Origin: Notolepis coatsorum
Taxonomy: Eukaryota > Chordata > Actinopteri > Aulopiformes > Paralepididae
Length of the DNA: 64,000 nucleotides
Direction: 5' to 3'
Assembly (NCBI GenBank): GCA_963971535.1
Contig: OZ020589.1
Span: forward strand, 74,917,811 to 74,981,810
Part shown: in pieces, positions 1-64,000 of the stretch
Position numbering within the stretch: the stretch's first letter is position 1
How the letters are laid out: the number at the start of each line of letters is the position of its first letter
Translations under genes and position numbers: made by a program
Notes under the pieces: generated by a model
What the model was told of the DNA's origin: nothing
Seen by the model: only the letters and a program-made list of their open reading frames with translations
Databases searched by the model: none

Positions 1-151
1 ATCCACCTCGGCGCCTCCATATTCTATTGCCGTTTCTGAATAAAACATGTAGGGCTACCGTTTAAACTCGCGAAACTCTCTCCACTTCTCACGCTCTCGT
101 ATCCCCATTCTCATATCCCCACCCCTATTTACTGGTATAAAACCCAAGTAC

Positions 152-344
152 CTGCATCCAGGTGGTCGCCCGCTCTGCTCTGAGGGAGGGTGATTGTGTT
201 GTTGTTGGGCTCCGTCAGCCTCTGCCACACCGCCGACCGGGACAACTGATGGTTTATACTGCAGTCCTCCTGCTGACCGTCAGCACTGGAGAACAGGAGG
301 ATGTGGACCATACGCTCCTCTTTGACCTGGTCCACCTTCATGAT
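152..344 (-). CDS. tdrd7: tdrd7 exon i (3'-most exon seen)
   Basis: Acceptor tctccccttag|A, donor CAG|gtactt; 193 nt, phase 0 in and 1 out. It encodes IMKVDQVKEERMVHILLFSS then ADGQQEDCSINHQLSRSAVW and a low-complexity stretch ending ...AGDHLDA. KVD....VH..LF......SIN.Q.....W is the tail of the second extended Tudor module; GDHLDA is where TDRD7 continues into its third Tudor domain. Reading through the donor gives an in-frame stop after about eight codons, so the donor at 151/150 is needed; that stop is not the gene's terminator. Remaining exons lie outside the window. Confidence 0.85.
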
Positions 345-500
345 CTAAGGGGAGAGAGTCAGAGAGAGAGCGAGAGAAAGATATAGTACTACTCAGTGTT
401 TAGGGCAGCCTCTGGGTTCCAGTCTGTATACTATCCCTTTATGCTATAGCCAGGGATTAAAGCAAAAAAAATCTCCTGACTGAACTTTTTTCAGGCCAAG

Positions 501-1765
501 TGTAACTGAGGGGTACAATTCCCTGACTGTATTAATCAAGTACTAGTATCATTAAACTACTACCGTCTATGTACTACTGGCCAATACTGTACATAAGTAT
601 ATTAGATTAGAACACTTCCACAATAACACGGTTTTCCACACAAAATACTCGGTTAGAATATTTATTACATCAATAAGGATTATATTACATTACTTAGTTG
701 CGCTTATAAGGCAAATAGAATGTGCATAGGCGAGTCAATAGTGAATATTAAGAATGATCTCTATGGTACTCTGGGAAAGGGGGTACTACCGGTTGTAAGC
801 CAGCAGAGGGGGGCAATGCTCTAGGAATGTCAATGGTCCACGGAGCTGTAGCAAGGCACCTGGAGACGGTGTATTTACTCCCTGAGTCAGCGGGAAAAAG
901 CAGCCTGGTCCCAGGATGCGCGCCGTGTAGGTGAAAGCCGTGGGGCCTCTGGTACGACAGAAACGGGCTTGAGTGATGTCCCCACGGGCACGTAGGTCTC
1001 ACAGCAGGGGGTGTAGACGGTTCTCTGCTTCCAGCAGCTTGGTGAAGAATGAAGAATAATAATCCTTGCCGGAAAAGTGGCACTGCTGGCGGGGTGTAAA
1101 TCCTCCGTGGTGCTGCTGGTCCGGTGTAAGTATCCTCCGGTGCGGTAGTGCACGGTTGACCTTGACGTTACTATACTATTAGCACGGGCAATAAGTGCTC
1201 TATGTAGACGCACAATTACTCACTCCACGTGGTCTTTGACTCGTAATGAAGGTTTACTAATAAATAGAGAACGATACATTGAACAAATGTATTAGGATAA
1301 CACGAGGCTCTATCTTGGGGCAATGCGAGCCCTGCTCTGCCCACGTTGCGTAGTGGGTGAGACGTTGCTTGGATAACTGGAACTGAACGAGACTGAACGG
1401 GACAATGGACTAAGAGGCTAAGAGGCTAAGAGAGAGTTCTACTTTACTTGCGCCATATATATATGCGCTGTGAACAAATAGTACCATTCGTATTTTGGTA
1501 GCCGTATTCATGGGCAGAAGCTGGGCATGTACAGACATATCTCGTCGGTACCTTTGAAGTCAGCTCGAGGGGGGTATGGCGCTGGCGCCTAGGGGATCGC
1601 TTCCAATAGGAGAACGAATATTATGGTCTGTCCTGTAGACTAAAGGGATATTCAGTGCATATTGTACAAGGAATATACAAGGGATATCAAACGATATACA
1701 AATATTATACATGGGATCTCAGGCAATAAATATATATATTCGGTTTAATCTGACCCTTTGTAACA
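501..1765. mobile_element. Solo-LTR-like insertion (TG...CA, 5-bp TSD)
   Basis: A 1265-bp block begins TGTAACTGAGGGGTAC, ends CTTTGTAACA and is flanked by the direct repeat ccaag (496-500 and 1766-1770). TG...CA ends and a 5-bp duplication are the hallmarks of an LTR left by recombination of an LTR retroelement. The uninterrupted sequence (ccaag once) is present in the sister hAT copy at about 59825. No gag/pol coding is visible inside. Orientation is uncertain; an AATAAA-like signal exists on both strands near the ends. A full-length member elsewhere would prove the class. Confidence 0.68.
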
Positions 1766-1998
1766 CCAAGTCATATTCTTATTTTAACCTCCACTATATA
1801 TTTTAGCGTTTTAAGGGAACTAGATCATTTTGAACATCTTTTCTATTGCCAGTTTGCTTTTATGTAATATCAATGCCGTTTTCAATTCATTAAATTAAAC
1901 TGATTGCAAGGGTTGACTGACTTTGTCATACAAATAAACAAATCTACATACTGTAACCTTTCAGTATTGTGTATAGTTCAAATTCAGTATTGTGTATA

Positions 1999-2502
1999 CC
2001 GTACTTTTCGGACTATAAGCCACGGCTTTTCCACCCATTTTTCGACCCTGCGGCTTATATAACGGTGCGGCTTATATGTGGACAAAACCCGAAAATCAAA
2101 ATATTGCTTTTTTTACTGCATTGAAATGTTATTTATCTGTTCCCTTATTTACTTAATACAACTTGTAAATGAGTTAATTCTTGTTATTATGCACCACCAC
2201 CCACAGAATTGAGAAAGAGCAATCAATCTGTCAATCCTTTCCGTGTCCGGGTTATATATGATGCCAAGCCTACATCATATTGGTTGTTTACAATAACATC
2301 TGATTTAATGTGATGGAAGAAGTGAAATGTGAGGTTTCCAGTGTTGAGTCAAATTAAGCCGCAGGCTCCACTCCTTACATATGGTAATTAAACATTAAAA
2401 CACATGCGGCTTATAGTCCAGTGCGGCTTATATATGTACACATCATTCAATTTAGCTGCTGCGGCTTATAGTCCGGTGCGGCTTATAGTGCGAAAAGTAT
2501 GG
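1999..2502. mobile_element. TA-target inverted-repeat element (copy 1)
   Basis: The termini CCGTACTTTTCGGACTATAA and (reverse complement of the right end) CCATACTTTTCGCACTATAA are inverted repeats of about 25 bp. The element sits between two TA dinucleotides (1997-1998, 2503-2504), while the surrounding tandem unit reads gtgtaTAgttc when empty. The inside is dominated by variants of gtgcggcttatat near both ends. No ORF is present. A 2-bp TA duplication suggests mobilisation by a Tc1/mariner-type transposase; that assignment is inference. A shorter copy lies at 39974-40342. Confidence 0.7.
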
Positions 2503-2608
2503 TAGTTCAAATTCAGTATTGTGTATAGTTCAAATTCAGTATTGTGTATAGTTCAAATTCAGTATTGTCTATAGTTCAAATTCAGTATCGTGTATAGTTC
2601 AAATTATG

Positions 2609-2740
2609 CAGGGCTCGAAATTAACATTTTTACTTGGTAGCACTGGTGCTCCCAACTTCAAAAAGTTGGGAGCACCAGCAAAAATGTAGGAGCACCCACC
2701 TAAATGTAAGGAGCACCAACAATATATATGTAATATATTT
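2609..2740. repeat. hAT-like terminal fragment with palindrome
   Basis: Begins CAGGGCTCGAAATTAAC, a typical hAT-type terminus, followed by a 36-bp near-perfect palindrome (2643-2678, ctggtgctcccaactt / aagttgggagcaccag) and two further tggagcacc-type subrepeats. The same block occurs at 61481-61612 inside the sister copy, and a diverged relative starts near 38555. No right terminus was found, so this is either a truncated insert or part of the family A body. Confidence 0.5.
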
Positions 2741-3989
2741 TTTGTATTGATAAAAAAAACTACAATATAACAGTACTGTAATGCAGTAAAACAGTGAAAG
2801 TAGCCTTAAACTATAGTATAGTGTAGACCTAGTAGTGTAGCCTATAGTGTAACTAGGCATGTGCCGGTATGACATTTTGAGGGTACGATAACCTTGGGCA
2901 AAAATACCACGGTTTCACGGTATTCGGTACATAAAAAAATCCCACATTGAACAAAACATATTACAGTGCACAATACGCTTTTCTGTAAGTGTTATTTATG
3001 AATGTGTGAAGACTGTCTGTATTACACACAGAGGGAACAGTCTGACCACATTAAAACTAAGTACAGAATATAAAATACTTCCAAATAAACTTTCATGATT
3101 ATGAATATGTAGGCTACATGTCAAAAGGGCATTTTGCTAATGTAATCTACTTGCAAAGATGTGTTATAATATAGCCTAGTACTATTCTTAATATATTAAA
3201 CTTTGGATTCATCTTTTGTGGTGGCTCAACATTATTCACACACGGAACTATGTGTTGGGGATAATGGTTCCGCACGGACCATATCGTTTGTTACATTGCT
3301 GTCGGCAAACTCGCTCAGAGTGTCAACATAGTGTTGACATTGAGTTGATGTTAGCTGCTAGCTGGCTACCCGAATCCACAACAGCCAGGCAGCCAACCGT
3401 ACAAAATACAGTCTCAGCCAATCACATCGATTTGTATAGTTAGTTAGCTCCACTGCGAATTAAAAGTTAGCCAGCCAGGACAGCCCGTATTAGCAAGCTA
3501 CAGTTGCTAGGTAGCTAACGTTAGCCACCCGAAGATCGGTAGCTAGCTAACGTTAGCCACAGCTTCAAAAACGAATTTCAATTATGTTATGAGCTATCAG
3601 CTAGCCAGCTAGATAACGTTAGACAACGCCTTGTGTAGTAAACTAAAGTGAATAGTTTACTGGGCCATTGTTTAATGCTTCAGTGGTGTTAAAAGAGGAC
3701 CTGCACGCTTGCCATCTTCGGTGCAAATGATACGGGTCTGTGACAAGACAGGTCTGTGAGGGGGAGGGCACTGCGAGCAGCGTGCGTGTGCGTCAAGCTC
3801 ACGTTTGATTGGTTAGAATGGTCAAAACGCCCCTTTTTCATGATATTTGACGCCTCTGATTGGCTAAATGTTGTTTCAATCTGTATGCATCTACAAATCA
3901 TATTATACCAGGTAGCCAATTCCGTCAGACTCAATCAAATTGACAAAAAAAAAAAAAATCCGTCTGGAGACGGAATGCTTTAATGCATG

Positions 3990-4085
3990 GCTATAGCACT
4001 CCTCGGTGTTTACAGGCTCTGGGTTCCAGTCCCCTGCCGTCTGTATACCATCCCTTTATGCTATAGCACTCCTCAGTGTTTACAG
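3990..4085. repeat. Minisatellite-like host repeat hit by two hATs
   Basis: Units of about 70 bp containing ctctgggttccagtc, ctatccctttatgctatagc and actcctcggtgtttacag occur at 390-450, 3990-4058, 4059-4085 and 5450-5490. The two neighbouring hATs (451-3989 and 4086-5449) inserted into different units, so the array was once contiguous. No coding potential. Confidence 0.55.
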
Positions 4086-5449
4086 CAGACCTGGGAATTG
4101 TACGGCCCATGGGATGATTCTGACCGGCCCGCAAAAGATTACATGATAATAAAAAATAAAAAAAATCATTTAAAAAAATTTAAAAATAATTTAACACTTT
4201 TCATGTCAACGTTCACACGCACAATATACGCTTACCTAGGATTTTACTTGATTCAACAACAAAGCAGTCGGGGCAATGGCAAGCCGAAAACTGTCGAAAG
4301 TGTGGTTATTTTTTTCCACAACCGAGGTAGGTAGATTACATTTTTTTTATTTGAAATTAATTTCAAGACAACTAGGCAGCAACAATCTCTAACACATGAA
4401 ATCCCTGAAAGAAGTCAAACCATCAGCTGATCACCGGCACAGGTACTCATCCATGTTAGGACTTAGGAGCGCATGATGAATTTTCAAGGCGTTTAAGATT
4501 TCAAAAAGGTTGAGGATGAAATACAGCTGGTTTCCTCTCCCTTTACCTGCAGTGTTGATAGTGCACCCACTGATGTTCAGCTTGAACTCATTGACCTGCA
4601 GTCTGATTCATTACTGAAAGAGCACTTTAAGTCAGCATCACTGCTAGAGTTCTACTCTGCTCTCAAGGATAACTTTCCAAACATGAGACATGCTCAGAAG
4701 GTTCTCTTTGGATCCACATACAGTACATATGTGAACAGACATTCTCAGTCATGAAGTTTACCAAATCCAGGTACAGATCCTCTCACTGATGAACATCTGT
4801 CAGCTGTGCTTCGCATCTCCACCTCAGACATTCAACCTGACTTTGATGGACTTGTTAAAGCTCAAGAGACTGGATTTCGCACACTGAATGAAAAAAAAAA
4901 GAACTGAAGAACACTAAAATATAAATTATTATTATAAAATGTGGAAATATAACAAGTGAAATGGGACACATTCTTTTTTTTGCACAGTTCTGAAAACATT
5001 AAATGTTTAATATAGGCATGTAAAGTCAAAAAGGCTACAAAACTGGGACACTTTTCTTTAGTTACACAGTTCAGTGACATGTCTTGTTTATTTTGGCTAC
5101 AAAGATGATGTGATGTCTTTAGAAAGCTAAGAAGATCCTTGTTTCAATAGTATATGAAACTCAAAATGCCCTTTTTAATGTGACTGAAAATGAGTTAAAT
5201 GTTTCACATTTTGTTTATCATTTTGGAAATTCTATTTGAATAAATGATATTTTTGAAAGCTAACTTCACCTTTTAATTGCCAAATAATAACATACACTCT
5301 TACCAGCGGTCAAAACAATGCCATTTACTGCTTTTTATATAGAAATAAAATGTATATTATGCATAATTGAGTTCGGAATTTTGGCCGGCCCTCCAAAATA
5401 TTTTCAGTTGCTCATTTGGCCCCCTGGGAAAAATAATTGCCCACCCCTG
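4086..5449 (+). mobile_element. hAT element with transposase C-terminal remnant
   Basis: Ends CAGACCTGGGAATTGTACGG and (reverse complement of the right end) CAGGGGTGGGCAATTATTTT; perfect 8-bp duplication gtttacag (4078-4085, 5450-5457). Around 4495-4870 a broken plus-strand reading encodes the hAT C-terminal dimerisation region: pieces ELIDLQSDSLLKEHF, LLEFYSALKDNFPN, LFGSTY, FSVMKFTKSRY and SSLTDEHLSAVLRISTSD. This matches the Charlie-like lineage that also gave rise to the GTF2IRD2 C-terminus. It is disrupted by small indels (for example around 4725-4775) and lacks the catalytic N-terminal part, so it is inactive. Confidence 0.85.
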
Positions 5450-5489
5450 GTTTACAGGCTCTGGGTTCCAGTTCCCTGCCATCTCTGCG

Positions 5490-5570
5490 TGGTTGTAATA
5501 ATACATTTAATTTATATAGCACTTTAAAATCAAACGATATCTCAAGGTGCTTCACAGCAAAAGAGAAAAT
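5490..5570. repeat. Short SINE-type fragment
   Basis: The stretch atttaatttatatagcactt ... caaggtgcttcacag resembles the 3' body of the common teleost tRNA-derived SINE found more completely at 22017-22258. It lacks the tRNA head and ends about 20 bases from the tdrd7 exon h donor. Confidence 0.45.
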
Positions 5571-5594
5571 ACAATACATGTGTGTGTTCTATAC

Positions 5595-5705
5595 CTTCAT
5601 GCTACAGTCCTTGATGAGCATGATTGCATCCTTCAGCCAGAGGACAGCCTCAGATTTCCAGCCCTCTGCTGGAGCGACCAGGTCAGACAGACAGCATTTG
5701 ATAGC
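5595..5705 (-). CDS. tdrd7: tdrd7 exon h
   Basis: Acceptor ttctctctctag|G, donor AAG|gtatag; 37 codons, phase 0. It encodes AIKCCLSDLVAPAEGWKSEA then VLWLKDAIMLIKDCSMK. The pattern AIKC.L.DL.......W..EAV.WL.D....C.MK is the SN-like continuation after IPPQ in TDRD7. The flanking introns are 10.3 kb (upstream, with the 9-kb hAT nest 5784-14779 starting about 80 bases from the acceptor) and 5.25 kb (downstream). Confidence 0.9.
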
Positions 5706-5939
5706 CTAGAGAGAGAAACCACCTTCAATTAGAATGGCCAACACCAACAGTTCTTGTATCACTTCATACTAAACCGTTTAGACTAGGGATGTTAAAAATG
5801 AATCGAAGATCGATTGATTGATCGTTAAGGATTTACTCGAACACGTGACATTTACTACTATCAAACAATGATATATTACAATGTTGTCTGTCTCTTATTA
5901 CATTTTAGCAGTCAGTAGAATGGTATATTTTTTATTATG

Positions 5940-6102
5940 TTTTTGGTAGATATTTTATTGGTTTCGTTACCGGGCAGTCCGATAGAGAGGAATTATGGGA
6001 GATAGACAGGGGAAGACATTCGGCAAAGGTCGCAGGGTCCGGGAGTCGAACCCGGGACGGCCGCATTGCACCGCAGCGCTGTACGCTACCCTGGCGCCCT
6101 GA
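5940..6102 (-). mobile_element. tRNA-derived SINE (fragment)
   Basis: Read on the minus strand, a tRNA-like head begins AGGGCGCCAGGGTAGCG and carries a clear RNA polymerase III B box, GGGTTCGACTCCC (6041-6053), followed by cctttgccgaatgtcttccc, a body widespread in teleost SINEs. The 3' end is AT-rich. The A box (GGGTAGCGTACAGCG) is recognisable but diverged. Old, non-functional copy. Confidence 0.75.
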
Positions 6103-6243
6103 ATGGTGTATTTTCAAAGCACGTTTCGATGAACAGATGGAGGGCGCAATACAACTATGATGAGGAGGCAACCACCTGTGTCTAAAATTAAGCGAGGGGG
6201 AAAAACACTAGGGGCGGCAAATTGCAAAATTAAGCGGGCTAAA

Positions 6244-7314
6244 TAGGGTGACCAGATGCAAAAAGTCCAAAAGCAGGACAACAGTAAGGGTTTGGTGGGA
6301 CAAAGTGGGACAGATAGATAATGTAAATGTTTAAATTAGAATAACTGGTCTTCACCGAATAGATCAAAATAAATACAAAATTATATCTCTCCACATTAGT
6401 CTTGGCACTGGCAGCCGGCTTGTTACCACCTAACATCCGTTTTAAATATTCAAACTTTTTCACTTGACAGGAATGTCTTGTGTTCGATATTCCCTGTTAA
6501 CACAGAACTAGGGAAAACCGTGTATAATACAAAAATAATACAAATAAATTGTGTTTATCTATTAGAATAACTGGTCTTCACCGAATAGATAAGGGTTAAA
6601 TCAAAATAAATACAAATTAAATACAAAATGATATCTCCACATTCGTCTTGGCACTGGCAGCTGGCGTGTGTGCTCATCTTCAGAACCATGGAAAGCACCT
6701 GCGACCATTGGGGTTTTTAATTCACTCAAACAACTCTCCACTGAGGAAGGTGCAAGCACATCCATAACTATGGATGTAGCTTTTGTATGACCACACAATA
6801 TTTTTTTTGCAATCTCGGAGTCTGTCCAAATGACAGGAGCTAGCTTGCTACCAGTCGGCTGACCTGTATGAATGAGAGTGTTGTACAGTGTGATAGACAC
6901 TTGTAATCTCAGCTGCAGTGACTTTGTCCGTCTGGCTATCATTTTTGGGTTTAAGAAGAAACGGCATGTGTCGTTTGCCATTCTTGGTTGTAACTGCAGG
7001 TTTGTTTCTTTTTACTGCTTTCCATCTTAATTTCTAGTTTGTTGTTTTTTTGACAGCGCGCTAAACGTTGACAGCAAGCTAGATTTTGACAGTGCACTAA
7101 ATTACTACCTAACCAATCAGATCTGCGATATGAGGTAGCGTCACGAGCAGAGCAATGTGTGGACAAGAGGCGGGTTGCTACGTTTACTGTAGGGAGGGGC
7201 TTTTAGACCCATGTTTTTTTTTTGCTTCGCAAAGCGGGACATCCTCTCAATATGCGGGACATTAGGTCAAATGGCTGTGCAGTACAACCAAAAGCAGGAC
7301 ACCTGGTCACCCTA
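6244..7314 (-). mobile_element. hAT element with broken transposase
   Basis: Ends TAGGGTGACCAGATGCAAAA and (reverse complement) TAGGGTGACCAGGTGTCCTG; 8-bp duplication gggctaaa/gggctaag (6236-6243, 7315-7322). On the minus strand (about 7010-6640), pieces of a hAT transposase N-terminal half are seen: SEIAKKILCGHTKATSIVMD and VLAPSSVESCLSELKTP in one frame, and the preceding NGKRHMPFLLKPK in another. Several frameshifts and loss of the catalytic middle make it a fossil. Confidence 0.8.
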
Positions 7315-7947
7315 GGGCTAAGAGAAGCGCAGATTTTGAGCTGCGACCGACAACGGGCCGGGAAAATAACCAACGTCAGTATGCGCATTTATTGAGAATG
7401 ACATGATCGGTATGGTTGATGGCAAAGGATTGCGGCAAATTATGCACCTGCTTGAAGTTCAGAGTTGCTCACGCAGTTAGCCAACGTTGCCGCTGCTCGC
7501 AAGGTTGCATCGACGACAGACAGGTGGACTGCCCTGACAACCGAAAGCTATGTTACCGTCACTTGCCACAACATCACCTTAGGAATGGCGGGGTCACCAC
7601 TCTGGTGTTGCTAACTAGAAGTTTGCCAGGTCGCCATATGGCAGACCACCTCGGATAACATTTAAAAGAAGCCATTCCCCATCCCTGGATCAAGGGACCC
7701 GTATTTGACTTTCCACCAGACTGACAAAGCTGGCACGCCAGTACCTCTGTATAACCGCGACATCGGTACCATCCGAGCAAGTGTTTGTGGACCGATTGTG
7801 ACCAAGCTGCATGCGCTCCGGTCTGAAACCCGACCATGTTGATATGCAGATTTTCCTCAACAAGAACAAATAGATCGGGTCCATGTGAGTCAGTCGGAGA
7901 CGGGCTATTTATGTTCTATGTAGGCGTAATCTGTTATTTAGTTAGGC
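7315..7947 (+). pseudogene. hAT transposase remnant of the outer element
   Basis: No intact gene. Around 7440-7570 the plus strand gives VAHAVSQ, then after a frame change TALTTESYVTVTCHNIT, which fits the DLWT..T..SYVTVT.H.. region of hAT transposases. The remainder to 7947 (for example 7660-7800) continues in broken frames with proline-rich text such as HPWIKGPVFDFPPD. It is flanked by two other hAT inserts and most likely is coding sequence of the 5784-14779 element. Confidence 0.5.
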
Positions 7948-8330
7948 CAGGGGTCAGCAACCTTTACTATCAAAAGAGCCACTTTTCCCCCCTCCCACAA
8001 AATAAAATGCTCAGGGAGCCGCACAACCTATTTACCCTTAAAATGAAGATAACGTTTTATATATCCCCAAGCATACCCCACATTTAGCATAAAATGCCTG
8101 ACAATTGCATACCCAAAGTAATTTGCGATTTTTTATACTTTATACTTATAGCACACAGTGTTGCATTAATGGAATTATAAAGCAACAAAAATAATTTGAC
8201 TTTTTATTGCAGTTTTTACCTGTTATAACAAAGGAAAACCTCAAACTCTTATGGAGAAAATATACTGGCTGTGTAGACCTATTTTTAAATAAAACACAGA
8301 AGAGGAGACAAAACACTGGTGTCTGTAGAC
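7948..8330. repeat. hAT left-terminal fragment (CAGGGGTCAGCAACC)
   Basis: Begins CAGGGGTCAGCAACCTTTA, a well-known hAT terminus type, followed by the aagagccac motif these elements share. It is interrupted at 8331 by another hAT and may resume at 9576-9800. No right end or target duplication was seen, so the copy is truncated. Confidence 0.55.
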
Positions 8331-9575
8331 CAGGGGTCTCAAACTCGCGGCCCGCGGGCCAATTGCGGCCCGCTGGATGATATTTTGCGGCCCCCTACTT
8401 GACATCAAGGTTTAGTGTTAGTGCGGCCCGCGTGCAACTGTTTGCCGCGTCGTTGTGCGAGTTGGATGTTTTATTAGGCTACCATAGCGCAGGCTCATGG
8501 CAGCAACGTTACGTTAGTGACTTGGTTGAAACATGATTCCGTGTGGAAGGAAAATATATCCAGTGCGTATGGCAGGCATCCTCAAAATTCTCCGCTCATC
8601 TCCTCTGCAAGCACTTCTCCACTGTCTGTGTCTGTGACATTCAGCGCCCTGTCAGCGTTTCTCCCCCCCACCCACAGTCTGCGAATCAGAGCAGAGGAGG
8701 GCGGGTCTTCACGGAATGCGTGTCGTCTTTCAGCGGGTCCCAGTCAGAGCGAGTTGACAGCGCATCGACAGGTAGTCTAATCTGCAGGTACTGTAGCTAG
8801 TAACCTCGTTCCCAGTTGTATCCCTGTGAGATAAATGTAGCTAGTAGCCTAGTTTCGCCAGCAGGCAGTTAGTAGAAACATGTGGCATGTTCAAAGAAAG
8901 TAAAAGAAAAGTCGACAGTGAAAATCGCTGCAATTCAAAGCTGCATGGACTGAAAAATATCCTCCCAGCACCAAGAAACGGTAGCTCTTGTGAAGAGTGG
9001 CAATTTGAAACGCCACTATGAAACAAAAGTTATTTTGATGCAGCCTTTCCTCATAATTCAGTGCTAAGAACCGCAAAAATAAATGGAATGAAATCATATC
9101 AAGCTGCAAGCAGAATTATTGTTAAAGCTATGTCACAATGAGAAAAAGCAACAAAGTCCTCACTCAGTGGCATGGGTGTTGGCTAAACACAAGAAGCCAT
9201 TCTCTGATGCATAAATAATAAAATAATGTATGACTGAAGTGATGGATACCATGTTTGAAGGCAAACAAAAGCAAATCCTCCTCAGATAGCACAGCAACCA
9301 GAATAACTGAAATACTGGCTGATGATTTGATTAAACAGCTTTGTAAAAAAAAAATCAATGCATTTCCATAGCTGTGGATGAGTCCACTGACACCACTGAG
9401 AATGCTCAGTTGCTGGTGTTTGTGAGGTTTTAGTGAGTTTGTGAGAAGATTGGATCAGTTGTACTTTTTTTTTTTAATACTTTAAACCCTTTTTTTGTGG
9501 AATATTTGATGGGGCCCAGCCTCACCCAGACTCTACCTCCAGCGGCCCCCAGGTAAATTGAGTTTGAGACCCCTG
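8331..9575 (+). mobile_element. hAT element, GTF2IRD2-like transposase remnant
   Basis: Ends CAGGGGTCTCAAACTCGCGG and (reverse complement) CAGGGGTCTCAAACTCAATT with a perfect 8-bp duplication ctgtagac (8323-8330, 9576-9583). The plus strand from about 8885 to 9420 carries disrupted reading: FKESKRKVDSENR, SGNLKRHYETK, KKPFSDA, MFEGKQKQILLR, the N-terminal part of a transposase of the same lineage as 4086-5449. Deletion of the rest leaves a 1.2-kb dead element. Confidence 0.85.
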
Positions 9576-9839
9576 CTGTAGACCTACTTTGAAATAAAAC
9601 CCTGAACTATTCAGGTATATTTGAGTCCTTCCCTTATTTGTGGAAGATTTCACACCACATATCAGGCATACAGGTAAGCCTGCATCATTAGTCGTGAAAG
9701 CAAATTAATCTGTCCACGCTGAATTAAAACTAAAAATTAAGTTAAAAATCTTGAACTTAAAAGGAGTAACTGGATTGGATGAATTTCAACAAAGGGGTGA
9801 CCAAACATAAATAGCAAATATAACAAAATATACCAGGGT

Positions 9840-10567
9840 CCAAGCAGCAAGTGCAACAGCCACTGTCAGAACACATAACTATTACCACCCTCCCCAGGGT
9901 ATCAAAAAAGTCAACCAACAAACAAGATTCTTGTGCCGGATCTCCTCTCTGGTAAACAAGAATAGTAATACCCTGAAGACTCTAACAGGAGCACTCATTC
10001 AAGGGTACTACGACTATGCTTGCACCTCATGGTACCAAAGCACCTCAAAGGCCCTAAAAACAAGATTACAAACATCACAAAACAAACTGGTCAGACTACT
10101 GCTTAACCTCACTCCTAAAACCCACTTTACCCCTGCCCACATTCAAAACCGCTCTTAAAGAGCACCTACGGGAGGCTGCAATTAGAAACTGGGCACCGTA
10201 AATGTCCAAACCCCCCCCACCCCCCCATCTAATGTACAGTCTCCTCCCCATCATATGTATATATTTTCTGTTAGGATCTCTGGGTAACAGTACTGTATAT
10301 TTGCATATCGTATATGTCACAATTGTAACACTACAGTACTATATAGTATACCTGTATGTCATGTATGTCCCTATGCCATAAATGTCATGATGTCATGTAT
10401 GTTGAGTATGTCATAAATGTCATGTCACTATAATTGAAAATGGGGGACCCTGATGTAAACAAGACACACGTCTTTCTCTGGTCTGCATCCCCTTAACAAT
10501 TGTGTGTATTGAGCCGTACTGTATTGTACCCATTCTGCAATCTGTTAAATAAAGTTTTCATTCATTC
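9840..10567 (+). mobile_element. Non-LTR retrotransposon 3' end (LINE family C)
   Basis: From about 9900 the reading frame gives TRFLCRISSLVNKNSNTLKT, GALIQGYYDYACTSWY and QNKLVRLLLNL, the C-terminal reverse-transcriptase region of a LINE. After a small deletion near 10125 it resumes as FKTALKEHLREAAIRNWAP and a stop at 10199. The 3' UTR ends with ctgttaaataaagttttcat and a short (cattcatt) tail. It is 5'-truncated. Further 3' ends of this family occur inverted at 10600-10970, 15455-15610, 44390-44545 and 57777-57830. Confidence 0.8.
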
Positions 10568-10599
10568 ATCCAGTTGTTTTGTTTTTGTGGTTTTGGTTG

Positions 10600-10970
10600 A
10601 ATGAATACTTTGTTTAACAGATTGCAGAATGGGTACAATACAGTACGGCTCAATACACACAATTGTTAAGGGGATGCAGACCAGAGAAAGACGTTTGTCT
10701 TGTTTACATCAGGGTCCCCCATTTTCAATTCATAGTGACATTTATGACACTCAACATACATGACATTTATGGCATAGGGACATACAGGTATATAGTACTG
10801 TACCGTTACATTTGTGACATATACGATATGCAAATATACAGTACTGTTACCCATAGATCCTAACATACATGGGAGGATACTGTACGTCATTAGGAGGGGG
10901 TGGGTGGGAGGAAAAAATACATAGTGGGTGAAGATCTCATCGAACATAAACACAAACGTGTCCTTGTTTA
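10600..10970 (-). mobile_element. LINE family C 3' UTR, opposite orientation
   Basis: Starting ttgtttaacagattgcagaa, this is the reverse complement of 10202-10560, so two LINE 3' ends face each other across about 40 bases. No coding sequence remains in this copy. It extends to around 10970, where similarity to the family is lost. Confidence 0.78.
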
Positions 10971-11401
10971 CATCCGTGAATAGATTATTTTCAAGTTAAC
11001 CTCAGCTTCAAGCTTTGGCGTGGAGCCGAATGTTATCCGGACTTCTGTTGGTGCAGATGTTATAGTCCTACCTGAGATGGCACAGCTGGTGTGGAGGCAG
11101 GGGCCGAAAATAAATGCGAAATAGTAGTTTGCAGGCGGTTTTTGCAGAACGCTCAGCATGTGCGACGCGACTGCTCTTTTTTTTTGCAGCAGGGCTTGTA
11201 ATGGTCTTTGACTGGGACCAACCATCGCGCAAACAGTGAATTGTCGAGCCAGTTCTCGTTAAATTGGCACTTAGTTTCCCATATTAACGAGTGCAAATGC
11301 TAAACTAAACGTAACGTTTCCGTCGACACAAGTTATTTATAAAACAGTGTTTAGAAAAGTTTTCAGTGTATTAAATACATGCTGATATTTTAAGTGACGA
11401 G
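10971..11401. other. Unassigned 0.4-kb stretch
   Basis: No gene, splice-compatible conserved exon or complete element was recognised. The sequence has mixed base composition and a T-run at 11178-11186, and lies between the inverted LINE end and the hAT starting at 11402. It is presumably internal sequence of the 9-kb hAT host. Confidence 0.4.
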
Positions 11402-12405
11402 CAGTGTTAATTTAGTCAACGAAAATTATGACTAAATATGGTTGTCAATGAAGCTTTTTCCTCTGACAACAAGACGTTAATGGAGATAATGTGACAAAAT
11501 AATTCATGCAATGTCGTTGACTACAAACGACGACACAAAATGTAGTTTATAAAATAAAACCTTGCCGAAATCTCTCGACTAAAACAAGACGGCGGGCCGT
11601 CACTCACTTGTGGCACTATGTGCTCGTCTGCCGGCTCCGGGCTGCATTTTTTTGCCGATCATCCAATACGCTGTTCGAAAGTTGAATTTGCCGCCTTTCA
11701 ATCGCCACCATACTCAACCAATTGTGTGCTTCGGGTCTCGAGTTACAAGACGATATATTTGACACGCCGCTCCGTCAAGTGACCATATCAGACTATATAC
11801 GGTCCCGAACTGACCAATCACTGCTGATGGCGAAAATGATAGACCACCATTGTAGCCAAGGAGCGTCTGCTCCGAAAGCTATCCCAGACAGGCGGGTGAG
11901 AGTGGGGGAAGCCAGGTGACGAAGAAGTCCTTTGCCCTGACTCTGGTATTGAAGTGGACGGCCATTTTGGATTATCACGCTGAAACCTTAAAAAAAATTA
12001 AAAAAATCATTTTCCGTGGGATTTTTATAAACTTTGGACTGTATGACTATACCACTTCAGGCTATGGAACCGTTGTGTTTTCCAGCTCCTACCTCTCACC
12101 TGGAACCCAAAAACAGGCATCTGGCAACAAGTAAGGAGACACTTTTATTTCACTATGTTCAAACCTCTGTCTTTCTAATGCATTAGCACTCAAAGTGATT
12201 TTTGTGTTAGCAACTTCAGAATGTTACCTTTCAAAAGATACCAGACTCATGCATGTGCTATAAGTATAAAGTATAAAGTAAAGCTTAGCAAAAAAGGTAT
12301 GCAATCGTCAAACTGCCCTGTTTTTGCCCAATCCTTAGTTAGATTGCAATAATTTTTGTCTAACCAGCTAGCACTAACGTTAGCTTGTTTTTGTTTAGAA
12401 AAAAC

Positions 12406-13725
12406 TAGTGCTGTCAGGCGATTAAAAAAATGTATCTAATTAATTACAGGATTTGTAATTAATTAATCTAATTATCTAAATATCAGGCCTAAAATGGTTA
12501 TGCGATTAAAATGTGATTAATTAATTAATCTAATTAATCACATTTTAATCGCATAACCATTTTAGGCCTGATATTTAATATTCTATAATCATATTTCAAA
12601 TTGCATATGTCCGGATGGCAGAATTCAGTACTGTATCTACAAAACCTTCTGTTTAACACATTATGCGCCATAAACGGGTTAACTGCCATGCGTTGAGCGC
12701 CAGAAACGAGTTAACTCGTTTTTGGGATCGTTATTTCATTTATTCGCTATATCTATTCATAATTCATAGGCTCTGAAGAGGATACCAGAGGCTGCAGCTG
12801 TCTGAGCTGGCAGACGGTCAACACCGCCCTCTACTGCCAGGCGGAGCTATTGCATCTCATTGAAAATGGGTTGGTGTGTTTTAGGAGGCGATCTGTGCCG
12901 GGCGGGTAGGGTTTAAATACTCGGGCGAACCAGTTCTATACAACGGTGGCATCGAGCAGTAACTCCGCCCGCCCATCATTGTGAACCGGTCGGTAGTGTG
13001 GTGCGGACCTCCATGAGCATTATTTGGAATTGCGATCAGATATTTGGATTATCTCTTTTGCATTACATCAGATACAAGGTAAGAAGATTATAAATACATT
13101 TTATCGTTGATCTGACATTTATTTCTACCGCGATCACAGCTATATGTGTGGACCGTGTATGGCTGTTTACCGTTGGCTGCGGGGGGGGGGCGTTATTAGA
13201 CCCATAGATATAATATAAGATATATTTTAAGCACTTGCAAATGTCACAGTCTAAAACTATATCCATTGAATAAAGACCTGGCGATGAATGGGGTATCAGC
13301 GCCCCCTGGTGCTGGTGGTCAATGTGTTAATCATCTTCCCTTTATTCATTTGCTTAGATTTTTCAGGTCTGGTAAATTTTAGCATGGTGTTATTCAGTCA
13401 AAAAAATAAAAGAATTGAATTGATATTCTCATTTGGTTGATTACAATTTACTCAAGCCTAGTAACAGACAGTATTTCTGACACTGGGAATACATTCCCTG
13501 AGATCTATAGATGTCCCTAGAATCAGATACCAAGAACATGCAAATGGCCATTTAAAAAAAAAGTTTGTAAATGTTTATTCTACGTTCTTATGGAAGGAAT
13601 GATAAAAAATATATATATTTAATAAATTTTTTATTTTTTTTTATTAATTTAGAGTTAATTTTCATAACGCGATAATTTGCTGTGTAATTAAATAATCAAA
13701 TTAACGTGATAAACTGACAGCCATA
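12406..13725. mobile_element. hAT family D copy 1, carrying a TTAA element
   Basis: Ends TAGTGCTGTCAGGCGATTAA and reverse-complement TATGGCTGTCAGTTTATCAC; perfect 8-bp duplication gaaaaaac (12398-12405, 13726-13733). It contains a long AT-rich palindrome (12478-12576) and a middle segment homologous to the inside of the piggyBac-like elements at 26460 and 50781. A TTAA-target element (12657-13326) interrupts that segment; family D copy 2 shows the empty TTAA. Confidence 0.85.
12657..13326. mobile_element. TTAA-target element, poly-C family, copy 1
   Basis: Bounded by TTAA on both sides (12653-12656, 13327-13330); the termini CACATTATGCGCC and reverse-complement CACATTGACCACC are short inverted repeats. 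The orthologous position in hAT family D copy 2 (around 14339-14345) has a single TTAA and no insert. The inside shows a guanine tract (13181-13190). The piggyBac class is inferred from the TTAA duplication. There is no transposase, so it is non-autonomous. Confidence 0.75.
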
Positions 13726-14162
13726 GAAAAAACCCACGCCAACTTATGAGGCTGTAACTGAGTGGCGAGACTAAATAGAGACTAGAATGCTCAGACCTAT
13801 AGTTGACTAAAACTTGACTAAACAAAACATTTATAAAAGGTGACTAAATATGATGAAAACGAAAAAGAGCATTTGACATATGACTAAGACTAAAATAAAA
13901 AACAGCTGACGAAATTAGCACTCGTGGCGAGTGACTTTTTTGCCACATATGGAGCTAGCCCGCTTATAGACACAAATGTGTTTTGATATGTCTAGGCCTC
14001 TACGTTTCCGTTTCATATGCCATGCAATGTTGTGAGAATGCAATACCTCGCTGCTGTGGAAATAAACATTTTGATTGAGGAAACTAATACATTTGTTATT
14101 GTTTGGTAAATTTGGTATTTTTTGTTACAATTACTAGATTAATTGATCGTTAACGTCATCAA

Positions 14163-14733
14163 TAGTGCTGTCAGGCGATATTTTTTTTTATCTAATTAAT
14201 TACAGGATTTGTAATTAATTAATCACATTTTAATCGCATAACCAATTTAGGCCTGATATTCTATATTCTATAATCATATTTCAAATTGCATGTGTCCGGA
14301 TGGCAGAATTCAGTATTGTATCTACAAAACCTTCTGTTTAATCATCTTCTCTTTATTCATTTGCTTAGATTTTTTAGATCTGGTCAATTTTAGCATGGTG
14401 TTATTCACAGTCAAAGATACAAAATATACATATAATTACAATTTACTCAAGCCTAGTAACAAACAGTATTTCTGACACTGAGAATACATTCCGTGAGATC
14501 CATAGATGTCCCTAGAATCAGATACCAAGAACATGCAAATGGGCCATTTAAAAAAAAATATCTGTAAATGTTTATTCTACGTTCTTATGGAATGAATGAG
14601 ATTTTTTTTTTTTTTATAAATGTACATTTTTATTTATGTTTATTTATTTATTTATAATTTTGCATTAATTTTCATAACGCGATAATTATCTGTAATTAAT
14701 TAATCTAATTAACGCGATAAACTGACAGCCCTA
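14163..14733. mobile_element. hAT family D copy 2
   Basis: Ends TAGTGCTGTCAGGCGATATT and reverse-complement TAGGGCTGTCAGTTTATCGC; duplication gtcatcaa/gttatcaa (7/8; 14155-14162, 14734-14741). At 571 bp it lacks both the palindrome duplication and the TTAA insert seen in copy 1. It carries the same internal segment (ggatggcagaattcagta..., then tagcatggtgttattcac...) that occurs in the piggyBac-like elements. No coding potential. Confidence 0.85.
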
Positions 14734-14813
14734 GTTATCAATGATCGAGTAAGGAACGTGCTTACAATTTGCAACCCTAGTTCAGACGCACAAAAGGAAG
14801 TAGTCATAGAATG

Positions 14814-15886
14814 TAGGGCTGGGCGATATGACGATATTATATAAATATCGGGTACAGTTCATTAACGATACACTTTTTAAACGTATCGTGGATATCGTGA
14901 TGTTTTGCCCAAGAGGCTTGTGTCGCGTCAATCTGGTCCACACGTTGACACTTTTGAACAGCGCCGCCCCACACACACACACTACTGCATCAAAAGTTAC
15001 TACTTATGATAACAAAGGCATTCGTTTTGTGGCATTAACGTTATATAGTTACACTTTCAATAACATCAGCGTATTTACATAGCAACGACCGAGGTCGACC
15101 TAGATATAGCAAGCATTAGTCGTTCATATCTCAGCCCGTGCTGACTCAGTTGTGCCCATTCTGCGGTCTGTTAATAACGTTTTCAATCAGACAGATGTAT
15201 GGAAAGGCTTTTATTATAACATCCGTTGCAGTAAAATCATTATGCCTCCAGTCGTTTAGTCATTCTGCGGAGCTAAAAGCTAAACGTCGGCCGCGGTGAG
15301 CTACCGCTGCCATTGTTGTTGTCATTGAGCTCTCCAATGGCGGAAGTAAAAAATGAATATGCGCTTGCCGATTGGTGCTAAGAACAGCAGGGCGGGTGCA
15401 AGCGATGTGACGTAATTGGCAGACGCGACTGTAATCAAAATGATTCTGTTTGCCGACTGAATGAATGAAAACGTTATTAACAGATTGCAGCATGGGTACA
15501 ATACAGTACAGCTCAATACAACAACAGTCAACAGTGGACTGGAGGATGCAGACCAGAGAAAGACTTTCGTCTTGTTTACATCAGGGTCCCCCATTTTCAA
15601 TTCATCATATTTCATATCTAAATCATATAATATCTCATTGCTAAATATATGCAATATATAATCTAATAATCCAATAATCTAAATCTAATATATAATATAA
15701 AAATGCTAAATGCATGGGTATTTTATTTTGTCTTTAATGTTAGCTTGCAAACTCAAATACTGTCTTGGTAAGCCTCATAATGAATTGTTTGGGGAAAAAA
15801 AGAAAAACATCGTGATGCGTATCGTGTATCGCCGAAAGGTCAGAAAATATCGTGATATCATATTTAGGCCATATCGCCCAGCCCTA
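14814..15886. mobile_element. hAT element (TAGGGCTGGGCGATATG ends)
   Basis: Perfect terminal inverted repeats TAGGGCTGGGCGATATG / CATATCGCCCAGCCCTA and a perfect 8-bp duplication atagaatg (14806-14813, 15887-15894). It contains two LINE family C 3'-end pieces (about 15160-15195 plus orientation and 15455-15610 minus orientation) and a short CA run (14968-14980). No transposase remains. It ends 110 bases from tdrd7 exon g. Confidence 0.88.
15455..15610 (-). mobile_element. LINE family C 3'-end fragment
   Basis: Starts with the (gaat) tail followed by acgttattaacagattgcag and includes cagaccagagaaagactttc and agggtcccccattttcaatt, all of which match the 3' UTR at 10440-10560 in reverse complement. 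It is 5'-truncated and lies inside the hAT 14814-15886. Confidence 0.7.
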
Positions 15887-15996
15887 ATAGAATGTTTATT
15901 TGATCAAGTTGTAATGCAGAATCTCACTTTCAAATCTCAACTTCTGCATGTGATTAAAAAGGGAAATGAGAGGCTGTATACAAACAGCCGGCTGAC

Positions 15997-16131
15997 CTGT
16001 GGTGGAATAATCGTGAGGTCGCTGAGGAGGTGTGGGGGAATCTCCCTCAGCTGGATCACCTCTACAGAGGACCGGACACCCAGGTCAATGAACTGTATAT
16101 CCATCACCCTGCTGCTGTGGAGGTTGGTGAT
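15997..16131 (-). CDS. tdrd7: tdrd7 exon g (second Tudor barrel, end)
   Basis: Acceptor tggtttcag|A, donor CAG|gtcagc; 45 codons, phase 0. It encodes ITNLHSSRVMDIQFIDLG, then VRSSVEVIQLREIPPHLLSD and LTIIPPQ. The IT..HSSR..D.QF.D.G....V.V..LREIPP...... IPPQ string is a very strong TDRD7 signature. The motif FIDLG lacks the tyrosine of FIDYG, so the aromatic cage of this barrel is probably incomplete. A hAT element ends 110 bases from the donor and a fragment of the shared TTAA/hAT module begins about 30 bases upstream of the acceptor. Confidence 0.92.
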
Positions 16132-16149
16132 CTGAAACCATAGAGATAG

Positions 16150-16320
16150 TAACACGTTATCTCAAGAAGGTGCTGATTGAGCTCAGTGGCAATCTTTCAT
16201 GACTGGTCAATGTTATAATGCTGTTATTCACCATCAAAGAAATATATATTTTTTTAATATATATTCTCCTTTGGTTCATTACAATTTACTACCGGAAATA
16301 TGGCTAGGGCTTAAAGTGTT
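16150..16320. repeat. Fragment of the shared TTAA/hAT internal module
   Basis: The segment tatctcaagaaggtgctgat ... atgctgttattcaccatcaa ... cctttggttcattacaattt matches the inside of the piggyBac-like elements (for example 27290-27410). No ends or target duplication are visible. It lies in the intron just upstream of exon g. Confidence 0.55.
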
Positions 16321-16433
16321 GAATGTGTCGCATGAATAGAACGGAGACTGACCACATTATATAATAATAGGCTTTATGTTTAATGTCTACTTAAAATAAT
16401 ATGCAACGTGAGAAGAACGCGCTATTCTATTCT

Positions 16434-16924
16434 TTTTTTTTTATTGGTCTTTTTCCCCCTCCATTTTTCCTCCGATTTTCTCCCATCCCAATGTTAGTCG
16501 TATGCCAATTCCCAGTCCCTTCCTGGTCGCTGCGCTTATCCCCCACAGTCAGATCATTTGGGAGAGTGGAGGCTACCACGTGCTTCCTCCGACACACGTC
16601 CAGCCAATCACCGCTTCTTTTCACCTGGCAGCGCGGATTCTCATTGAGAGGGCGTAGCGTGTGGGAGGACCACACTATCCCCCTCACGTCCAATCCGCGC
16701 TTAGCAGGCGCCCCGACCGAACTGTAGGAGTCGCTGTTTACAACGACCCGGACCCACCCCGCCAGCTTCTCCCACCCTCTGATACAGCCAATTGTATCAG
16801 TGCAGACGGCCAGCCAAGCTGGTGACAACCCCGGAGCTGTGAGCTGGATTCGAACAGGCGAACCAAGCTCACAGCTCCGGGGCTGGTGACGAACGCAATC
16901 TCCGCTCGACCACCTAACCGCCTC
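16434..16924 (-). mobile_element. tRNA-derived SINE with 16-bp TSD
   Basis: Flanked by the perfect 16-bp duplication cgcgctattctattct (16418-16433, 16925-16940), the mark of LINE-driven retrotransposition. On the minus strand the tRNA-like head begins GGAGGCGGTTAGGTGGTCGA with an A box in that stretch and the B-box-like TGTTCGAATCC near 16845-16855. A body of about 400 bp follows and ends in A-rich sequence at 16434-16450. Related copies are at 33945-34262, 44982-45208, 48550-49036 and 51987-52464. The long direct duplication shows a comparatively young insertion. Confidence 0.85.
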
Positions 16925-16989
16925 CGCGCTATTCTATTCTATAAGAACCCATAATGCAGCAAAGTCTGTGATAGATGACAGATCATTCC

Positions 16990-19680
16990 AAGTCAAGTCA
17001 AGAGTTTTATTTGTCACGGCATACAGTGAAATGCGGGTGGTCATGCCCGCAGCGATTGTGCAATAATACAAGTAATAAGAATAAGACATAACAGGTATAA
17101 TGTACATAAAGTTTAAAATGCATGGTAAAAGACAAGAATCAAGGTTTATTTGTCACATACATACCAGGGCATACAGTGAAATGCGGGTGGTCTTGCCCGC
17201 ATTGATTGTGCAAAATACATCCTGAGAAACTGGTTCTTATATACACTACTATGCAGTATACAATTTACAATGTTAACTCTTACTGTATTTAAACTATACA
17301 GTACCTCCCTCTTTTAAAGTGTTTCTAAAGATTCTATTTTTTAAAGTGACATTTTGTTTAAAGTGATTTTTAGCGGTTGCCGCATGAGTGGTGTGTGTGT
17401 GCTCATGTGTATTTGTGAGTGGAGAGTTCAGTGTTCAAGACTCTGATGGCCTGGGGGAAGAAGCTGAGCCAAAGTCTCTGTCCTAGTTGCTGGTGTGCGC
17501 AGGCGTTTGCCTGACCGCAGCAGCTTGAACAGGCTGTTGTTGGGGTGGTGAGGGTCTTTCATTATTCTGCAGGCTCTGGATTTGCACCTCTTGTTATATA
17601 AGCCCTGCAGGGGTGGTAGTGCAATACCCGTAGTACGCTCAGCTGAGCGCACCACTCTCTGTAGGGCCTTCTTGTCCTGTGCCTTGCTGTTTCCATACCA
17701 GGCAGTGATGTTTCCAGTCAAGATGCTCTCTAAAGCTCCGGAGTAGAAGGACTGGAGTATCTTCCCCGATACTCTGAACTTCCTTAACTGTCTCAGGTAG
17801 GGATGCCCCGATCAAGTTTTTTTGCCGCCGATACCGATCACCGATCGCCGTGAGCCATATCGGCCGATACCGATCCGATCGTTTTTGATTAAAAAAAGAT
17901 AAAATTTTATTTTATATCATTTTTTTTTTATAAAATATATATATTATATAATTAGACTTGTACTTGTATTATCTGCGAGACATCGCCACCACGCAACAAG
18001 TCAAAATGCTCGCTATCTGCAAACAGCTCCACTGTCTGTGTGTACTCTAGTAGCCTCCAGCTCCAGCAAGGATTCTCCTGCGCTGCAGCTGGACCCTATT
18101 GGTATAACGTTACTGTGCTTTGGTCATATCACATTCAGCAAGCCCTCAGCTCGAATACGCATTGAATCAATGTTATAAGACATTGATATCAGGAGCTATC
18201 TGTAGCTACTTCTAGCCGGCTAGATGACGTTAAGACAACGCCTCAGTGAACTATTTAGTTCAATGGGACATTTCGTTTTTGAACAGTGAACTAACGTCAG
18301 CTAACGCGAGCTAACGGAGGTATCAACATGGACTACTAGACTTGCTGGAGCATTTGTTGATATCAGGAGCTATCAGTAGCTAGCCGGCTAAATACCGTTA
18401 GACAATGCCTACTAAAAGTGAATAGTTGACTGGGTAATTTTGTTTAAACAGTAACGATAGCTAGGTAGCTAACGTTAGCTCAGGTCGAATGCACTATAGA
18501 CTGAGCAGAGGAGCCTCCTCTTTGTTTACAAATTGTACACTGGTGCGGGCGGGGCTAGGGAGGAGGAGCAGCGGCAGTTTGCAGGTCCTGTGTGTCTGAG
18601 ACAGACAGCGAGTGAGATCTCCGCTTGATCGGTTTTCGCGATCTGCGAATATGACTCATTATCGGAATTCACCGATCGCATATTTATACTGATTATCGGC
18701 CGATACCGATCGGGGCATCCCTAGTCTCAGGTGGTAGAGGCGCTGCTTCGCCTTTTTTACGACCGAGTCTATGTGTGTTGTCCATGTCAGATCCTCTGAG
18801 ATGTGGACCCCCAGCCCAGGTACTTAAAGCTGCTCACCCTGTCCACGGTAGCCCCGTTTATCTACAGTGGTGTGTGTGTGTGTCCTGCTGTGTTCTCCTA
18901 AAATCCACGATCAGCTCCTTGGTTTTACCAATGTTCAGGAGCAGGCTGTTGTCCTGACACTAGTGTGCCAGTACATCAACCTCCTCCCGGTAGACCTTCT
19001 CGTCGTTGTCAGAGATCAGCCCCACCACCACTGTGTCGTCCGCAAACTTCACTATAGAGTTGGAGCTGAACCTGGCCACACAATCATGTGTGTAGAGTGA
19101 ATACAGCAGGGGGCTCAGTACAGCCCTGGGGGGACCCGATACTCAGGGTGATGGTGTTAGAGGTCTGACCCCCCACCCTGACCGCCTGAGGCCTTTCACT
19201 CAGAAAGTCCAGTATCCAGGCGCTCAGAGCGGAGCTCAGACCCAGCTCAATCAGCTTGTCCACCAGTCTGGTGGGGACTATGGTGTTGAACGCTGAGCTA
19301 TAGTCAATGAACAACAGTCTCACATAGCCCCCCTTCTGGCTGTCTAGGTGAGAGAGGGTGTTGTTTAGTACCTGAGAGACTGCATCGTCAGTGGACCTGT
19401 TTGAGCTGTATGCAAATTGCAAAGGGTCCATATCACTGGGGAGGGAGGCACAAATGTAATCCTTAACCATCCTCTGAAAACATTTCATGACCACAGAGGT
19501 GAGTGCCACCTGTCTGTAGTCATTCAGACCTGCTGGAGAGGATTTTTTTGGTACCGGGATTATGGTGGACACCTTGAAGCAGGCAGGGACCACGGACTCA
19601 GCCAGGGACAGATTGAATTCAGTGGGGGAGTGGTTAGGGGTGGCCATAAGAGCTTTTTCAAATATTTTCACATGCATCCC
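16990..19680 (-). mobile_element. L2-type LINE, 5'-truncated, split by a hAT
   Basis: Minus-strand reverse transcriptase fragments: [48 protein letters not shown] and SIGSPQGC in 19677-19100, and the distal LTGNITAWYGNS-like part with RIMKDPHHPNNSLFKLLRSG in 17721-17430. The catalytic LADD region falls near 19040-19000 and is frame-broken. The 3' UTR (16990-17330) has its agttttatttgtcac/ acagtgaaatgcgggtggtc block twice, at 16997 and 17148. A 926-bp hAT (17798-18723) sits in the coding part. Closest relative here is the copy at 41160-43211. Confidence 0.85.
17798..18723. mobile_element. hAT family F copy 1 (TAGGGATGCCCCGATC ends)
   Basis: Terminal inverted repeats TAGGGATGCCCCGATC / GATCGGGGCATCCCTA followed by subterminal gccgataccgatc repeats; perfect duplication gtctcagg (17790-17797, 18724-18731) within L2 coding sequence. 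The inner part contains the gctaacgttagc-rich segment also found at 3495-3703 and 32900-32930. No ORF of note. A second copy begins at 63666 and runs off the window. Confidence 0.88.
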
Positions 19681-19764
19681 TACTATTGTAGAAGGTAACC
19701 AGTCATTGGTAATTTTTGTATTGGTAGAGCTTATTGATAGAAGACAACTTGCCTATTTCTACCA

Positions 19765-20640
19765 ATTTCTTAATGGACGCCAACCTCGTTTATATACGTG
19801 TTTGGCGGACGACCGTTGAACGCCAACCTCGATTTTAATATCCTATTCAATGTCAGGGACCTGTATGTTGCCGGTAGAAGGCATACTGTGACGCCGAGGG
19901 TGCAGTACTGGCCAGATCCTCCCAGGCGGCGGTATCGAGCACCCTTTGAAACATTGTATCTTGGCTTGTGGGTCGATCTAATGGGTCAGGGTCGTTTTAT
20001 TTTAATTGTTTTTGCTCAAGCTCAGCGTTTATAACGGTCGGATTGAGAAGAATCAAATACTCCCGATGAATGATGTGTAGTGGATTATGTTGGCCACACG
20101 ATGGACATCAATAATTGGAATGGCGATCAGATAATTGGAATATTCTTTTTGGGGTACATCCTAGTCAAGGTAAGGGCTATATGATATCAATCTTGCGTTG
20201 ATCTAACCATGTCTTCAGCTCGATCCGAACGTGTGTCTGTAACGTTAGTCCACAATGTATGCCGTTTGTGGCGATCAAAGCATCAAAAAACAACCCCCCC
20301 CCCCCCCCCCCCCTTCATGCATTCATGATGAAACATAATATCGATCATATGTGATTTCAAAATGGTAGCGTGTACAGGCGAGAAATGGAAACGGTTTTAG
20401 TGTAATACACGCATAAGGCTATTGCTCAGCATTTCGGGAATTACCCCAGACCAATCTAAAACCATACTCATATTCACCACGGTATAAAACTGGAATGTAT
20501 GGATGAATTTTTTTTCTCACATATTGACTCAATGTCAAATGGGCCATAGTATTGTATCCATAGCTATAATATAGAATAGTTATAGCTCTACAAACAAGGT
20601 GACTCAGTCCTATCTTAATCCTCGGCAGTCAATGAGTTAA
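19765..20640. mobile_element. TTAA poly-C family remnant, copy 2
   Basis: Inside are the family landmarks: ggcggcggtatcgagc-type box (19925-19940), ataattggaatggcgatcag (about 20111), a donor-like caaggtaag, and a cytosine tract (20291-20312). The right end gtcaatgagTTAA lies near 20638. The left end TTAATGGACGCC (19771) is poor, so boundaries are approximate. No coding sequence. Confidence 0.55.
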
Positions 20641-21912
20641 AGGCCAACCTTCACGTTGTATTTTTGTTCAATAAACAATGTGGACTAGGCCAACGGTGAC
20701 TTTCATGAAGAAGGGAAAAAAAAAGTATTGAAATTGACCCAGTTTTAGCGTTTTTATCAAACATTTTGTCTGCCCAACACAATCACCACGCACGTGGATA
20801 TTTTAATCAATGGTTCATAACGTGCGTGTGTAATCTAAATGATCTTGTCACAACAGGTGCAGGGCACCAGGGGGCTCACCAGGGGGCGCTGAGAGTCACA
20901 CACAGCTAGTGGCAGGCACTGCAGGCAGAGAGCCTTGCTACCATAGATATATGCTTGCTACTACTAGCCGAATGAAAATGTATCTGTTTCACCTAACACT
21001 ATTGCTCCGTGATTATAGCCATCCATCTATAAAGCTAACCACTATTTGTAAAAGCCACAACCACGTTACCATATTTGTAATAATGTAAATCATTGTGTCG
21101 TTGTACACATAGTGTTTATAACGTTAGTAGCTAACATAGCTTAGCTTGGTAGCTATTGTGCTAACAACATATCCCGACATCCGGCTCGCTGGCCGGCATG
21201 AACGGCCGACCCAAAATGGTTCTCTCCTCTCTGTGCACCCCGTCCCTGCGGGTGCCCTGCCGGGGGGCCCGTGGACGCGGCGGCGGCCGTGGGGTGCTCG
21301 AGCCCGTAAAGGCTAGTGGTACACGATAGCTATGGGCTAACTAGCGCTGCGGGCTCGGGCGCCCTGCGGCCGCCGCTGTTGTCGCGTCCACAGGCTCCTC
21401 CGCGGGACACCCGCGGGGACGGGGGCACACAAAGAGGAGAGAACCACCCGCAGGGACGGCGGGCTATAGGCTAACGTCAGTGTAGTGGTCCCGACTGTAG
21501 CAGGGACGGCGGAGCTATAGGCTAACTGTGATGCACCGAGTGGGCCACCATTGATCTAGTACTATGACCCGGACGGACATAAGGCATACGTTTCCTGAAG
21601 TGACGTCACGGCCGTGCTAGCGTCTGATAAGCTTTTAGATTCGGCTCATTAATATGCACCTGTAGTGACGTCGGCGTTTGATAAGCTTTTTTGATTCACG
21701 CGTGCATGTTATTCGTGCGTGGACCTTTTTAACTCTTTCGGATTGGCATTTCCGGTGTCAAATGGAAAAAAATAAATAATGAAATTATATACCAATGATG
21801 TAAACTACCCATAATTGATCAGTAGGGTTTAACCTGGATGTTGGGCTTTAAGTAATAAATCATACCAGCTTATGATGTCTAAATGCATACAGGTTAGCAG
21901 GTCTGCTCTTAC
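20641..21912. other. Unassigned intron stretch with GC-rich palindrome
   Basis: No gene. 20641-21190 is unique-looking with scattered gctaacgttag-type motifs. 21214-21448 is a GC-rich imperfect palindrome with arms of about 105 bp around gtggacgcgg/ccgcgtccac. Two partial repeats of cagggacggcggagctatagg follow (21450-21530). From 21530 to 21912 nothing is recognised apart from two copies of gatAAGCTTTT-type sequence near 21628 and 21680. tdrd7 exon f begins at 21913. Confidence 0.5.
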
Positions 21913-21996
21913 CTCCACTCTGGACCACTTCCCTTTATAGCGGGTCAGACACAGCTTCCCACAGAACGGCCTGGACACAAGAGACTCCGACGTCAC
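21913..21996 (-). CDS. tdrd7: tdrd7 exon f (second Tudor barrel, start)
   Basis: Acceptor gtactag|G, donor GAG|gtaaga; 28 codons, phase 0. It encodes [20 protein letters not shown] then KGKWSRVE, the first strands of a Tudor barrel (canonical G..C.A.Y.DG.WYRA.I). It is too short to stand out as an open reading frame on its own and was found by searching for the missing barrel start between exons e and g. A tRNA-derived SINE lies 20 bases upstream of its acceptor (22017-22258), so intron sequence near the branch point is partly repeat-derived. Confidence 0.87.
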
Positions 21997-22016
21997 CTAG
22001 TACAAACACATAAATG

Positions 22017-22258
22017 GTGCATTTATATAGCACTTTTATCCAAAGAGCTTTACAATTTGTTCCTCACATTTTAACCATTCACTCACATTCATAAACCGAC
22101 CGCAGAGGCAACCATGCAAGGTGCCAACCTGCTCATCTGGAGCAATTAGGGGTTAAGTGTCTTGCTCAAGGACACTTCGACATGCTGCCCGGGAATCAAA
22201 CCAGAAACCTCCGGATTACCAGACGACTGCTCTACCTCCCGATCCACTGTCACCCCCT
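22017..22258 (-). mobile_element. tRNA-derived SINE
   Basis: On the minus strand, a tRNA-like head reads gggtgacagtggatcgggag, with gtagagcagtcg as A box and ggtttgattcccg as B box. The conserved body gtccttgagcaagacactta and ccttgcatggttgcc follows, ending in the tgctatataaatg-type tail. This is one of the most common teleost SINE layouts. It abuts the acceptor region of tdrd7 exon f. Confidence 0.8.
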
Positions 22259-22630
22259 TTATCTAAGAAATGGTCATCTCAGAAACGGTTGATTGTGTAA
22301 AAATAAGCACTACGAATCACTTCCAAGAGCCTCATTACAGCGCAGACACCAGTCGTGCGAGAAGGCAGGCGGGCAACCAGCGCTTCACTTTCGCTCCCAT
22401 GTTAATGGACGTAGCTGTGCCCACCGGCCGCAAGCGGGCGACTCGCGGGCTGGAAGCGATCGTTGTCGCTTTGGTTGGATTCAGAGGCGTGCGCCACTTG
22501 CATTTTCACAGAAATACACTCAATATCTGCATTATTACCACACATAGATGTTGTTCAACCAGCTAATGTGTCTATCTTTCCTAATACAAATAAACCATAT
22601 TAATATACTTTTTCAGGAGTACAGTCACAC

Positions 22631-24315
22631 CAGTGGCGTAACTTTGTTCCTAGCGGTGGGGGGGGGGGGGGGACATATTAGGGGGCGTGGTCAGTGACGG
22701 CGCAGGGGGGGGGGTATCATTCCCCAATTATTTTTTCTAATACCAGGTGTGCAATACGCATTTTCCCAGGCGGTGGCGCCTCTTGTAAGAGGTGGTCATC
22801 GTGGAGCCAGGGCTTGTCCAGCTGCACGTCCGCTAATTTAATATAATGATAGTGAAAAATGTTTAACTGTCAAAATAAACTAGCTGCATAGGCATAATAA
22901 ACTGTAAGCGACATATACATGTTTGCACTGTCTTTTTTCTATTATAAAGTGCTTCTCGAGACTCGGGTGCATAACACATCAGTCATTTGATTGTAATGCA
23001 GGTGCTCGCATTATAAATCGAATGTATTATTATTATAACACATGAACAGATCAGTAGGGTGGGCATTTGATTTGCAATGAGTTTGTATCTTGTTTGCAAT
23101 ATCTTGCAAATGATTATGTCTTGCTGATGGACTCTGTAAACACGCATTTGTCATGCGTATGAACCACGATTATTTTCAAGAGAAACAAACAGGAAACACA
23201 CCTCGGCTCGGCTGACGACCCGAGCTATTATTATGCAAAGACGAGTACTGTAGCAAGTGGGTACTTGGCCCGTGCAGGGCAAGAATGCGACCCCCATCTA
23301 CTGCTCTTTGCATAATAATAGGACAGGTAGTCAGTAGGGGTGGGAATCACCAGTTTCATCACGATACGATACGATAGTGATTCTTTGGACAACGATACGA
23401 TATTATCCGATATCACACAGTCTGCCACGATACGATACGATTCGATTCAGGTGCCTGCGATCGATATGAGACGATAATATATGCCCATTTAACACAATCA
23501 GTAACATTTAAATCAACAACAAAAAAGGCAATGGAAATATCATTTGACATTTTTATTTTTGAGCTCTTCCAGACATTTAAATGAAAAACAATATTGTTTT
23601 CCTCCTGTTCATTGTTTTTGGTTCGTTTTTCTTTTTTTTCGGTATTAATATCCTATTCACTGTCAGAGCTGTATTAAGGTGCAGTACCGGCCAGATCCCG
23701 TTAGTGGGGCTATCCCGAGAATGCACCCTCCTTCCCAGTGCCCACTTCTCTCTGCCTATGGCTCTGGGTTAGCTTGTTAGCTTACGCTAACGTAACGTTA
23801 TCTTCGATCTTTAACGCGACGTGGGCATAATGGAGTAGCGAGGATTGCAAAGCAGGTTAGATGCATTGGACCCGTTGCAGAATAAAACAGCAGGGACATG
23901 TTTTGGGTCACACAATAGGCACACTAGTCTTGCTCTAGTGACGCTCTAGACGCTACTGCTGTTGATGTTAAACGGAGTTTCACAACACTGGGCGCGGGGC
24001 GATGACGTCGCCGGATTTTCAAAATAAGAGTATCGCAATATGAATCGATCTTTTTACGTTGCATCGATCCCATTTGATTATTGATAATAGATCGATATAT
24101 CGATCTGGATCGATGTATTGTCCCACCCCTAGTAGTCAGAGACTCAGCTCAGAGACAATCAGCAATTTTCTGTGTGTGGTCCTAGTGCTGGCCGCGCGGT
24201 CGCCGCGGTCGTCCGTTTATTATCCATGTATTTGGATGGTAAAGCGTGCGGGGTACAATAACTGCATTCTGAAAACATGCACTTTCCGATGTCCCCGGCC
24301 TAAGTTACGCCCCTG
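22631..24315. mobile_element. hAT element (CAGTGGCGTAACTT ends)
   Basis: Left end CAGTGGCGTAACTTTG and right end reverse complement CAGGGGCGTAACTTAG; perfect duplication agtcacac (22623-22630, 24316-24323). A guanine run (22657-22672) and a second run near 22706 lie close to the left end. Another hAT (23335-24131) is nested. No transposase was recognised. Confidence 0.87.
23335..24131. mobile_element. hAT family H copy 1
   Basis: Terminal inverted repeats TAGGGGTGGGAATCACC / reverse complement TAGGGGTGGGACAATAC with subterminal acgatacgat repeats; perfect duplication gtagtcag (23327-23334, 24132-24139). The body resembles 47326-50595 and, in inverted sense, parts of 59190-59340. Non-autonomous, nested in 22631-24315. 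Confidence 0.87.
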
Positions 24316-24754
24316 AGTCACACTGATCAGTGATCATCATTCTAAAATGAATTTTAACATTCTAATTAATTATATAATAACTGGTTATACATGCAAAATG
24401 GACAATAGAACACTAGAACTGGAAATCTTAAAAAAATCTTCAACGGGGACTGACTTCGCAATAGACTAGGCATTTACAGCTGATCCAATTTAAATGTGCC
24501 TTCCTCCGTGCACGCTCTGAAGTCTGACTGCGTGTGTCCGGCCACTAGCCTGCATGCACGGCTAGTGTGTTTGCGCTGTCAGAGTCACGTGTTCAGGCTC
24601 AGATGAGCAGTTCGGAGGAAGATGTCATGGATTCACAATCGGCAGTGAATTCACAAAACATTTAGTTCACTATACTATCATTTGAGCAGTCTTTTTATGT
24701 TGTTGAGTTATGATGTCATTTTCTCTCATCATAGGCCTATTGTTGTCATCTTAC

Positions 24755-24889
24755 CTGGGAGATGAAGAAACTCTCTACTTTGTCCAGCAGCTTATTGAGC
24801 TCCATGGTTCCTCTGGAAGGCAGCTGGCAGTATAGGAGTCCATCATGACAGACAGTGGTCACACACACGTCCTGGTAGGTACTGTTCAC
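24755..24889 (-). CDS. tdrd7: tdrd7 exon e (between Tudor modules)
   Basis: Acceptor cctcactag|G, donor CAG|gtaaga; exactly 45 codons, phase 0 on both sides. It encodes VNSTYQDVCVTTVCHDGLLY then CQLPSRGTMELNKLLDKVES. The V.VT.VC.DG.LYCQ.PS.G...LN.LL.K.E.FF pattern is the start of the second extended Tudor module as remembered for TDRD7. Both splice sites are strong. A hAT nest (22631-24315) ends about 440 bases downstream of the donor. Confidence 0.9.
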
Positions 24890-25868
24890 CTAGTGAGGTA
24901 AAGACATATCAGGAATACATGACACCATTCTACATAGCTTAAAATACTGGTTGTTACTAGAGCTGCCAATTGTCCCTAACAATACCATTTGACTATGAAT
25001 TGAATGAAATGGGTTGACAAAATCACACAAGATGTGCGTACCATGGTTTGTGACAGTTAATGATAAAGCCAGCTGCGAGGAAGCTAGGGATGCATTCAAG
25101 AGCAGCACTTTTAAGAAAATCAAAATATTAATACAAAATGATAAAGAAAATCTAAATAGATAAAATAATAATAACTTTAGGATTCGACATCTAAAAGTCT
25201 ATTCGTTTGAACTTTTATGAAAGATACTAAAAAAATACTCAAATTAACTGAAATTAATTGAAAATGATCCCCATTCAAGTGAATTACAATTACAAGCATG
25301 TAATCAGTGATCTGTAATAGATTACAGTTTGAAAGTAACTTCCCCAACCCAGTGTCTGGGGATCATTTTCAATTAATTTTCAATTAATTTCAATTAAGAC
25401 TCTAGATGACTACAACACCAGACACAAGGCAAATGCTGGTAAATTTAGGTTGTTGCTGGTAAGTCAGTCAATTCTACTAGCCCCTATATCAGGTATCCAA
25501 CCGGTGTTCTTTTCTATTCAAAGTGAATTGTGCACAAGCATAAATAAAGCACAAGGCAGGCTGGTTTAGTAATGGCTACTATTTGAAGAAATGTTGGTCA
25601 CGCATACATTTATGTGTAACAGTGCCACTTAGTGGCAATTGGCTGATCTACATGCATATGCAATCTTAAATATGGAGAGCCATGACTTTTACTTTGGATT
25701 AGGCCCAATCAAATATATAGACTACCTTGGTGGCATTGATAGCATGCATGCACACAAACATATCCTTGCAGACACAGTGGTAGTCATGGATTTTAAGACG
25801 TCACTTGTGCTTGATGCGGCATTGAGCAGACTTGTTCTACTACCACACACACACAATACAACACTAAC
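24890..25868. other. Intron with hAT terminal fragment
   Basis: No gene between exons d and e. 25230-25400 holds inverted copies of attaattgaaaatgatcccc (arms near 25248-25272 and 25362-25385), and aacttccccaacccag (25336-25351) is the right end of a common fish hAT type. The rest looks unique. No target duplication was found. Confidence 0.45.
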
Positions 25869-26083
25869 GGTCAGCGGGTTGAGCATGGTCGAGTCCTGCA
25901 GAGCCCTGAAGCAGGAAACGTTGACGTTGATGTCATCATCCTGCGACGTGTCATACAGCACTACCAGTGGCCCCGTCTCCTTCTGATGATGTGGTTCCAC
26001 GGTTTCCATCAGGAGTATCTTTCCCACAGTCAGACTCTCCAGGGTGGAAAAGACTGATGGATGGGAGACAAACGCATCTAGAC
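25869..26083 (-). CDS. tdrd7: tdrd7 exon d (inter-Tudor region)
   Basis: Acceptor ccaatccag|G, donor ACC|gttagt; 215 nt, phase 1 in and 0 out. It encodes the LDAF...VFSTLESLTVGKILLMETVE strand and the short motif PLVVLYDTSQDDDINVNVSC, matching the SN-like half of an extended Tudor unit in TDRD7 (VVLYDTS..DD..IN). The reading frame stays open well past the acceptor on the 5' side, so the start rests on the splice site and on phase agreement with exon c. The intron on its 3' side, only 979 bp, is the shortest in the window. Confidence 0.88.
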
Positions 26084-26459
26084 CTGGATTGGACAAAAGG
26101 TGATGGATGAAGGGGGAGCAAGGGAGGGAAGTGAAAAATATGTCGACACAAATAGAGGGAAGGAGAGATGCCAGTAAGAGCTCTTCCTCAAGTTCTTGAT
26201 GGTCTCTAGTCAGCAAGACACATTTTTATAACTGTATCTTTATTTTTTTGGCCTTATTTCTGATTCTACAAATACAATTCTAGACTGGGGAGTAATGGTG
26301 ACAGGGCCCCTGAGGAGATAAGGACTGTCTGAGGATATCAGGCTGGCCAGCTCTGCATCTACTTTTAAAGGTTCCTTCCACTCAAAAATATTTGTTATTA
26401 GTGTAGAACTTGTCCGGAAAGCGCCCTTTTCACATTCTTGGGGATCAATACAGTATTAA

Positions 26460-27575
26460 CTTCTTCCACCCGACGGGACCAGTACCGGTCCCGAAATGAC
26501 ATCTGGTCATAAATCAATATTTTTCAGACTGTTGTAAAAGTAGCGATTTTCTCACCCAAACGTATTCAAGTAATAACATCATAAACATGTCACAACAGCA
26601 TGTAGAATGTATTATCATCAATACGTTAGTTTAGCAATAGGTTAAAAGTGTTATTAGATAGATTTAACTTTTCGATTTGGTCAAGTCTATTTCGTGAGGG
26701 AGACCATTTTGAATATTTTGAACCATGGGAATTGTAGTCTTTTTGTGGCCATTTTGTAGCAGACTTCGGCAGGTCTGGTTCTGCGTTGAAAGTTTTAAAA
26801 ACTACACTTCCTGGAAGATTCTATGGGGTTCAACGTTCAGAGTTCTGTATGAATTATTGCAATAACTGTTATTATTCGGGATAATAAGCCACAAAAGGTA
26901 AAGTTTGACAAATATTGAAAGGCAGTTACCGGTAGTTTCTCTTCCCTATTAACATGTAGGAACAATTAGATCTGAAATTTGTTTCAAAACAGTTGCAGTG
27001 TAGGGAAAATTAAAAAGTACAGTAGATTACAGTAGATTTCATTATCTGTTCTTATGCATGCCTGGTGATACTAAATCCAAATTGAACTCGGGCATTTGAA
27101 AGATAATATATGTATAGAAATGTGCGAATTGGCTATAATAAGGTAATTTATAAGCCTCCTATTCTATAATAATATTTCAAATTGCATTGGTCCGGATGGG
27201 AGAATTCAGTACTGTATCTACAGAACCTTCCGTTTAATCATCCTCCCTTTATTAATTTCCTTCGATTGTTTGTACACATGATCTCAAGAAGGTACTGAAC
27301 GAGATCAGTGGCAGTTTTTAATGTTTGGTCATTATTAGCATGGTGTTATTCACTGTCAAAGATGCAAAGAAAAATCATAATTCATATTCTCCTTTGTTTC
27401 ATCACAATTTAAGCAAGCCTAGTAATAGACAATATTTCTGACACTGAATACATTCCCTGAGGTCCATAGAGACCAAGAATATGCAAATAGGCCTTGTAGA
27501 AGTGGAGCAATATTCCATTTACCTAGGTATATATTTTAGGCGGACTTTCAGAAAATATTCCACGGGTGGAAGAGG
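26460..27575. mobile_element. piggyBac-like TTAA element, family P copy 1
   Basis: Bounded by TTAA (26456-26459, 27576-27579). The termini CTTCTTCCACCCG and reverse-complement CCTCTTCCACCCG are inverted repeats, followed by a cgacgggaccagtaccggtc box. At 1116 bp it has no transposase and is non-autonomous. The second half (27170-27520) is the module shared with hAT family D. Sister copies are at 27588 onward, 50617-50776 (fragment) and 50781-51880 (opposite orientation). Confidence 0.75.
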
Positions 27576-27846
27576 TTAACCAGTTAAGCCCGACGGGTAC
27601 GGCACAGGTCCCAAAATGACATCACGTCATAAATCAATCTCTCCAGACTGTAGGACATTAAGTAGCATTTTCCCCCCAAATGTATCCAAGAGTAAAGACC
27701 CTAACCATGTCACAACAGCAGTCCGTGTATATTTTCAACAATACGTTTGTTTACCAATAGGGCAAAGTGTTAGTGAGATTTTTGTTTATGGAATGTGTTT
27801 ATAATTTAGCGAATATCCGCCAGTCATATGAGAAGAGGGCATCCAG

Positions 27847-28554
27847 CAGGGGCGTCCATTTGGTATGGCAAGGTATGGCACTCGCCATACCTTGGCAAAT
27901 AAAAATGTAAAAAAAAAAAAGAAAAAAAAAATTTAGAATTCGAATGTCAACATTATGAACGAAGCTTCGAACTATTCGGTACAGCCCTAGCATGTTTTGA
28001 TATTGTCAATTATATCACTTTTACTAGGTGACTTTTACTGTGACTAACTGAAATATGCCCCAAAAAAAAGGAAAATGGAAATAGGGAAGTTTTTTTTATC
28101 AAAGGGCAGCAGAGACAAGTGATACAGGGACACGGGTAAGGTCTGGCTTAGTGATTATAATAGTGCAGTTCAGCATTCAGTAACCCATACTTTTTGTGAA
28201 TGTGTTTTTGATACTACATTCTGTTGAACACACACCTCAAAACCGTACCTAAGGAAAATTGGCTCAATTGCAAGAAAAGTAATGGACAGTTATGATATTA
28301 CATTCTGCATAATTCGTATGCAAAATATTGTGGTTCCCTACTTTAGTCTGTCGACACATTTCTATACTAAAAATGCTTGTGTAGTCCTGTGTCATACCTA
28401 AATGTCATATAACTGAATTGTATAGAAACAACTCACCAAAAGTGACTATTGCACAACTGATTTGACAAAAAAAAATCTACCAAGGGGGGGAAACCCCCCC
28501 TTCACCCTCCCCCCTCCGCGCCATACCTTGCCTTCTACTGAAAGGACGCCACTG
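27847..28554. mobile_element. hAT element (CAGGGGCGTCC ends)
   Basis: Left CAGGGGCGTCCATTTGG, right reverse complement CAGTGGCGTCCTTTCAG; perfect duplication gcatccag (27839-27846, 28555-28562). It includes a piece of another hAT type (about 27935-27990, ending ggtacagccctag). Inside, cgccatacctt-type sequence occurs near both ends. No ORF. Confidence 0.87.
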
Positions 28555-28875
28555 GCATCCAGAGCTCTCAATGAGCGTTGAAATTTCGAAAAACTACAGT
28601 ACCCAGCCGATTCTAGCTTCCTGCAAGCAAATTACTTGTGTATGATTTTTTTTTCTTTTTCTCTGGATTCTCTACCACAAAACTGAACGTTATTGGCATA
28701 GATTGGAGCGCAGTTAGTGTATCTACCTTAGCAACTATCCGCATTGCAAACGGATTCAAAATGGCGGAGCCATATCCATTTTAAGAATGGAACTGTACAT
28801 AGTAGATTTCATTCAGTTCTTCAGTACACACCTGGAGATACTAAATCCAAATTGAACTCTGCCATTTGAAAGAGG

Positions 28876-29125
28876 AGATTTGGCCCGATCCATAGATGTG
28901 CGAGTTGGCTATAATAAGGTAATTTATAGGCCTGGTATGCAATTTAAAGGAGACATGTCTTGCTATTCCTTTCACTATTTGGGCAACTTTACACAATTCC
29001 AGATTTGGCCCGATCCATAGATGTGCGAGTTGGCTATAATAAGGTAATTTATAGGCCTGGTATGCAATTTAAAGGAGACATGTCTTGCTATTCCTTTCAC
29101 TATTTGGGCAACTTTACACAATTCC
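28876..29125. repeat. Exact 125-bp tandem duplication
   Basis: Bases 28876-29000 are repeated directly at 29001-29125; I found no difference on reading (agatttggcccgatccatag ... acttt acacaattcc). Perfect identity implies a recent event or an assembly artefact. Confidence 0.85.
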
Positions 29126-29232
29126 TGTGAGTCTATGGAACACATCTGTAAAAAAAAAAAAAAAAAATTTAATTCATTGTTTTGCATTTCTAATCAAGTA
29201 CTCTAGTCTAAAGCAGCATTTTTCCACTTCAA

Positions 29233-29283
29233 GATGAGGCGGCTGGGTGGCGCAGCGGACATTGCGCTCGTCACCAACGCAAA
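29233..29283 (+). mobile_element. SINE head, split from its body by a LINE
   Basis: The stretch ggcggctgggtggcgcagcg, then acattgcgctcgtcaccaac, is the tRNA-like head of the SINE family seen at 51987-52464, including its A box. Its body resumes at 33945 after the LINE. About 100 bases, including the B-box region, are missing at the junction. Confidence 0.65.
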
Positions 29284-30639
29284 AGACACGGTTGTCGGCT
29301 GTTACAGACCTAATTCTGCTGTAAAGGAAACGTTAGCCGCAATATCTGACATTATTTCCCAATTAACGGACAATGAAATAGTCATTGTTGGTGATTTCAA
29401 TTGGGACTGGTTATCTCCGGCGTTAGATGAATTTAAAGCATATTGCAATTCAATGAATTTTACGCAATTAATACACTCCCCAACTCGCCCAAATCTGAAA
29501 TTTCCTGAAAAATCGACACTTATTGACTTGTTCTTAACAAATAATCCTCATAAGTATACCTCAATAGGCATTTTTCCTAATGACGTGAGTGACCATTGTG
29601 CGGGTGTTAGGGATACAAAGATATCGAAGTCAAAACCTTGCTACATTATTAAACGTGATACAAAGCAATTTTGGCAGGATATGTACCTAAATGATTGGAG
29701 CAGGGTTTCTTTAATACCCGACGTTGAATTAGCATGGAATCTCTTCCTGGATATGTTTTTGCCAATTGTAGACAGACACGCCCCCCTTAGGAAGTATAGA
29801 GTTAGGGGCAGGGATAACCCCTGGTTTTCTAAAGATTTATCCAACCTCATACGAGAAAGGAATCTCATCTGGGCCAAGGCAAGGAAGGCAAACTCTGAAG
29901 CTCTCTGGACCACTTTTAGATGTTTAAGAAATAAATGTACTTCCTTAGTAAAGAAGGCAAAATCAAGTTTTTATCTCACTCTCACAACAGAAAACCTAAA
30001 TAACCCACAGAAATGTTGGCAGACAATCAGATCCTTATCCCCAAATAGCACATCTGGTCTTCCACCCTGTATTGTATCTGGTCTATCTACTGTGTATGAG
30101 AAAACTGAGATGCTCAATTGCTTTAACAAACACATTGTCTCTTCTGGTTCTCTTTGATCAAGTAACAAACAATACCACAACACAGGTCCCACTTGAATCT
30201 GAGCCCCCATCACATAATACATTTGATTTTCAGCCCTTTTCTATTAGTGAAGTGCATAAAGCCCTTAATAATTTGAATCCTAAAAAACGGGCTGGGCCAG
30301 ACAAACTGGATCCCTATTATTTAAAACTTTCTGCTGATTTTATTGCAGAACCTCTAACTTATATTTTTAACTTAACCTTGACTTGTAATGAAATACCCAA
30401 GATTTGGAAAAAGGCTCATGTTCTACCCCTGTTAAAAGGTGGTGAGCCTTCAAACCCCAACAACTACAGGCCAATTTCTAATTTGTCAGCTTTAGCCAAG
30501 ATACTGGAAACTCTGGTAAGTAATCAGCTGAAGGAGTTCGTATCTTATCTTGTGATCAATCTGGTTTTAGGAAATGTCACAGTACCGTTACAGCAGCTAC
30601 AAAAGTAGTAAACGACATAATTGGGGCTTTAGATATATC

Positions 30640-31215
30640 TAGGTCGTCCTCGGACGGGCCCTCCATCGGTGCTTCCAGTCATCCCGATCCTCCATGCATC
30701 TGGCTAGCTCGCCGGTGCTTTCTGTTCCAGCATCTCTCCTGAGTACGTCCACGTAGGTTAATGTGGGACGTCCTTGTGATCGATGCCCGTGTGTTGGTTC
30801 CCACAGCACAAGTTTGCTGGTTGGCATCTCATGGTGTCTCTGGCAGTGACCTGCCAGCCTCATTCTCCTGACTGCCACTTTATCGCTCACCTTTAGCACC
30901 CCCCCATACAAGATTGCATTAGTGACATGCTCATCCCTGTTGATGTTGAGCACCACGCGCATCATTCTGGTGTAGCACCCATCCAAGGACTTCTGCAGGG
31001 TGGGCTTCAAGGTCCAGCATTCACTGCCATACAAAAGGACAGACTCAACTGTTGCATGAAAGAAGTTGAGCTTGATTTGACGGGGGAGGTTGGATTTCCA
31101 CACACTGGTCATGCCGTTCAGAGCCCTCCACGCAAGCGCCTTCCTCACTTTAAGGTCTTGCTCGGACGAGTTGACCCACGAGCCCAGGTACTTGAAATCA
31201 CTGACTTCCTTTAGA
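30640..31215 (-). mobile_element. Inverted fragment of another LINE (RT C-terminus)
   Basis: The minus strand encodes LKEVSDFKYLGSWVNSSEQD, LNFFHATVESVLLYGSECW, MMRVVLNINRDEHVTN, VRRMRLAGHCQRH and a stop right before the left junction, i.e. the C-terminal part of a second, unrelated reverse-transcriptase ORF (RTE-like or similar). It is open over 200 codons. The flanking ctttagata (30628-30636 and 31209-31217) looks like its target duplication, so this 5'-truncated copy inserted into LINE family A. Confidence 0.8.
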
Positions 31216-31530
31216 TAGATAGATAGGAAACATTGTGCTTCCCTTTTTATTGATTTTTCAGGCATTTGATACTGTGGACCATAATATAATGAAGCATAGG
31301 CTAATTAATGTAGGACTGTCTGACTCTGCTGTTGGCTGGTTCTGTAATCATCTTGCTGACAGGACTCAATGTGTTCAGGCTGATGTTTTATCTGTCCACA
31401 AGGGGGTGCCACAAGGTTCTGTTCTAGGACCATTGTTATTTACAATCTATATCAATAATTTAGGCAAACATTTTCCAGATGCAAACTTTCATTTTTATGC
31501 TGATGACACTGTCATTTACTGTTGTGCTAC

Positions 31531-31790
31531 TGTAACGGAGGTACCGCAGTCTATCCACAGTCACGAGGGACAGTAAGTGAAGTGGCTGTGGACGTTAAGC
31601 GGTACTGCAAGTAAACTCACTCCCCAGAGGCATCCAGACCCAATAGCAAGAAGTGAATTCACCTCTTGGTATAGTGGTCTGTGATGCCGCCAGCGACGCG
31701 GGAGACCGGGGTTCAACTCCCACTCAGGGCGATCCCTTAACAGGGGTTGAATCGAAAAACACAATGCAGAGTAAGATCACACCGGCTACA
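31531..31790 (+). mobile_element. 260-bp TG...CA element with tRNA-Asp-like core
   Basis: Begins TGTAACGGAGGTACCG, ends ACCGGCTACA and is flanked by ctac (31527-31530, 31791-31794). Removing it plus one ctac restores the LINE frame exactly (..CCATTLTKALE). Bases 31659-31730 are tRNA-like: A box TTGGTATAGTGG (31666-31677), anticodon-arm CCGC..GCGG, then ACGCGGGAGACCGGGGTTCA and the B box GGTTCAACTCC (710-720 of 31 kb), best resembling tRNA-Asp. LTR-type ends with a Pol III-type core are unusual: either a TRIM/solo-LTR-like element or a SINE with atypical ends. Confidence 0.65.
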
Positions 31791-32220
31791 CTACTACTTT
31801 GACAAAAGCTCTGGAAAGTTTGCAAAATACGTTTAATGAAATAGAATCCCAACTTCAGCAACTAAAGCTTGTTTTAAATCCGGAAAAAACAAAAATTATG
31901 ATTTTTACTAAATCCAAAACAAAGGTGCCTTGTCTTGCCTCTATACACACATCGCAAGGCATTCCAATTCAGATTGTGTCGACTTTTAAATACCTTGGCT
32001 TTTTACTTGATGACAGCTTGTCTTTTAAACCACACGTTGAAAGCCTGGTCAAGAAGCTAAACGTGAGGTTGGGTTTCTTTTTCAGAAACAAATCGTGCTT
32101 TTCTTTTAATGCAAAGAAGCAACTAGTTGCTGCCACTTTTTTTTACCAGTATTAGATTATGGTGATGTTTTATACATGAATGCCTGTTCCATCTCACTAC
32201 ACATGTTGGACACTGCTTAC

Positions 32221-33232
32221 TAGGGGTGGACGGTATGGTCTAAAATTTATATCACGGTATAATTTGAAGCATAGACGGTAACGGTATATATCACGGTATC
32301 ATCGTTTTTGATTAAAAATTTTTTTTATTTTATATAATTTTTTTTTTTATAAAATATATATATTATATAATTAGACTTGTACTGGTATTATCTGCGAGAC
32401 ATCGCCACCACGCAACAAGCTCCACTGTCTGTGTGTACTCTAGTAGCCTCCAGCTACGGCCAGAATTCTCCGGAGCTGCACCTGGACCTATACTCTAATA
32501 GCCTCGAGCAGAGCTACGGCCAGGATTCTCCGGCGCTGCACCTGGACCCTATTGTATTGGTATTATAACGTTAGCAAGCCCTCAGCTCGAATACGCATCG
32601 AATCAGTGTTATAAGACATTGATATCATGAGCTATCTGTAGCTACTGCATATATAACGTTAATACAACGCCTCAGTGAATTATTTAGTTCAATGGGACAT
32701 TTCGTTTTGAACAGTGAACTAACTTGTGTTAACGTGAGCTAACAGGTAGCATACACGTCTCTAGTACTAGACTTTGTGGAGCGTTTGTTGATGTCAGGAG
32801 CTATCGGTAGCTGGCCGACTAGATACCGTTCGGTTAGACAATGCCCCATCATGTATTAAACTAAAAGTGAATAGTTGACTGGGTCATTTTGTAACGGTAG
32901 CTAAGCTAACGTTAGCTCAGGGAGACGCCGACAGCTCCCGTGTCCCGTCCCACTAGACTACTAGACCCGTGTTTACATGCGTGCGGTAGGGGCTGGCACG
33001 CCCACTGCGCGAAGCCTCCTAAATAACTTTTTCCAGTTCGCACATATCTATTATCTATGACTAATTCTATCTATTTTTAGGGGCAAATGCCAGTGAAATA
33101 GTCGCGCTGTGGTTACATGACGTCATTGCTATTTTAGAGCTGCACTACCGGTTACACGGTATACTCAAAATCCATACCGTAGAGCAAATTCATACCGTTT
33201 ATACCGTATACCGTTTATACCGTCCACCCCTA
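32221..33232. mobile_element. hAT family J copy 1 (TAGGGGTGGACGGTAT ends)
   Basis: Terminal inverted repeats TAGGGGTGGACGGTATGG / reverse complement TAGGGGTGGACGGTATAAAC and a perfect duplication ctgcttac (32213-32220, 33233-33240). Excision restores the LINE reading ...LDTAYHGVLRF. The interior includes duplicated ctacggccaggattctccgg units and the gctaacgttagc segment. It carries the empty TA site of the insert found in copy 2 (around 33061-33087). Confidence 0.9.
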
Positions 33233-33944
33233 CTGCTTACCATGGTGTATTAAGATTTATTTCTGGATATAGATCACTTACCCATCATTGCACTCTGTAT
33301 GCTAAAGTTAACTGGCCATCCTTGACTGCCCGTAGACTGCTTCATTGGTACACCTTCATTTATAAAGCAATTATTGGTCAGCTCCCTTTTTACCTCGGTT
33401 CATACCTCACCATCACATCAAACCCATTTTACAGCTTACGATCCCAGGACTATTTGTATGCCTCAGTACCCAGAACCAGCACAGAGTTTGGGAAAAGGGC
33501 CTTCATGTTCTCTGCTCCCTCTGCCTGGAATGGACTTCAAAAAACTTTGAAACTGCAGGCCCTCACTACCATATCTGATTTTAAAATTCTAATTAAGGGC
33601 ATTTTAAAGAATGAGATGGGAGAATGTCGCTGCTTCACTGCATAACGTGGTGTTATATTTTATATTTTTAACCTGACCTCTCCCCAGCAACCTCCTGCAA
33701 AGCCTCACCTTCCATCCTCTTTCTACCTTTTTACCCTAACCGCCAATCTCGCCCAATCCCATTCAATCTAGTTTGCTGCAGCTCAAATGTATCCCCTTGC
33801 CCCACTTTGCCTTTTATGTCTCTGTCTGTGTTTTGTGTATTTTGTATGTTTGTTTTAGTTTTGCTGCCATTTTGGCCAGGTCTTGCTCGAAAAAGAGATA
33901 TTTGATCTCAAGTGACTACCTGGTAAAATAAAGGTTAAATAAAA

Positions 33945-34262
33945 ATGGGTGGTAATCTGGACGTTGTAAACAGCGACTCCTACAGGTCGGTTGGGGACAC
34001 CTGCACAGCAGACAGAGGAAAATGGCGGGGGTAGTGTGAGCCTCCCACACGTTACACCTCGCCAATGAGAGTCCGCGCTGGCAGGTGAAAATATGTCACA
34101 GGCTGCCTCCTCGTGTATCGGAGGGGACACGTGATGCAAGGCTTCTATCCTCCCTACAACCGGCCAGTGGGGGACATACACGAGCAACGTTAAAGACAGG
34201 GGAGGGGAGAATTGGCACAGTGGAATTGGGATGGGAGAAAAATAGAAAAAGTGGATAAAAAA
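33945..34262 (+). mobile_element. SINE body (3' part) next to LINE end
   Basis: Matches the body of the SINE at 51987-52464 in reverse orientation: acagcgactcctacaggtcg, agcctcccacacgttac, ggatgggagaaaaatagaaa. It starts exactly where the LINE tail stops, so the LINE inserted into this SINE. It ends about 40 bases before the tdrd7 exon c donor. Confidence 0.7.
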
Positions 34263-34303
34263 GTGTTTTGCTATATGGTTCATTATCATCCATTTGCTTT
34301 TAC

Positions 34304-34415
34304 CTGCTAGTCTGACATTGATGGCCTGGAAGGGCTGAGTGAGGAAGTCCTGGTGAAGCTCCAAGAGCCAGATTTTGCTGGTCTCCTCAGCGAAGCCATC
34401 ATCTACAAAGTACAC
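34304..34415 (-). CDS. tdrd7: tdrd7 exon c (first Tudor module, C half)
   Basis: Acceptor gtgtaccag|G, donor CAG|gtaaaa; 112 nt, phase 0 in and 1 out. It encodes VYFVDDGFAEE..., LLELHQDFL and PFQAINVRLAG. The pattern V.FVD.G, then leucine-rich strand, then PFQAI..RLAG is the diagnostic second half of an extended Tudor domain. The usual cage tyrosine of a YVDYG-type motif is Asp here (FVDDG), so methyl-arginine binding by this module may be altered; that is inference. A SINE body ends about 40 bases from the donor. Confidence 0.9.
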
Positions 34416-34746
34416 CTGGTACACAGAGAGACAGAAGTACTCCTGTTACATACATGTTTCCAGCGTCCATATAGTACACCAGTGTTACCAGAATCATTAC
34501 ATTATTATCCCGATTCTGAGGCACTATATCCATGTACAGGTGATGAAACAAAACTATTAATAGATAGAATGAAAGGTAAGACAACACTGCCCCAACTATG
34601 TCATTCAAATCCTGGGGTCCACCATCACCAATACCCTCTGATGGGACTAAACAGCTCAGGCTTAAATCAAGACAGGAAACCTGAGGAAGCTCAACCAGAG
34701 ACACTCTGTAAGGAGTTGTCAGAGTACTCTGGGAGTTTTGAAATGA
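34416..34746. other. Unassigned intron sequence
   Basis: Nothing recognised between tdrd7 exon c and the L2 3' UTR: AT-rich, no splice-compatible conserved exon, no terminal repeats. The open frame here (plus strand 34353-34850) overlaps exon c antisense and lacks any domain. Confidence 0.4.
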
Positions 34747-36437
34747 GTCAAGTCAAGTCAAGAGTTTTATTTGTCACGGCATACGAGTATACAATGAAAT
34801 GCGGGTGGTCTTGCCCGCAACGATGTGCAATACAGTGGTACAACATATAATAGAATCAAATACAAAAAACATTGTGCAATAACAGGTAACAGGCAACATG
34901 GTGTGACATCTCGGCATTTGTACATAGTTATTTACAGAGTATATAGGACATGCTAGGTAGCTTTGGTAGTGCAATACACTGTTACTGTTGCTAATACTAG
35001 TTTAAAGTGGCCTTTCCTTTTGGCAATAAGTGTGGGTGTGTGCGGCATGAGTGTGTGCCCGCTCATGTTAAAGTGTCAAAGTGGCTGCTAGTGTGTGAGC
35101 GTGCACATCGTGCGTGTCGTGTGTGTGCTCATTAGGGCTGACCTTCGAAGCTTTTTTTGGCAATCGAAGCTTCGGGGCCGAGCTTCGATTTTAATTCGAA
35201 GCTTCGGGGGGATTTTTTTTTTTTTTTTTTTTTTTTTATTATATATCTTATGTTGTGGGACTTGTACAGCACTTTTGTAAACGTTGTTGTTTTAAAATGT
35301 GCTCTATAAATAAAGTGGGTTGGATTAATTAATTAAGTAGCCCCTTTCGTGACTGATGCATCCAACAAGGTTTCACTCGGCTGTGTGATTTAATTCAAGG
35401 TGGATCGCTGTTGTCGTTTGAACAACTTCAGATTTCATGGGAACTACCAATCCCCCAAATCAAGAATGTTTAAGATGAATGAAGTAAGATTTTGATTATT
35501 TGAAATATGGCCTGTGTAGACTAAACTATGCACAGAATTATGTCAGTCTACAAGGTCCGGATTCTACATGGTCCGGCAATGTAGACCTTGTAGACTCCAC
35601 TACAGACCAATTATCAGTGAATGTTCATGCATTTTTAAGAAGGGCAACTTCCACAAAAAAACAAAGAACTCACCAAAACATCTCAGTAGCACCTTATCTA
35701 AATGTTATATTTCATATATGGAGATTCATATTTATTTATGTATTGCATGCATTTCTAAATTTTATTTCCTATTTTGTTTATTCATCCCAGTATCTTTCTT
35801 TCTTATGTGTGGAATTCTACAAGGTGCGCGCACACACACACACACACACTTACACACACACACACACACACACTTACATTTAGTCATTTAGCTGACGCTT
35901 TTATCCAAAGCGACTTACAAGTTCTGTACGACAAGACAGCAAGAAGGGTACAACTCTATCAGCTGAGTAACAATGTTCATCAAAGTGTTGCGTGTTACAG
36001 TGTAGGTTAGTTTATTAGGACAAGTGCATGACAGTAAGGTTAGTCACGGTTAGATTTTTTTTTTTTTTTTTTTATCATTTCAGATAATGGTTGAAGAAGT
36101 GAGTCTTTAGTCGACGGCGAAAGATTGGACGGGATTCGGCTGTCCTAACTGGGATGGGTAGTTCACACACACAAATCGAAGTAAAAAAAAAATAAAAATT
36201 GAATTTTTTTTTGATTTTTTTTTAACTTCGATTTTTTTTTTAATGTTCAAAGCTTGTGCCATCGAATCGAACGTTCGAAGCTTCGAAGCATTTAAGACAG
36301 CCCTAGTGCTCATGTGTGCTTATGTGTGGATAGTTCAGTGTTCTGTGGTACTCAATGTTCATTGTTCAAGACTCTGATGGCCTGGGGGAAGAAGCTGAGC
36401 CTAAGCCTCTCTGTCCTAGTAGCTGGGGTTCGCATGA
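34747..36437 (-). mobile_element. L2 3' end on minus strand, split by a hAT
   Basis: The 3' UTR begins agtcaagtcaagagttttat and includes atgaaatgcgggtggtcttg, as in the copy at 16990. It is interrupted by the hAT 35133-36305 and resumes with gtgctcatgtgtgc and caagactctgatggcctggg up to about 36437, which is the end of coding plus UTR. Only the last few dozen codons are present. Confidence 0.75.
35133..36305. mobile_element. hAT family K (TAGGGCTG...CTTCGAAGC ends)
   Basis: Left TAGGGCTGACCTTCGAAGC, right reverse complement TAGGGCTGTCTTAAATGC; perfect duplication gtgctcat (35125-35132, 36306-36313). Inside: long T runs (35211-35237, 36057-36074), a CA microsatellite (35825-35877) and, directly after it, a SINE-type tail tagtcatttagctgacgctt. 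No transposase. Confidence 0.87.
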
Positions 36438-36481
36438 GATGGTAGCAACAACGAAACTACTTGCTACAAAAACATACATAC

Positions 36482-36717
36482 TCAAGAGTAGGGATGTGCA
36501 CAGACAACGAGTTTACCGGCTAACCATTCGTTTAAAATGAGCTGGATATACATAACGATTCAATTGGATATCATCTTCTAGGGCGGATGTGTAAACAAAT
36601 ACGTTTAAATGAAGTGAAAACACAAGGGTGCAATGAGCAAGTTCAACATGTGTTCAGCAGCTGGGTCACACCCTGTGCCCACTATTTCCTTTATCTGCCA
36701 TCTATGCATTAAGCAGT
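36482..36717. repeat. hAT terminal fragment and unassigned sequence
   Basis: TAGGGATGTGCACAGACAAC at 36488 has the form of a hAT left end, but no matching right end or target duplication is visible before the L2 fragment at 36718. No gene. Confidence 0.4.
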
Positions 36718-37100
36718 GTGTTGTCCACAGTGCTGGACAGGATTATCAAGGACACCAGCCACTCCAAACACAGACTGTTTCAGCTGCTGCCATCTGGCAG
36801 GAGGTACTGCAGCCTCAGGGCATGGACCTGCAGGCTTTTTCTACCAGGCAACCAGGCTTATGAACAATGGGTGCTTAAGGCCTGTTGCCAGTCTGTCTGC
36901 CCATTACACACACTTTCATAGATGTAACATTGTGCATACACAACCACATATATTATCCATGTTGGCATTGTATTGTATTTTTATTGCATTGAATTTGGTA
37001 GTACTATTTGCACCGTTTTCTTTTCTACTGTACTATTACTAATGGTATTTTAATAGTATTCCTATTGTTTTTATTTTCCATTGTTGCTGCAGGGTTGAGA
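36718..37100 (+). mobile_element. L2 C-terminal fragment, plus strand
   Basis: Reads RIIKDTSHSKHRLFQLLPSG then RRYCSLRAW in one frame and YEQWVLKACC after it, i.e. the very end of the L2 reverse-transcriptase ORF, followed by 3' UTR-like sequence to about 37100. It is oriented opposite to the neighbouring copy at 34747-36437. Confidence 0.7.
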
Positions 37101-37810
37101 AAAGCATGACACCGGAGCAAAAAGAAGGGCGGCAGAGATGTCCAATCTCTTTCCTAACCTCTATGGTGGATGAAACTGGACACAGGTTGAAATGTTTTAT
37201 TTAAATAAATTTCCATCATTGTCCATTCAAATTCATTTTAAAAACACATTCACTTCTTAGAGCCTCAGGAAATCAGCTCTCTGGCCCGTTTATAGAGCCA
37301 TATGAAATCCGTTTTATTATTTTCCAAATTCCATTGCATTTTTTCCCAAATTCCGTTTTAATATTTCAGAATTCTGTATTTAGCTTTTTATGCTAATTTT
37401 ACCATCAGAAATAGTGTCTAATAAGTGGGAATGAATAAATGTCCACAATTGAATAATATATAACAGTCCATTTAATGTTTTTAAGTGCTGCAACTCAAAA
37501 ACAGTTCAATTTTACACAATATTTTTCAAATATTGTGACAATAAAAATACACATTTCAAGTGTAAACAATAGATACAGCTAGCTACTACTGACATTATCA
37601 CAATGACAATGTTAGTAGCCTAGCTATATCTATTATATTGTGATGAAATATAGTAATGCATCATTTAGGCACCTTTAGTTTAGTTTATTTAGTTTATAAA
37701 GGACCGTGTGTAATGACAATCGTTTGCATTAAACAAATGGATGGGTGCACCAGATTTAGCTAGAAGCTATCATTTTCAACATGCTTCCTATCCAGGGCGC
37801 GTGTAGCTTT
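37101..37810. other. Unassigned AT-rich intron sequence
   Basis: No gene. Repeats of the type ttccaaattcc/ccaaattccgttttaat at 37318-37375 suggest an old element end (agagccatatgaaatccg), but no partner end was found. The remainder is AT-rich and unremarkable. Confidence 0.4.
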
Positions 37811-38535
37811 ATGCCAAGCAAGCAGTGCAAAAATTTACCGTAGTGGCGTGCAGTAATGCGCCTTTCATTTTCCGCCGCCCAGCGCCCAGGTCGCGCGGAA
37901 ATAGGCTGTCTATTGCCATTCTCTTTGACAAACTCTAACCTTAACCAGCTCCTTAACAGCGCCTAAACTTAACCGTTCTAACCTTAACCAACTCCGAAAC
38001 AATGCCTAACCTTAACCTTAACCATAACCATGCCTAACCTTAACCATAGAAATTATATTGCCATTCTCTTTGACAAACTCTAACCTTAACCAGCTCCTTA
38101 ACAGCGCCTAAACTTAACCGTTCTAACCTTAACCAACTCCGAAACAATGCCTAACCTTAACCGGCGAAAGAATACACGTTAAAAAAAAATCACGTTAAAA
38201 AATATTTTCGATGGGATTCGAACTCGCCAGTAAACGAGCCATAGGATCCACAGCCATGTGGCCTTGCCAATTGAGCTATTTCTAGGTACTGAATAAGGGG
38301 CGGTGACTTATATATATTGAGCTCCGCTCGTGTCGAACCAAGGCGGGATCTCATGCGCATGCGCGGGCACCTCGCGCGAGCACGCCGGCGCACGCACGCA
38401 CCTGAGCGAGCACGCCGCCGCCGGTGCACGCACGGTAGCATTTGTCTAAGCGGGGCCTGAAAAGAAGGGCGCTTTACCGCACTGGCGTGCGGTGACGAAT
38501 GCGGAAGCATTTTTGCACTGCTTGCTTGCTTGGCA
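37811..38535 (-). mobile_element. Inverted-repeat element with tRNA-like core
   Basis: Both ends read ATGCCAAGCAAGC(aagc)AGTGCAAAAAT inward (37811-37834; reverse complement of 38509-38535), an inverted repeat of over 20 bp. Two 141-bp-spaced direct repeats of a ctaaccttaacc-rich block lie at 37912 and 38053. On the minus strand 38290-38213 resembles a tRNA: A box TAGCTCAATTGG, B box GAGTTCGAATCCC, then a TTTTTT stretch like a Pol III terminator, but no good acceptor stem. Either a tRNA-derived non-autonomous element or a tRNA-derived SINE trapped between inverted repeats. Confidence 0.55.
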
Positions 38536-38554
38536 TTAAGGAAAACGCATCCAG

Positions 38555-38670
38555 GGCTCTACGCTAACCTTTTTCCCAAGGTGCTCCTAAATGAAAAAAA
38601 TTAGGAGCACACAAAGAAATGTAGGACCACAAAAATATTTAGGAGCACAGTGAAAATATTTCAAGTAACA
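38555..38670. repeat. hAT-like terminal fragment (CAGGGCTCTACGC)
   Basis: CAGGGCTCTACGCTAACC followed by repeated aggagcacac-type motifs; a diverged relative of the blocks at 2609 and 61481. No right end was found. Confidence 0.45.
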
Positions 38671-38823
38671 GTTTATTTTCAATTTTTTTAATAAATTTAT
38701 ATTTGTACTGTGCGTGCGTGTGCAAACGGGACACGCATCTGTGCAATAGGACATACCACCAAAGTCACTGGCCCACTGTGTGCATGTGTGTATCTGCGTG
38801 TGCAAACGCCAATGGCGGATTAA

Positions 38824-39743
38824 GCCGTCATTCCTCGCCATGCTTAATCTGCCAATGACTGATTACGCCGTCATCGAGATCAATATTTCAAATTTCTGTC
38901 ATGGTATTCATATTTCACCGACGGATCCTTGACGGGTGCTGTGGATCTCCACTCAACTCTCCAACGGTTCAATATCGCCACCTGGCGGCCGATCGGCCAA
39001 ACTGGAAGTGGGGAAGTGGGGCCGGAAGTGCTTGGTGTCCCCCCCTATTCCGTCCGCCACTCGCTATCGCTCCCGGGGCTCCATCTTGACACACTGGATA
39101 ATCGATCGGTTGCCATAACTCAATAAACAATGTTATTTGGACGTATATTGTATTATACAACCCGGAAATGGTTCATCTCTAGATCAACATCCCATAATAG
39201 CGATCTTTTTGCTCCACGCTGATCACCCAACGGTGATGGCAGCTGCGGTGAGTGTCAGCGTTTTTGATTATTATTAACCATACAAACTGCTCTAATCTAT
39301 ATATCACCCATACAACATGAATCATTTAACGTCGGTCATTGCATTATAAACGACCCCCCCCCCCCCCCAGTCACCAGCAAATGATTAGTCATGACGTTTA
39401 GGACCTTGTACAATTGAAATTTTTTATCTGACGTCAATAGCTATCAAACTGCATTTGATGATCTAATATATGCATAAATGGCTATATCTCACGTTCTATG
39501 AAATACAGCAGAAAACGATAAAAACATATTTATACTCTGGGCGGTATTTTAGTATGAATGAAAAAGTAAAACCTTCCTACATCCTGAACGATAGCTAATC
39601 GATGTTGAATGGGCCATAGTAATGTCAATTTAGCAATACAATTTAAAAAGTTATAGCCCTGCAAAGTAGATGAACATCTCCATAGACAAATAAAGCTGGC
39701 AGAGAATGGATTAGGACGAATCAAAGTGGTGGCGGAGAATGGG
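38824..39743. mobile_element. TTAA-target element, poly-C family, copy 3
   Basis: TTAA at both borders (38820-38823, 39744-39747); ends GCCGTCATTCCTCGCC and reverse-complement CCCATTCTCCGCCACC are imperfect inverted repeats. It shares with the other copies the cgccacctggcggcc box (38968-38985), a cytosine tract (39352-39369) and the ctatggcccattcaaca-type box near 39608. Non-coding. Confidence 0.65.
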
Positions 39744-39828
39744 TTAATCACTTAATAGTTCAAATGTCTTACTGTGGCAGGCAACATGAATGACCACAAG
39801 GTGGCGCGATACAACGTAAGGAGGACAG

Positions 39829-41119
39829 TAGGGGTGGACGGTATAAACGGTATTAATTTGCTCTACGGTATGGATTTTGACTATACCGTTTAACCGGTAG
39901 AGCAGCTCTAAAATAGCAATGACGTCATGTAACCACAGCGCGACTATTTCAATCGCATTTGCCCCTAAAAATACCGTACTTTTCAGACTAAGCCGCGGCT
40001 TTCCCCCCCATTTTTCGACCCTGCGGCTTATATAACGGTGCGGCTTATATGTGACTCAACGTGACCAAACCCGAAAATGTAAAAATCAAAATATAGCTTT
40101 TTTGACTGCATTGAAATGTTATTTATCTGTTCCCTTATTTGCTAAACTTAATACAACTTGTAAATGAGTTCATTCTTGTTATTTGTCCGACAGTATTGTG
40201 TCCCAATGCTAATTACATATGGTAATTAAACATTAAAAAACACCTGCAGCTTATAGTCCAGTGCGGCTTATATATGTACACATCATTCAATTTAGCTGCT
40301 GCGGCTTATATTCAGGTGCGGCTTATAGTCCGAAAAGTACGGTAGATAGAATTAGTCATAGATAATAGATATGTGCAAACTGGAAAAAGTTATTTAGGAG
40401 GCTTCGCGCAGTGGGCGTGTCAACACGCAATTGTCATTTCATAATAAACACATATCACCGCGGCGCACAGCAAGTTTCAATTTCAGTTCCTGGCATTTTT
40501 AACCAGTGGAGAAAGGTAAGATATTTCCCTATCGTTTTTCTTATATGAATTATTCTACGTTAATAAAACATACCTGGTGATCAACTACAGCTTGCTGTAA
40601 ACATTACGATATGTGTGTAGTGTTATGATAACAACGGCAGCAGCGGGAGCCGGGAGGACGGCGTGCAGCAGTGGATTTGCGAATAGCATGCAGCTGCAGA
40701 GCCGCAGAGCCAGTGGCTCTTTCAGGTCTGGTCACAGGCCCGTCAAACAGCGCCCCCCCACCCAACGGCTGAATTGCCAATGGCTGAAATGAATGACCTG
40801 AAAGAGCCCCTGGCTCTGCGGCTCTGCAGCTACATATGCTTCTAGCAAAATCCAGCCCCGCTGTTTGCAATGGGAGCAGGAGTCTCGACTCGGGACTTAT
40901 TTTATATGGAATATAATGACTTTATACGCAAAAATAGCCTAGTTTTAAGTTAAAATATTATAAATCTACATGCCTTGAGGATGTCATTCTTTATATAGCC
41001 TGCCTATCAGGCAAAAAAAATTATTCTAACAGAAACACTGATACCGTGATATATACCGTTACCGTCTATGCTTCAAATTATACCGTGATATAAATTTTAG
41101 ACCATACCGTCCACCCCTA
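39829..41119. mobile_element. hAT family J copy 2, inverted relative to copy 1
   Basis: Left TAGGGGTGGACGGTATAAAC, right reverse complement TAGGGGTGGACGGTATGGTC; perfect duplication gaggacag (39821-39828, 41120-41127). It carries the TA-target insert 39974-40342 and a segment (40440-40880) absent from copy 1, with a 40-bp-arm inverted repeat around gagccgcagagccagtggct (40688-40832). No transposase domain seen. Confidence 0.9.
39974..40342. mobile_element. TA-target inverted-repeat element, copy 2
   Basis: Ends CCGTACTTTTCAGACTA and reverse-complement CCGTACTTTTCGGACTATAA between TA dinucleotides (39972-39973, 40343-40344). The sister hAT at 33061-33087 has aaaaaTAgatagaatt without insert (read on the minus strand), proving the insertion boundaries. 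The interior repeats gtgcggcttatat as in copy 1 but is 135 bp shorter. Confidence 0.8.
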
Positions 41120-41159
41120 GAGGACAGTAATAGAGGCAAAACGGCGCTACAGGGATAAA

Positions 41160-43211
41160 ATGTAACTCCAGTTTGAACAGGCTGACTCCAGAGCTATGTG
41201 GCAGGGGCTCAAAACGATGACAGACTACAAAGGCACCTCCCTCAAACTGAACAGTGACATCTCCTTAGCAAATGACCTCAATACCTTCTATGCGAGGTTT
41301 GATGCTGGTAATAACAACACCAGCCCACAAGCCACGGTAATTGGGGGGGGGTCTGCTGCTGATGGAGACTCAGTGTTCAGGGTAACTGAGCATGAGGTGA
41401 GGCGGACCTTTAAAAAAGTGAATATCAGGAAGGCAGCAGGACCGGACGAAGTCTGTGCCGACCAACTGGCCCCGGTATTCACTGACATATTTAACCTGTC
41501 CTTAGAACAGGCCGTCATCCCCACCTGCCTGAAGAAGTCCACTATTATCCCTGTACCCAAAAAATCCAAGCCTGCTTGCCTCAACGACTACCGCCCTGTA
41601 GCTCTCACCTCCATAGCCATGAAGTGCTTTGAGAAGCTAGTAAAGGGCTACATCTGCTCCTCCCTCCCCATCAACCTGGACCCCCTGCAATTTGCATACC
41701 GCCCCAACAGGTCCACGGAGGACGCCATAGCCCATGTGCTGCACACAGCAGCATCAGACCTGGACAAGAGGAAGGGGAACTATGTGAGAATGCTATTCAT
41801 CGACTACAGCTCGGCATTCAATACCATAGTCCCCTCCAAACTCATAGCCAAGCTCAGGGACCTGGGCTTGAACTATGACCTCTGCCAGTGGGTCTTGGAC
41901 TTCCTGACGGGCAGACCCCAGGTGGTGAGAGCAGGCAACTGCACCTCCTCATCCATCACCCTCAACATAGGGGCCCCCCAGGGCTGTGTTCTGAGTCCCC
42001 TCCTCTACTCCCTGTACACACACGACTGTGTGGCTCAGCGGAGTAGCAACACAATCATCAAATTGGCTGACGACACAGTAGTGGTGGGCCTGATCTCTGC
42101 AAACGACGAGAGGGCCTACCTGGAAGAGGTCAAGGTCCTGGCGGGATGGTGCCAGGAAAACAGCCTCTCCCTGAACGTCAGCAAAACAAAGGAGATGATT
42201 GTGGACTTCAGGAGGTCGGGGGTCAAGGACTACAGCCCCCTCAGCATCGACGGGGCACCGGTTGAGAGAGTGAACAGCTTTAAGTACCTCAGAGCCCACA
42301 TATCCGAGGACTTGACATGGACCACACACATTGACAGTGTTGTGAAGAAGGCACGACAACGCCTCTACTTCCTCAGGCGCCTAAGGAAGTTCCAAGTCAG
42401 TCAGAAGATCCTTAAGAACTTCTACTCATGTACAATAGAGAGCATCCTGACTGGCAACATCACCTCCTGGTTTGGGAATAGCACTGCACAAGACCGAAGC
42501 AGACTACAAAGAGTGACACGTTCAGCCGAATGCACAATTGGAGGGGGGCTCCCCACCCTCCAGAACATTTACAACAAGCGGTGCAGGCCAGGGGCAAGGC
42601 TAAGAGAATCATTAAGGACTCCAGCCACCCGAACAACTGCCTCTTTGAACTGCTACGGTCAGGCAAGCGATACCGGAGTCTCAAGGCGAGCACAGAAAGA
42701 CTCAGAAGAAGCTTCTATCCCCAGGCCATCAGGCTGCTCAACGAACAATGAAAGCTCAACGAACAATGAACACTACACAACAACCATCAAACGCACATAG
42801 CACACACATCCACACGCACACACTCACTTTAAACAAACGCACTGTAGCACCCACTCCCCACACTTTATATTTATTGATAAAGGATTTGCACTACAACTCG
42901 TACACCTTACTGTAAATCGTACCTAAATTGTACCTCATCCCATTTCTGCTTTGCACTATATAGTATTGTATATTAGTACACTGCATAGTATATTGTATAT
43001 TATATGGTAACTCAGTTACGTCTATTCTGCATCGAACATTGTACATATGTCTATACTGAACATTGTGACCTCATTTTCTACTTCTACATGCTATACTATG
43101 TTATTTGATACTTATCTTGTCTAGCACAGTCTCTGGAGCGTAACAGTAAGAAGCATTTTGTATAAAAGTATTCTGTACTTCTGTATGACAACTATTAAAG
43201 AAACTTGAAAC
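41160..43211 (+). mobile_element. L2-type LINE, nearly intact RT ORF
   Basis: A 5'-truncated L2-clade retrotransposon. The ORF 41196-42800 (534 codons) contains RT motifs in order: [92 protein letters not shown], the catalytic LADDTVV, and KTKEMIVDFRR. A frameshift near 42600 moves the true C-terminus (KRIIKDSSHPNNCLFELLRS ... stop 42751) to another frame. No endonuclease domain is present. The 3' end is near 43211 (ctattaaagaaacttgaaac). It is the best-preserved coding sequence in the window but dead because of truncation and the frameshift. Confidence 0.9.
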
Positions 43212-43514
43212 TTTGGCAAAGTTGTAGCCAACAACTAGGCATAATAAAAAAGGCAGTGACATTGAACTACTGCTACAGAAGTAACAGTCACTTAACTTTA
43301 GCCCCTTTTATGCATACAATGCTTATGTTTTGGCTGTGTTGCTCTTCTAGAAAAATAATCCTTTCAGGGTTGCCTATTGAAATACTGTACACCTCCAGTA
43401 CAGAAACATTGTTTATGAGTTTGCGTGTCAGGTAGACCATTGATTGACAGTCGAGTCTGCCAATTACATCACACCGCTTGCACTCCGACCGTCCGGCGCT
43501 GCAGCTGGACCCTT
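43212..43514. other. Unassigned sequence after the L2
   Basis: No gene or complete element. The only recognisable parts are the short ccggcgctgcagctggaccc (43493) shared with hAT family F and J interiors and a few gctaacg-type motifs. Confidence 0.35.
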
Positions 43515-44105
43515 TAGCCCATCTCTGCTGTTGATAACGCTACCCAAGTTATTATACACACAGATACACAGTGGGCCAGTGACTTTGGTGTAGGGGTGTA
43601 ACAATAGGAAATTGTTACAAGGGGAAAATTCAACTGCATCGATTTGAAAATGTTAGAATAGATTATCGCAATTTTAATGTGTACACGTTATGTTATTGTC
43701 ATGTCCGTTACAGCCAACACACCGACATACGCTACTGCATCAACGTTATGATTAACAAAGAAAGGCATTCGTTTAGTTGCATTAACGTTATATTACTATT
43801 GCTATCGATAAATCTAGGTGTTCTAAAATCTATTGCTATTGGTAAGAGAGAGACTATAATAAGTTAGTGTCTCGGAAAACGCAATGGCGGAGTTTCAGGA
43901 AGTAAACAAGCAAAATGAGAGCTTCCGATTGATCATTTGCTTTATTTCCCATGAAACCTAACCTCGTTCCCAGCTTTATCTCGAGAGATAAAGCCTGGTA
44001 AAGCACTACGGCCGAAAGTGGGAATCAGGTAGGAAGTCCCGCCCCTGAAATCACAACACGGTGCTCATGAAAATGTATCCCCCCCAGAAACAACCTTGTT
44101 ATCAC

Positions 44106-44752
44106 TAGGGATGGGTACCGAATTCGGTACTTTTGAGGTACCGAACCGAAACACGTCGGTACTACCGAGTATCGAATCAAGTGAGAAACCAAAAAATAAA
44201 TAAAAAATAAAAAAATAAATCTTTTATTAATTTTTTTTTTTTACTTTTTTCTTTTCATGTCAACGTTCACACGCACAATATATGCTTACCTAGGATTTGA
44301 CTTGATTCAACAACAAAGCAGTCGGAGCAATGACAAGCCGAAAACTGTCGAAATTGTAGTTATTTGAAGTTTGGATTTTTTTTTGCGACTTGATTGATTG
44401 ATTGATTGATTGAAAACTTTATTAACAGATTGCAGAATGGGTACAATACAGTACAGCTCAATACACACAATTGTTAAGGGGATGCAGACCAGAGAAAGAC
44501 TTTCGTCTTGTTTACATCAGGGTCCCCCATTTTCAATTCATCAGGACATATATGACATACATGACATACAGATAGTCAGTACTGCTACATCTATACATTT
44601 ATGACATACCAGATTTGCAAATACAGTACTGAGGACTGAGGTAGGTCAATTTAATTTCTTGAGACTAAAGTACAGAAAAAAGGTACCGTTGGGTACCGGT
44701 ATCGATTCACAGGTACCGGTACCGGTTCAAATGTGAAAGGTACCCATCCCTA
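44106..44752. mobile_element. hAT element (TAGGGATGGGTACCG ends)
   Basis: Left TAGGGATGGGTACCGAATTC, right reverse complement TAGGGATGGGTACCTTTCAC; duplication gttatcac/gttatcgc (44098-44105, 44753-44760; 7/8). It encloses a LINE family C 3' end (44390-44545, minus strand) with a (gatt)n tail. Non-coding. Confidence 0.82.
44390..44545 (-). mobile_element. LINE family C 3'-end fragment with (gatt)n tail
   Basis: Tail gattgattgattgattg, then actttattaacagattgcag and agggtcccccattttcaatt; matches the 3' UTR at 10440-10560 in reverse complement. It is severely 5'-truncated. Confidence 0.72.
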
Positions 44753-44981
44753 GTTATCGCCTCCCTCGACAGGCTGACAGACCTGCTTGTTGTTTGTTTC
44801 ACTGGGGACTATAAACGGATCAGGGGGTGCCCGGAAACCGGAAAGCCTGTAGCCGGTATTTCTGTATTTCCGATTCTGTCATCAGCAGTTCGCACACCGT
44901 GCGCGTAATTGATTTTTGAGGTTCGCACACACATATTTTTAGGGGCATATGCGAGCAATATGGTCGCACTGTAGAGCCCTG

Positions 44982-45208
44982 GTAGTGCGGCCTCCCACAC
45001 GTTACACTCTCCCAGTGAGAATCTGCGCAGCCAGGCTGGCTGCCGGCTGGCTGCACATGCGTCGGAGGAAAGCATGCGACAGTCTCCGGCCTCTCGGACC
45101 AACAGTAGGGGAAAGTGCGCAACAACCAGGAAGGAGGTTGGGAATTTACATAACGACTAGCAGTGGGATGGGAGAAAAATCGGAAAAAGGAGGGGGAAAA
45201 AGATAATT
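44982..45208 (+). mobile_element. SINE body fragment
   Basis: Contains gcctcccacacgttacactc, cggaggaaagcatgcgacag and gggatgggagaaaaatcgga, the body and A-rich tail of the SINE family described at 16434 and 51987. The tRNA head is missing. Confidence 0.65.
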
Positions 45209-45334
45209 AAATCTTTTTTTTTTATTCTAATCGATTCTAACATTTTTAAATCGATGCAGTTGAATTTTTCCCTTAGGATCGATGCATTGCGATGCATTGT
45301 TACACCCCTACACCAAAGTCACTGGCCCACTGTG

Positions 45335-46418
45335 TGTGTGTGTGTGTGCTAACTTGGCTAGCGTTATCAGCTGTGTACCGTGTTCTCATTTCCTTTATTT
45401 AGCTTGAAACCAGTCACGTCACTCTACTGTGATTGGACCGTTGGCTTGAGTGAAATGTGGGACTTGTAGTTTTTGAACGATTAGCAGCGGAGAGAGAAAA
45501 GCACGACTGAGGTTGTAATCTTCACTCGCACACTGTGCAAGTAATTGATTTTTCCGGTTCGCAGCACACACATTCTTATGGGCAAATGAGTAAAATGGTC
45601 ACACTGTAGAGCCCTGATTCCTATCACCCTTCTTATGCTTCCTATAACCCTTCTTATGCTTCCTATGCTTCCCATCAGCCTTCCAATGCTTCGAACATCC
45701 TTCCTATGCTTCCTAACAACCTTGCTATACTTTTTAACATTCCACCTATGCTTCTCCCAAACATGCTTCCCATCACCCTTGCTATGCTTTCCATTACCAT
45801 CTAGCATTAGCATGATAATGTTAATAACTATAATTGGAGAGTGGTCAGTGCGTATTGTGCATTTGTAGCTTATGTTAATGCTATTAACTACAAGGAGAAC
45901 GGTAAATCTTTGTGTGTTTGTCCGTCTGTGTCTGGCATGCCTCCTGGTGGAGAGCTTTCTAGTTGATGGCTATATGGTTGGCCAGTGTTCTCTGCTCAGT
46001 AACATCGGCAGCGGAAGGTGCGTCATGATGCCACTTAACTCTATCCTCACTCAATTTTGAAGAACAACAATGGGTAATTGGTCATTTAATATCCCGATAC
46101 ATTGATCGCCTCTCTCGATTAGCTTCATGATACATACAGAACTGGTTGTGGGCTCATTTTACCATTTTAGAAACCCAGACTTGGATTACCCTTTTAGTGC
46201 ACCGTGTGTATGACATTCTTGTATTTCTGCACTTCTGAGTGTTCAACCATCATAAGTTCCCCAACATTTAAATACTTAGGTAAAGTATGAGTGCCAAATG
46301 GTACTTAAGTACAGTACTCGAGTAAAAATACTTAAGTTAGTTTAAACTCCTGCGATTAGTCTAACAAAATTAACTACCAAAAAAACTGTTGGCGGGCATG
46401 ACCTGAGTTGGACCTCAC
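45335..46418. other. Intron sequence with degenerate tandem repeat
   Basis: No gene. 45520-45612 is the right end of a hAT type (...actgtagagccctg, also at 44955-44982). 45617-45805 is a degenerate tandem array of about 20-bp units like cttcctatcacccttctatg. 46270-46340 holds an old hAT-type piece (agtaaaaatacttaag). The rest is unassigned. Confidence 0.5.
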
Positions 46419-46608
46419 CTTGACCTTGTCAGAGGTGAGCTCCATGACTTGGGCTCTGACCACTTCGTCTCCGCCCTCCACCCTGACCGCTGCCAGCTGA
46501 CCAATCACAGGGATCAACAGGGGTTGAAAAGTGGAGCTTTGACTGTAAAAGGAGCACATTGACTTTCCCATGGCTACGTGGGCTTTAGAGTAGCCCTCAC
46601 CTATAAAC
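46419..46608 (-). CDS. tdrd7: tdrd7 exon b (first Tudor module, N half)
   Basis: Acceptor cttgtccccag|G and donor AAG|gtgagg; 190 nt, completing the AG|G arginine codon left by exon a. It encodes RFIGEGYSKA, a linker, then PVIGQLAAVRVEGGDEVVRA and the beta strands up to DKVK, i.e. the start of a Tudor barrel (the GQ.AVRV and VRAQV strands). The next exon continues as VYFVDDG, giving the classical strand-turn of Tudor domains. Frame is intact. The intron to the next exon (34416-46418, 12 kb) is the largest fully visible one and contains an L2 retrotransposon and several hATs. Confidence 0.88.
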
Positions 46609-46759
46609 CTGGGGACAAGGAGAGAGGGATATGTTAGGAACATATTTATGTATGTACACACACAGTACCGAATGTGTGCTAGGGAGTAGGGTTGGGTACC
46701 ATTCACATTTGAACAGATAGCCGTCTGTACCTTTTTTCAGTACTTTACTCTGTAATCAA

Positions 46760-47182
46760 ATGTGTACGGAATAGTTCGAAGCTTCATTCATAACGTTGAC
46801 ATTCAAATTCTAAATCAACATTTGATATTTTTTAGATATTAGATTGATTATTATTATTATTTTGTATGAGTCTATTCATTCCGTTTAAACCAATGGGGTT
46901 TTTCTTCACAGTTGCAGATAAAGATTAGGCTACACTAATATTATAGTAGTATACTATTATAGTATATGACTCGTTCATTAAAGAAAGTTGATTTAATAAA
47001 TAAAATACTAATTTAATCAGAGGATTTAGTTTGAGGAAATAAAAAAATATATATATAAAAATAAATGTATGATTACGTCATAAAATATGACGACAGACAT
47101 TCAAAGCTTCATTCGAATACTTCAATACCGGTAGAAGCTTTGAATGTATAAAAAAAAATAAAAGACATTCGGTACAGCCCTA
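46760..47182. repeat. Old hAT fragment (ends ggtacagcccta)
   Basis: gaatagttcgaagcttcatt ... gacattcggtacagccct is related to the piece at 27935-27990 and more loosely to family K. It is AT-rich inside, with no target duplication seen. 46609-46759 and 47183-47325 show no feature. Confidence 0.45.
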
Positions 47183-47745
47183 TGTGAAATTAAACTAAAG
47201 TCTAAAACTTCTCAATTTTAACATCGTTATCACACCACACAAACTAAAACCCCTAACTACCTCCCTCTCCCAAACCGTTCCTACAACAATTTTTTAATGT
47301 TGCATGATCATGTATACATTTATTATAGGGGTGGGAATCACCAGTTTCATCACGATATAGATTCTTTGGACAACGATACGATATTATTATTTGCCGATAT
47401 CACAAAGTCTGCCACGATACGATATGATTTGATTCAGGTGCCTGTGATCGATATGAGACGATATTATATGCCCATTTAACACAATCAGTAACATTTAGAT
47501 CAACTCAAAAAAGGCAACGGAAATATCATTTGACATTTCCATTTTTGAGCTCTTCCAGACATTTAAATGAAAAACAATCTATTGTTTTTAAATACAAATA
47601 GACCTCCTGTTCACTGTAAAGTGCCACGTTTTGATATATTGAGCTTTAAACTTCAAGTAAAATTCCATTTATTATGTATTGTATTTTTTATGTTTAAATA
47701 TCAACATTATCTGTCCATCCTCAGTAAATTTACTATCAATATAAT

Positions 47746-48354
47746 CAGGGCCGCCTGGGAGAAATGCGAGATTTAAACCTGACTGAAATGTCTAACATGC
47801 AACAACTTTCATCTTCAGTCCATCTGCCGAACGATGTCCTCTTCATCTTGGCTGGCATAACCTCCAATGCTGCACGCGCGAAATAGTCAGACGCTAGTGA
47901 TGGGTCGGTCATGAGCGACTCGTTCATAAGAGCCGATTCATTGCCGTGAGCGTGAGTCGAATCGCTCACGTCTGGCAATGAGTCGGTTCACGCCGCCCCC
48001 CCCCCCCCCCGGCACGCACACAGACACACACAATGAACTCAACAGACGCTACCTTACCTGTAACCCCTCCCCTCATTGAAACCAATTCTGCTGCCTGCAG
48101 AGCCTCAGAGCTGCCCTGCAGAGCCTCAGAGCCAGGAACAAGTCAGACGCATTCTACAAACATGTCTAATGTGAAATATATAAGCATATAAGCAAAACTA
48201 GATTTTAGGTCTGTGATGAAAAAGGGCCTCGCAAAAAAAATAAAAATAAAAAAAAAGAGAAAAAATAATTTTATTTTATTTTTTAGTGCGAGGCCCCCCT
48301 TCCCGCGAGGCCCTGTGCGACCGCACTGCTCGCACACCCCCTGAGGCGGCCCTG
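47746..48354. mobile_element. hAT element (CAGGGCCGCC ends)
   Basis: Left CAGGGCCGCCTGGGAGAAAT, right reverse complement CAGGGCCGCCTCAGGGGGTG; perfect duplication aatataat (47738-47745, 48355-48362). A second hAT-type start TAGTGATGGGTCGGTCATGA (47897) and a cytosine run (47995-48010) lie inside. No ORF with a recognised domain. Confidence 0.87.
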
Positions 48355-48549
48355 AATATAATATACTCCCGACTTCCTAGTAGGGTCATCTGTGGCACTT
48401 TCGTGACCGTGGAGAGCAAAGGTCCGTTTCTCAATGGATTTGTCATCTAGGAGGGTTAATAAACAAATTTAGCCGGGGGGTATTTTCTTTTTAAATGCAG
48501 GGAAAATTCGTGAGAAACCAAAATCCAAAATGGCTGCTGTGGAAATTAA

Positions 48550-49036
48550 TTTTTTTTTTTTTTTTTATTATCATCTTTTTCCCCCTCCATTTTTTCCTCC
48601 GATTTTCTCCCATCCCAATGTTAGTCGTATGCCAATTCCCAGTCCCTTCCTGGTCGCTGCGCACTTACCCCCCACAGTCAGATCATCTGGGAGAGTGGAG
48701 GCTACCACGTGCTTCCTCCGACACACGTCCAGCCAATCACCGCTTCTTTTCACCTGGCAGCGCGGATTCTCATTGAGAGGGCGTAGCGTGTGGGAGGATC
48801 ACACCGGTCCTATCCGCGCTTAGCAGGCACCCCGACCGAACTGTAGGAGTCGCTGTTTACAACGACCCGGACCCACCCCGCCAGCTTCTCCCACCCTCTA
48901 ATACAGCCAATTGTATTAGTGTGAACGGCCAGCCAAGCTGGTGACAACCCCGGAGCTGTGAGCTGGATTCGAACAGGCGAATCCAGCTCACAGCTCCGGG
49001 GTTGGTGACGAACGCAATATTCGCTCGGCCACCAAC
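48550..49036 (-). mobile_element. tRNA-derived SINE inside fold-back element
   Basis: Over 90% similar by eye to the SINE at 16434-16924 in the same orientation: T-rich start, cgatttt ctcccatccc, gctgtttacaacgacccgga, and a head with aggcgaatccagctcacagc and the tRNA-like boxes. The head end is truncated at about 49036, where the coding fragment begins. No target duplication. Confidence 0.75.
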
Positions 49037-49039
49037 CAG

Positions 49040-49409
49040 GGGGGCATCTGTACTGGCAAACTTTTGTCAGTTCTGCACACTTCTGCTTTAGCTGTGCAGA
49101 GATTTCCTTCTTCTTGGTGAGCGTTTCAGCAGTCTCTTTGCCTGGTTTCTTTTCATAGCTCTCTGGCTGCACGTACATGATTTGTTCGATGGGCTCCTGT
49201 AGAGTCACCTGTCATAGTGTCAATCATGAAGTCATCATTGTCGATGATCACGATAGCTGGCTTGCTGTCTGCGATCTCCTGTGGGCAGGTTGCTGATGCC
49301 TCTACATCCATCAGAGCCCAGTGGTCATAGAGAAGCAGTGTATCTGCATAGCTGATGCAGACACCACTCTTGTGCAGAGTGTCTACCAGATCTTTACTCC
49401 TTGTCATGC
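49040..49409 (-). pseudogene. Coding fragment of unknown repeated protein family
   Basis: The minus strand starts MTRSKDLVDTLHKSGVCISY, continues ADTLLLYDHWALMDVEAS and AIVIIDNDDFMIDTMTG, then shifts frame near 49205 to VTLQEPIEQIMYVQPESYEK and LTKKKEISAQLKQKC. The text resembles a protein family that occurs in many copies in fish and invertebrate genomes (SKDLVDTLH.SGVCISY, IDNDDF..DT.TG), of unknown function and probably linked to a mobile element. It has one frameshift and is abruptly cut by the SINE, so it is a fragment. Confidence 0.55.
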
Positions 49410-49529
49410 CCTTAGGCTACTAGTTGATCAATTATTATTTTGGAGTGCTATTTGTTGAAGCACCATAGTTATACAAAAGTTAAAAAAATATATATTGAGA
49501 GAGAAAATAAAATAAAATCCCTTTTGACT

Positions 49530-49810
49530 GTTCACCTTGTTGTGGTAAGGGAGCTTGAGTACCTCAGTGAACCCTGAGAGCTATGCCAGTAGGAGGAAAC
49601 TCCTAGCAGGTTTTAACAAACCGGAAAGGTCTAGGGTGAGAGGTCAGACAAAGCACAGTCAGACAACCTTGTAGAAACAGCATCTGGGGCCAATAACCCA
49701 CCCTGCTGAAACAAACAGGGGTGATCATGACTTTCACAGATGGATGGAGTATGGTGGAAGATACCCACCTATCCCCTCTGTCCATAACTCAACTCATCAT
49801 GAGCAGAGCC
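49530..49810 (+). repeat. Probable LINE 5' UTR fragment
   Basis: ttcaccttgttgtggtaagg, gagcttgagtacctcagtga, and gctatgccagtaggaggaaa followed by ggtgagaggtcagacaaag resembles the 5' leader of a fish non-LTR retrotransposon. It has no ORF and is flanked by unassigned AT-rich sequence (49410-49529, 49811-50002). The assignment rests on memory of similar sequences. Confidence 0.35.
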
Positions 49811-50616
49811 TAATATGAAGGCTCTGTGTGACGATTTTGAAAAAAAATTATCCCTTTTTGGAGCTCAAAATTGGCAGCCATCTTACATTTGAAGGTCGAC
49901 AATAAGTCAAATCATTATATAAACACCAAATATGTATTCCTTGATCAAAATAAGCTCTGAAACCATGTATTATGCATCATTGTAGGTCAAACCATTAAAA
50001 GGTTAATTTCCACAGCAGCCATTTTGGATTTTGGTCTCTCACGAATTTTCCCCGCCTTTAAAAAAAATACACCCCGGCTAAATTTGTTTATTAACCCTCC
50101 TAGATGACAAATCCATTGAGAAACGGACCTTCGCTCTCCACGGTCACAAAAGTGCCACAGATGACCCTACTATCCATCTGGTCTTTCCAAACGCGCACAC
50201 ACACACGGAAAGGGAGAATGCCCCCCACTTGCCCAGTCCCCACTAATGGACCTCTGCTGTTCTCTATGGCTCTGATCAGGATTAGCTTAAGCTAACGTAA
50301 CGTTAATTTCGGTCTTTAACACGACATGGGCATAAAGGAATGGCAAGGATGCATGCAATGATGCATTTGACCCGTTGCGGGTAAAAACAGCATCGACTTA
50401 TTTCGGGTCGCAAAATAGGCACACTGTAGGCCCTCTACACAGCATTTCACATGCGACTGCTGTGCTGCTGGGCGGATACAACTTTCAAAATGAGAGTATT
50501 GCAATATGAACCAATATTTACGTTGCATCGATCCTATTGGATAATTGATAATAGATTGATATATCGATCTGGATCTATGTATCGTCCCACCCCTATGCAG
50601 CACCGTTTCCGTAACC

Positions 50617-50776
50617 TCTTTAGCAAATGGCATCACGTCATAAATCACTCTCTCCAGACTGTATGACATTAAGTAGCGTTTCTTTTTCAAATGTATGGAA
50701 GAGTAAAGACCCTAACCATGTCACAACAGCAGTTGTAGTGTATATTTTCAGCAATATGTTTTTGTTTAACAATAGG
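50617..50776. repeat. piggyBac-like family P fragment (host of copy 3)
   Basis: atggcatcacgtcataaatc, cagactgtatgacattaagt and caataggttaa match the left third of copy 1 (26500-26645). It ends precisely at the TTAA where copy 3 inserted. Confidence 0.6.
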
Positions 50777-50780
50777 TTAA

Positions 50781-51880
50781 CCTCTTAAGCCTGGAGCCCT
50801 ATTTTCAGAAAATCGGCCTAAAATACATACCTAAGTAAATGGAATATTGCTCCACTTCTACAAGGTCAATTTGCATGTTCTTTGTATCTAGGGACATCTA
50901 TGGACCTCAGTGAATGTATTCAGTGTCAGAAATATTGTGTCCATTACTAGGCTTGCTTAAATTGTGATAAGAGAATATGAATTATGATTTTTCTTTGCAT
51001 CTTTGACTGTGAATAATACCATGCTAAAATGACCAGACATGAAAAACGGCCACTGTTCAGTACCTTCTTGAAATCACGTGTACAAACAATCTAAGGAAAT
51101 GAATAAATGGAAGATGATTAAACGGAAGGTTTTGTAGATACAGTACTGAATTCTGCCATCCGGACACATTCTATAGAAATCTATATAATATAGAATATCA
51201 GACCTATAAATGACCTTATTATAGCCAAGTCGCACATCTATGGATCGGGCCAAATCTCCGCTTTCCAATGGCAGAGTTCAATCTGGATTTAGTATCACCA
51301 GCCGTGCAGCAAGAACGATGAATGAAATCTACTATAAGTACAGTTACTTTTTTATTATGTAGATTCCTCCACCATTTTTCATCAGATTGCAACGCCGTTT
51401 TTTGCTAGACCTTCACAGAAAGGTAGATAAACTAACTGTTCTAATTTATGCCAATAACATTCAGGTTTGTGGTAGATAATCGCAAAAAATATGATAAATA
51501 AAAAAGTGAATCCACAAGTAATTTGATTGACAGGAGCTGGCTTGAGCTGGGTAGTGTCATTTTTCAAAATTCCAACAGCATTCGAAAGCCCTGGGTCTCC
51601 TCTCCTCATACAACTACAAACAAAATGCCGGTGTGCATTACCTTCAGTCGATATTCGCTAGTTTCTGAATAGATTTCCAAAACTCATATTTCACTAATAA
51701 CCCTTTAACCTATTGGTAAACAAACGTATTGCTGAAAATATACACCATGACTGTTTTGACAGGGTTAGGGTCTTTCCTCTTGGCTACATTTGGGGGGAAA
51801 AAACACAACATTCATTCATACAGTCTGTAGAGATGGATTTATGACTTGGGTCCGGTACCGGAGCAGTCGGGTTTAGGAGG
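50781..51880. mobile_element. piggyBac-like family P copy 3
   Basis: Between TTAA at 50777-50780 and 51881-51884; ends CCTCTTAAGCCTGGAG and reverse-complement CCTCCTAAACCCGACTGCTC. It is 1100 bp, in opposite orientation to copy 1, with the shared module at about 50830-51200. Non-coding. Inserted into a TTAA inside another family member. Confidence 0.75.
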
Positions 51881-51986
51881 TTAAACATGTTTCATGCAAA
51901 AGTTTGCAAAATGGCTTAAACTTGTTTCACGGTCGGCCCATTCTTTAATAATCATCTGTGCGAAACACAGTGAGCTGTATATAGTT

Positions 51987-52464
51987 TTTTTTTTATCCAC
52001 TTTCTCCCATTTTCTATATTTTCTCCCATCCCAATTTCGTATCATCCAATTCAACCCTCCCCTGTCACGGACGCTGTTTCTTGCCTCCCACAAGCCGGCT
52101 GCAATGTGAACTAAGTCATACATAGCACAAGTCCCCTCCGGTACTTGAGGTAACAGCAGTCGCATCTTTTCACCTGCGCAGCTCGATCTCTCAGTGGCGA
52201 GGAGTAACGCGTGGGAGGCTCACGCTGCCCCCGACACTTCCTGATTCTACTGCGCAGGCGCACCAACCGACCTGTAGGAGTCGCTGTCCACAACGCCCGA
52301 TCCCCACCCATCAGTTTCCCACCCCCTAATACGGCCAATGTGTATTAGTACGGACGACCAGCTAAACTGAAAGCAAATGTGGAGCGCTGGGCTCGAACTG
52401 ACGAGCCCAGCGTCTCCAGCATTTCGTGGTGAGCGCCTTGCCCACTACGCCACGTAGCCGCCCT
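51987..52464 (-). mobile_element. tRNA-derived SINE with 18-bp TSD
   Basis: Perfect 18-bp duplication agtgagctgtatatagtt (51969-51986, 52465-52482). On the minus strand the head begins CTAGGGCGGCTACGTGGCGT with A box TGGCGTAGTGGG and B box AGTTCGAGCCC, followed by a roughly 400-bp body ending in an A-rich tail. It is the clearest SINE of the window and 63 bases from the tdrd7 exon a donor side. Confidence 0.9.
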
Positions 52465-52544
52465 AGTGAGCTGTATATAGTTATATGGATTCAACTAAGC
52501 TTTTTAGTAATTGAGTTACTCAAGTTTCTTGACGTGTGTCCTAC

Positions 52545-52726
52545 CTGACGGTAACAGTGTTGCTGTTCTTGACATCCGTGACCAGCACAGAGGGGTACTG
52601 CTCCTGAGGCAGCTCCAGAAAGGGAGGGATCACGGAGGCCGAGACACTGAGGATAGGCCGGGAGGGAGGAGTAGGACCGCTCCAAGCCTGGTTCTCCTCT
52701 CCAGTAGTGGAGCTGTATAGGATAGC
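52545..52726 (-). CDS. tdrd7: tdrd7 exon a (linker before first Tudor module)
   Basis: Acceptor ...ctctctccag|G, donor CAG|gtagga; 182 nt, phase 0 in and 2 out. It encodes a proline-rich linker followed by YPSVLVTDVKNSNTVTV, which opens the extended Tudor (Tudor plus SN-like) fold typical of TDRD7 just ahead of Tudor 1. It is the 5'-most exon visible. The 11 kb to its right up to 64000 shows only transposable elements, so the preceding intron is at least that long and the LOTUS domains lie outside. A SINE with an 18-bp target duplication ends 63 bases from its donor. There is no in-frame stop or frameshift. Confidence 0.87.
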
Positions 52727-53211
52727 CTGGAGAGAGGAGAAGATAATTACCGTATTATCCTGAAAAGTGAGATCATCTAATATTGGCACTCTAAAGATTG
52801 GAGGTGTTGTGGTAAAGAAATCAAAATTTCAAATTTTTGTGTGATATTTAGTCCCTTTCCTGGTAAGCTAGTATGACATGTTTGGTATCAATGAATTCCT
52901 TGCCACCTTAAAATTCACATGATATACCGGTAGCTTAAAAACTGAGTCTACAAAACAATGATGTTAAAGTCGGATGACCCACTAGCTAATCATTAGGTTT
53001 CAGAGGGTCGAAAATAAACCAAGTTAACCTAAATCAGGACTGAGGAGGAGTTATAATTCCAATTAAGATGATTTGTGATCGATGAGGCAGTCTAACCTAT
53101 GGCGCCATTGTTCACTTTGAGATATAAATTATGTTATAGGCTTACCAGTTTAACTGAGTCTTTATTTTATTTAAATAACTACAATTTTGAAAAATAATGT
53201 TTGGGTCAATT
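52727..53211. other. Unassigned intron sequence
   Basis: Upstream flank of tdrd7 exon a: polypyrimidine tract and then AT-rich sequence without recognised repeats, exons or terminal repeats. Confidence 0.4.
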
Positions 53212-53330
53212 GACCATATTCACACTGCAGCCATTTTGTTTATGTCATACTGGGTGGGATTCCTTTCCACACTGTTCCCATGGGTGAATTGAGTCAAATG
53301 GCCACAGTGTGAATATGGTCAATATAGTAT
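53200..53330. repeat. Short palindromic MITE-like repeat
   Basis: The inverted arms ttgaccatattcacactg (53208-53225) and cagtgtgaatatggtcaa (53304-53321), with extra pairing cagccatttt / aaatggcc, enclose about 75 bases. No target duplication was assigned. Confidence 0.5.
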
Positions 53331-53402
53331 ATTACAAGTCAGGGGTCGGCAACCCTAGGCACGCAGCACCCATTGACAATTTTTTTTCTTTTTTTTTTTT
53401 AA

Positions 53403-55381
53403 CACATTGGGTGCCATGCAGTATGCCCATCTTATACCACTCTCTGCCAGTGCTGTAACCCTATGGAGTGGCTCACCTTCTTTGCAGGGCTATAACTTTT
53501 TAAATATTATAGCTACTGTATATCGACATTACTATGGCCCATTCAACATCGGGTATCTATCATTCCGGATGCGGGAACGTTATATTTTTCCATTCATACA
53601 TTGTCGTGTTAGTACCGTCGAGAATATTAAGTATGTTTTTAGACTGTATAGCAGTAATTCCTAGAATGCGCGCTATAGGCCCCGGCGCGTATTATACATT
53701 ATCTGGTGTTTCGTCCCTATACACGCAATATTCAAAAATATTTATGCATATGATCGCTATACATTATGCTCCATCATGCGTGAAGGATAGGGGGGGGGGT
53801 CGTTTATGATTCCTTGATTGTCACTAACGGCTTTCTTGTAAGACACCATACGTTGATCGGACAGATTTCAATGAAATTCCTCTTACCTGTGGCCGATGCG
53901 TCTGGAGAAAAAATTATTTGACGTCGATCTGCTAGATCCATTTTCCGTTTGTATGACGCAATAAACGGCGAAAGCATATTGATTCTTGCGACTCGAAAGC
54001 GATCCAATGCACTCGAGGTGTGTATATTGATCCACGTTACAAGATATCTCTGCCGGAGGATTTCCCCGATGCACCGAGCGCCACTTCCGGTTTAGAGTGG
54101 AGTGTAACTCACCCGAACTCCACCAGGCGGCGGTATTGAAGCGTTGCAATCAGTGGCGTTGCGCAATATCTCGGGGCCCCCCCCCGCAGGGCAGACCACT
54201 CCCCTAAATCAATAAAGTGAGAAAATGTTGCGGTCCATCCCATTATAACGGACCCTAATGTCGAGCTCACCCTCCGCCTATGCAGGCTCCGACACTACTT
54301 GCAGTTTCAGTAAATCCTCGTAATTACAATGACCCAAAATCTCGTGCCATGTCATATCGTGACTGGCCGTCCCGCTACAACACACATCATTATTATCATT
54401 ACACTGGACATCGCGGCTGTAGGCAACTTTTTTAAATGTTTATTTTTTCAGGCATCTTTTGTAAACAGTATAGGGTCAGTAGGAACTGTATAATAATATA
54501 ATATAATCAGGGCTTCAGCAGCGGGGGTGCTGAGATAAGTGATATAATAATAATAATAATAACAACACTCTCGTTCACTAGAGGAGACCACTGCCCAACT
54601 CCGCGCTCTCACGCTCAGCTCTGCGGAGCAACACAAACAATGTAACAGTTTTGATGCATACATGTAACCTGTAGTAGCATACTGGTTATGGCGAATAAAA
54701 CGTTCTATTCTTCTAACCTGTCTCACCGGCTGTAGCGTGGCTGGGGCCTGGCTGGACTGTGGACGCGGCGCGGCGGCCGGCCTGGGTGGAGAGCTTACTG
54801 CCGATGCATTCTTCAGTAACGTTAGAGTCAGTATACCTTTGCTGCCTGCTGGAACAATGATGTTCTTTTTCGTAGCTTTGCCGTCTCCTGTTCGGCTTTC
54901 GCTCTCATCTTGTTTTTCTAAGCACCGCCGCTTGCTTGGATATTTGCGGCATTTTTACCGGCGCCTTCCCGCTGTGTTTTGAACGCTGCCAATGAACATT
55001 AGTTATCAGCCTAGCCCTATCGCAGGTGAGCAAATCATAGCAGGGAGGGGGGGGCCCCGCCCTCTGCGCGAGATGCATCCAGCTGCAGCCCCGCAGGCAG
55101 AACCATACTGGGCTCCACTGTCAGCGCCCTGTTTGCGCACGTTACGAAATCTGAGAGGATAGTCTACAGTGGGGGCGGGGCCCCCTAAGCTCCGGGGCCC
55201 CCCCAGCGGGGGTTGCGGGGGGCCTCCGCTACGCCACTGGTTGCAATATCAGACAGGGTCCAGTTGGCTCCCGGAGGCTTCCTGGATGAATTATGAATGC
55301 CAATAGCGAATAAAAGAAATAACGATCATAAAAACGAGTGACGGCCAATAACAAGTATACTAGTCATTGGCAATTAATGTG
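53403..55381. mobile_element. TTAA poly-C family, copy 4, with nested hAT
   Basis: TTAA at 53399-53402 and 55382-55385; ends CACATTGGGTGCC and reverse-complement CACATTAATTGCC. Family landmarks: ctatggcccattcaacat (53532), guanine tract (53790-53798), ccaccaggcggcggtattga (54120). Without the hAT 54151-55239 it is about 890 bp, the same size as copy 3. Orientation is opposite to copies 1-3. Confidence 0.68.
54151..55239. mobile_element. hAT element (CAGTGGCGTTGCGC ends)
   Basis: Left CAGTGGCGTTGCGCAATATC, right reverse complement CAGTGGCGTAGCGGAGGCCC; perfect duplication gttgcaat (54143-54150, 55240-55247). GC-rich near both ends, with (aata)n near 54545. No recognised transposase. Confidence 0.85.
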
Positions 55382-55604
55382 TTAATATTTTGCACTGGAC
55401 TGCTGTCGCATTTATCTTGTTGAAATCCTCCCACAAGTTATTTTTTGTAAGTCGACTCTTTTGCACACCCCTATGACATGTCAAATCACCTCTTGAACAG
55501 CCATTGGCTACACTTTTTATTTAGTTCGATTGAGGTAGCCTATGAGGCCTCCCGCTCGCATTTCCCATGGTAATCAGTGCCGCGGTTGCGTTCTGCATAG
55601 TTGT

Positions 55605-57420
55605 AGATGTCATGATGGCAACGCCGCTAGCTAAGAAAGCTAAGGTAAATGAGCTTTATGTGTGCTTTATGTTTGGAAAATATTCTTAATGAGGTTATGG
55701 CTACGGTGGCAACGATTGTTAACTTCATAGTTAACTGCTCGAGGAAATACAAAGTTTGCATAGAAAGATGTCCCGCTCTACTCTGCGTTTAGGTGGCTAC
55801 GCTGTGGAAAAGTTTGACGGCTGCTTTGATAAAAAAGCCCAAGACTACCCGGCCAGAACTCGAGGACGAGAAGTGAAGTGGGTTGTGAAACTGATGTTTC
55901 TCATTAGGCCTGCCACGATAACACATTTTGCTGGGCCATTAATTGCCCCCGAAAATATCGCGATAAGCGATATTATTGCGACCGGTTAGAGAATTTTTTT
56001 TTGGAGACATTCATTTCCCAAAAGTTCTCAATTTTCTTTAAAAAATTCACTAATATAATGATAATAGCATAACAATGCAAGGACACCGTTTCAAAGTGCA
56101 ATAAACTTTTATTTAACATTGGAAGACATTTTAAATATCCTAAATAAAAAAATGCTCAGTTTGATTGTTTATTATAAAACAAACTGAAACTGGAAACAAG
56201 CCCTCTGTCTGGCTTTTTGTGTCATCCTTTTAACATGTACATGTATTATTAATGTACCTTGCGCCGCGGTACCATGTACAAAATGTTAATAAAGTGTGAG
56301 GAAAAAACTGGAAACGTAATAAATAAAAAGGCAGTGAAACAATAATCAAATAAAGACCAAAATATATACTATCTCTATTGGAATGGAGACTTCAGCACAG
56401 GATAAACTAGGGATGGGCAAAAATATTCCAGATCGATTGATCACATGATGTACTCGAGTACTCGTGGAGGAAAACGCTGTACAAAATAAACGTATTTTCC
56501 GGTGTTTTAGACTTTTATTTTGAAGCACACCGACCGGACCGGAAGTATTGTTGTGATTATCCTAGCAGAACCTATGAGCGGACAACTGGTCTCGTCCGGT
56601 TCTATGTTTTTGAGCTAATGATAAAACAAATGTTGAGATTGTTGGTGAACAACTAACTTTAGGTTAGTTTTAACGTTAGCTACTAACATTTTACAGGCAA
56701 TCAACGATGAGGAGGAAGCGTCAAATCCGTATATAATAGAATAGTAGCCCTGTGGTGCGTAGGCACGACTCGAAACTACCCGTTATAATAAATTAATTCA
56801 TGTTTAACTTGTCCCCGTGTCCAGTCCTTTGACTAGCCCCACCCGTTCATTGTAAACAATGATGCATGTAATTGTATTAACGTTATTCTGTGTTGTAGCT
56901 ATGCTATACGTTGTATTTCGTTTGTTAGCTATTTAGCTAATGTTGTTAGCATTGAATGAGCATCAACGCTCGATCTTTCATCTTTATTTAGCAGTCCAGT
57001 TTCTCCGGGCAGTAGCGAGTAACTACTTGGGTCTAAAAATAGCTAACGTTACACTACAAATAACGCTACTTGGTTAAAAGGAGCAACACTATTGAGAAAT
57101 GTAGTTAAGGTATGTGGCGTTGCCCCACGGAGCTCCCGTGCTGTGCTCTGTAGTAAAGCCAGCGGCCCGCCTCCCCACACGGAGAGTGACTGACGAGGGG
57201 TACTGGTTCCGCCTCATTAAAACAAACGCGCAAATAGCAATTAATCGCGCCTGTCAAAATCATTGCATTCATTTTAATTATCGCAGCAATTAATCGATTT
57301 ATTGCTTATCGCGGCAGGCCTATTTCTCATGGATATTACGCGACACGTCAACGAGCTCAATCTCCGACTGCAAGGTGCAGGGCAGACTGTTTTGGACATG
57401 TTTCGTAGTTCATAAGACGA
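55605..57420 (+). pseudogene. hAT transposase remnant split by a hAT
   Basis: A start-like MATPLAKKAK followed by a gtaaat donor-like site (55614-55650), then RKYKVCIERCPALLCV and, with frame change, KVVDVREVKWVVKLMFL-type reading (55740-55904). After the inserted hAT 55905-57322 the frame resumes MDITRHVNELNLRLQGAGQT VLDMFRSS (57330-57410). The ...DI..H.NELNLRLQG...TV.DM. pattern belongs to the central region of hAT transposases of the SCAND3/ZBED type. Most of the protein is missing. Confidence 0.6.
55905..57322. mobile_element. hAT element (TAGGCCTGCCACGATAA ends)
   Basis: Left TAGGCCTGCCACGATAACAC, right reverse complement TAGGCCTGCCGCGATAAGCA; perfect duplication tttctcat (55897-55904, 57323-57330). 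It includes a further hAT-type start TAGGGATGGGCAAAAATATT (56409) and several gctaacgtt-type motifs. Non-coding. Confidence 0.88.
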
Positions 57421-58559
57421 TTTGGGGACAAAGCAAAACAGGGATCACATCACACTGACTGTTAGGAAGTGGACACATGTGGACATGAACTTGAATGGGC
57501 TCTACGCATATATAGAGCATACGCGCACGCGCATATATGTGGCATGTTCATGCATGCGCACATGTATCCACATACCTGGGATTGATGTGTTTTTAGAGAC
57601 TGAGAAACAACCTTATTTTATTAGAGATCTGTCCATAAAGACTCAAACTCTCTCTAGCTGCCTGTGCTTTGTGCGCGCGTGTATGTAAGTGTCGGACTAG
57701 GGGAGCTGTCCACCTTGTATGTATGTGGTGCTGAACTTTGCGCACGATTGCTTGGTAACGTGAGCTACGTCATGTTTGATTGAAAACTTTATTAACAGAT
57801 TGCAGAATGGGTACAATACAGTACGGCTGCTCGACATTAACCTGGTAACTTGAGGGCCGTCATGTTAACGTTAGCCGCCTCAGTTAAACCTTGCGACACC
57901 TCGTTAGATGAGGCTTGCGAAACGCCCCCGCCGGATTCCTCTTTTTTTCCATAAATGTTTCGCTCAAAATAAAAATGAATAGGCAAATGCGAGTGAAATG
58001 GTCATCTCATGTATGTATGTAGCCGTTTGTCTCCATCGCTTTGTTTCCCCGAATTCAGATTTAGGGTTATGTATCTCGAGGCTGGAGGCAGCATGTCTTT
58101 TTTGGAAATCAAAATATGGTCACCCTAGGATACAACCATAATAATAATATGGTTAATAATAATATAATAATAATAAAAATGATCATTAACACTCAGTGCT
58201 GGCCGTGTTTTCCTTTTTACCCCCTTGAATGCCGCCACCCACTTCAATGATAGCGTTAAAAACGCATAATCTATGTTTTAAATTATGGCTATGTGTCTAA
58301 TCTGCCCGTCGTTTATCAATGACTTGTTTGCAGTCAACATTGTCGAAACGGATTTTTTTTTATTTATTTTTTTTAATCGGTTCATATGCTTTTTATAGCA
58401 TTTCGAAAAGCTATCGTTTTCTCAAACATTTCCGGAAAATAGAAAGATTCCGTCATAAACAGCATTTATTGGAATATTCTCGAATACACTAGACACGTTG
58501 TCATTTGTTGGCCTATTTATGAATCGTTTTCAAATAAACGCTAGATTATCGATAGTATA
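57331..58559. other. Mixed repeat remnants, no gene
   Basis: After the transposase tail (to about 57410) come a LINE family C 3' end (57777-57830), a hAT-type right end tatggtcaccctag (58118-58132) and otherwise unassigned AT-rich sequence with an aat-rich simple repeat at 58138-58180. Confidence 0.45.
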
Positions 58560-59756
58560 CAGGGAACAAAATAACTCCGCGAGTCATATGATATCCGCCC
58601 ACTCCGTGTTTCACTTTCTTGAAAACAGAGCAGCAGCGTCAACACAGCAGCGTTAACACAGCAGTGCGCCTACAGACGCGAAATAAGTCTGATGTTTTTT
58701 TTCTTCTCACAACGAGTCCAATGCAGCTACATGCTTTGCACCGTCGCCATTCCTTTATGCCCACATCGCCTGAAATTAACGTTTATGTACCAATCACTAC
58801 AACGTTAACTAGTGATGCACCGATGTGAAAATTGTGGCCGATACCGATAACCGATATTAATATTGCTGTTCTGGCCGATACCGATATTTACATCTCTGTA
58901 TAGAAAACACTTTTTTATGATAATCAAATAAAGAGCTATTTTCCAAAACGCATTTATTTTTTTTACTTTTGTAACTTATTTTCAGAAATGACTGATATTT
59001 TTTAACTATTTAAGGCCAAAACATGTAAAAGGAAGAAAAAAAATATTAATTTTTTTTTTTTTTTTTTTTGTATAAATATCGGCCCTATCTTGATATCGGG
59101 CCGATACCGATGTGTAAAAAAACGGCTATATCGGCCGATATTATATCGGCGGCCGATATATCGTGCATCACTAACGTTAACCTAAGCTAACAAGCTAATC
59201 CTGATGATCAGACGAGGCAGAGCCATAGTGAACAGCACTGAGGAAAGGGAAATGGGGGGGGGGGGGGGGGCACTCTCCCCTTCCCTGTGTGTGTGTGTGC
59301 GTGCGTTTGGAAAGACGACGGAGGGAGTCACTAGAGTCAGGAGTATATTATAGTAAGCTGAGGATTACTGAGGATGGACAGATAATGTCGATATTCAAAT
59401 ATAAAAATGTTTCGAGAGGAGTGGAAGTTTGAAGACAGACTACAATATGATGCGGGGTGGTGAGTTGAAACACTGTGTCCCGACCCCACTTCTATGTTTC
59501 AATAAATTATTTGCATTTAAAACTATTAATGCTGACTCATTCCTTCAGTCCACTCAAAATTATGCTAATATTCCTTATGTTGTTTATGATATTAATTGAA
59601 AATAGCATATGAGAGTATTATATGTAATAATAACACATGGCGATATACTAAAAAGCTATTTATAATTTTTGGCTGGTAAAAAATCTGCCTGGCTGGTACT
59701 TTTAAAAATCTACCAGCCAAATGGCTGGTAAGTCAAAAAGTTAAGTTTGTTCCCTG
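58560..59756. mobile_element. hAT element (CAGGGAACAAA ends) with nested hAT
   Basis: Left CAGGGAACAAAATA, right reverse complement CAGGGAACAAACTTAAC. atagtata precedes the left end (58552-58559) and recurs three bases after the right end (59760-59767), so the duplication is likely but offset. The inside includes family H-like sequence inverted (59190-59340) with a guanine tract (59252-59269). Confidence 0.65.
58810..59173. mobile_element. Small hAT (TAGTGATGCACCGAT ends)
   Basis: Left TAGTGATGCACCGATGTG, right reverse complement TAGTGATGCACGATATATCG, with subterminal ggccgataccgat repeats; perfect duplication acgttaac (58802-58809, 59174-59181). 364 bp, non-coding. Confidence 0.9.
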
Positions 59757-60072
59757 ATTATAGTATATGTGTACTTATGCCAGGGATTAAAGCAAAAAAA
59801 ATCTCCTGACTGAACTTTTTTCAGGCCAAGTCATATTCTTATTTTAACCTTCACTATATATTTTTATTTAATAGCGTTAGCGTTTTAAGGGAACTAGATC
59901 ATTTTGAACATCTTTTCTATTGCCAGTTTGCTTTTACGTAATATCAATGCTGTTTTCAATTCATTAAATGAAACTGATTGCAAGGGTTGACTGACTTTGT
60001 CATACAAATAAACAAATCTACATACTGTAACCTTTCAGTATTGTGTATAGTTCAAATTATGTATCGTCTATA

Positions 60073-61341
60073 TGTAGCATCCTGAATATTCTGCCAAGTA
60101 TTCAGAAGTGCTGACTAACTTGTTACTTCCCCTGTGTGTGTATAAAGTGTGATAAACAGTGTTCCTTTTGATATCTCGCCCGGACTACTAATGATGCGAG
60201 GTGCTCCTCTTTCTCCGGCTTCGATATGGATCACTAACATGACATTGAAGCATCTTTCTCCCTTTCTGGAGTGGTCCTATAGTGGGATCAGTTGCGGTTG
60301 CCAGCAGGGGGCAGTGGTAGCAGGTGGAGCGGAGGAGAGAGAAGCAACGAGCGAGAGATGATTACCTGGAGGGCGGAACACAAGGAAGCTCTCTTTGACA
60401 GTGAACTCTGACATGAGCGGTCGCAACGGGCGTGTGCTCAGGAAGAGCCCCGTTGGAAGAGTGACGTTGGAGAGCGACGGGTGATAAGAGAGTACTTGCT
60501 AGATAACGTGTTATCCTAGAAGTACAAGCGATAGTGAAGTGTGTGAGTAAGTGACTCAAGTATACTACCGGGCGAGCGGCGCTGAAGACCGGTGGTGCAT
60601 ACAGCCACGTTGCGGTAGTAGTAGACGATAGCAGGAGGGTTCACTAAGACCCACAGTTTAGCTGTGTTTAAGGTAGCCAAACAGTTTAGAGCGCGCCAGC
60701 CCAGACAGCAGCCCGCAGTGGACGTCTCATCGACGCCGCAGAGGTCGCTACAACACAGCACGCTCGTCCAGTTTCACCACTGCCCATGCTGTCTACCCCA
60801 GCCCGCTGGCTGTGCTTGCGGGATCGCCCGACGCCATCTTGTCACCCGGACAAGAGGTGATGAGAGTGGGTCCGCCATCTTGGCTAAGTACAACGGTACC
60901 TCGTGTGCCCACAACAGTATCCATTCGAGCGAACGTTAATTTATTTGGTAACGTGGGCCCACATTTAAATTATTTCTTTTGTATTTGTGCATTACTGTGA
61001 CGTTCTTGAATTCCCATTGAACTACTTACCTTGTGCCTGGGTCTCCCCTAATCCAAGCGGGGTTTATTATTAATGTATTGAGCACGAGGTGCCTATGTTG
61101 GGAATAGTGTTCCCCTACAATACAAGTGAGAGCACCCGGTGCTGTTTATGAATACATGCCATATGAACCACATAAAGTACAACTTGTAACTGATAATTGA
61201 CCAGGCTTATATAAAGTAGAAGTAAATGGGAGCACGGTGTGTGTGTCTATTTCTGATCATATGCTAACCTTGTTGACCGGGTAAATACCAGGTGGCTGTG
61301 TATCACTACTCCCATAAGCAGGGATAATCCACCCTTTTACA
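60073..61341. mobile_element. Second solo-LTR-like insertion (TG...CA, 4-bp TSD)
   Basis: Begins TGTAGCATCCTGAATATT, ends CCACCCTTTTACA and is flanked by tata (60069-60072, 61342-61345); the empty form gtctatagttcaaatt is present in copy 1 near 2568. It has no gag/pol. Its length is almost equal to the other LTR-like insert, but the sequences are not alike. Interior motifs include gagcacgaggtgcc and gagcacccggtgct. Confidence is lower because the target is a short AT-rich repeat. Confidence 0.55.
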
Positions 61342-61845
61342 TATAGTTCAAATAATTTGTGTATAGTTCAAATTCAGTATGTGTATAGTTCAAATTCAGT
61401 ATTGTGTATAGTTCAAATTCAGTATTGTGTATAGTCTATAGTTCAAATTATGTATTGTGTATACGGTAGTTCAAATTATGCAGGGCTCGAAATTAACATT
61501 TTTACTTGGTAGCACTGGTGCTCCCAACTTCAAAAAGTTGGGAGCACCAGCAAAAATGTAGGAGCACCCACCTAAATGTAAGGAGCACCAACAATATATA
61601 TGTAATATATATTTTGTATTGATAAAAAAAATTACAATATAACAGTACTGTAATGCAGTAAAACAGTGAAAGTAGCCTTAAACTATAGTATAGTGTAGAC
61701 CTAGTAGTGTAGCCTATAGTGTAACTAGGCATGTGCCGGTATGACATTTTGAGGGTACGATAACCTTGGGCAAAAATACCACGGTTTCACGGTATTCGGT
61801 AAATAAAAAAATCCCCCATTGAACAAAACGTATTACAGTGCACAA

Positions 61846-62909
61846 TAGGGGTGTAACGGTACACAAAATCCACGGTTCGGTACGTACCTCGGTTTTGAAG
61901 TCACGGTTCGGTATTTTTTCGGTACAGTTTTTTTTTTTTTTATATATATAAATTATTCTTTTTTTTTAATACAGCTACTGTTTTATATATACTGTTTTTT
62001 AGTAATAACTAGAAAGTAATGGTATTTATTCAACAACAGGTGATTGATTAATGATACTAATACAAATCTATACAATGAGTATGGCTGCAGCACTGCAGAT
62101 ATACCCTACTCCAATGATCCACACACGGACATTACACGGTGTTGCACTCGCTACCCACTGGCTCTGCAGATATACCCTACTCGGTCTACAAGGCTCCGTT
62201 GATGTAGCATAGAGAATCTGTTGTGATTTTTGCACAATAAATATTCAACATTCTCTTTTGAGACTCCGCCTCAGACTCTTATCATTTGGCACTAAAAGCT
62301 AAACATCGTCACCGATATGGCTGTCCGCAACATATCATTAATTGTGTACGCGAGGTGGTTCAGTGACGACGACTCTAACGTGAGCTAGGTTAGCTAGCAG
62401 GAGCTACCGAGAGATGGAAAGACTAACGTTACTGGTGAAAATGTGATTTACGTTGGAATACTCCTTTGCCAACTTGCTGTACTTTGCTTGCAGGTCTGCA
62501 GCCATTATTGCTGGATTATGAATAGCCCCAACGTTAGCCAAGGTAACGTTATGGCTAAACCTTTAATGTTAGTTAATGCTAGCTTTCGGTTAGCTGTTCA
62601 ATGCTAAATAACACCAGCAAGCTCCCCGTCAACACCCCTCTCTCGGGAGGATGGCATTTAAGAAAGTATCTGCTGTTAAAATGACAAACAGCATTGACAC
62701 TTTAATTCACGTCGGTTAAACACACGTTTGTTTTATAATGCTCACAGCAGACCGCAGTGTTGTTGATAAATTACGTGGGGCCGGGGGGATTTAAGTTCCG
62801 CAAAAAAAGGTTGACCATACCGTTGTAATCGTACGGTGCACAGCCCGTACTGTACCTGAGGACCACATTGACGCGGTACAGTACGTATCCGCGTACCGTT
62901 ACACCCCTA
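61846..62909. mobile_element. hAT element (TAGGGGTGTAACGGTAC ends)
   Basis: Terminal inverted repeats TAGGGGTGTAACGGTAC / GTACCGTTACACCCCTA-like and perfect duplication gtgcacaa (61838-61845, 62910-62917). The sister family A copy has the empty site cagtgcacaatacgc at about 2966. Inside, an inverted copy of ggtacgtacc-type subterminal repeats and a gctaacgttag segment occur. Non-coding. Confidence 0.92.
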
Positions 62910-63665
62910 GTGCACAATAAGCTTTTCTGTAAGTGTTATTTATGAATGTGTGAAGACTGTCTGTATTACACACAGAGGGAACTGTCTGACCACTTTAAAA
63001 CTAAGTACAGAATATAAAATACTTCCAAATAAACGTTCATGATTAGTAGGCTACACGTCAAAAGGGCATTTTGCTAATGTAATCTACTTGAAAAGATGTG
63101 TTATAATATAGCCTAGTACTATTCTTACTATATTAAACTTTGGATTCATATTTTGTGGTGGCTCAACATTATTCACACGGAACTATGTGTTGGGGATAAT
63201 GGTTCCGCACAGACCATATTGTTGTTACATTGCTGTCTGCAAACTCGCTCAGTGTCAACAGAGTGTTGACGTTGAGTTGATGTTAGCTGCTAGCCGGCTA
63301 CCCGAAACCACAACAGCCAGGCAGCCAACCGTACAAAATACAGTCTCAGCCAATCACATCGATTTGTACAGTTAGTTAGCTCCACTCCATTGCGAATTAA
63401 AAGTTAGCCAGCCAGGACAGCCCGTATTAGCAAGCCTGCACGCTTACTATCTTCGGTGCAAATGATACGGGTCTGTGACAAGACGGGTCTGTGAGGGGGA
63501 GGGCACTGCGAGCAGCGTGTGTGTGCATCAAGCTCACGTTTGATTGGTTAGAATGGTCAAAATGCCCCTTTTCATGATATTTGACGCCTCTGATTGGCTA
63601 AATGTTGTTTCAATCTGTATGCATCTATCAAATGCCGGTTGGATATCGGTGCGTCTCCTAAATAC

Positions 63666-64000
63666 TAGGGATGCCCCGATCACGTTTTTTGCCACCGATA
63701 CCGATCACCGATCATCGTGAGCCATATCGGCTGATACCGATCCGATACCGATCGTTTTTGAATTAAAGAAATTACAATTTATTTTATATAATTATTTTTT
63801 TTTTTTTTATAAAATATATATATTATATAATTAGACTTGTACTTGTATTATCTGCGAGACATCGCCACCACGCAACAAGCTCCACTGTCTGTGTGTACTC
63901 TAGTAGCCAGGATTCTCCGGCGCTGCACCTGGACCCTATTGGTATAACGTTACTTAACTGTAAGCCCTCAGCTCGAATTAGGGCTGCAACGATTAGTCGA
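63666..64000. mobile_element. hAT family F copy 2, cut by window end
   Basis: TAGGGATGCCCCGATCACG and the following ccgataccgatc repeats match 17798-18100. At 63979 a new hAT-type end, TAGGGCTGCAACGATTAGTC, interrupts the matching sequence (after gctcgaat), so another hAT begins 22 bases before the window ends. Confidence 0.8.

Follow-up and report, generated by a model that had tools for sequence, protein, structure and literature searches.

The 260-base block at positions 31531 to 31790 of the window (the whole stretch of Notolepis coatsorum DNA analysed here, 64,000 nucleotides of contig OZ020589.1) is a solo LTR of the ordinary sort, from a type of element already known. We consider it very likely (probability about 0.93) that the block was left by recombination between the two LTRs of a Helenus-type TRIM, an element that would be read by RNA polymerase III (Pol III) and copied by Gypsy proteins. 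Helenus, or TRIMp3, is a TRIM with a tRNA-like promoter sequence in its LTR (Kojima 2024; PMC10886601), and the features found here fit that description, so the kind is not new. The block and its immediate setting comprise the following features.

31531..31790, plus strand: solo LTR of a Helenus-type TRIM, subfamily A of this genome (identified by the TG...CA ends, genome matches and LTR role in two-LTR elements)
31527..31530, no strand: left target-site duplication, CTAC (from the sequence)
31791..31794, no strand: right target-site duplication, CTAC (from the sequence)
31223..32152, plus strand: LINE reverse-transcriptase ORF broken by the block (open without the block and one CTAC)

The borders are exact, with CTAC directly at both sides. 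When the LINE flanks are rejoined with a single CTAC, the frame contains no stops in 222 codons, compared with four stops in 310 codons when the insert is included. The first-pass annotation had drawn the same borders, seen that removal of the block restores the LINE frame, and pointed out the TG...CA ends and an internal tRNA-Asp-like core with A and B boxes. All of this held up: the ends are common to the family copies, and the boxes and the core were recovered with a box consensus and a set of comparison tRNAs. Its reading offered either a TRIM or solo-LTR-like family with a captured tRNA promoter, or a new SINE-LTR hybrid; the former largely stands, given the solo LTRs, the two-LTR elements with a primer-binding site (PBS) and polypurine tract (PPT), and the 4-bp duplications, whereas the hybrid is superfluous because the kind was named Helenus in 2024.

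The family is large. Scoring 40 of 1754 first-look candidates gave at least 64 matches to the LTR in its own genome, at 84-100% identity and mostly at 97-99%, and an exact 32-base LTR core occurs at 1768 places genome-wide, with none for the reversed control. Of these places, the first 100 listed, on contig C1, comprise 66 that stand alone, 14 pairs and 2 triples with steps of 276-313 bases, a grouping that misses partner LTRs lacking the exact core. Across the family, solo LTRs, LTR-internal-LTR elements and arrays of up to five LTRs are found. After de-duplication by flanks and exclusion of truncated and locus-edge elements, 64 complete copies were taken from 91 elements (loci L001-L101): 30 solo LTRs, 27 two-LTR, six three-LTR and one five-LTR copy, collected mainly from best-match lists, so that the sample leans towards copies resembling the queries. 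An exact 4-bp duplication flanks 50 of these 64 (21 of 30 solo, 24 of 27 two-LTR, 4 of 6 three-LTR and the single five-LTR copy); in the remaining 14, the duplication differs by one base in 13 cases and by two in one. The 50 exact duplications follow a roughly palindromic pattern (C/T, A/T, T/A, G/A). The copies with shared ends, 4-bp duplications and LTR-internal-LTR arrangement for which the first-pass annotation had proposed a genome search are abundant, and neither differing boundaries nor uniqueness to this locus, which would have spoken against it, was observed.

A full element spans about 570 bases, with two LTRs of about 260 bases separated by a non-coding internal part, which measures 50-53 bases in 59 of 63 cases; an element of this type is too short for the usual protein genes. 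The common internal form is CG-TGGTGCCGTGACCCGGAT-GCCCTGGGTGGAGTGAG-TTTAGGGGGGTGAG. The 18-base PBS, TGGTGCCGTGACCCGGAT, at the start of the internal part is the exact reverse complement of the 3' part of the host tRNA-His, ATCCGGGTCACGGC, followed by A and CCA; these last four bases, the discriminator A and CCA, are presumed for the host tRNA-His. The PPT, TTTAGGGGGGTGAG, ends the internal part immediately before the 3' LTR. The host tRNA-His pattern was found at 346 places genome-wide, and nearly all of the first 100 of these listed belong to a tandem array (G000:C32:84507098-84645026) with steps often of about 850-1300 bases. The human-type tRNA-His PBS pattern, ACANNTGGTGCCGTGACTCGG, which has the wrong T-arm, was found at no place. 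Among the 63 internal parts, 33 have the exact PBS, 25 have two extra bases in it, and five are otherwise altered. The form with two extra bases, TGGTGCC-K-W-TAG-ACCCGGAT (for example, in L004, L049 and L090), occurs in subfamilies A and D. Internal types are mixed inside single arrays in L049 and L090, each of which contains this form together with the exact PBS; arrays could arise by insertion of multimeric RNA or by later recombination or exchange. In L016/L072 (G000:C8 near 162235700), a D-type LTR is paired with an A-type LTR in one element, so that subfamilies either recombine or stand side by side in one array.

The closest known relatives are the fish Helenus families around LTR-11_DR, for which 5575 LTRs have been reported; the likeness is drawn from features and extends to the TRIM plan, tRNA-like LTR, PBS, PPT, 4-bp duplications, tRNA-His primer and arrays (PMC10886601). 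The same text describes PBS and PPT in Helenus, 4-bp duplications in animals, tRNA-His among the vertebrate primers, and tandem arrays. What defines Helenus is found here: two LTRs around a short non-coding internal part with a total length below about 1.3 kb, A and B boxes in the LTR, a PBS right after the 5' LTR, a PPT before the 3' LTR, and 4-bp duplications. Two features of the family, a hairpin over box A and a U5 motif complementary to the anticodon arm of the primer tRNA, were not found described and appear worth testing. Neither these nor a candidate helper were found in the Helenus text of Kojima (PMC10886601), where 'hairpin' and 'palindrom' do not occur in the main text, 'stem-loop' occurs once, in a reference, and 'secondary structure' four times; for the hairpin, this negative covers that text only. 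For the motif, no paper describing such a match in Gypsy or TRIM elements was found by title or start of the abstract.

The promoter-like sequences and the two hairpins examined lie within the LTR as follows.

31540..31606, plus strand: U3 hairpin H1 (stems 31540-31547/31599-31606 and 31552-31564/31582-31594), conserved in sequence, no covariation
31629..31688, plus strand: hairpin or palindrome H2 around GAATTC, kept in four subfamilies with compensatory changes
31662..31721, plus strand: tRNA-Asp-like stretch, by scoring against comparison tRNAs
31667..31677, plus strand: A box TGGTATAGTGG, by consensus match
31710..31720, plus strand: B box GGTTCAACTCC, by consensus match

H1 was discarded as a covarying structure: no pair is changed on both sides, and what remains is conservation. 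H2 consists of 26 pairs, and its 3' arm holds the A box, that is, the A-box half of the tRNA-like stretch. The 60 bases of 31629-31688 fold at -32.5 kcal/mol (z -7.5); the corresponding values are -31.9 (z -5.5) for a subfamily D copy whose core differs to a large extent and -36.6 (z -9.5) for a subfamily C copy. Covariation was assessed in an alignment (A1) of 32 of the 38 cluster representatives, the six carriers of LTR-shortening deletions having been removed by choice. In these 32 LTRs, 90.7% of the cells are paired, against 35-50% in slid controls. Both sides are changed in 7 of the 26 pairs, compared with a mean of 5.0 in shuffles (reached by 3 of 500), and in 33 cells, compared with 14.6 (reached by none of 500); the number of further pair types is not above that of the shuffles, 447 of 500 of which reach it. 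Independent events are few, because the shuffles ignore relatedness and the changes sit in few lineages. In the distant subfamily E copy L122, the hairpin around this GAATTC is weaker (z -3.4), with one shuffle in 200 folding equally well. Deletions in the LTRs of L047, L053, L059 and L061 take out much of the box A palindrome, with just one of the two LTRs affected in L047 and L061, and the palindrome is likely to be unstable after insertion.

The hairpin may keep the transcript from acting as a tRNA precursor; covariation over box A suggests a way for a transcript made from a tRNA promoter to escape tRNA processing. The main rival to this anti-processing role is copying between the arms, by snap-back synthesis at the 5' end of the RNA or by gene conversion at the palindrome, which would renew the match without any selected RNA structure. 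The palindrome centre is 9 bases upstream of box A, close to where Pol III would start, which agrees with arm copying, as do the almost perfect arms in subfamilies B and C, the several copies with deletions within the palindrome, and the confinement of the changes to few lineages. However, the pairing in subfamily D includes several G-U pairs, which are no direct product of copying, and subfamily A, the commonest in the sample, retains mismatches. On balance, we regard arm copying as somewhat less likely than not.

The second feature lies near the end of the LTR.

31760..31769, plus strand: U5 motif, here CACAATGCAG, able to pair with the anticodon arm of host tRNA-His if a single G-U pair is counted; subfamilies B-D have CACAACGCAG

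The 10-base CACAACGCAG is complementary at every base to CUGCGUUGUG, part of the anticodon arm of the host tRNA-His. With G-U pairs allowed, the motif pairs at 10 of 10 positions in 124 of 130 Helenus LTRs, and its commonest variant, CACAATGCAG, keeps the pairing as G-U. The exact 10-mer is absent from both strands of the window; the fetched flanks contain 10 exact matches that by context look like unmasked Helenus LTRs. Beyond typical Helenus, 536 tRNA-His primer sites were collected by requiring a base other than G after the PBS. An exact copy of the motif precedes 56 of these at a distance of 10-40 bases and 357 at 41-71 bases, hence no more than 413 of 536, a few of which are Helenus variants and many of the listed ones members of one family; reversed controls gave none. 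Among 20 sampled tRNA-His sites, one of which is Helenus E, at least 9 of the 10 motif bases occur within 100 bases upstream in 16 and downstream in none; the motif is absent at L103, L105, L111 and L116.

These matches suggest a primer contact in which the motif would pair with the anticodon arm of tRNA-His. Alternatively, the motif could be kept for another reason, such as shared ancestry of the tRNA-His Gypsy LTRs or an integrase or packaging signal, and the anticodon-arm match could be coincidental. In line with coincidence, many of the listed places stem from few families, 25 hand-picked U5 spacers collapse into four groups (under single linkage, which is lenient and chained them), four of the 20 sampled sites lack the motif, and all sites compared are primed by tRNA-His. 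Yet a given 10-mer would find its full complement somewhere in a tRNA of 72 bases by chance about 6 times in 100,000, the 10-mer is constant where the U5 surroundings differ between families, and the G-U of the commonest variant still pairs; a coincidental match seems to us somewhat unlikely. Contacts between retroelement RNA and primer tRNA beyond its 3' end are reported for the A-loop of HIV-1, which touches the tRNA anticodon (PMC1785369), and for the bipartite PBS of Ty3 and Ty1 (PMC5371799), and which primer HIV-1 uses depends in part on complementarity to the anticodon of tRNA-His (PMC1785369). Unlike in those systems, the predicted contact here is a 10-base tRNA-His anticodon-arm match in the U5 of natural Gypsy-like and Helenus elements.

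Combining both features, we tentatively propose, at slightly less than even odds, that Gypsy elements primed by tRNA-His in this genome, and the Helenus elements that parasitize them, contact the primer at a second site, through pairing of CACAACGCAG with the anticodon arm, anticodon included; that Helenus kept this clamp and the PBS while its LTR was otherwise remodelled around a Pol III promoter; and that the promoter hairpin prevents tRNA-like folding and processing of the transcript. If so, primer-tRNA clamping would be what admits a short Pol III RNA to the Gypsy copying machinery. According to Kojima, the upkeep of helper dependence is not known and LTR homology seems unnecessary, and that text reports no pairing potential of the Helenus PBS with the tRNA-like sequence of the LTR (PMC10886601). 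The PBS together with the shared anticodon-arm motif, which occurs many times in this one genome and within several different U5 contexts, is a concrete candidate for the signal by which a helper recognizes a TRIM.

As to the promoter itself, Asp-GTC is the best of nine comparison tRNAs for the representatives of subfamilies A-D, and in each case beats the best of 300 shuffles. By consensus match, A and B boxes are jointly present in 112 of 130 LTRs. ARAGORN reported no tRNA when run over the window with its bacterial setting, nor in the LTRs that represent subfamilies A-D, and the Rfam listing for 31400-31900 at E<=5 includes no tRNA or 5S model; below the gathering score, it contains a tmRNA fragment of 13 bases (E 0.051) and a tRNA-like element of tymovirus type (E 4.6), and a weaker overlapping tRNA match could be masked there because the tmRNA fragment belongs to the same clan as tRNA. 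A recognizable tRNA gene was accordingly rejected, and the block is regarded as tRNA-derived. A run of TTTT is present in just one of the 130 LTRs and, among the 34 complete copies with several LTRs, again in one, compared with a shuffled expectation of 0.54, so that a Pol III transcript could run through the element. From these sequence features, we infer that the family is probably transcribed by Pol III; Kojima lists Pol III transcription as unvalidated for Helenus (PMC10886601). That the element is instead an ordinary Pol II TRIM carrying the tRNA-like stretch as a dead passenger appears improbable. Among the LTRs of subfamily C, 8 of 11 lack a box A that fits a simple consensus, as do 3 of 9 in subfamily B; against the passenger reading stand the joint presence of both boxes in most LTRs, the near invariance of the box B region in alignment A1, the A-box match of different sequence, TGGCGCAGCGG, in subfamily D, and the scarcity of TTTT.

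On the reading that we prefer, that of a Pol III-read Helenus, transcription would start near the tRNA-like box A of the 5' LTR and pass through the whole element. Proteins of a tRNA-His-primed Gypsy element would then copy the RNA, with the 3' 18 bases of tRNA-His paired with the PBS and its anticodon arm with the 10-base U5 motif; the Gypsy integrase would insert the DNA, producing the 4-bp duplication, and LTR-LTR recombination would leave a solo LTR such as the one in the window. A Gypsy-like family represented by L123 (the same place as L118), with 694 first-look candidates in the genome, is suggested by its sequence as the candidate helper. RVT_1 and RNase H matches were obtained in two of its five ORF pieces scanned, with no integrase domain match in the five; the Gypsy label presumes the domain order usual for Gypsy. 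Its LTR, TGTGTAGC...GCTACA, begins at about TGTGTAGCAGAG, although a TG repeat in the left flank makes this start uncertain, and roughly resembles the Helenus TGTAACGGAG...GCTACA; a search for its 3' LTR found none. The U5 reads ACACAACGCAG...GATCAC...GCTACA and is followed by the same PBS as in Helenus. Apart from this PBS and the U5 motif, L123 shares only short terminal stretches with Helenus. A PPT-based search for helpers returned 105 places (control, 2), which were set aside, as those listed end mainly in TGTAACA and look like CpG decay of Helenus itself. Viral and genome contigs scanned for the conserved LTR stretches yielded no match.

Among other systems, the plant TRIM Cassandra likewise combines a Pol III-type promoter in the LTR with LTR-internal-LTR-internal-LTR arrays (PMC7215508, PMC10886601). 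Its LTR, however, is 5S rRNA-like, whereas the one described here is tRNA-like and in an animal host, with no 5S model in the Rfam listing of 31400-31900 given above. tRNA-derived SINEs share the internal A and B boxes. That the block is such a SINE, moved by a LINE and LTR-like in look only, is hardly credible despite the tRNA-like promoter and the high copy number (1768 exact cores): the copies read have no A-rich or simple-repeat tail and no long variable duplications, their TG...CA ends are fixed, 50 of 64 complete copies have exact 4-bp duplications, and the two-LTR copies with PBS and PPT contradict it.

The window contains another LTR-like insert, of 1265 bases, at 501-1765 (TGTAAC...GTAACA), which differs in class from the block by the length of its duplication, the 5-bp CCAAG. 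The resemblance that the first-pass annotation saw between the starts of the two inserts is superficial: BLAST of the LTR over the window with a word size of 7 lists no match in that insert, and kinship was dropped. The subfamily E copy L122 (G000:C1:157465900-157467400) has two LTRs, a CTAG duplication, and the same PBS and U5 motif as the other Helenus copies, with a weaker hairpin. In three of the eight best Helenus copies (L006, L007 and L008), the LTR is interrupted at TTAA near LTR position 207-212, with only one side seen in L008. TTAA is the target of piggyBac-like elements, and the interruptions are as expected for such insertions.
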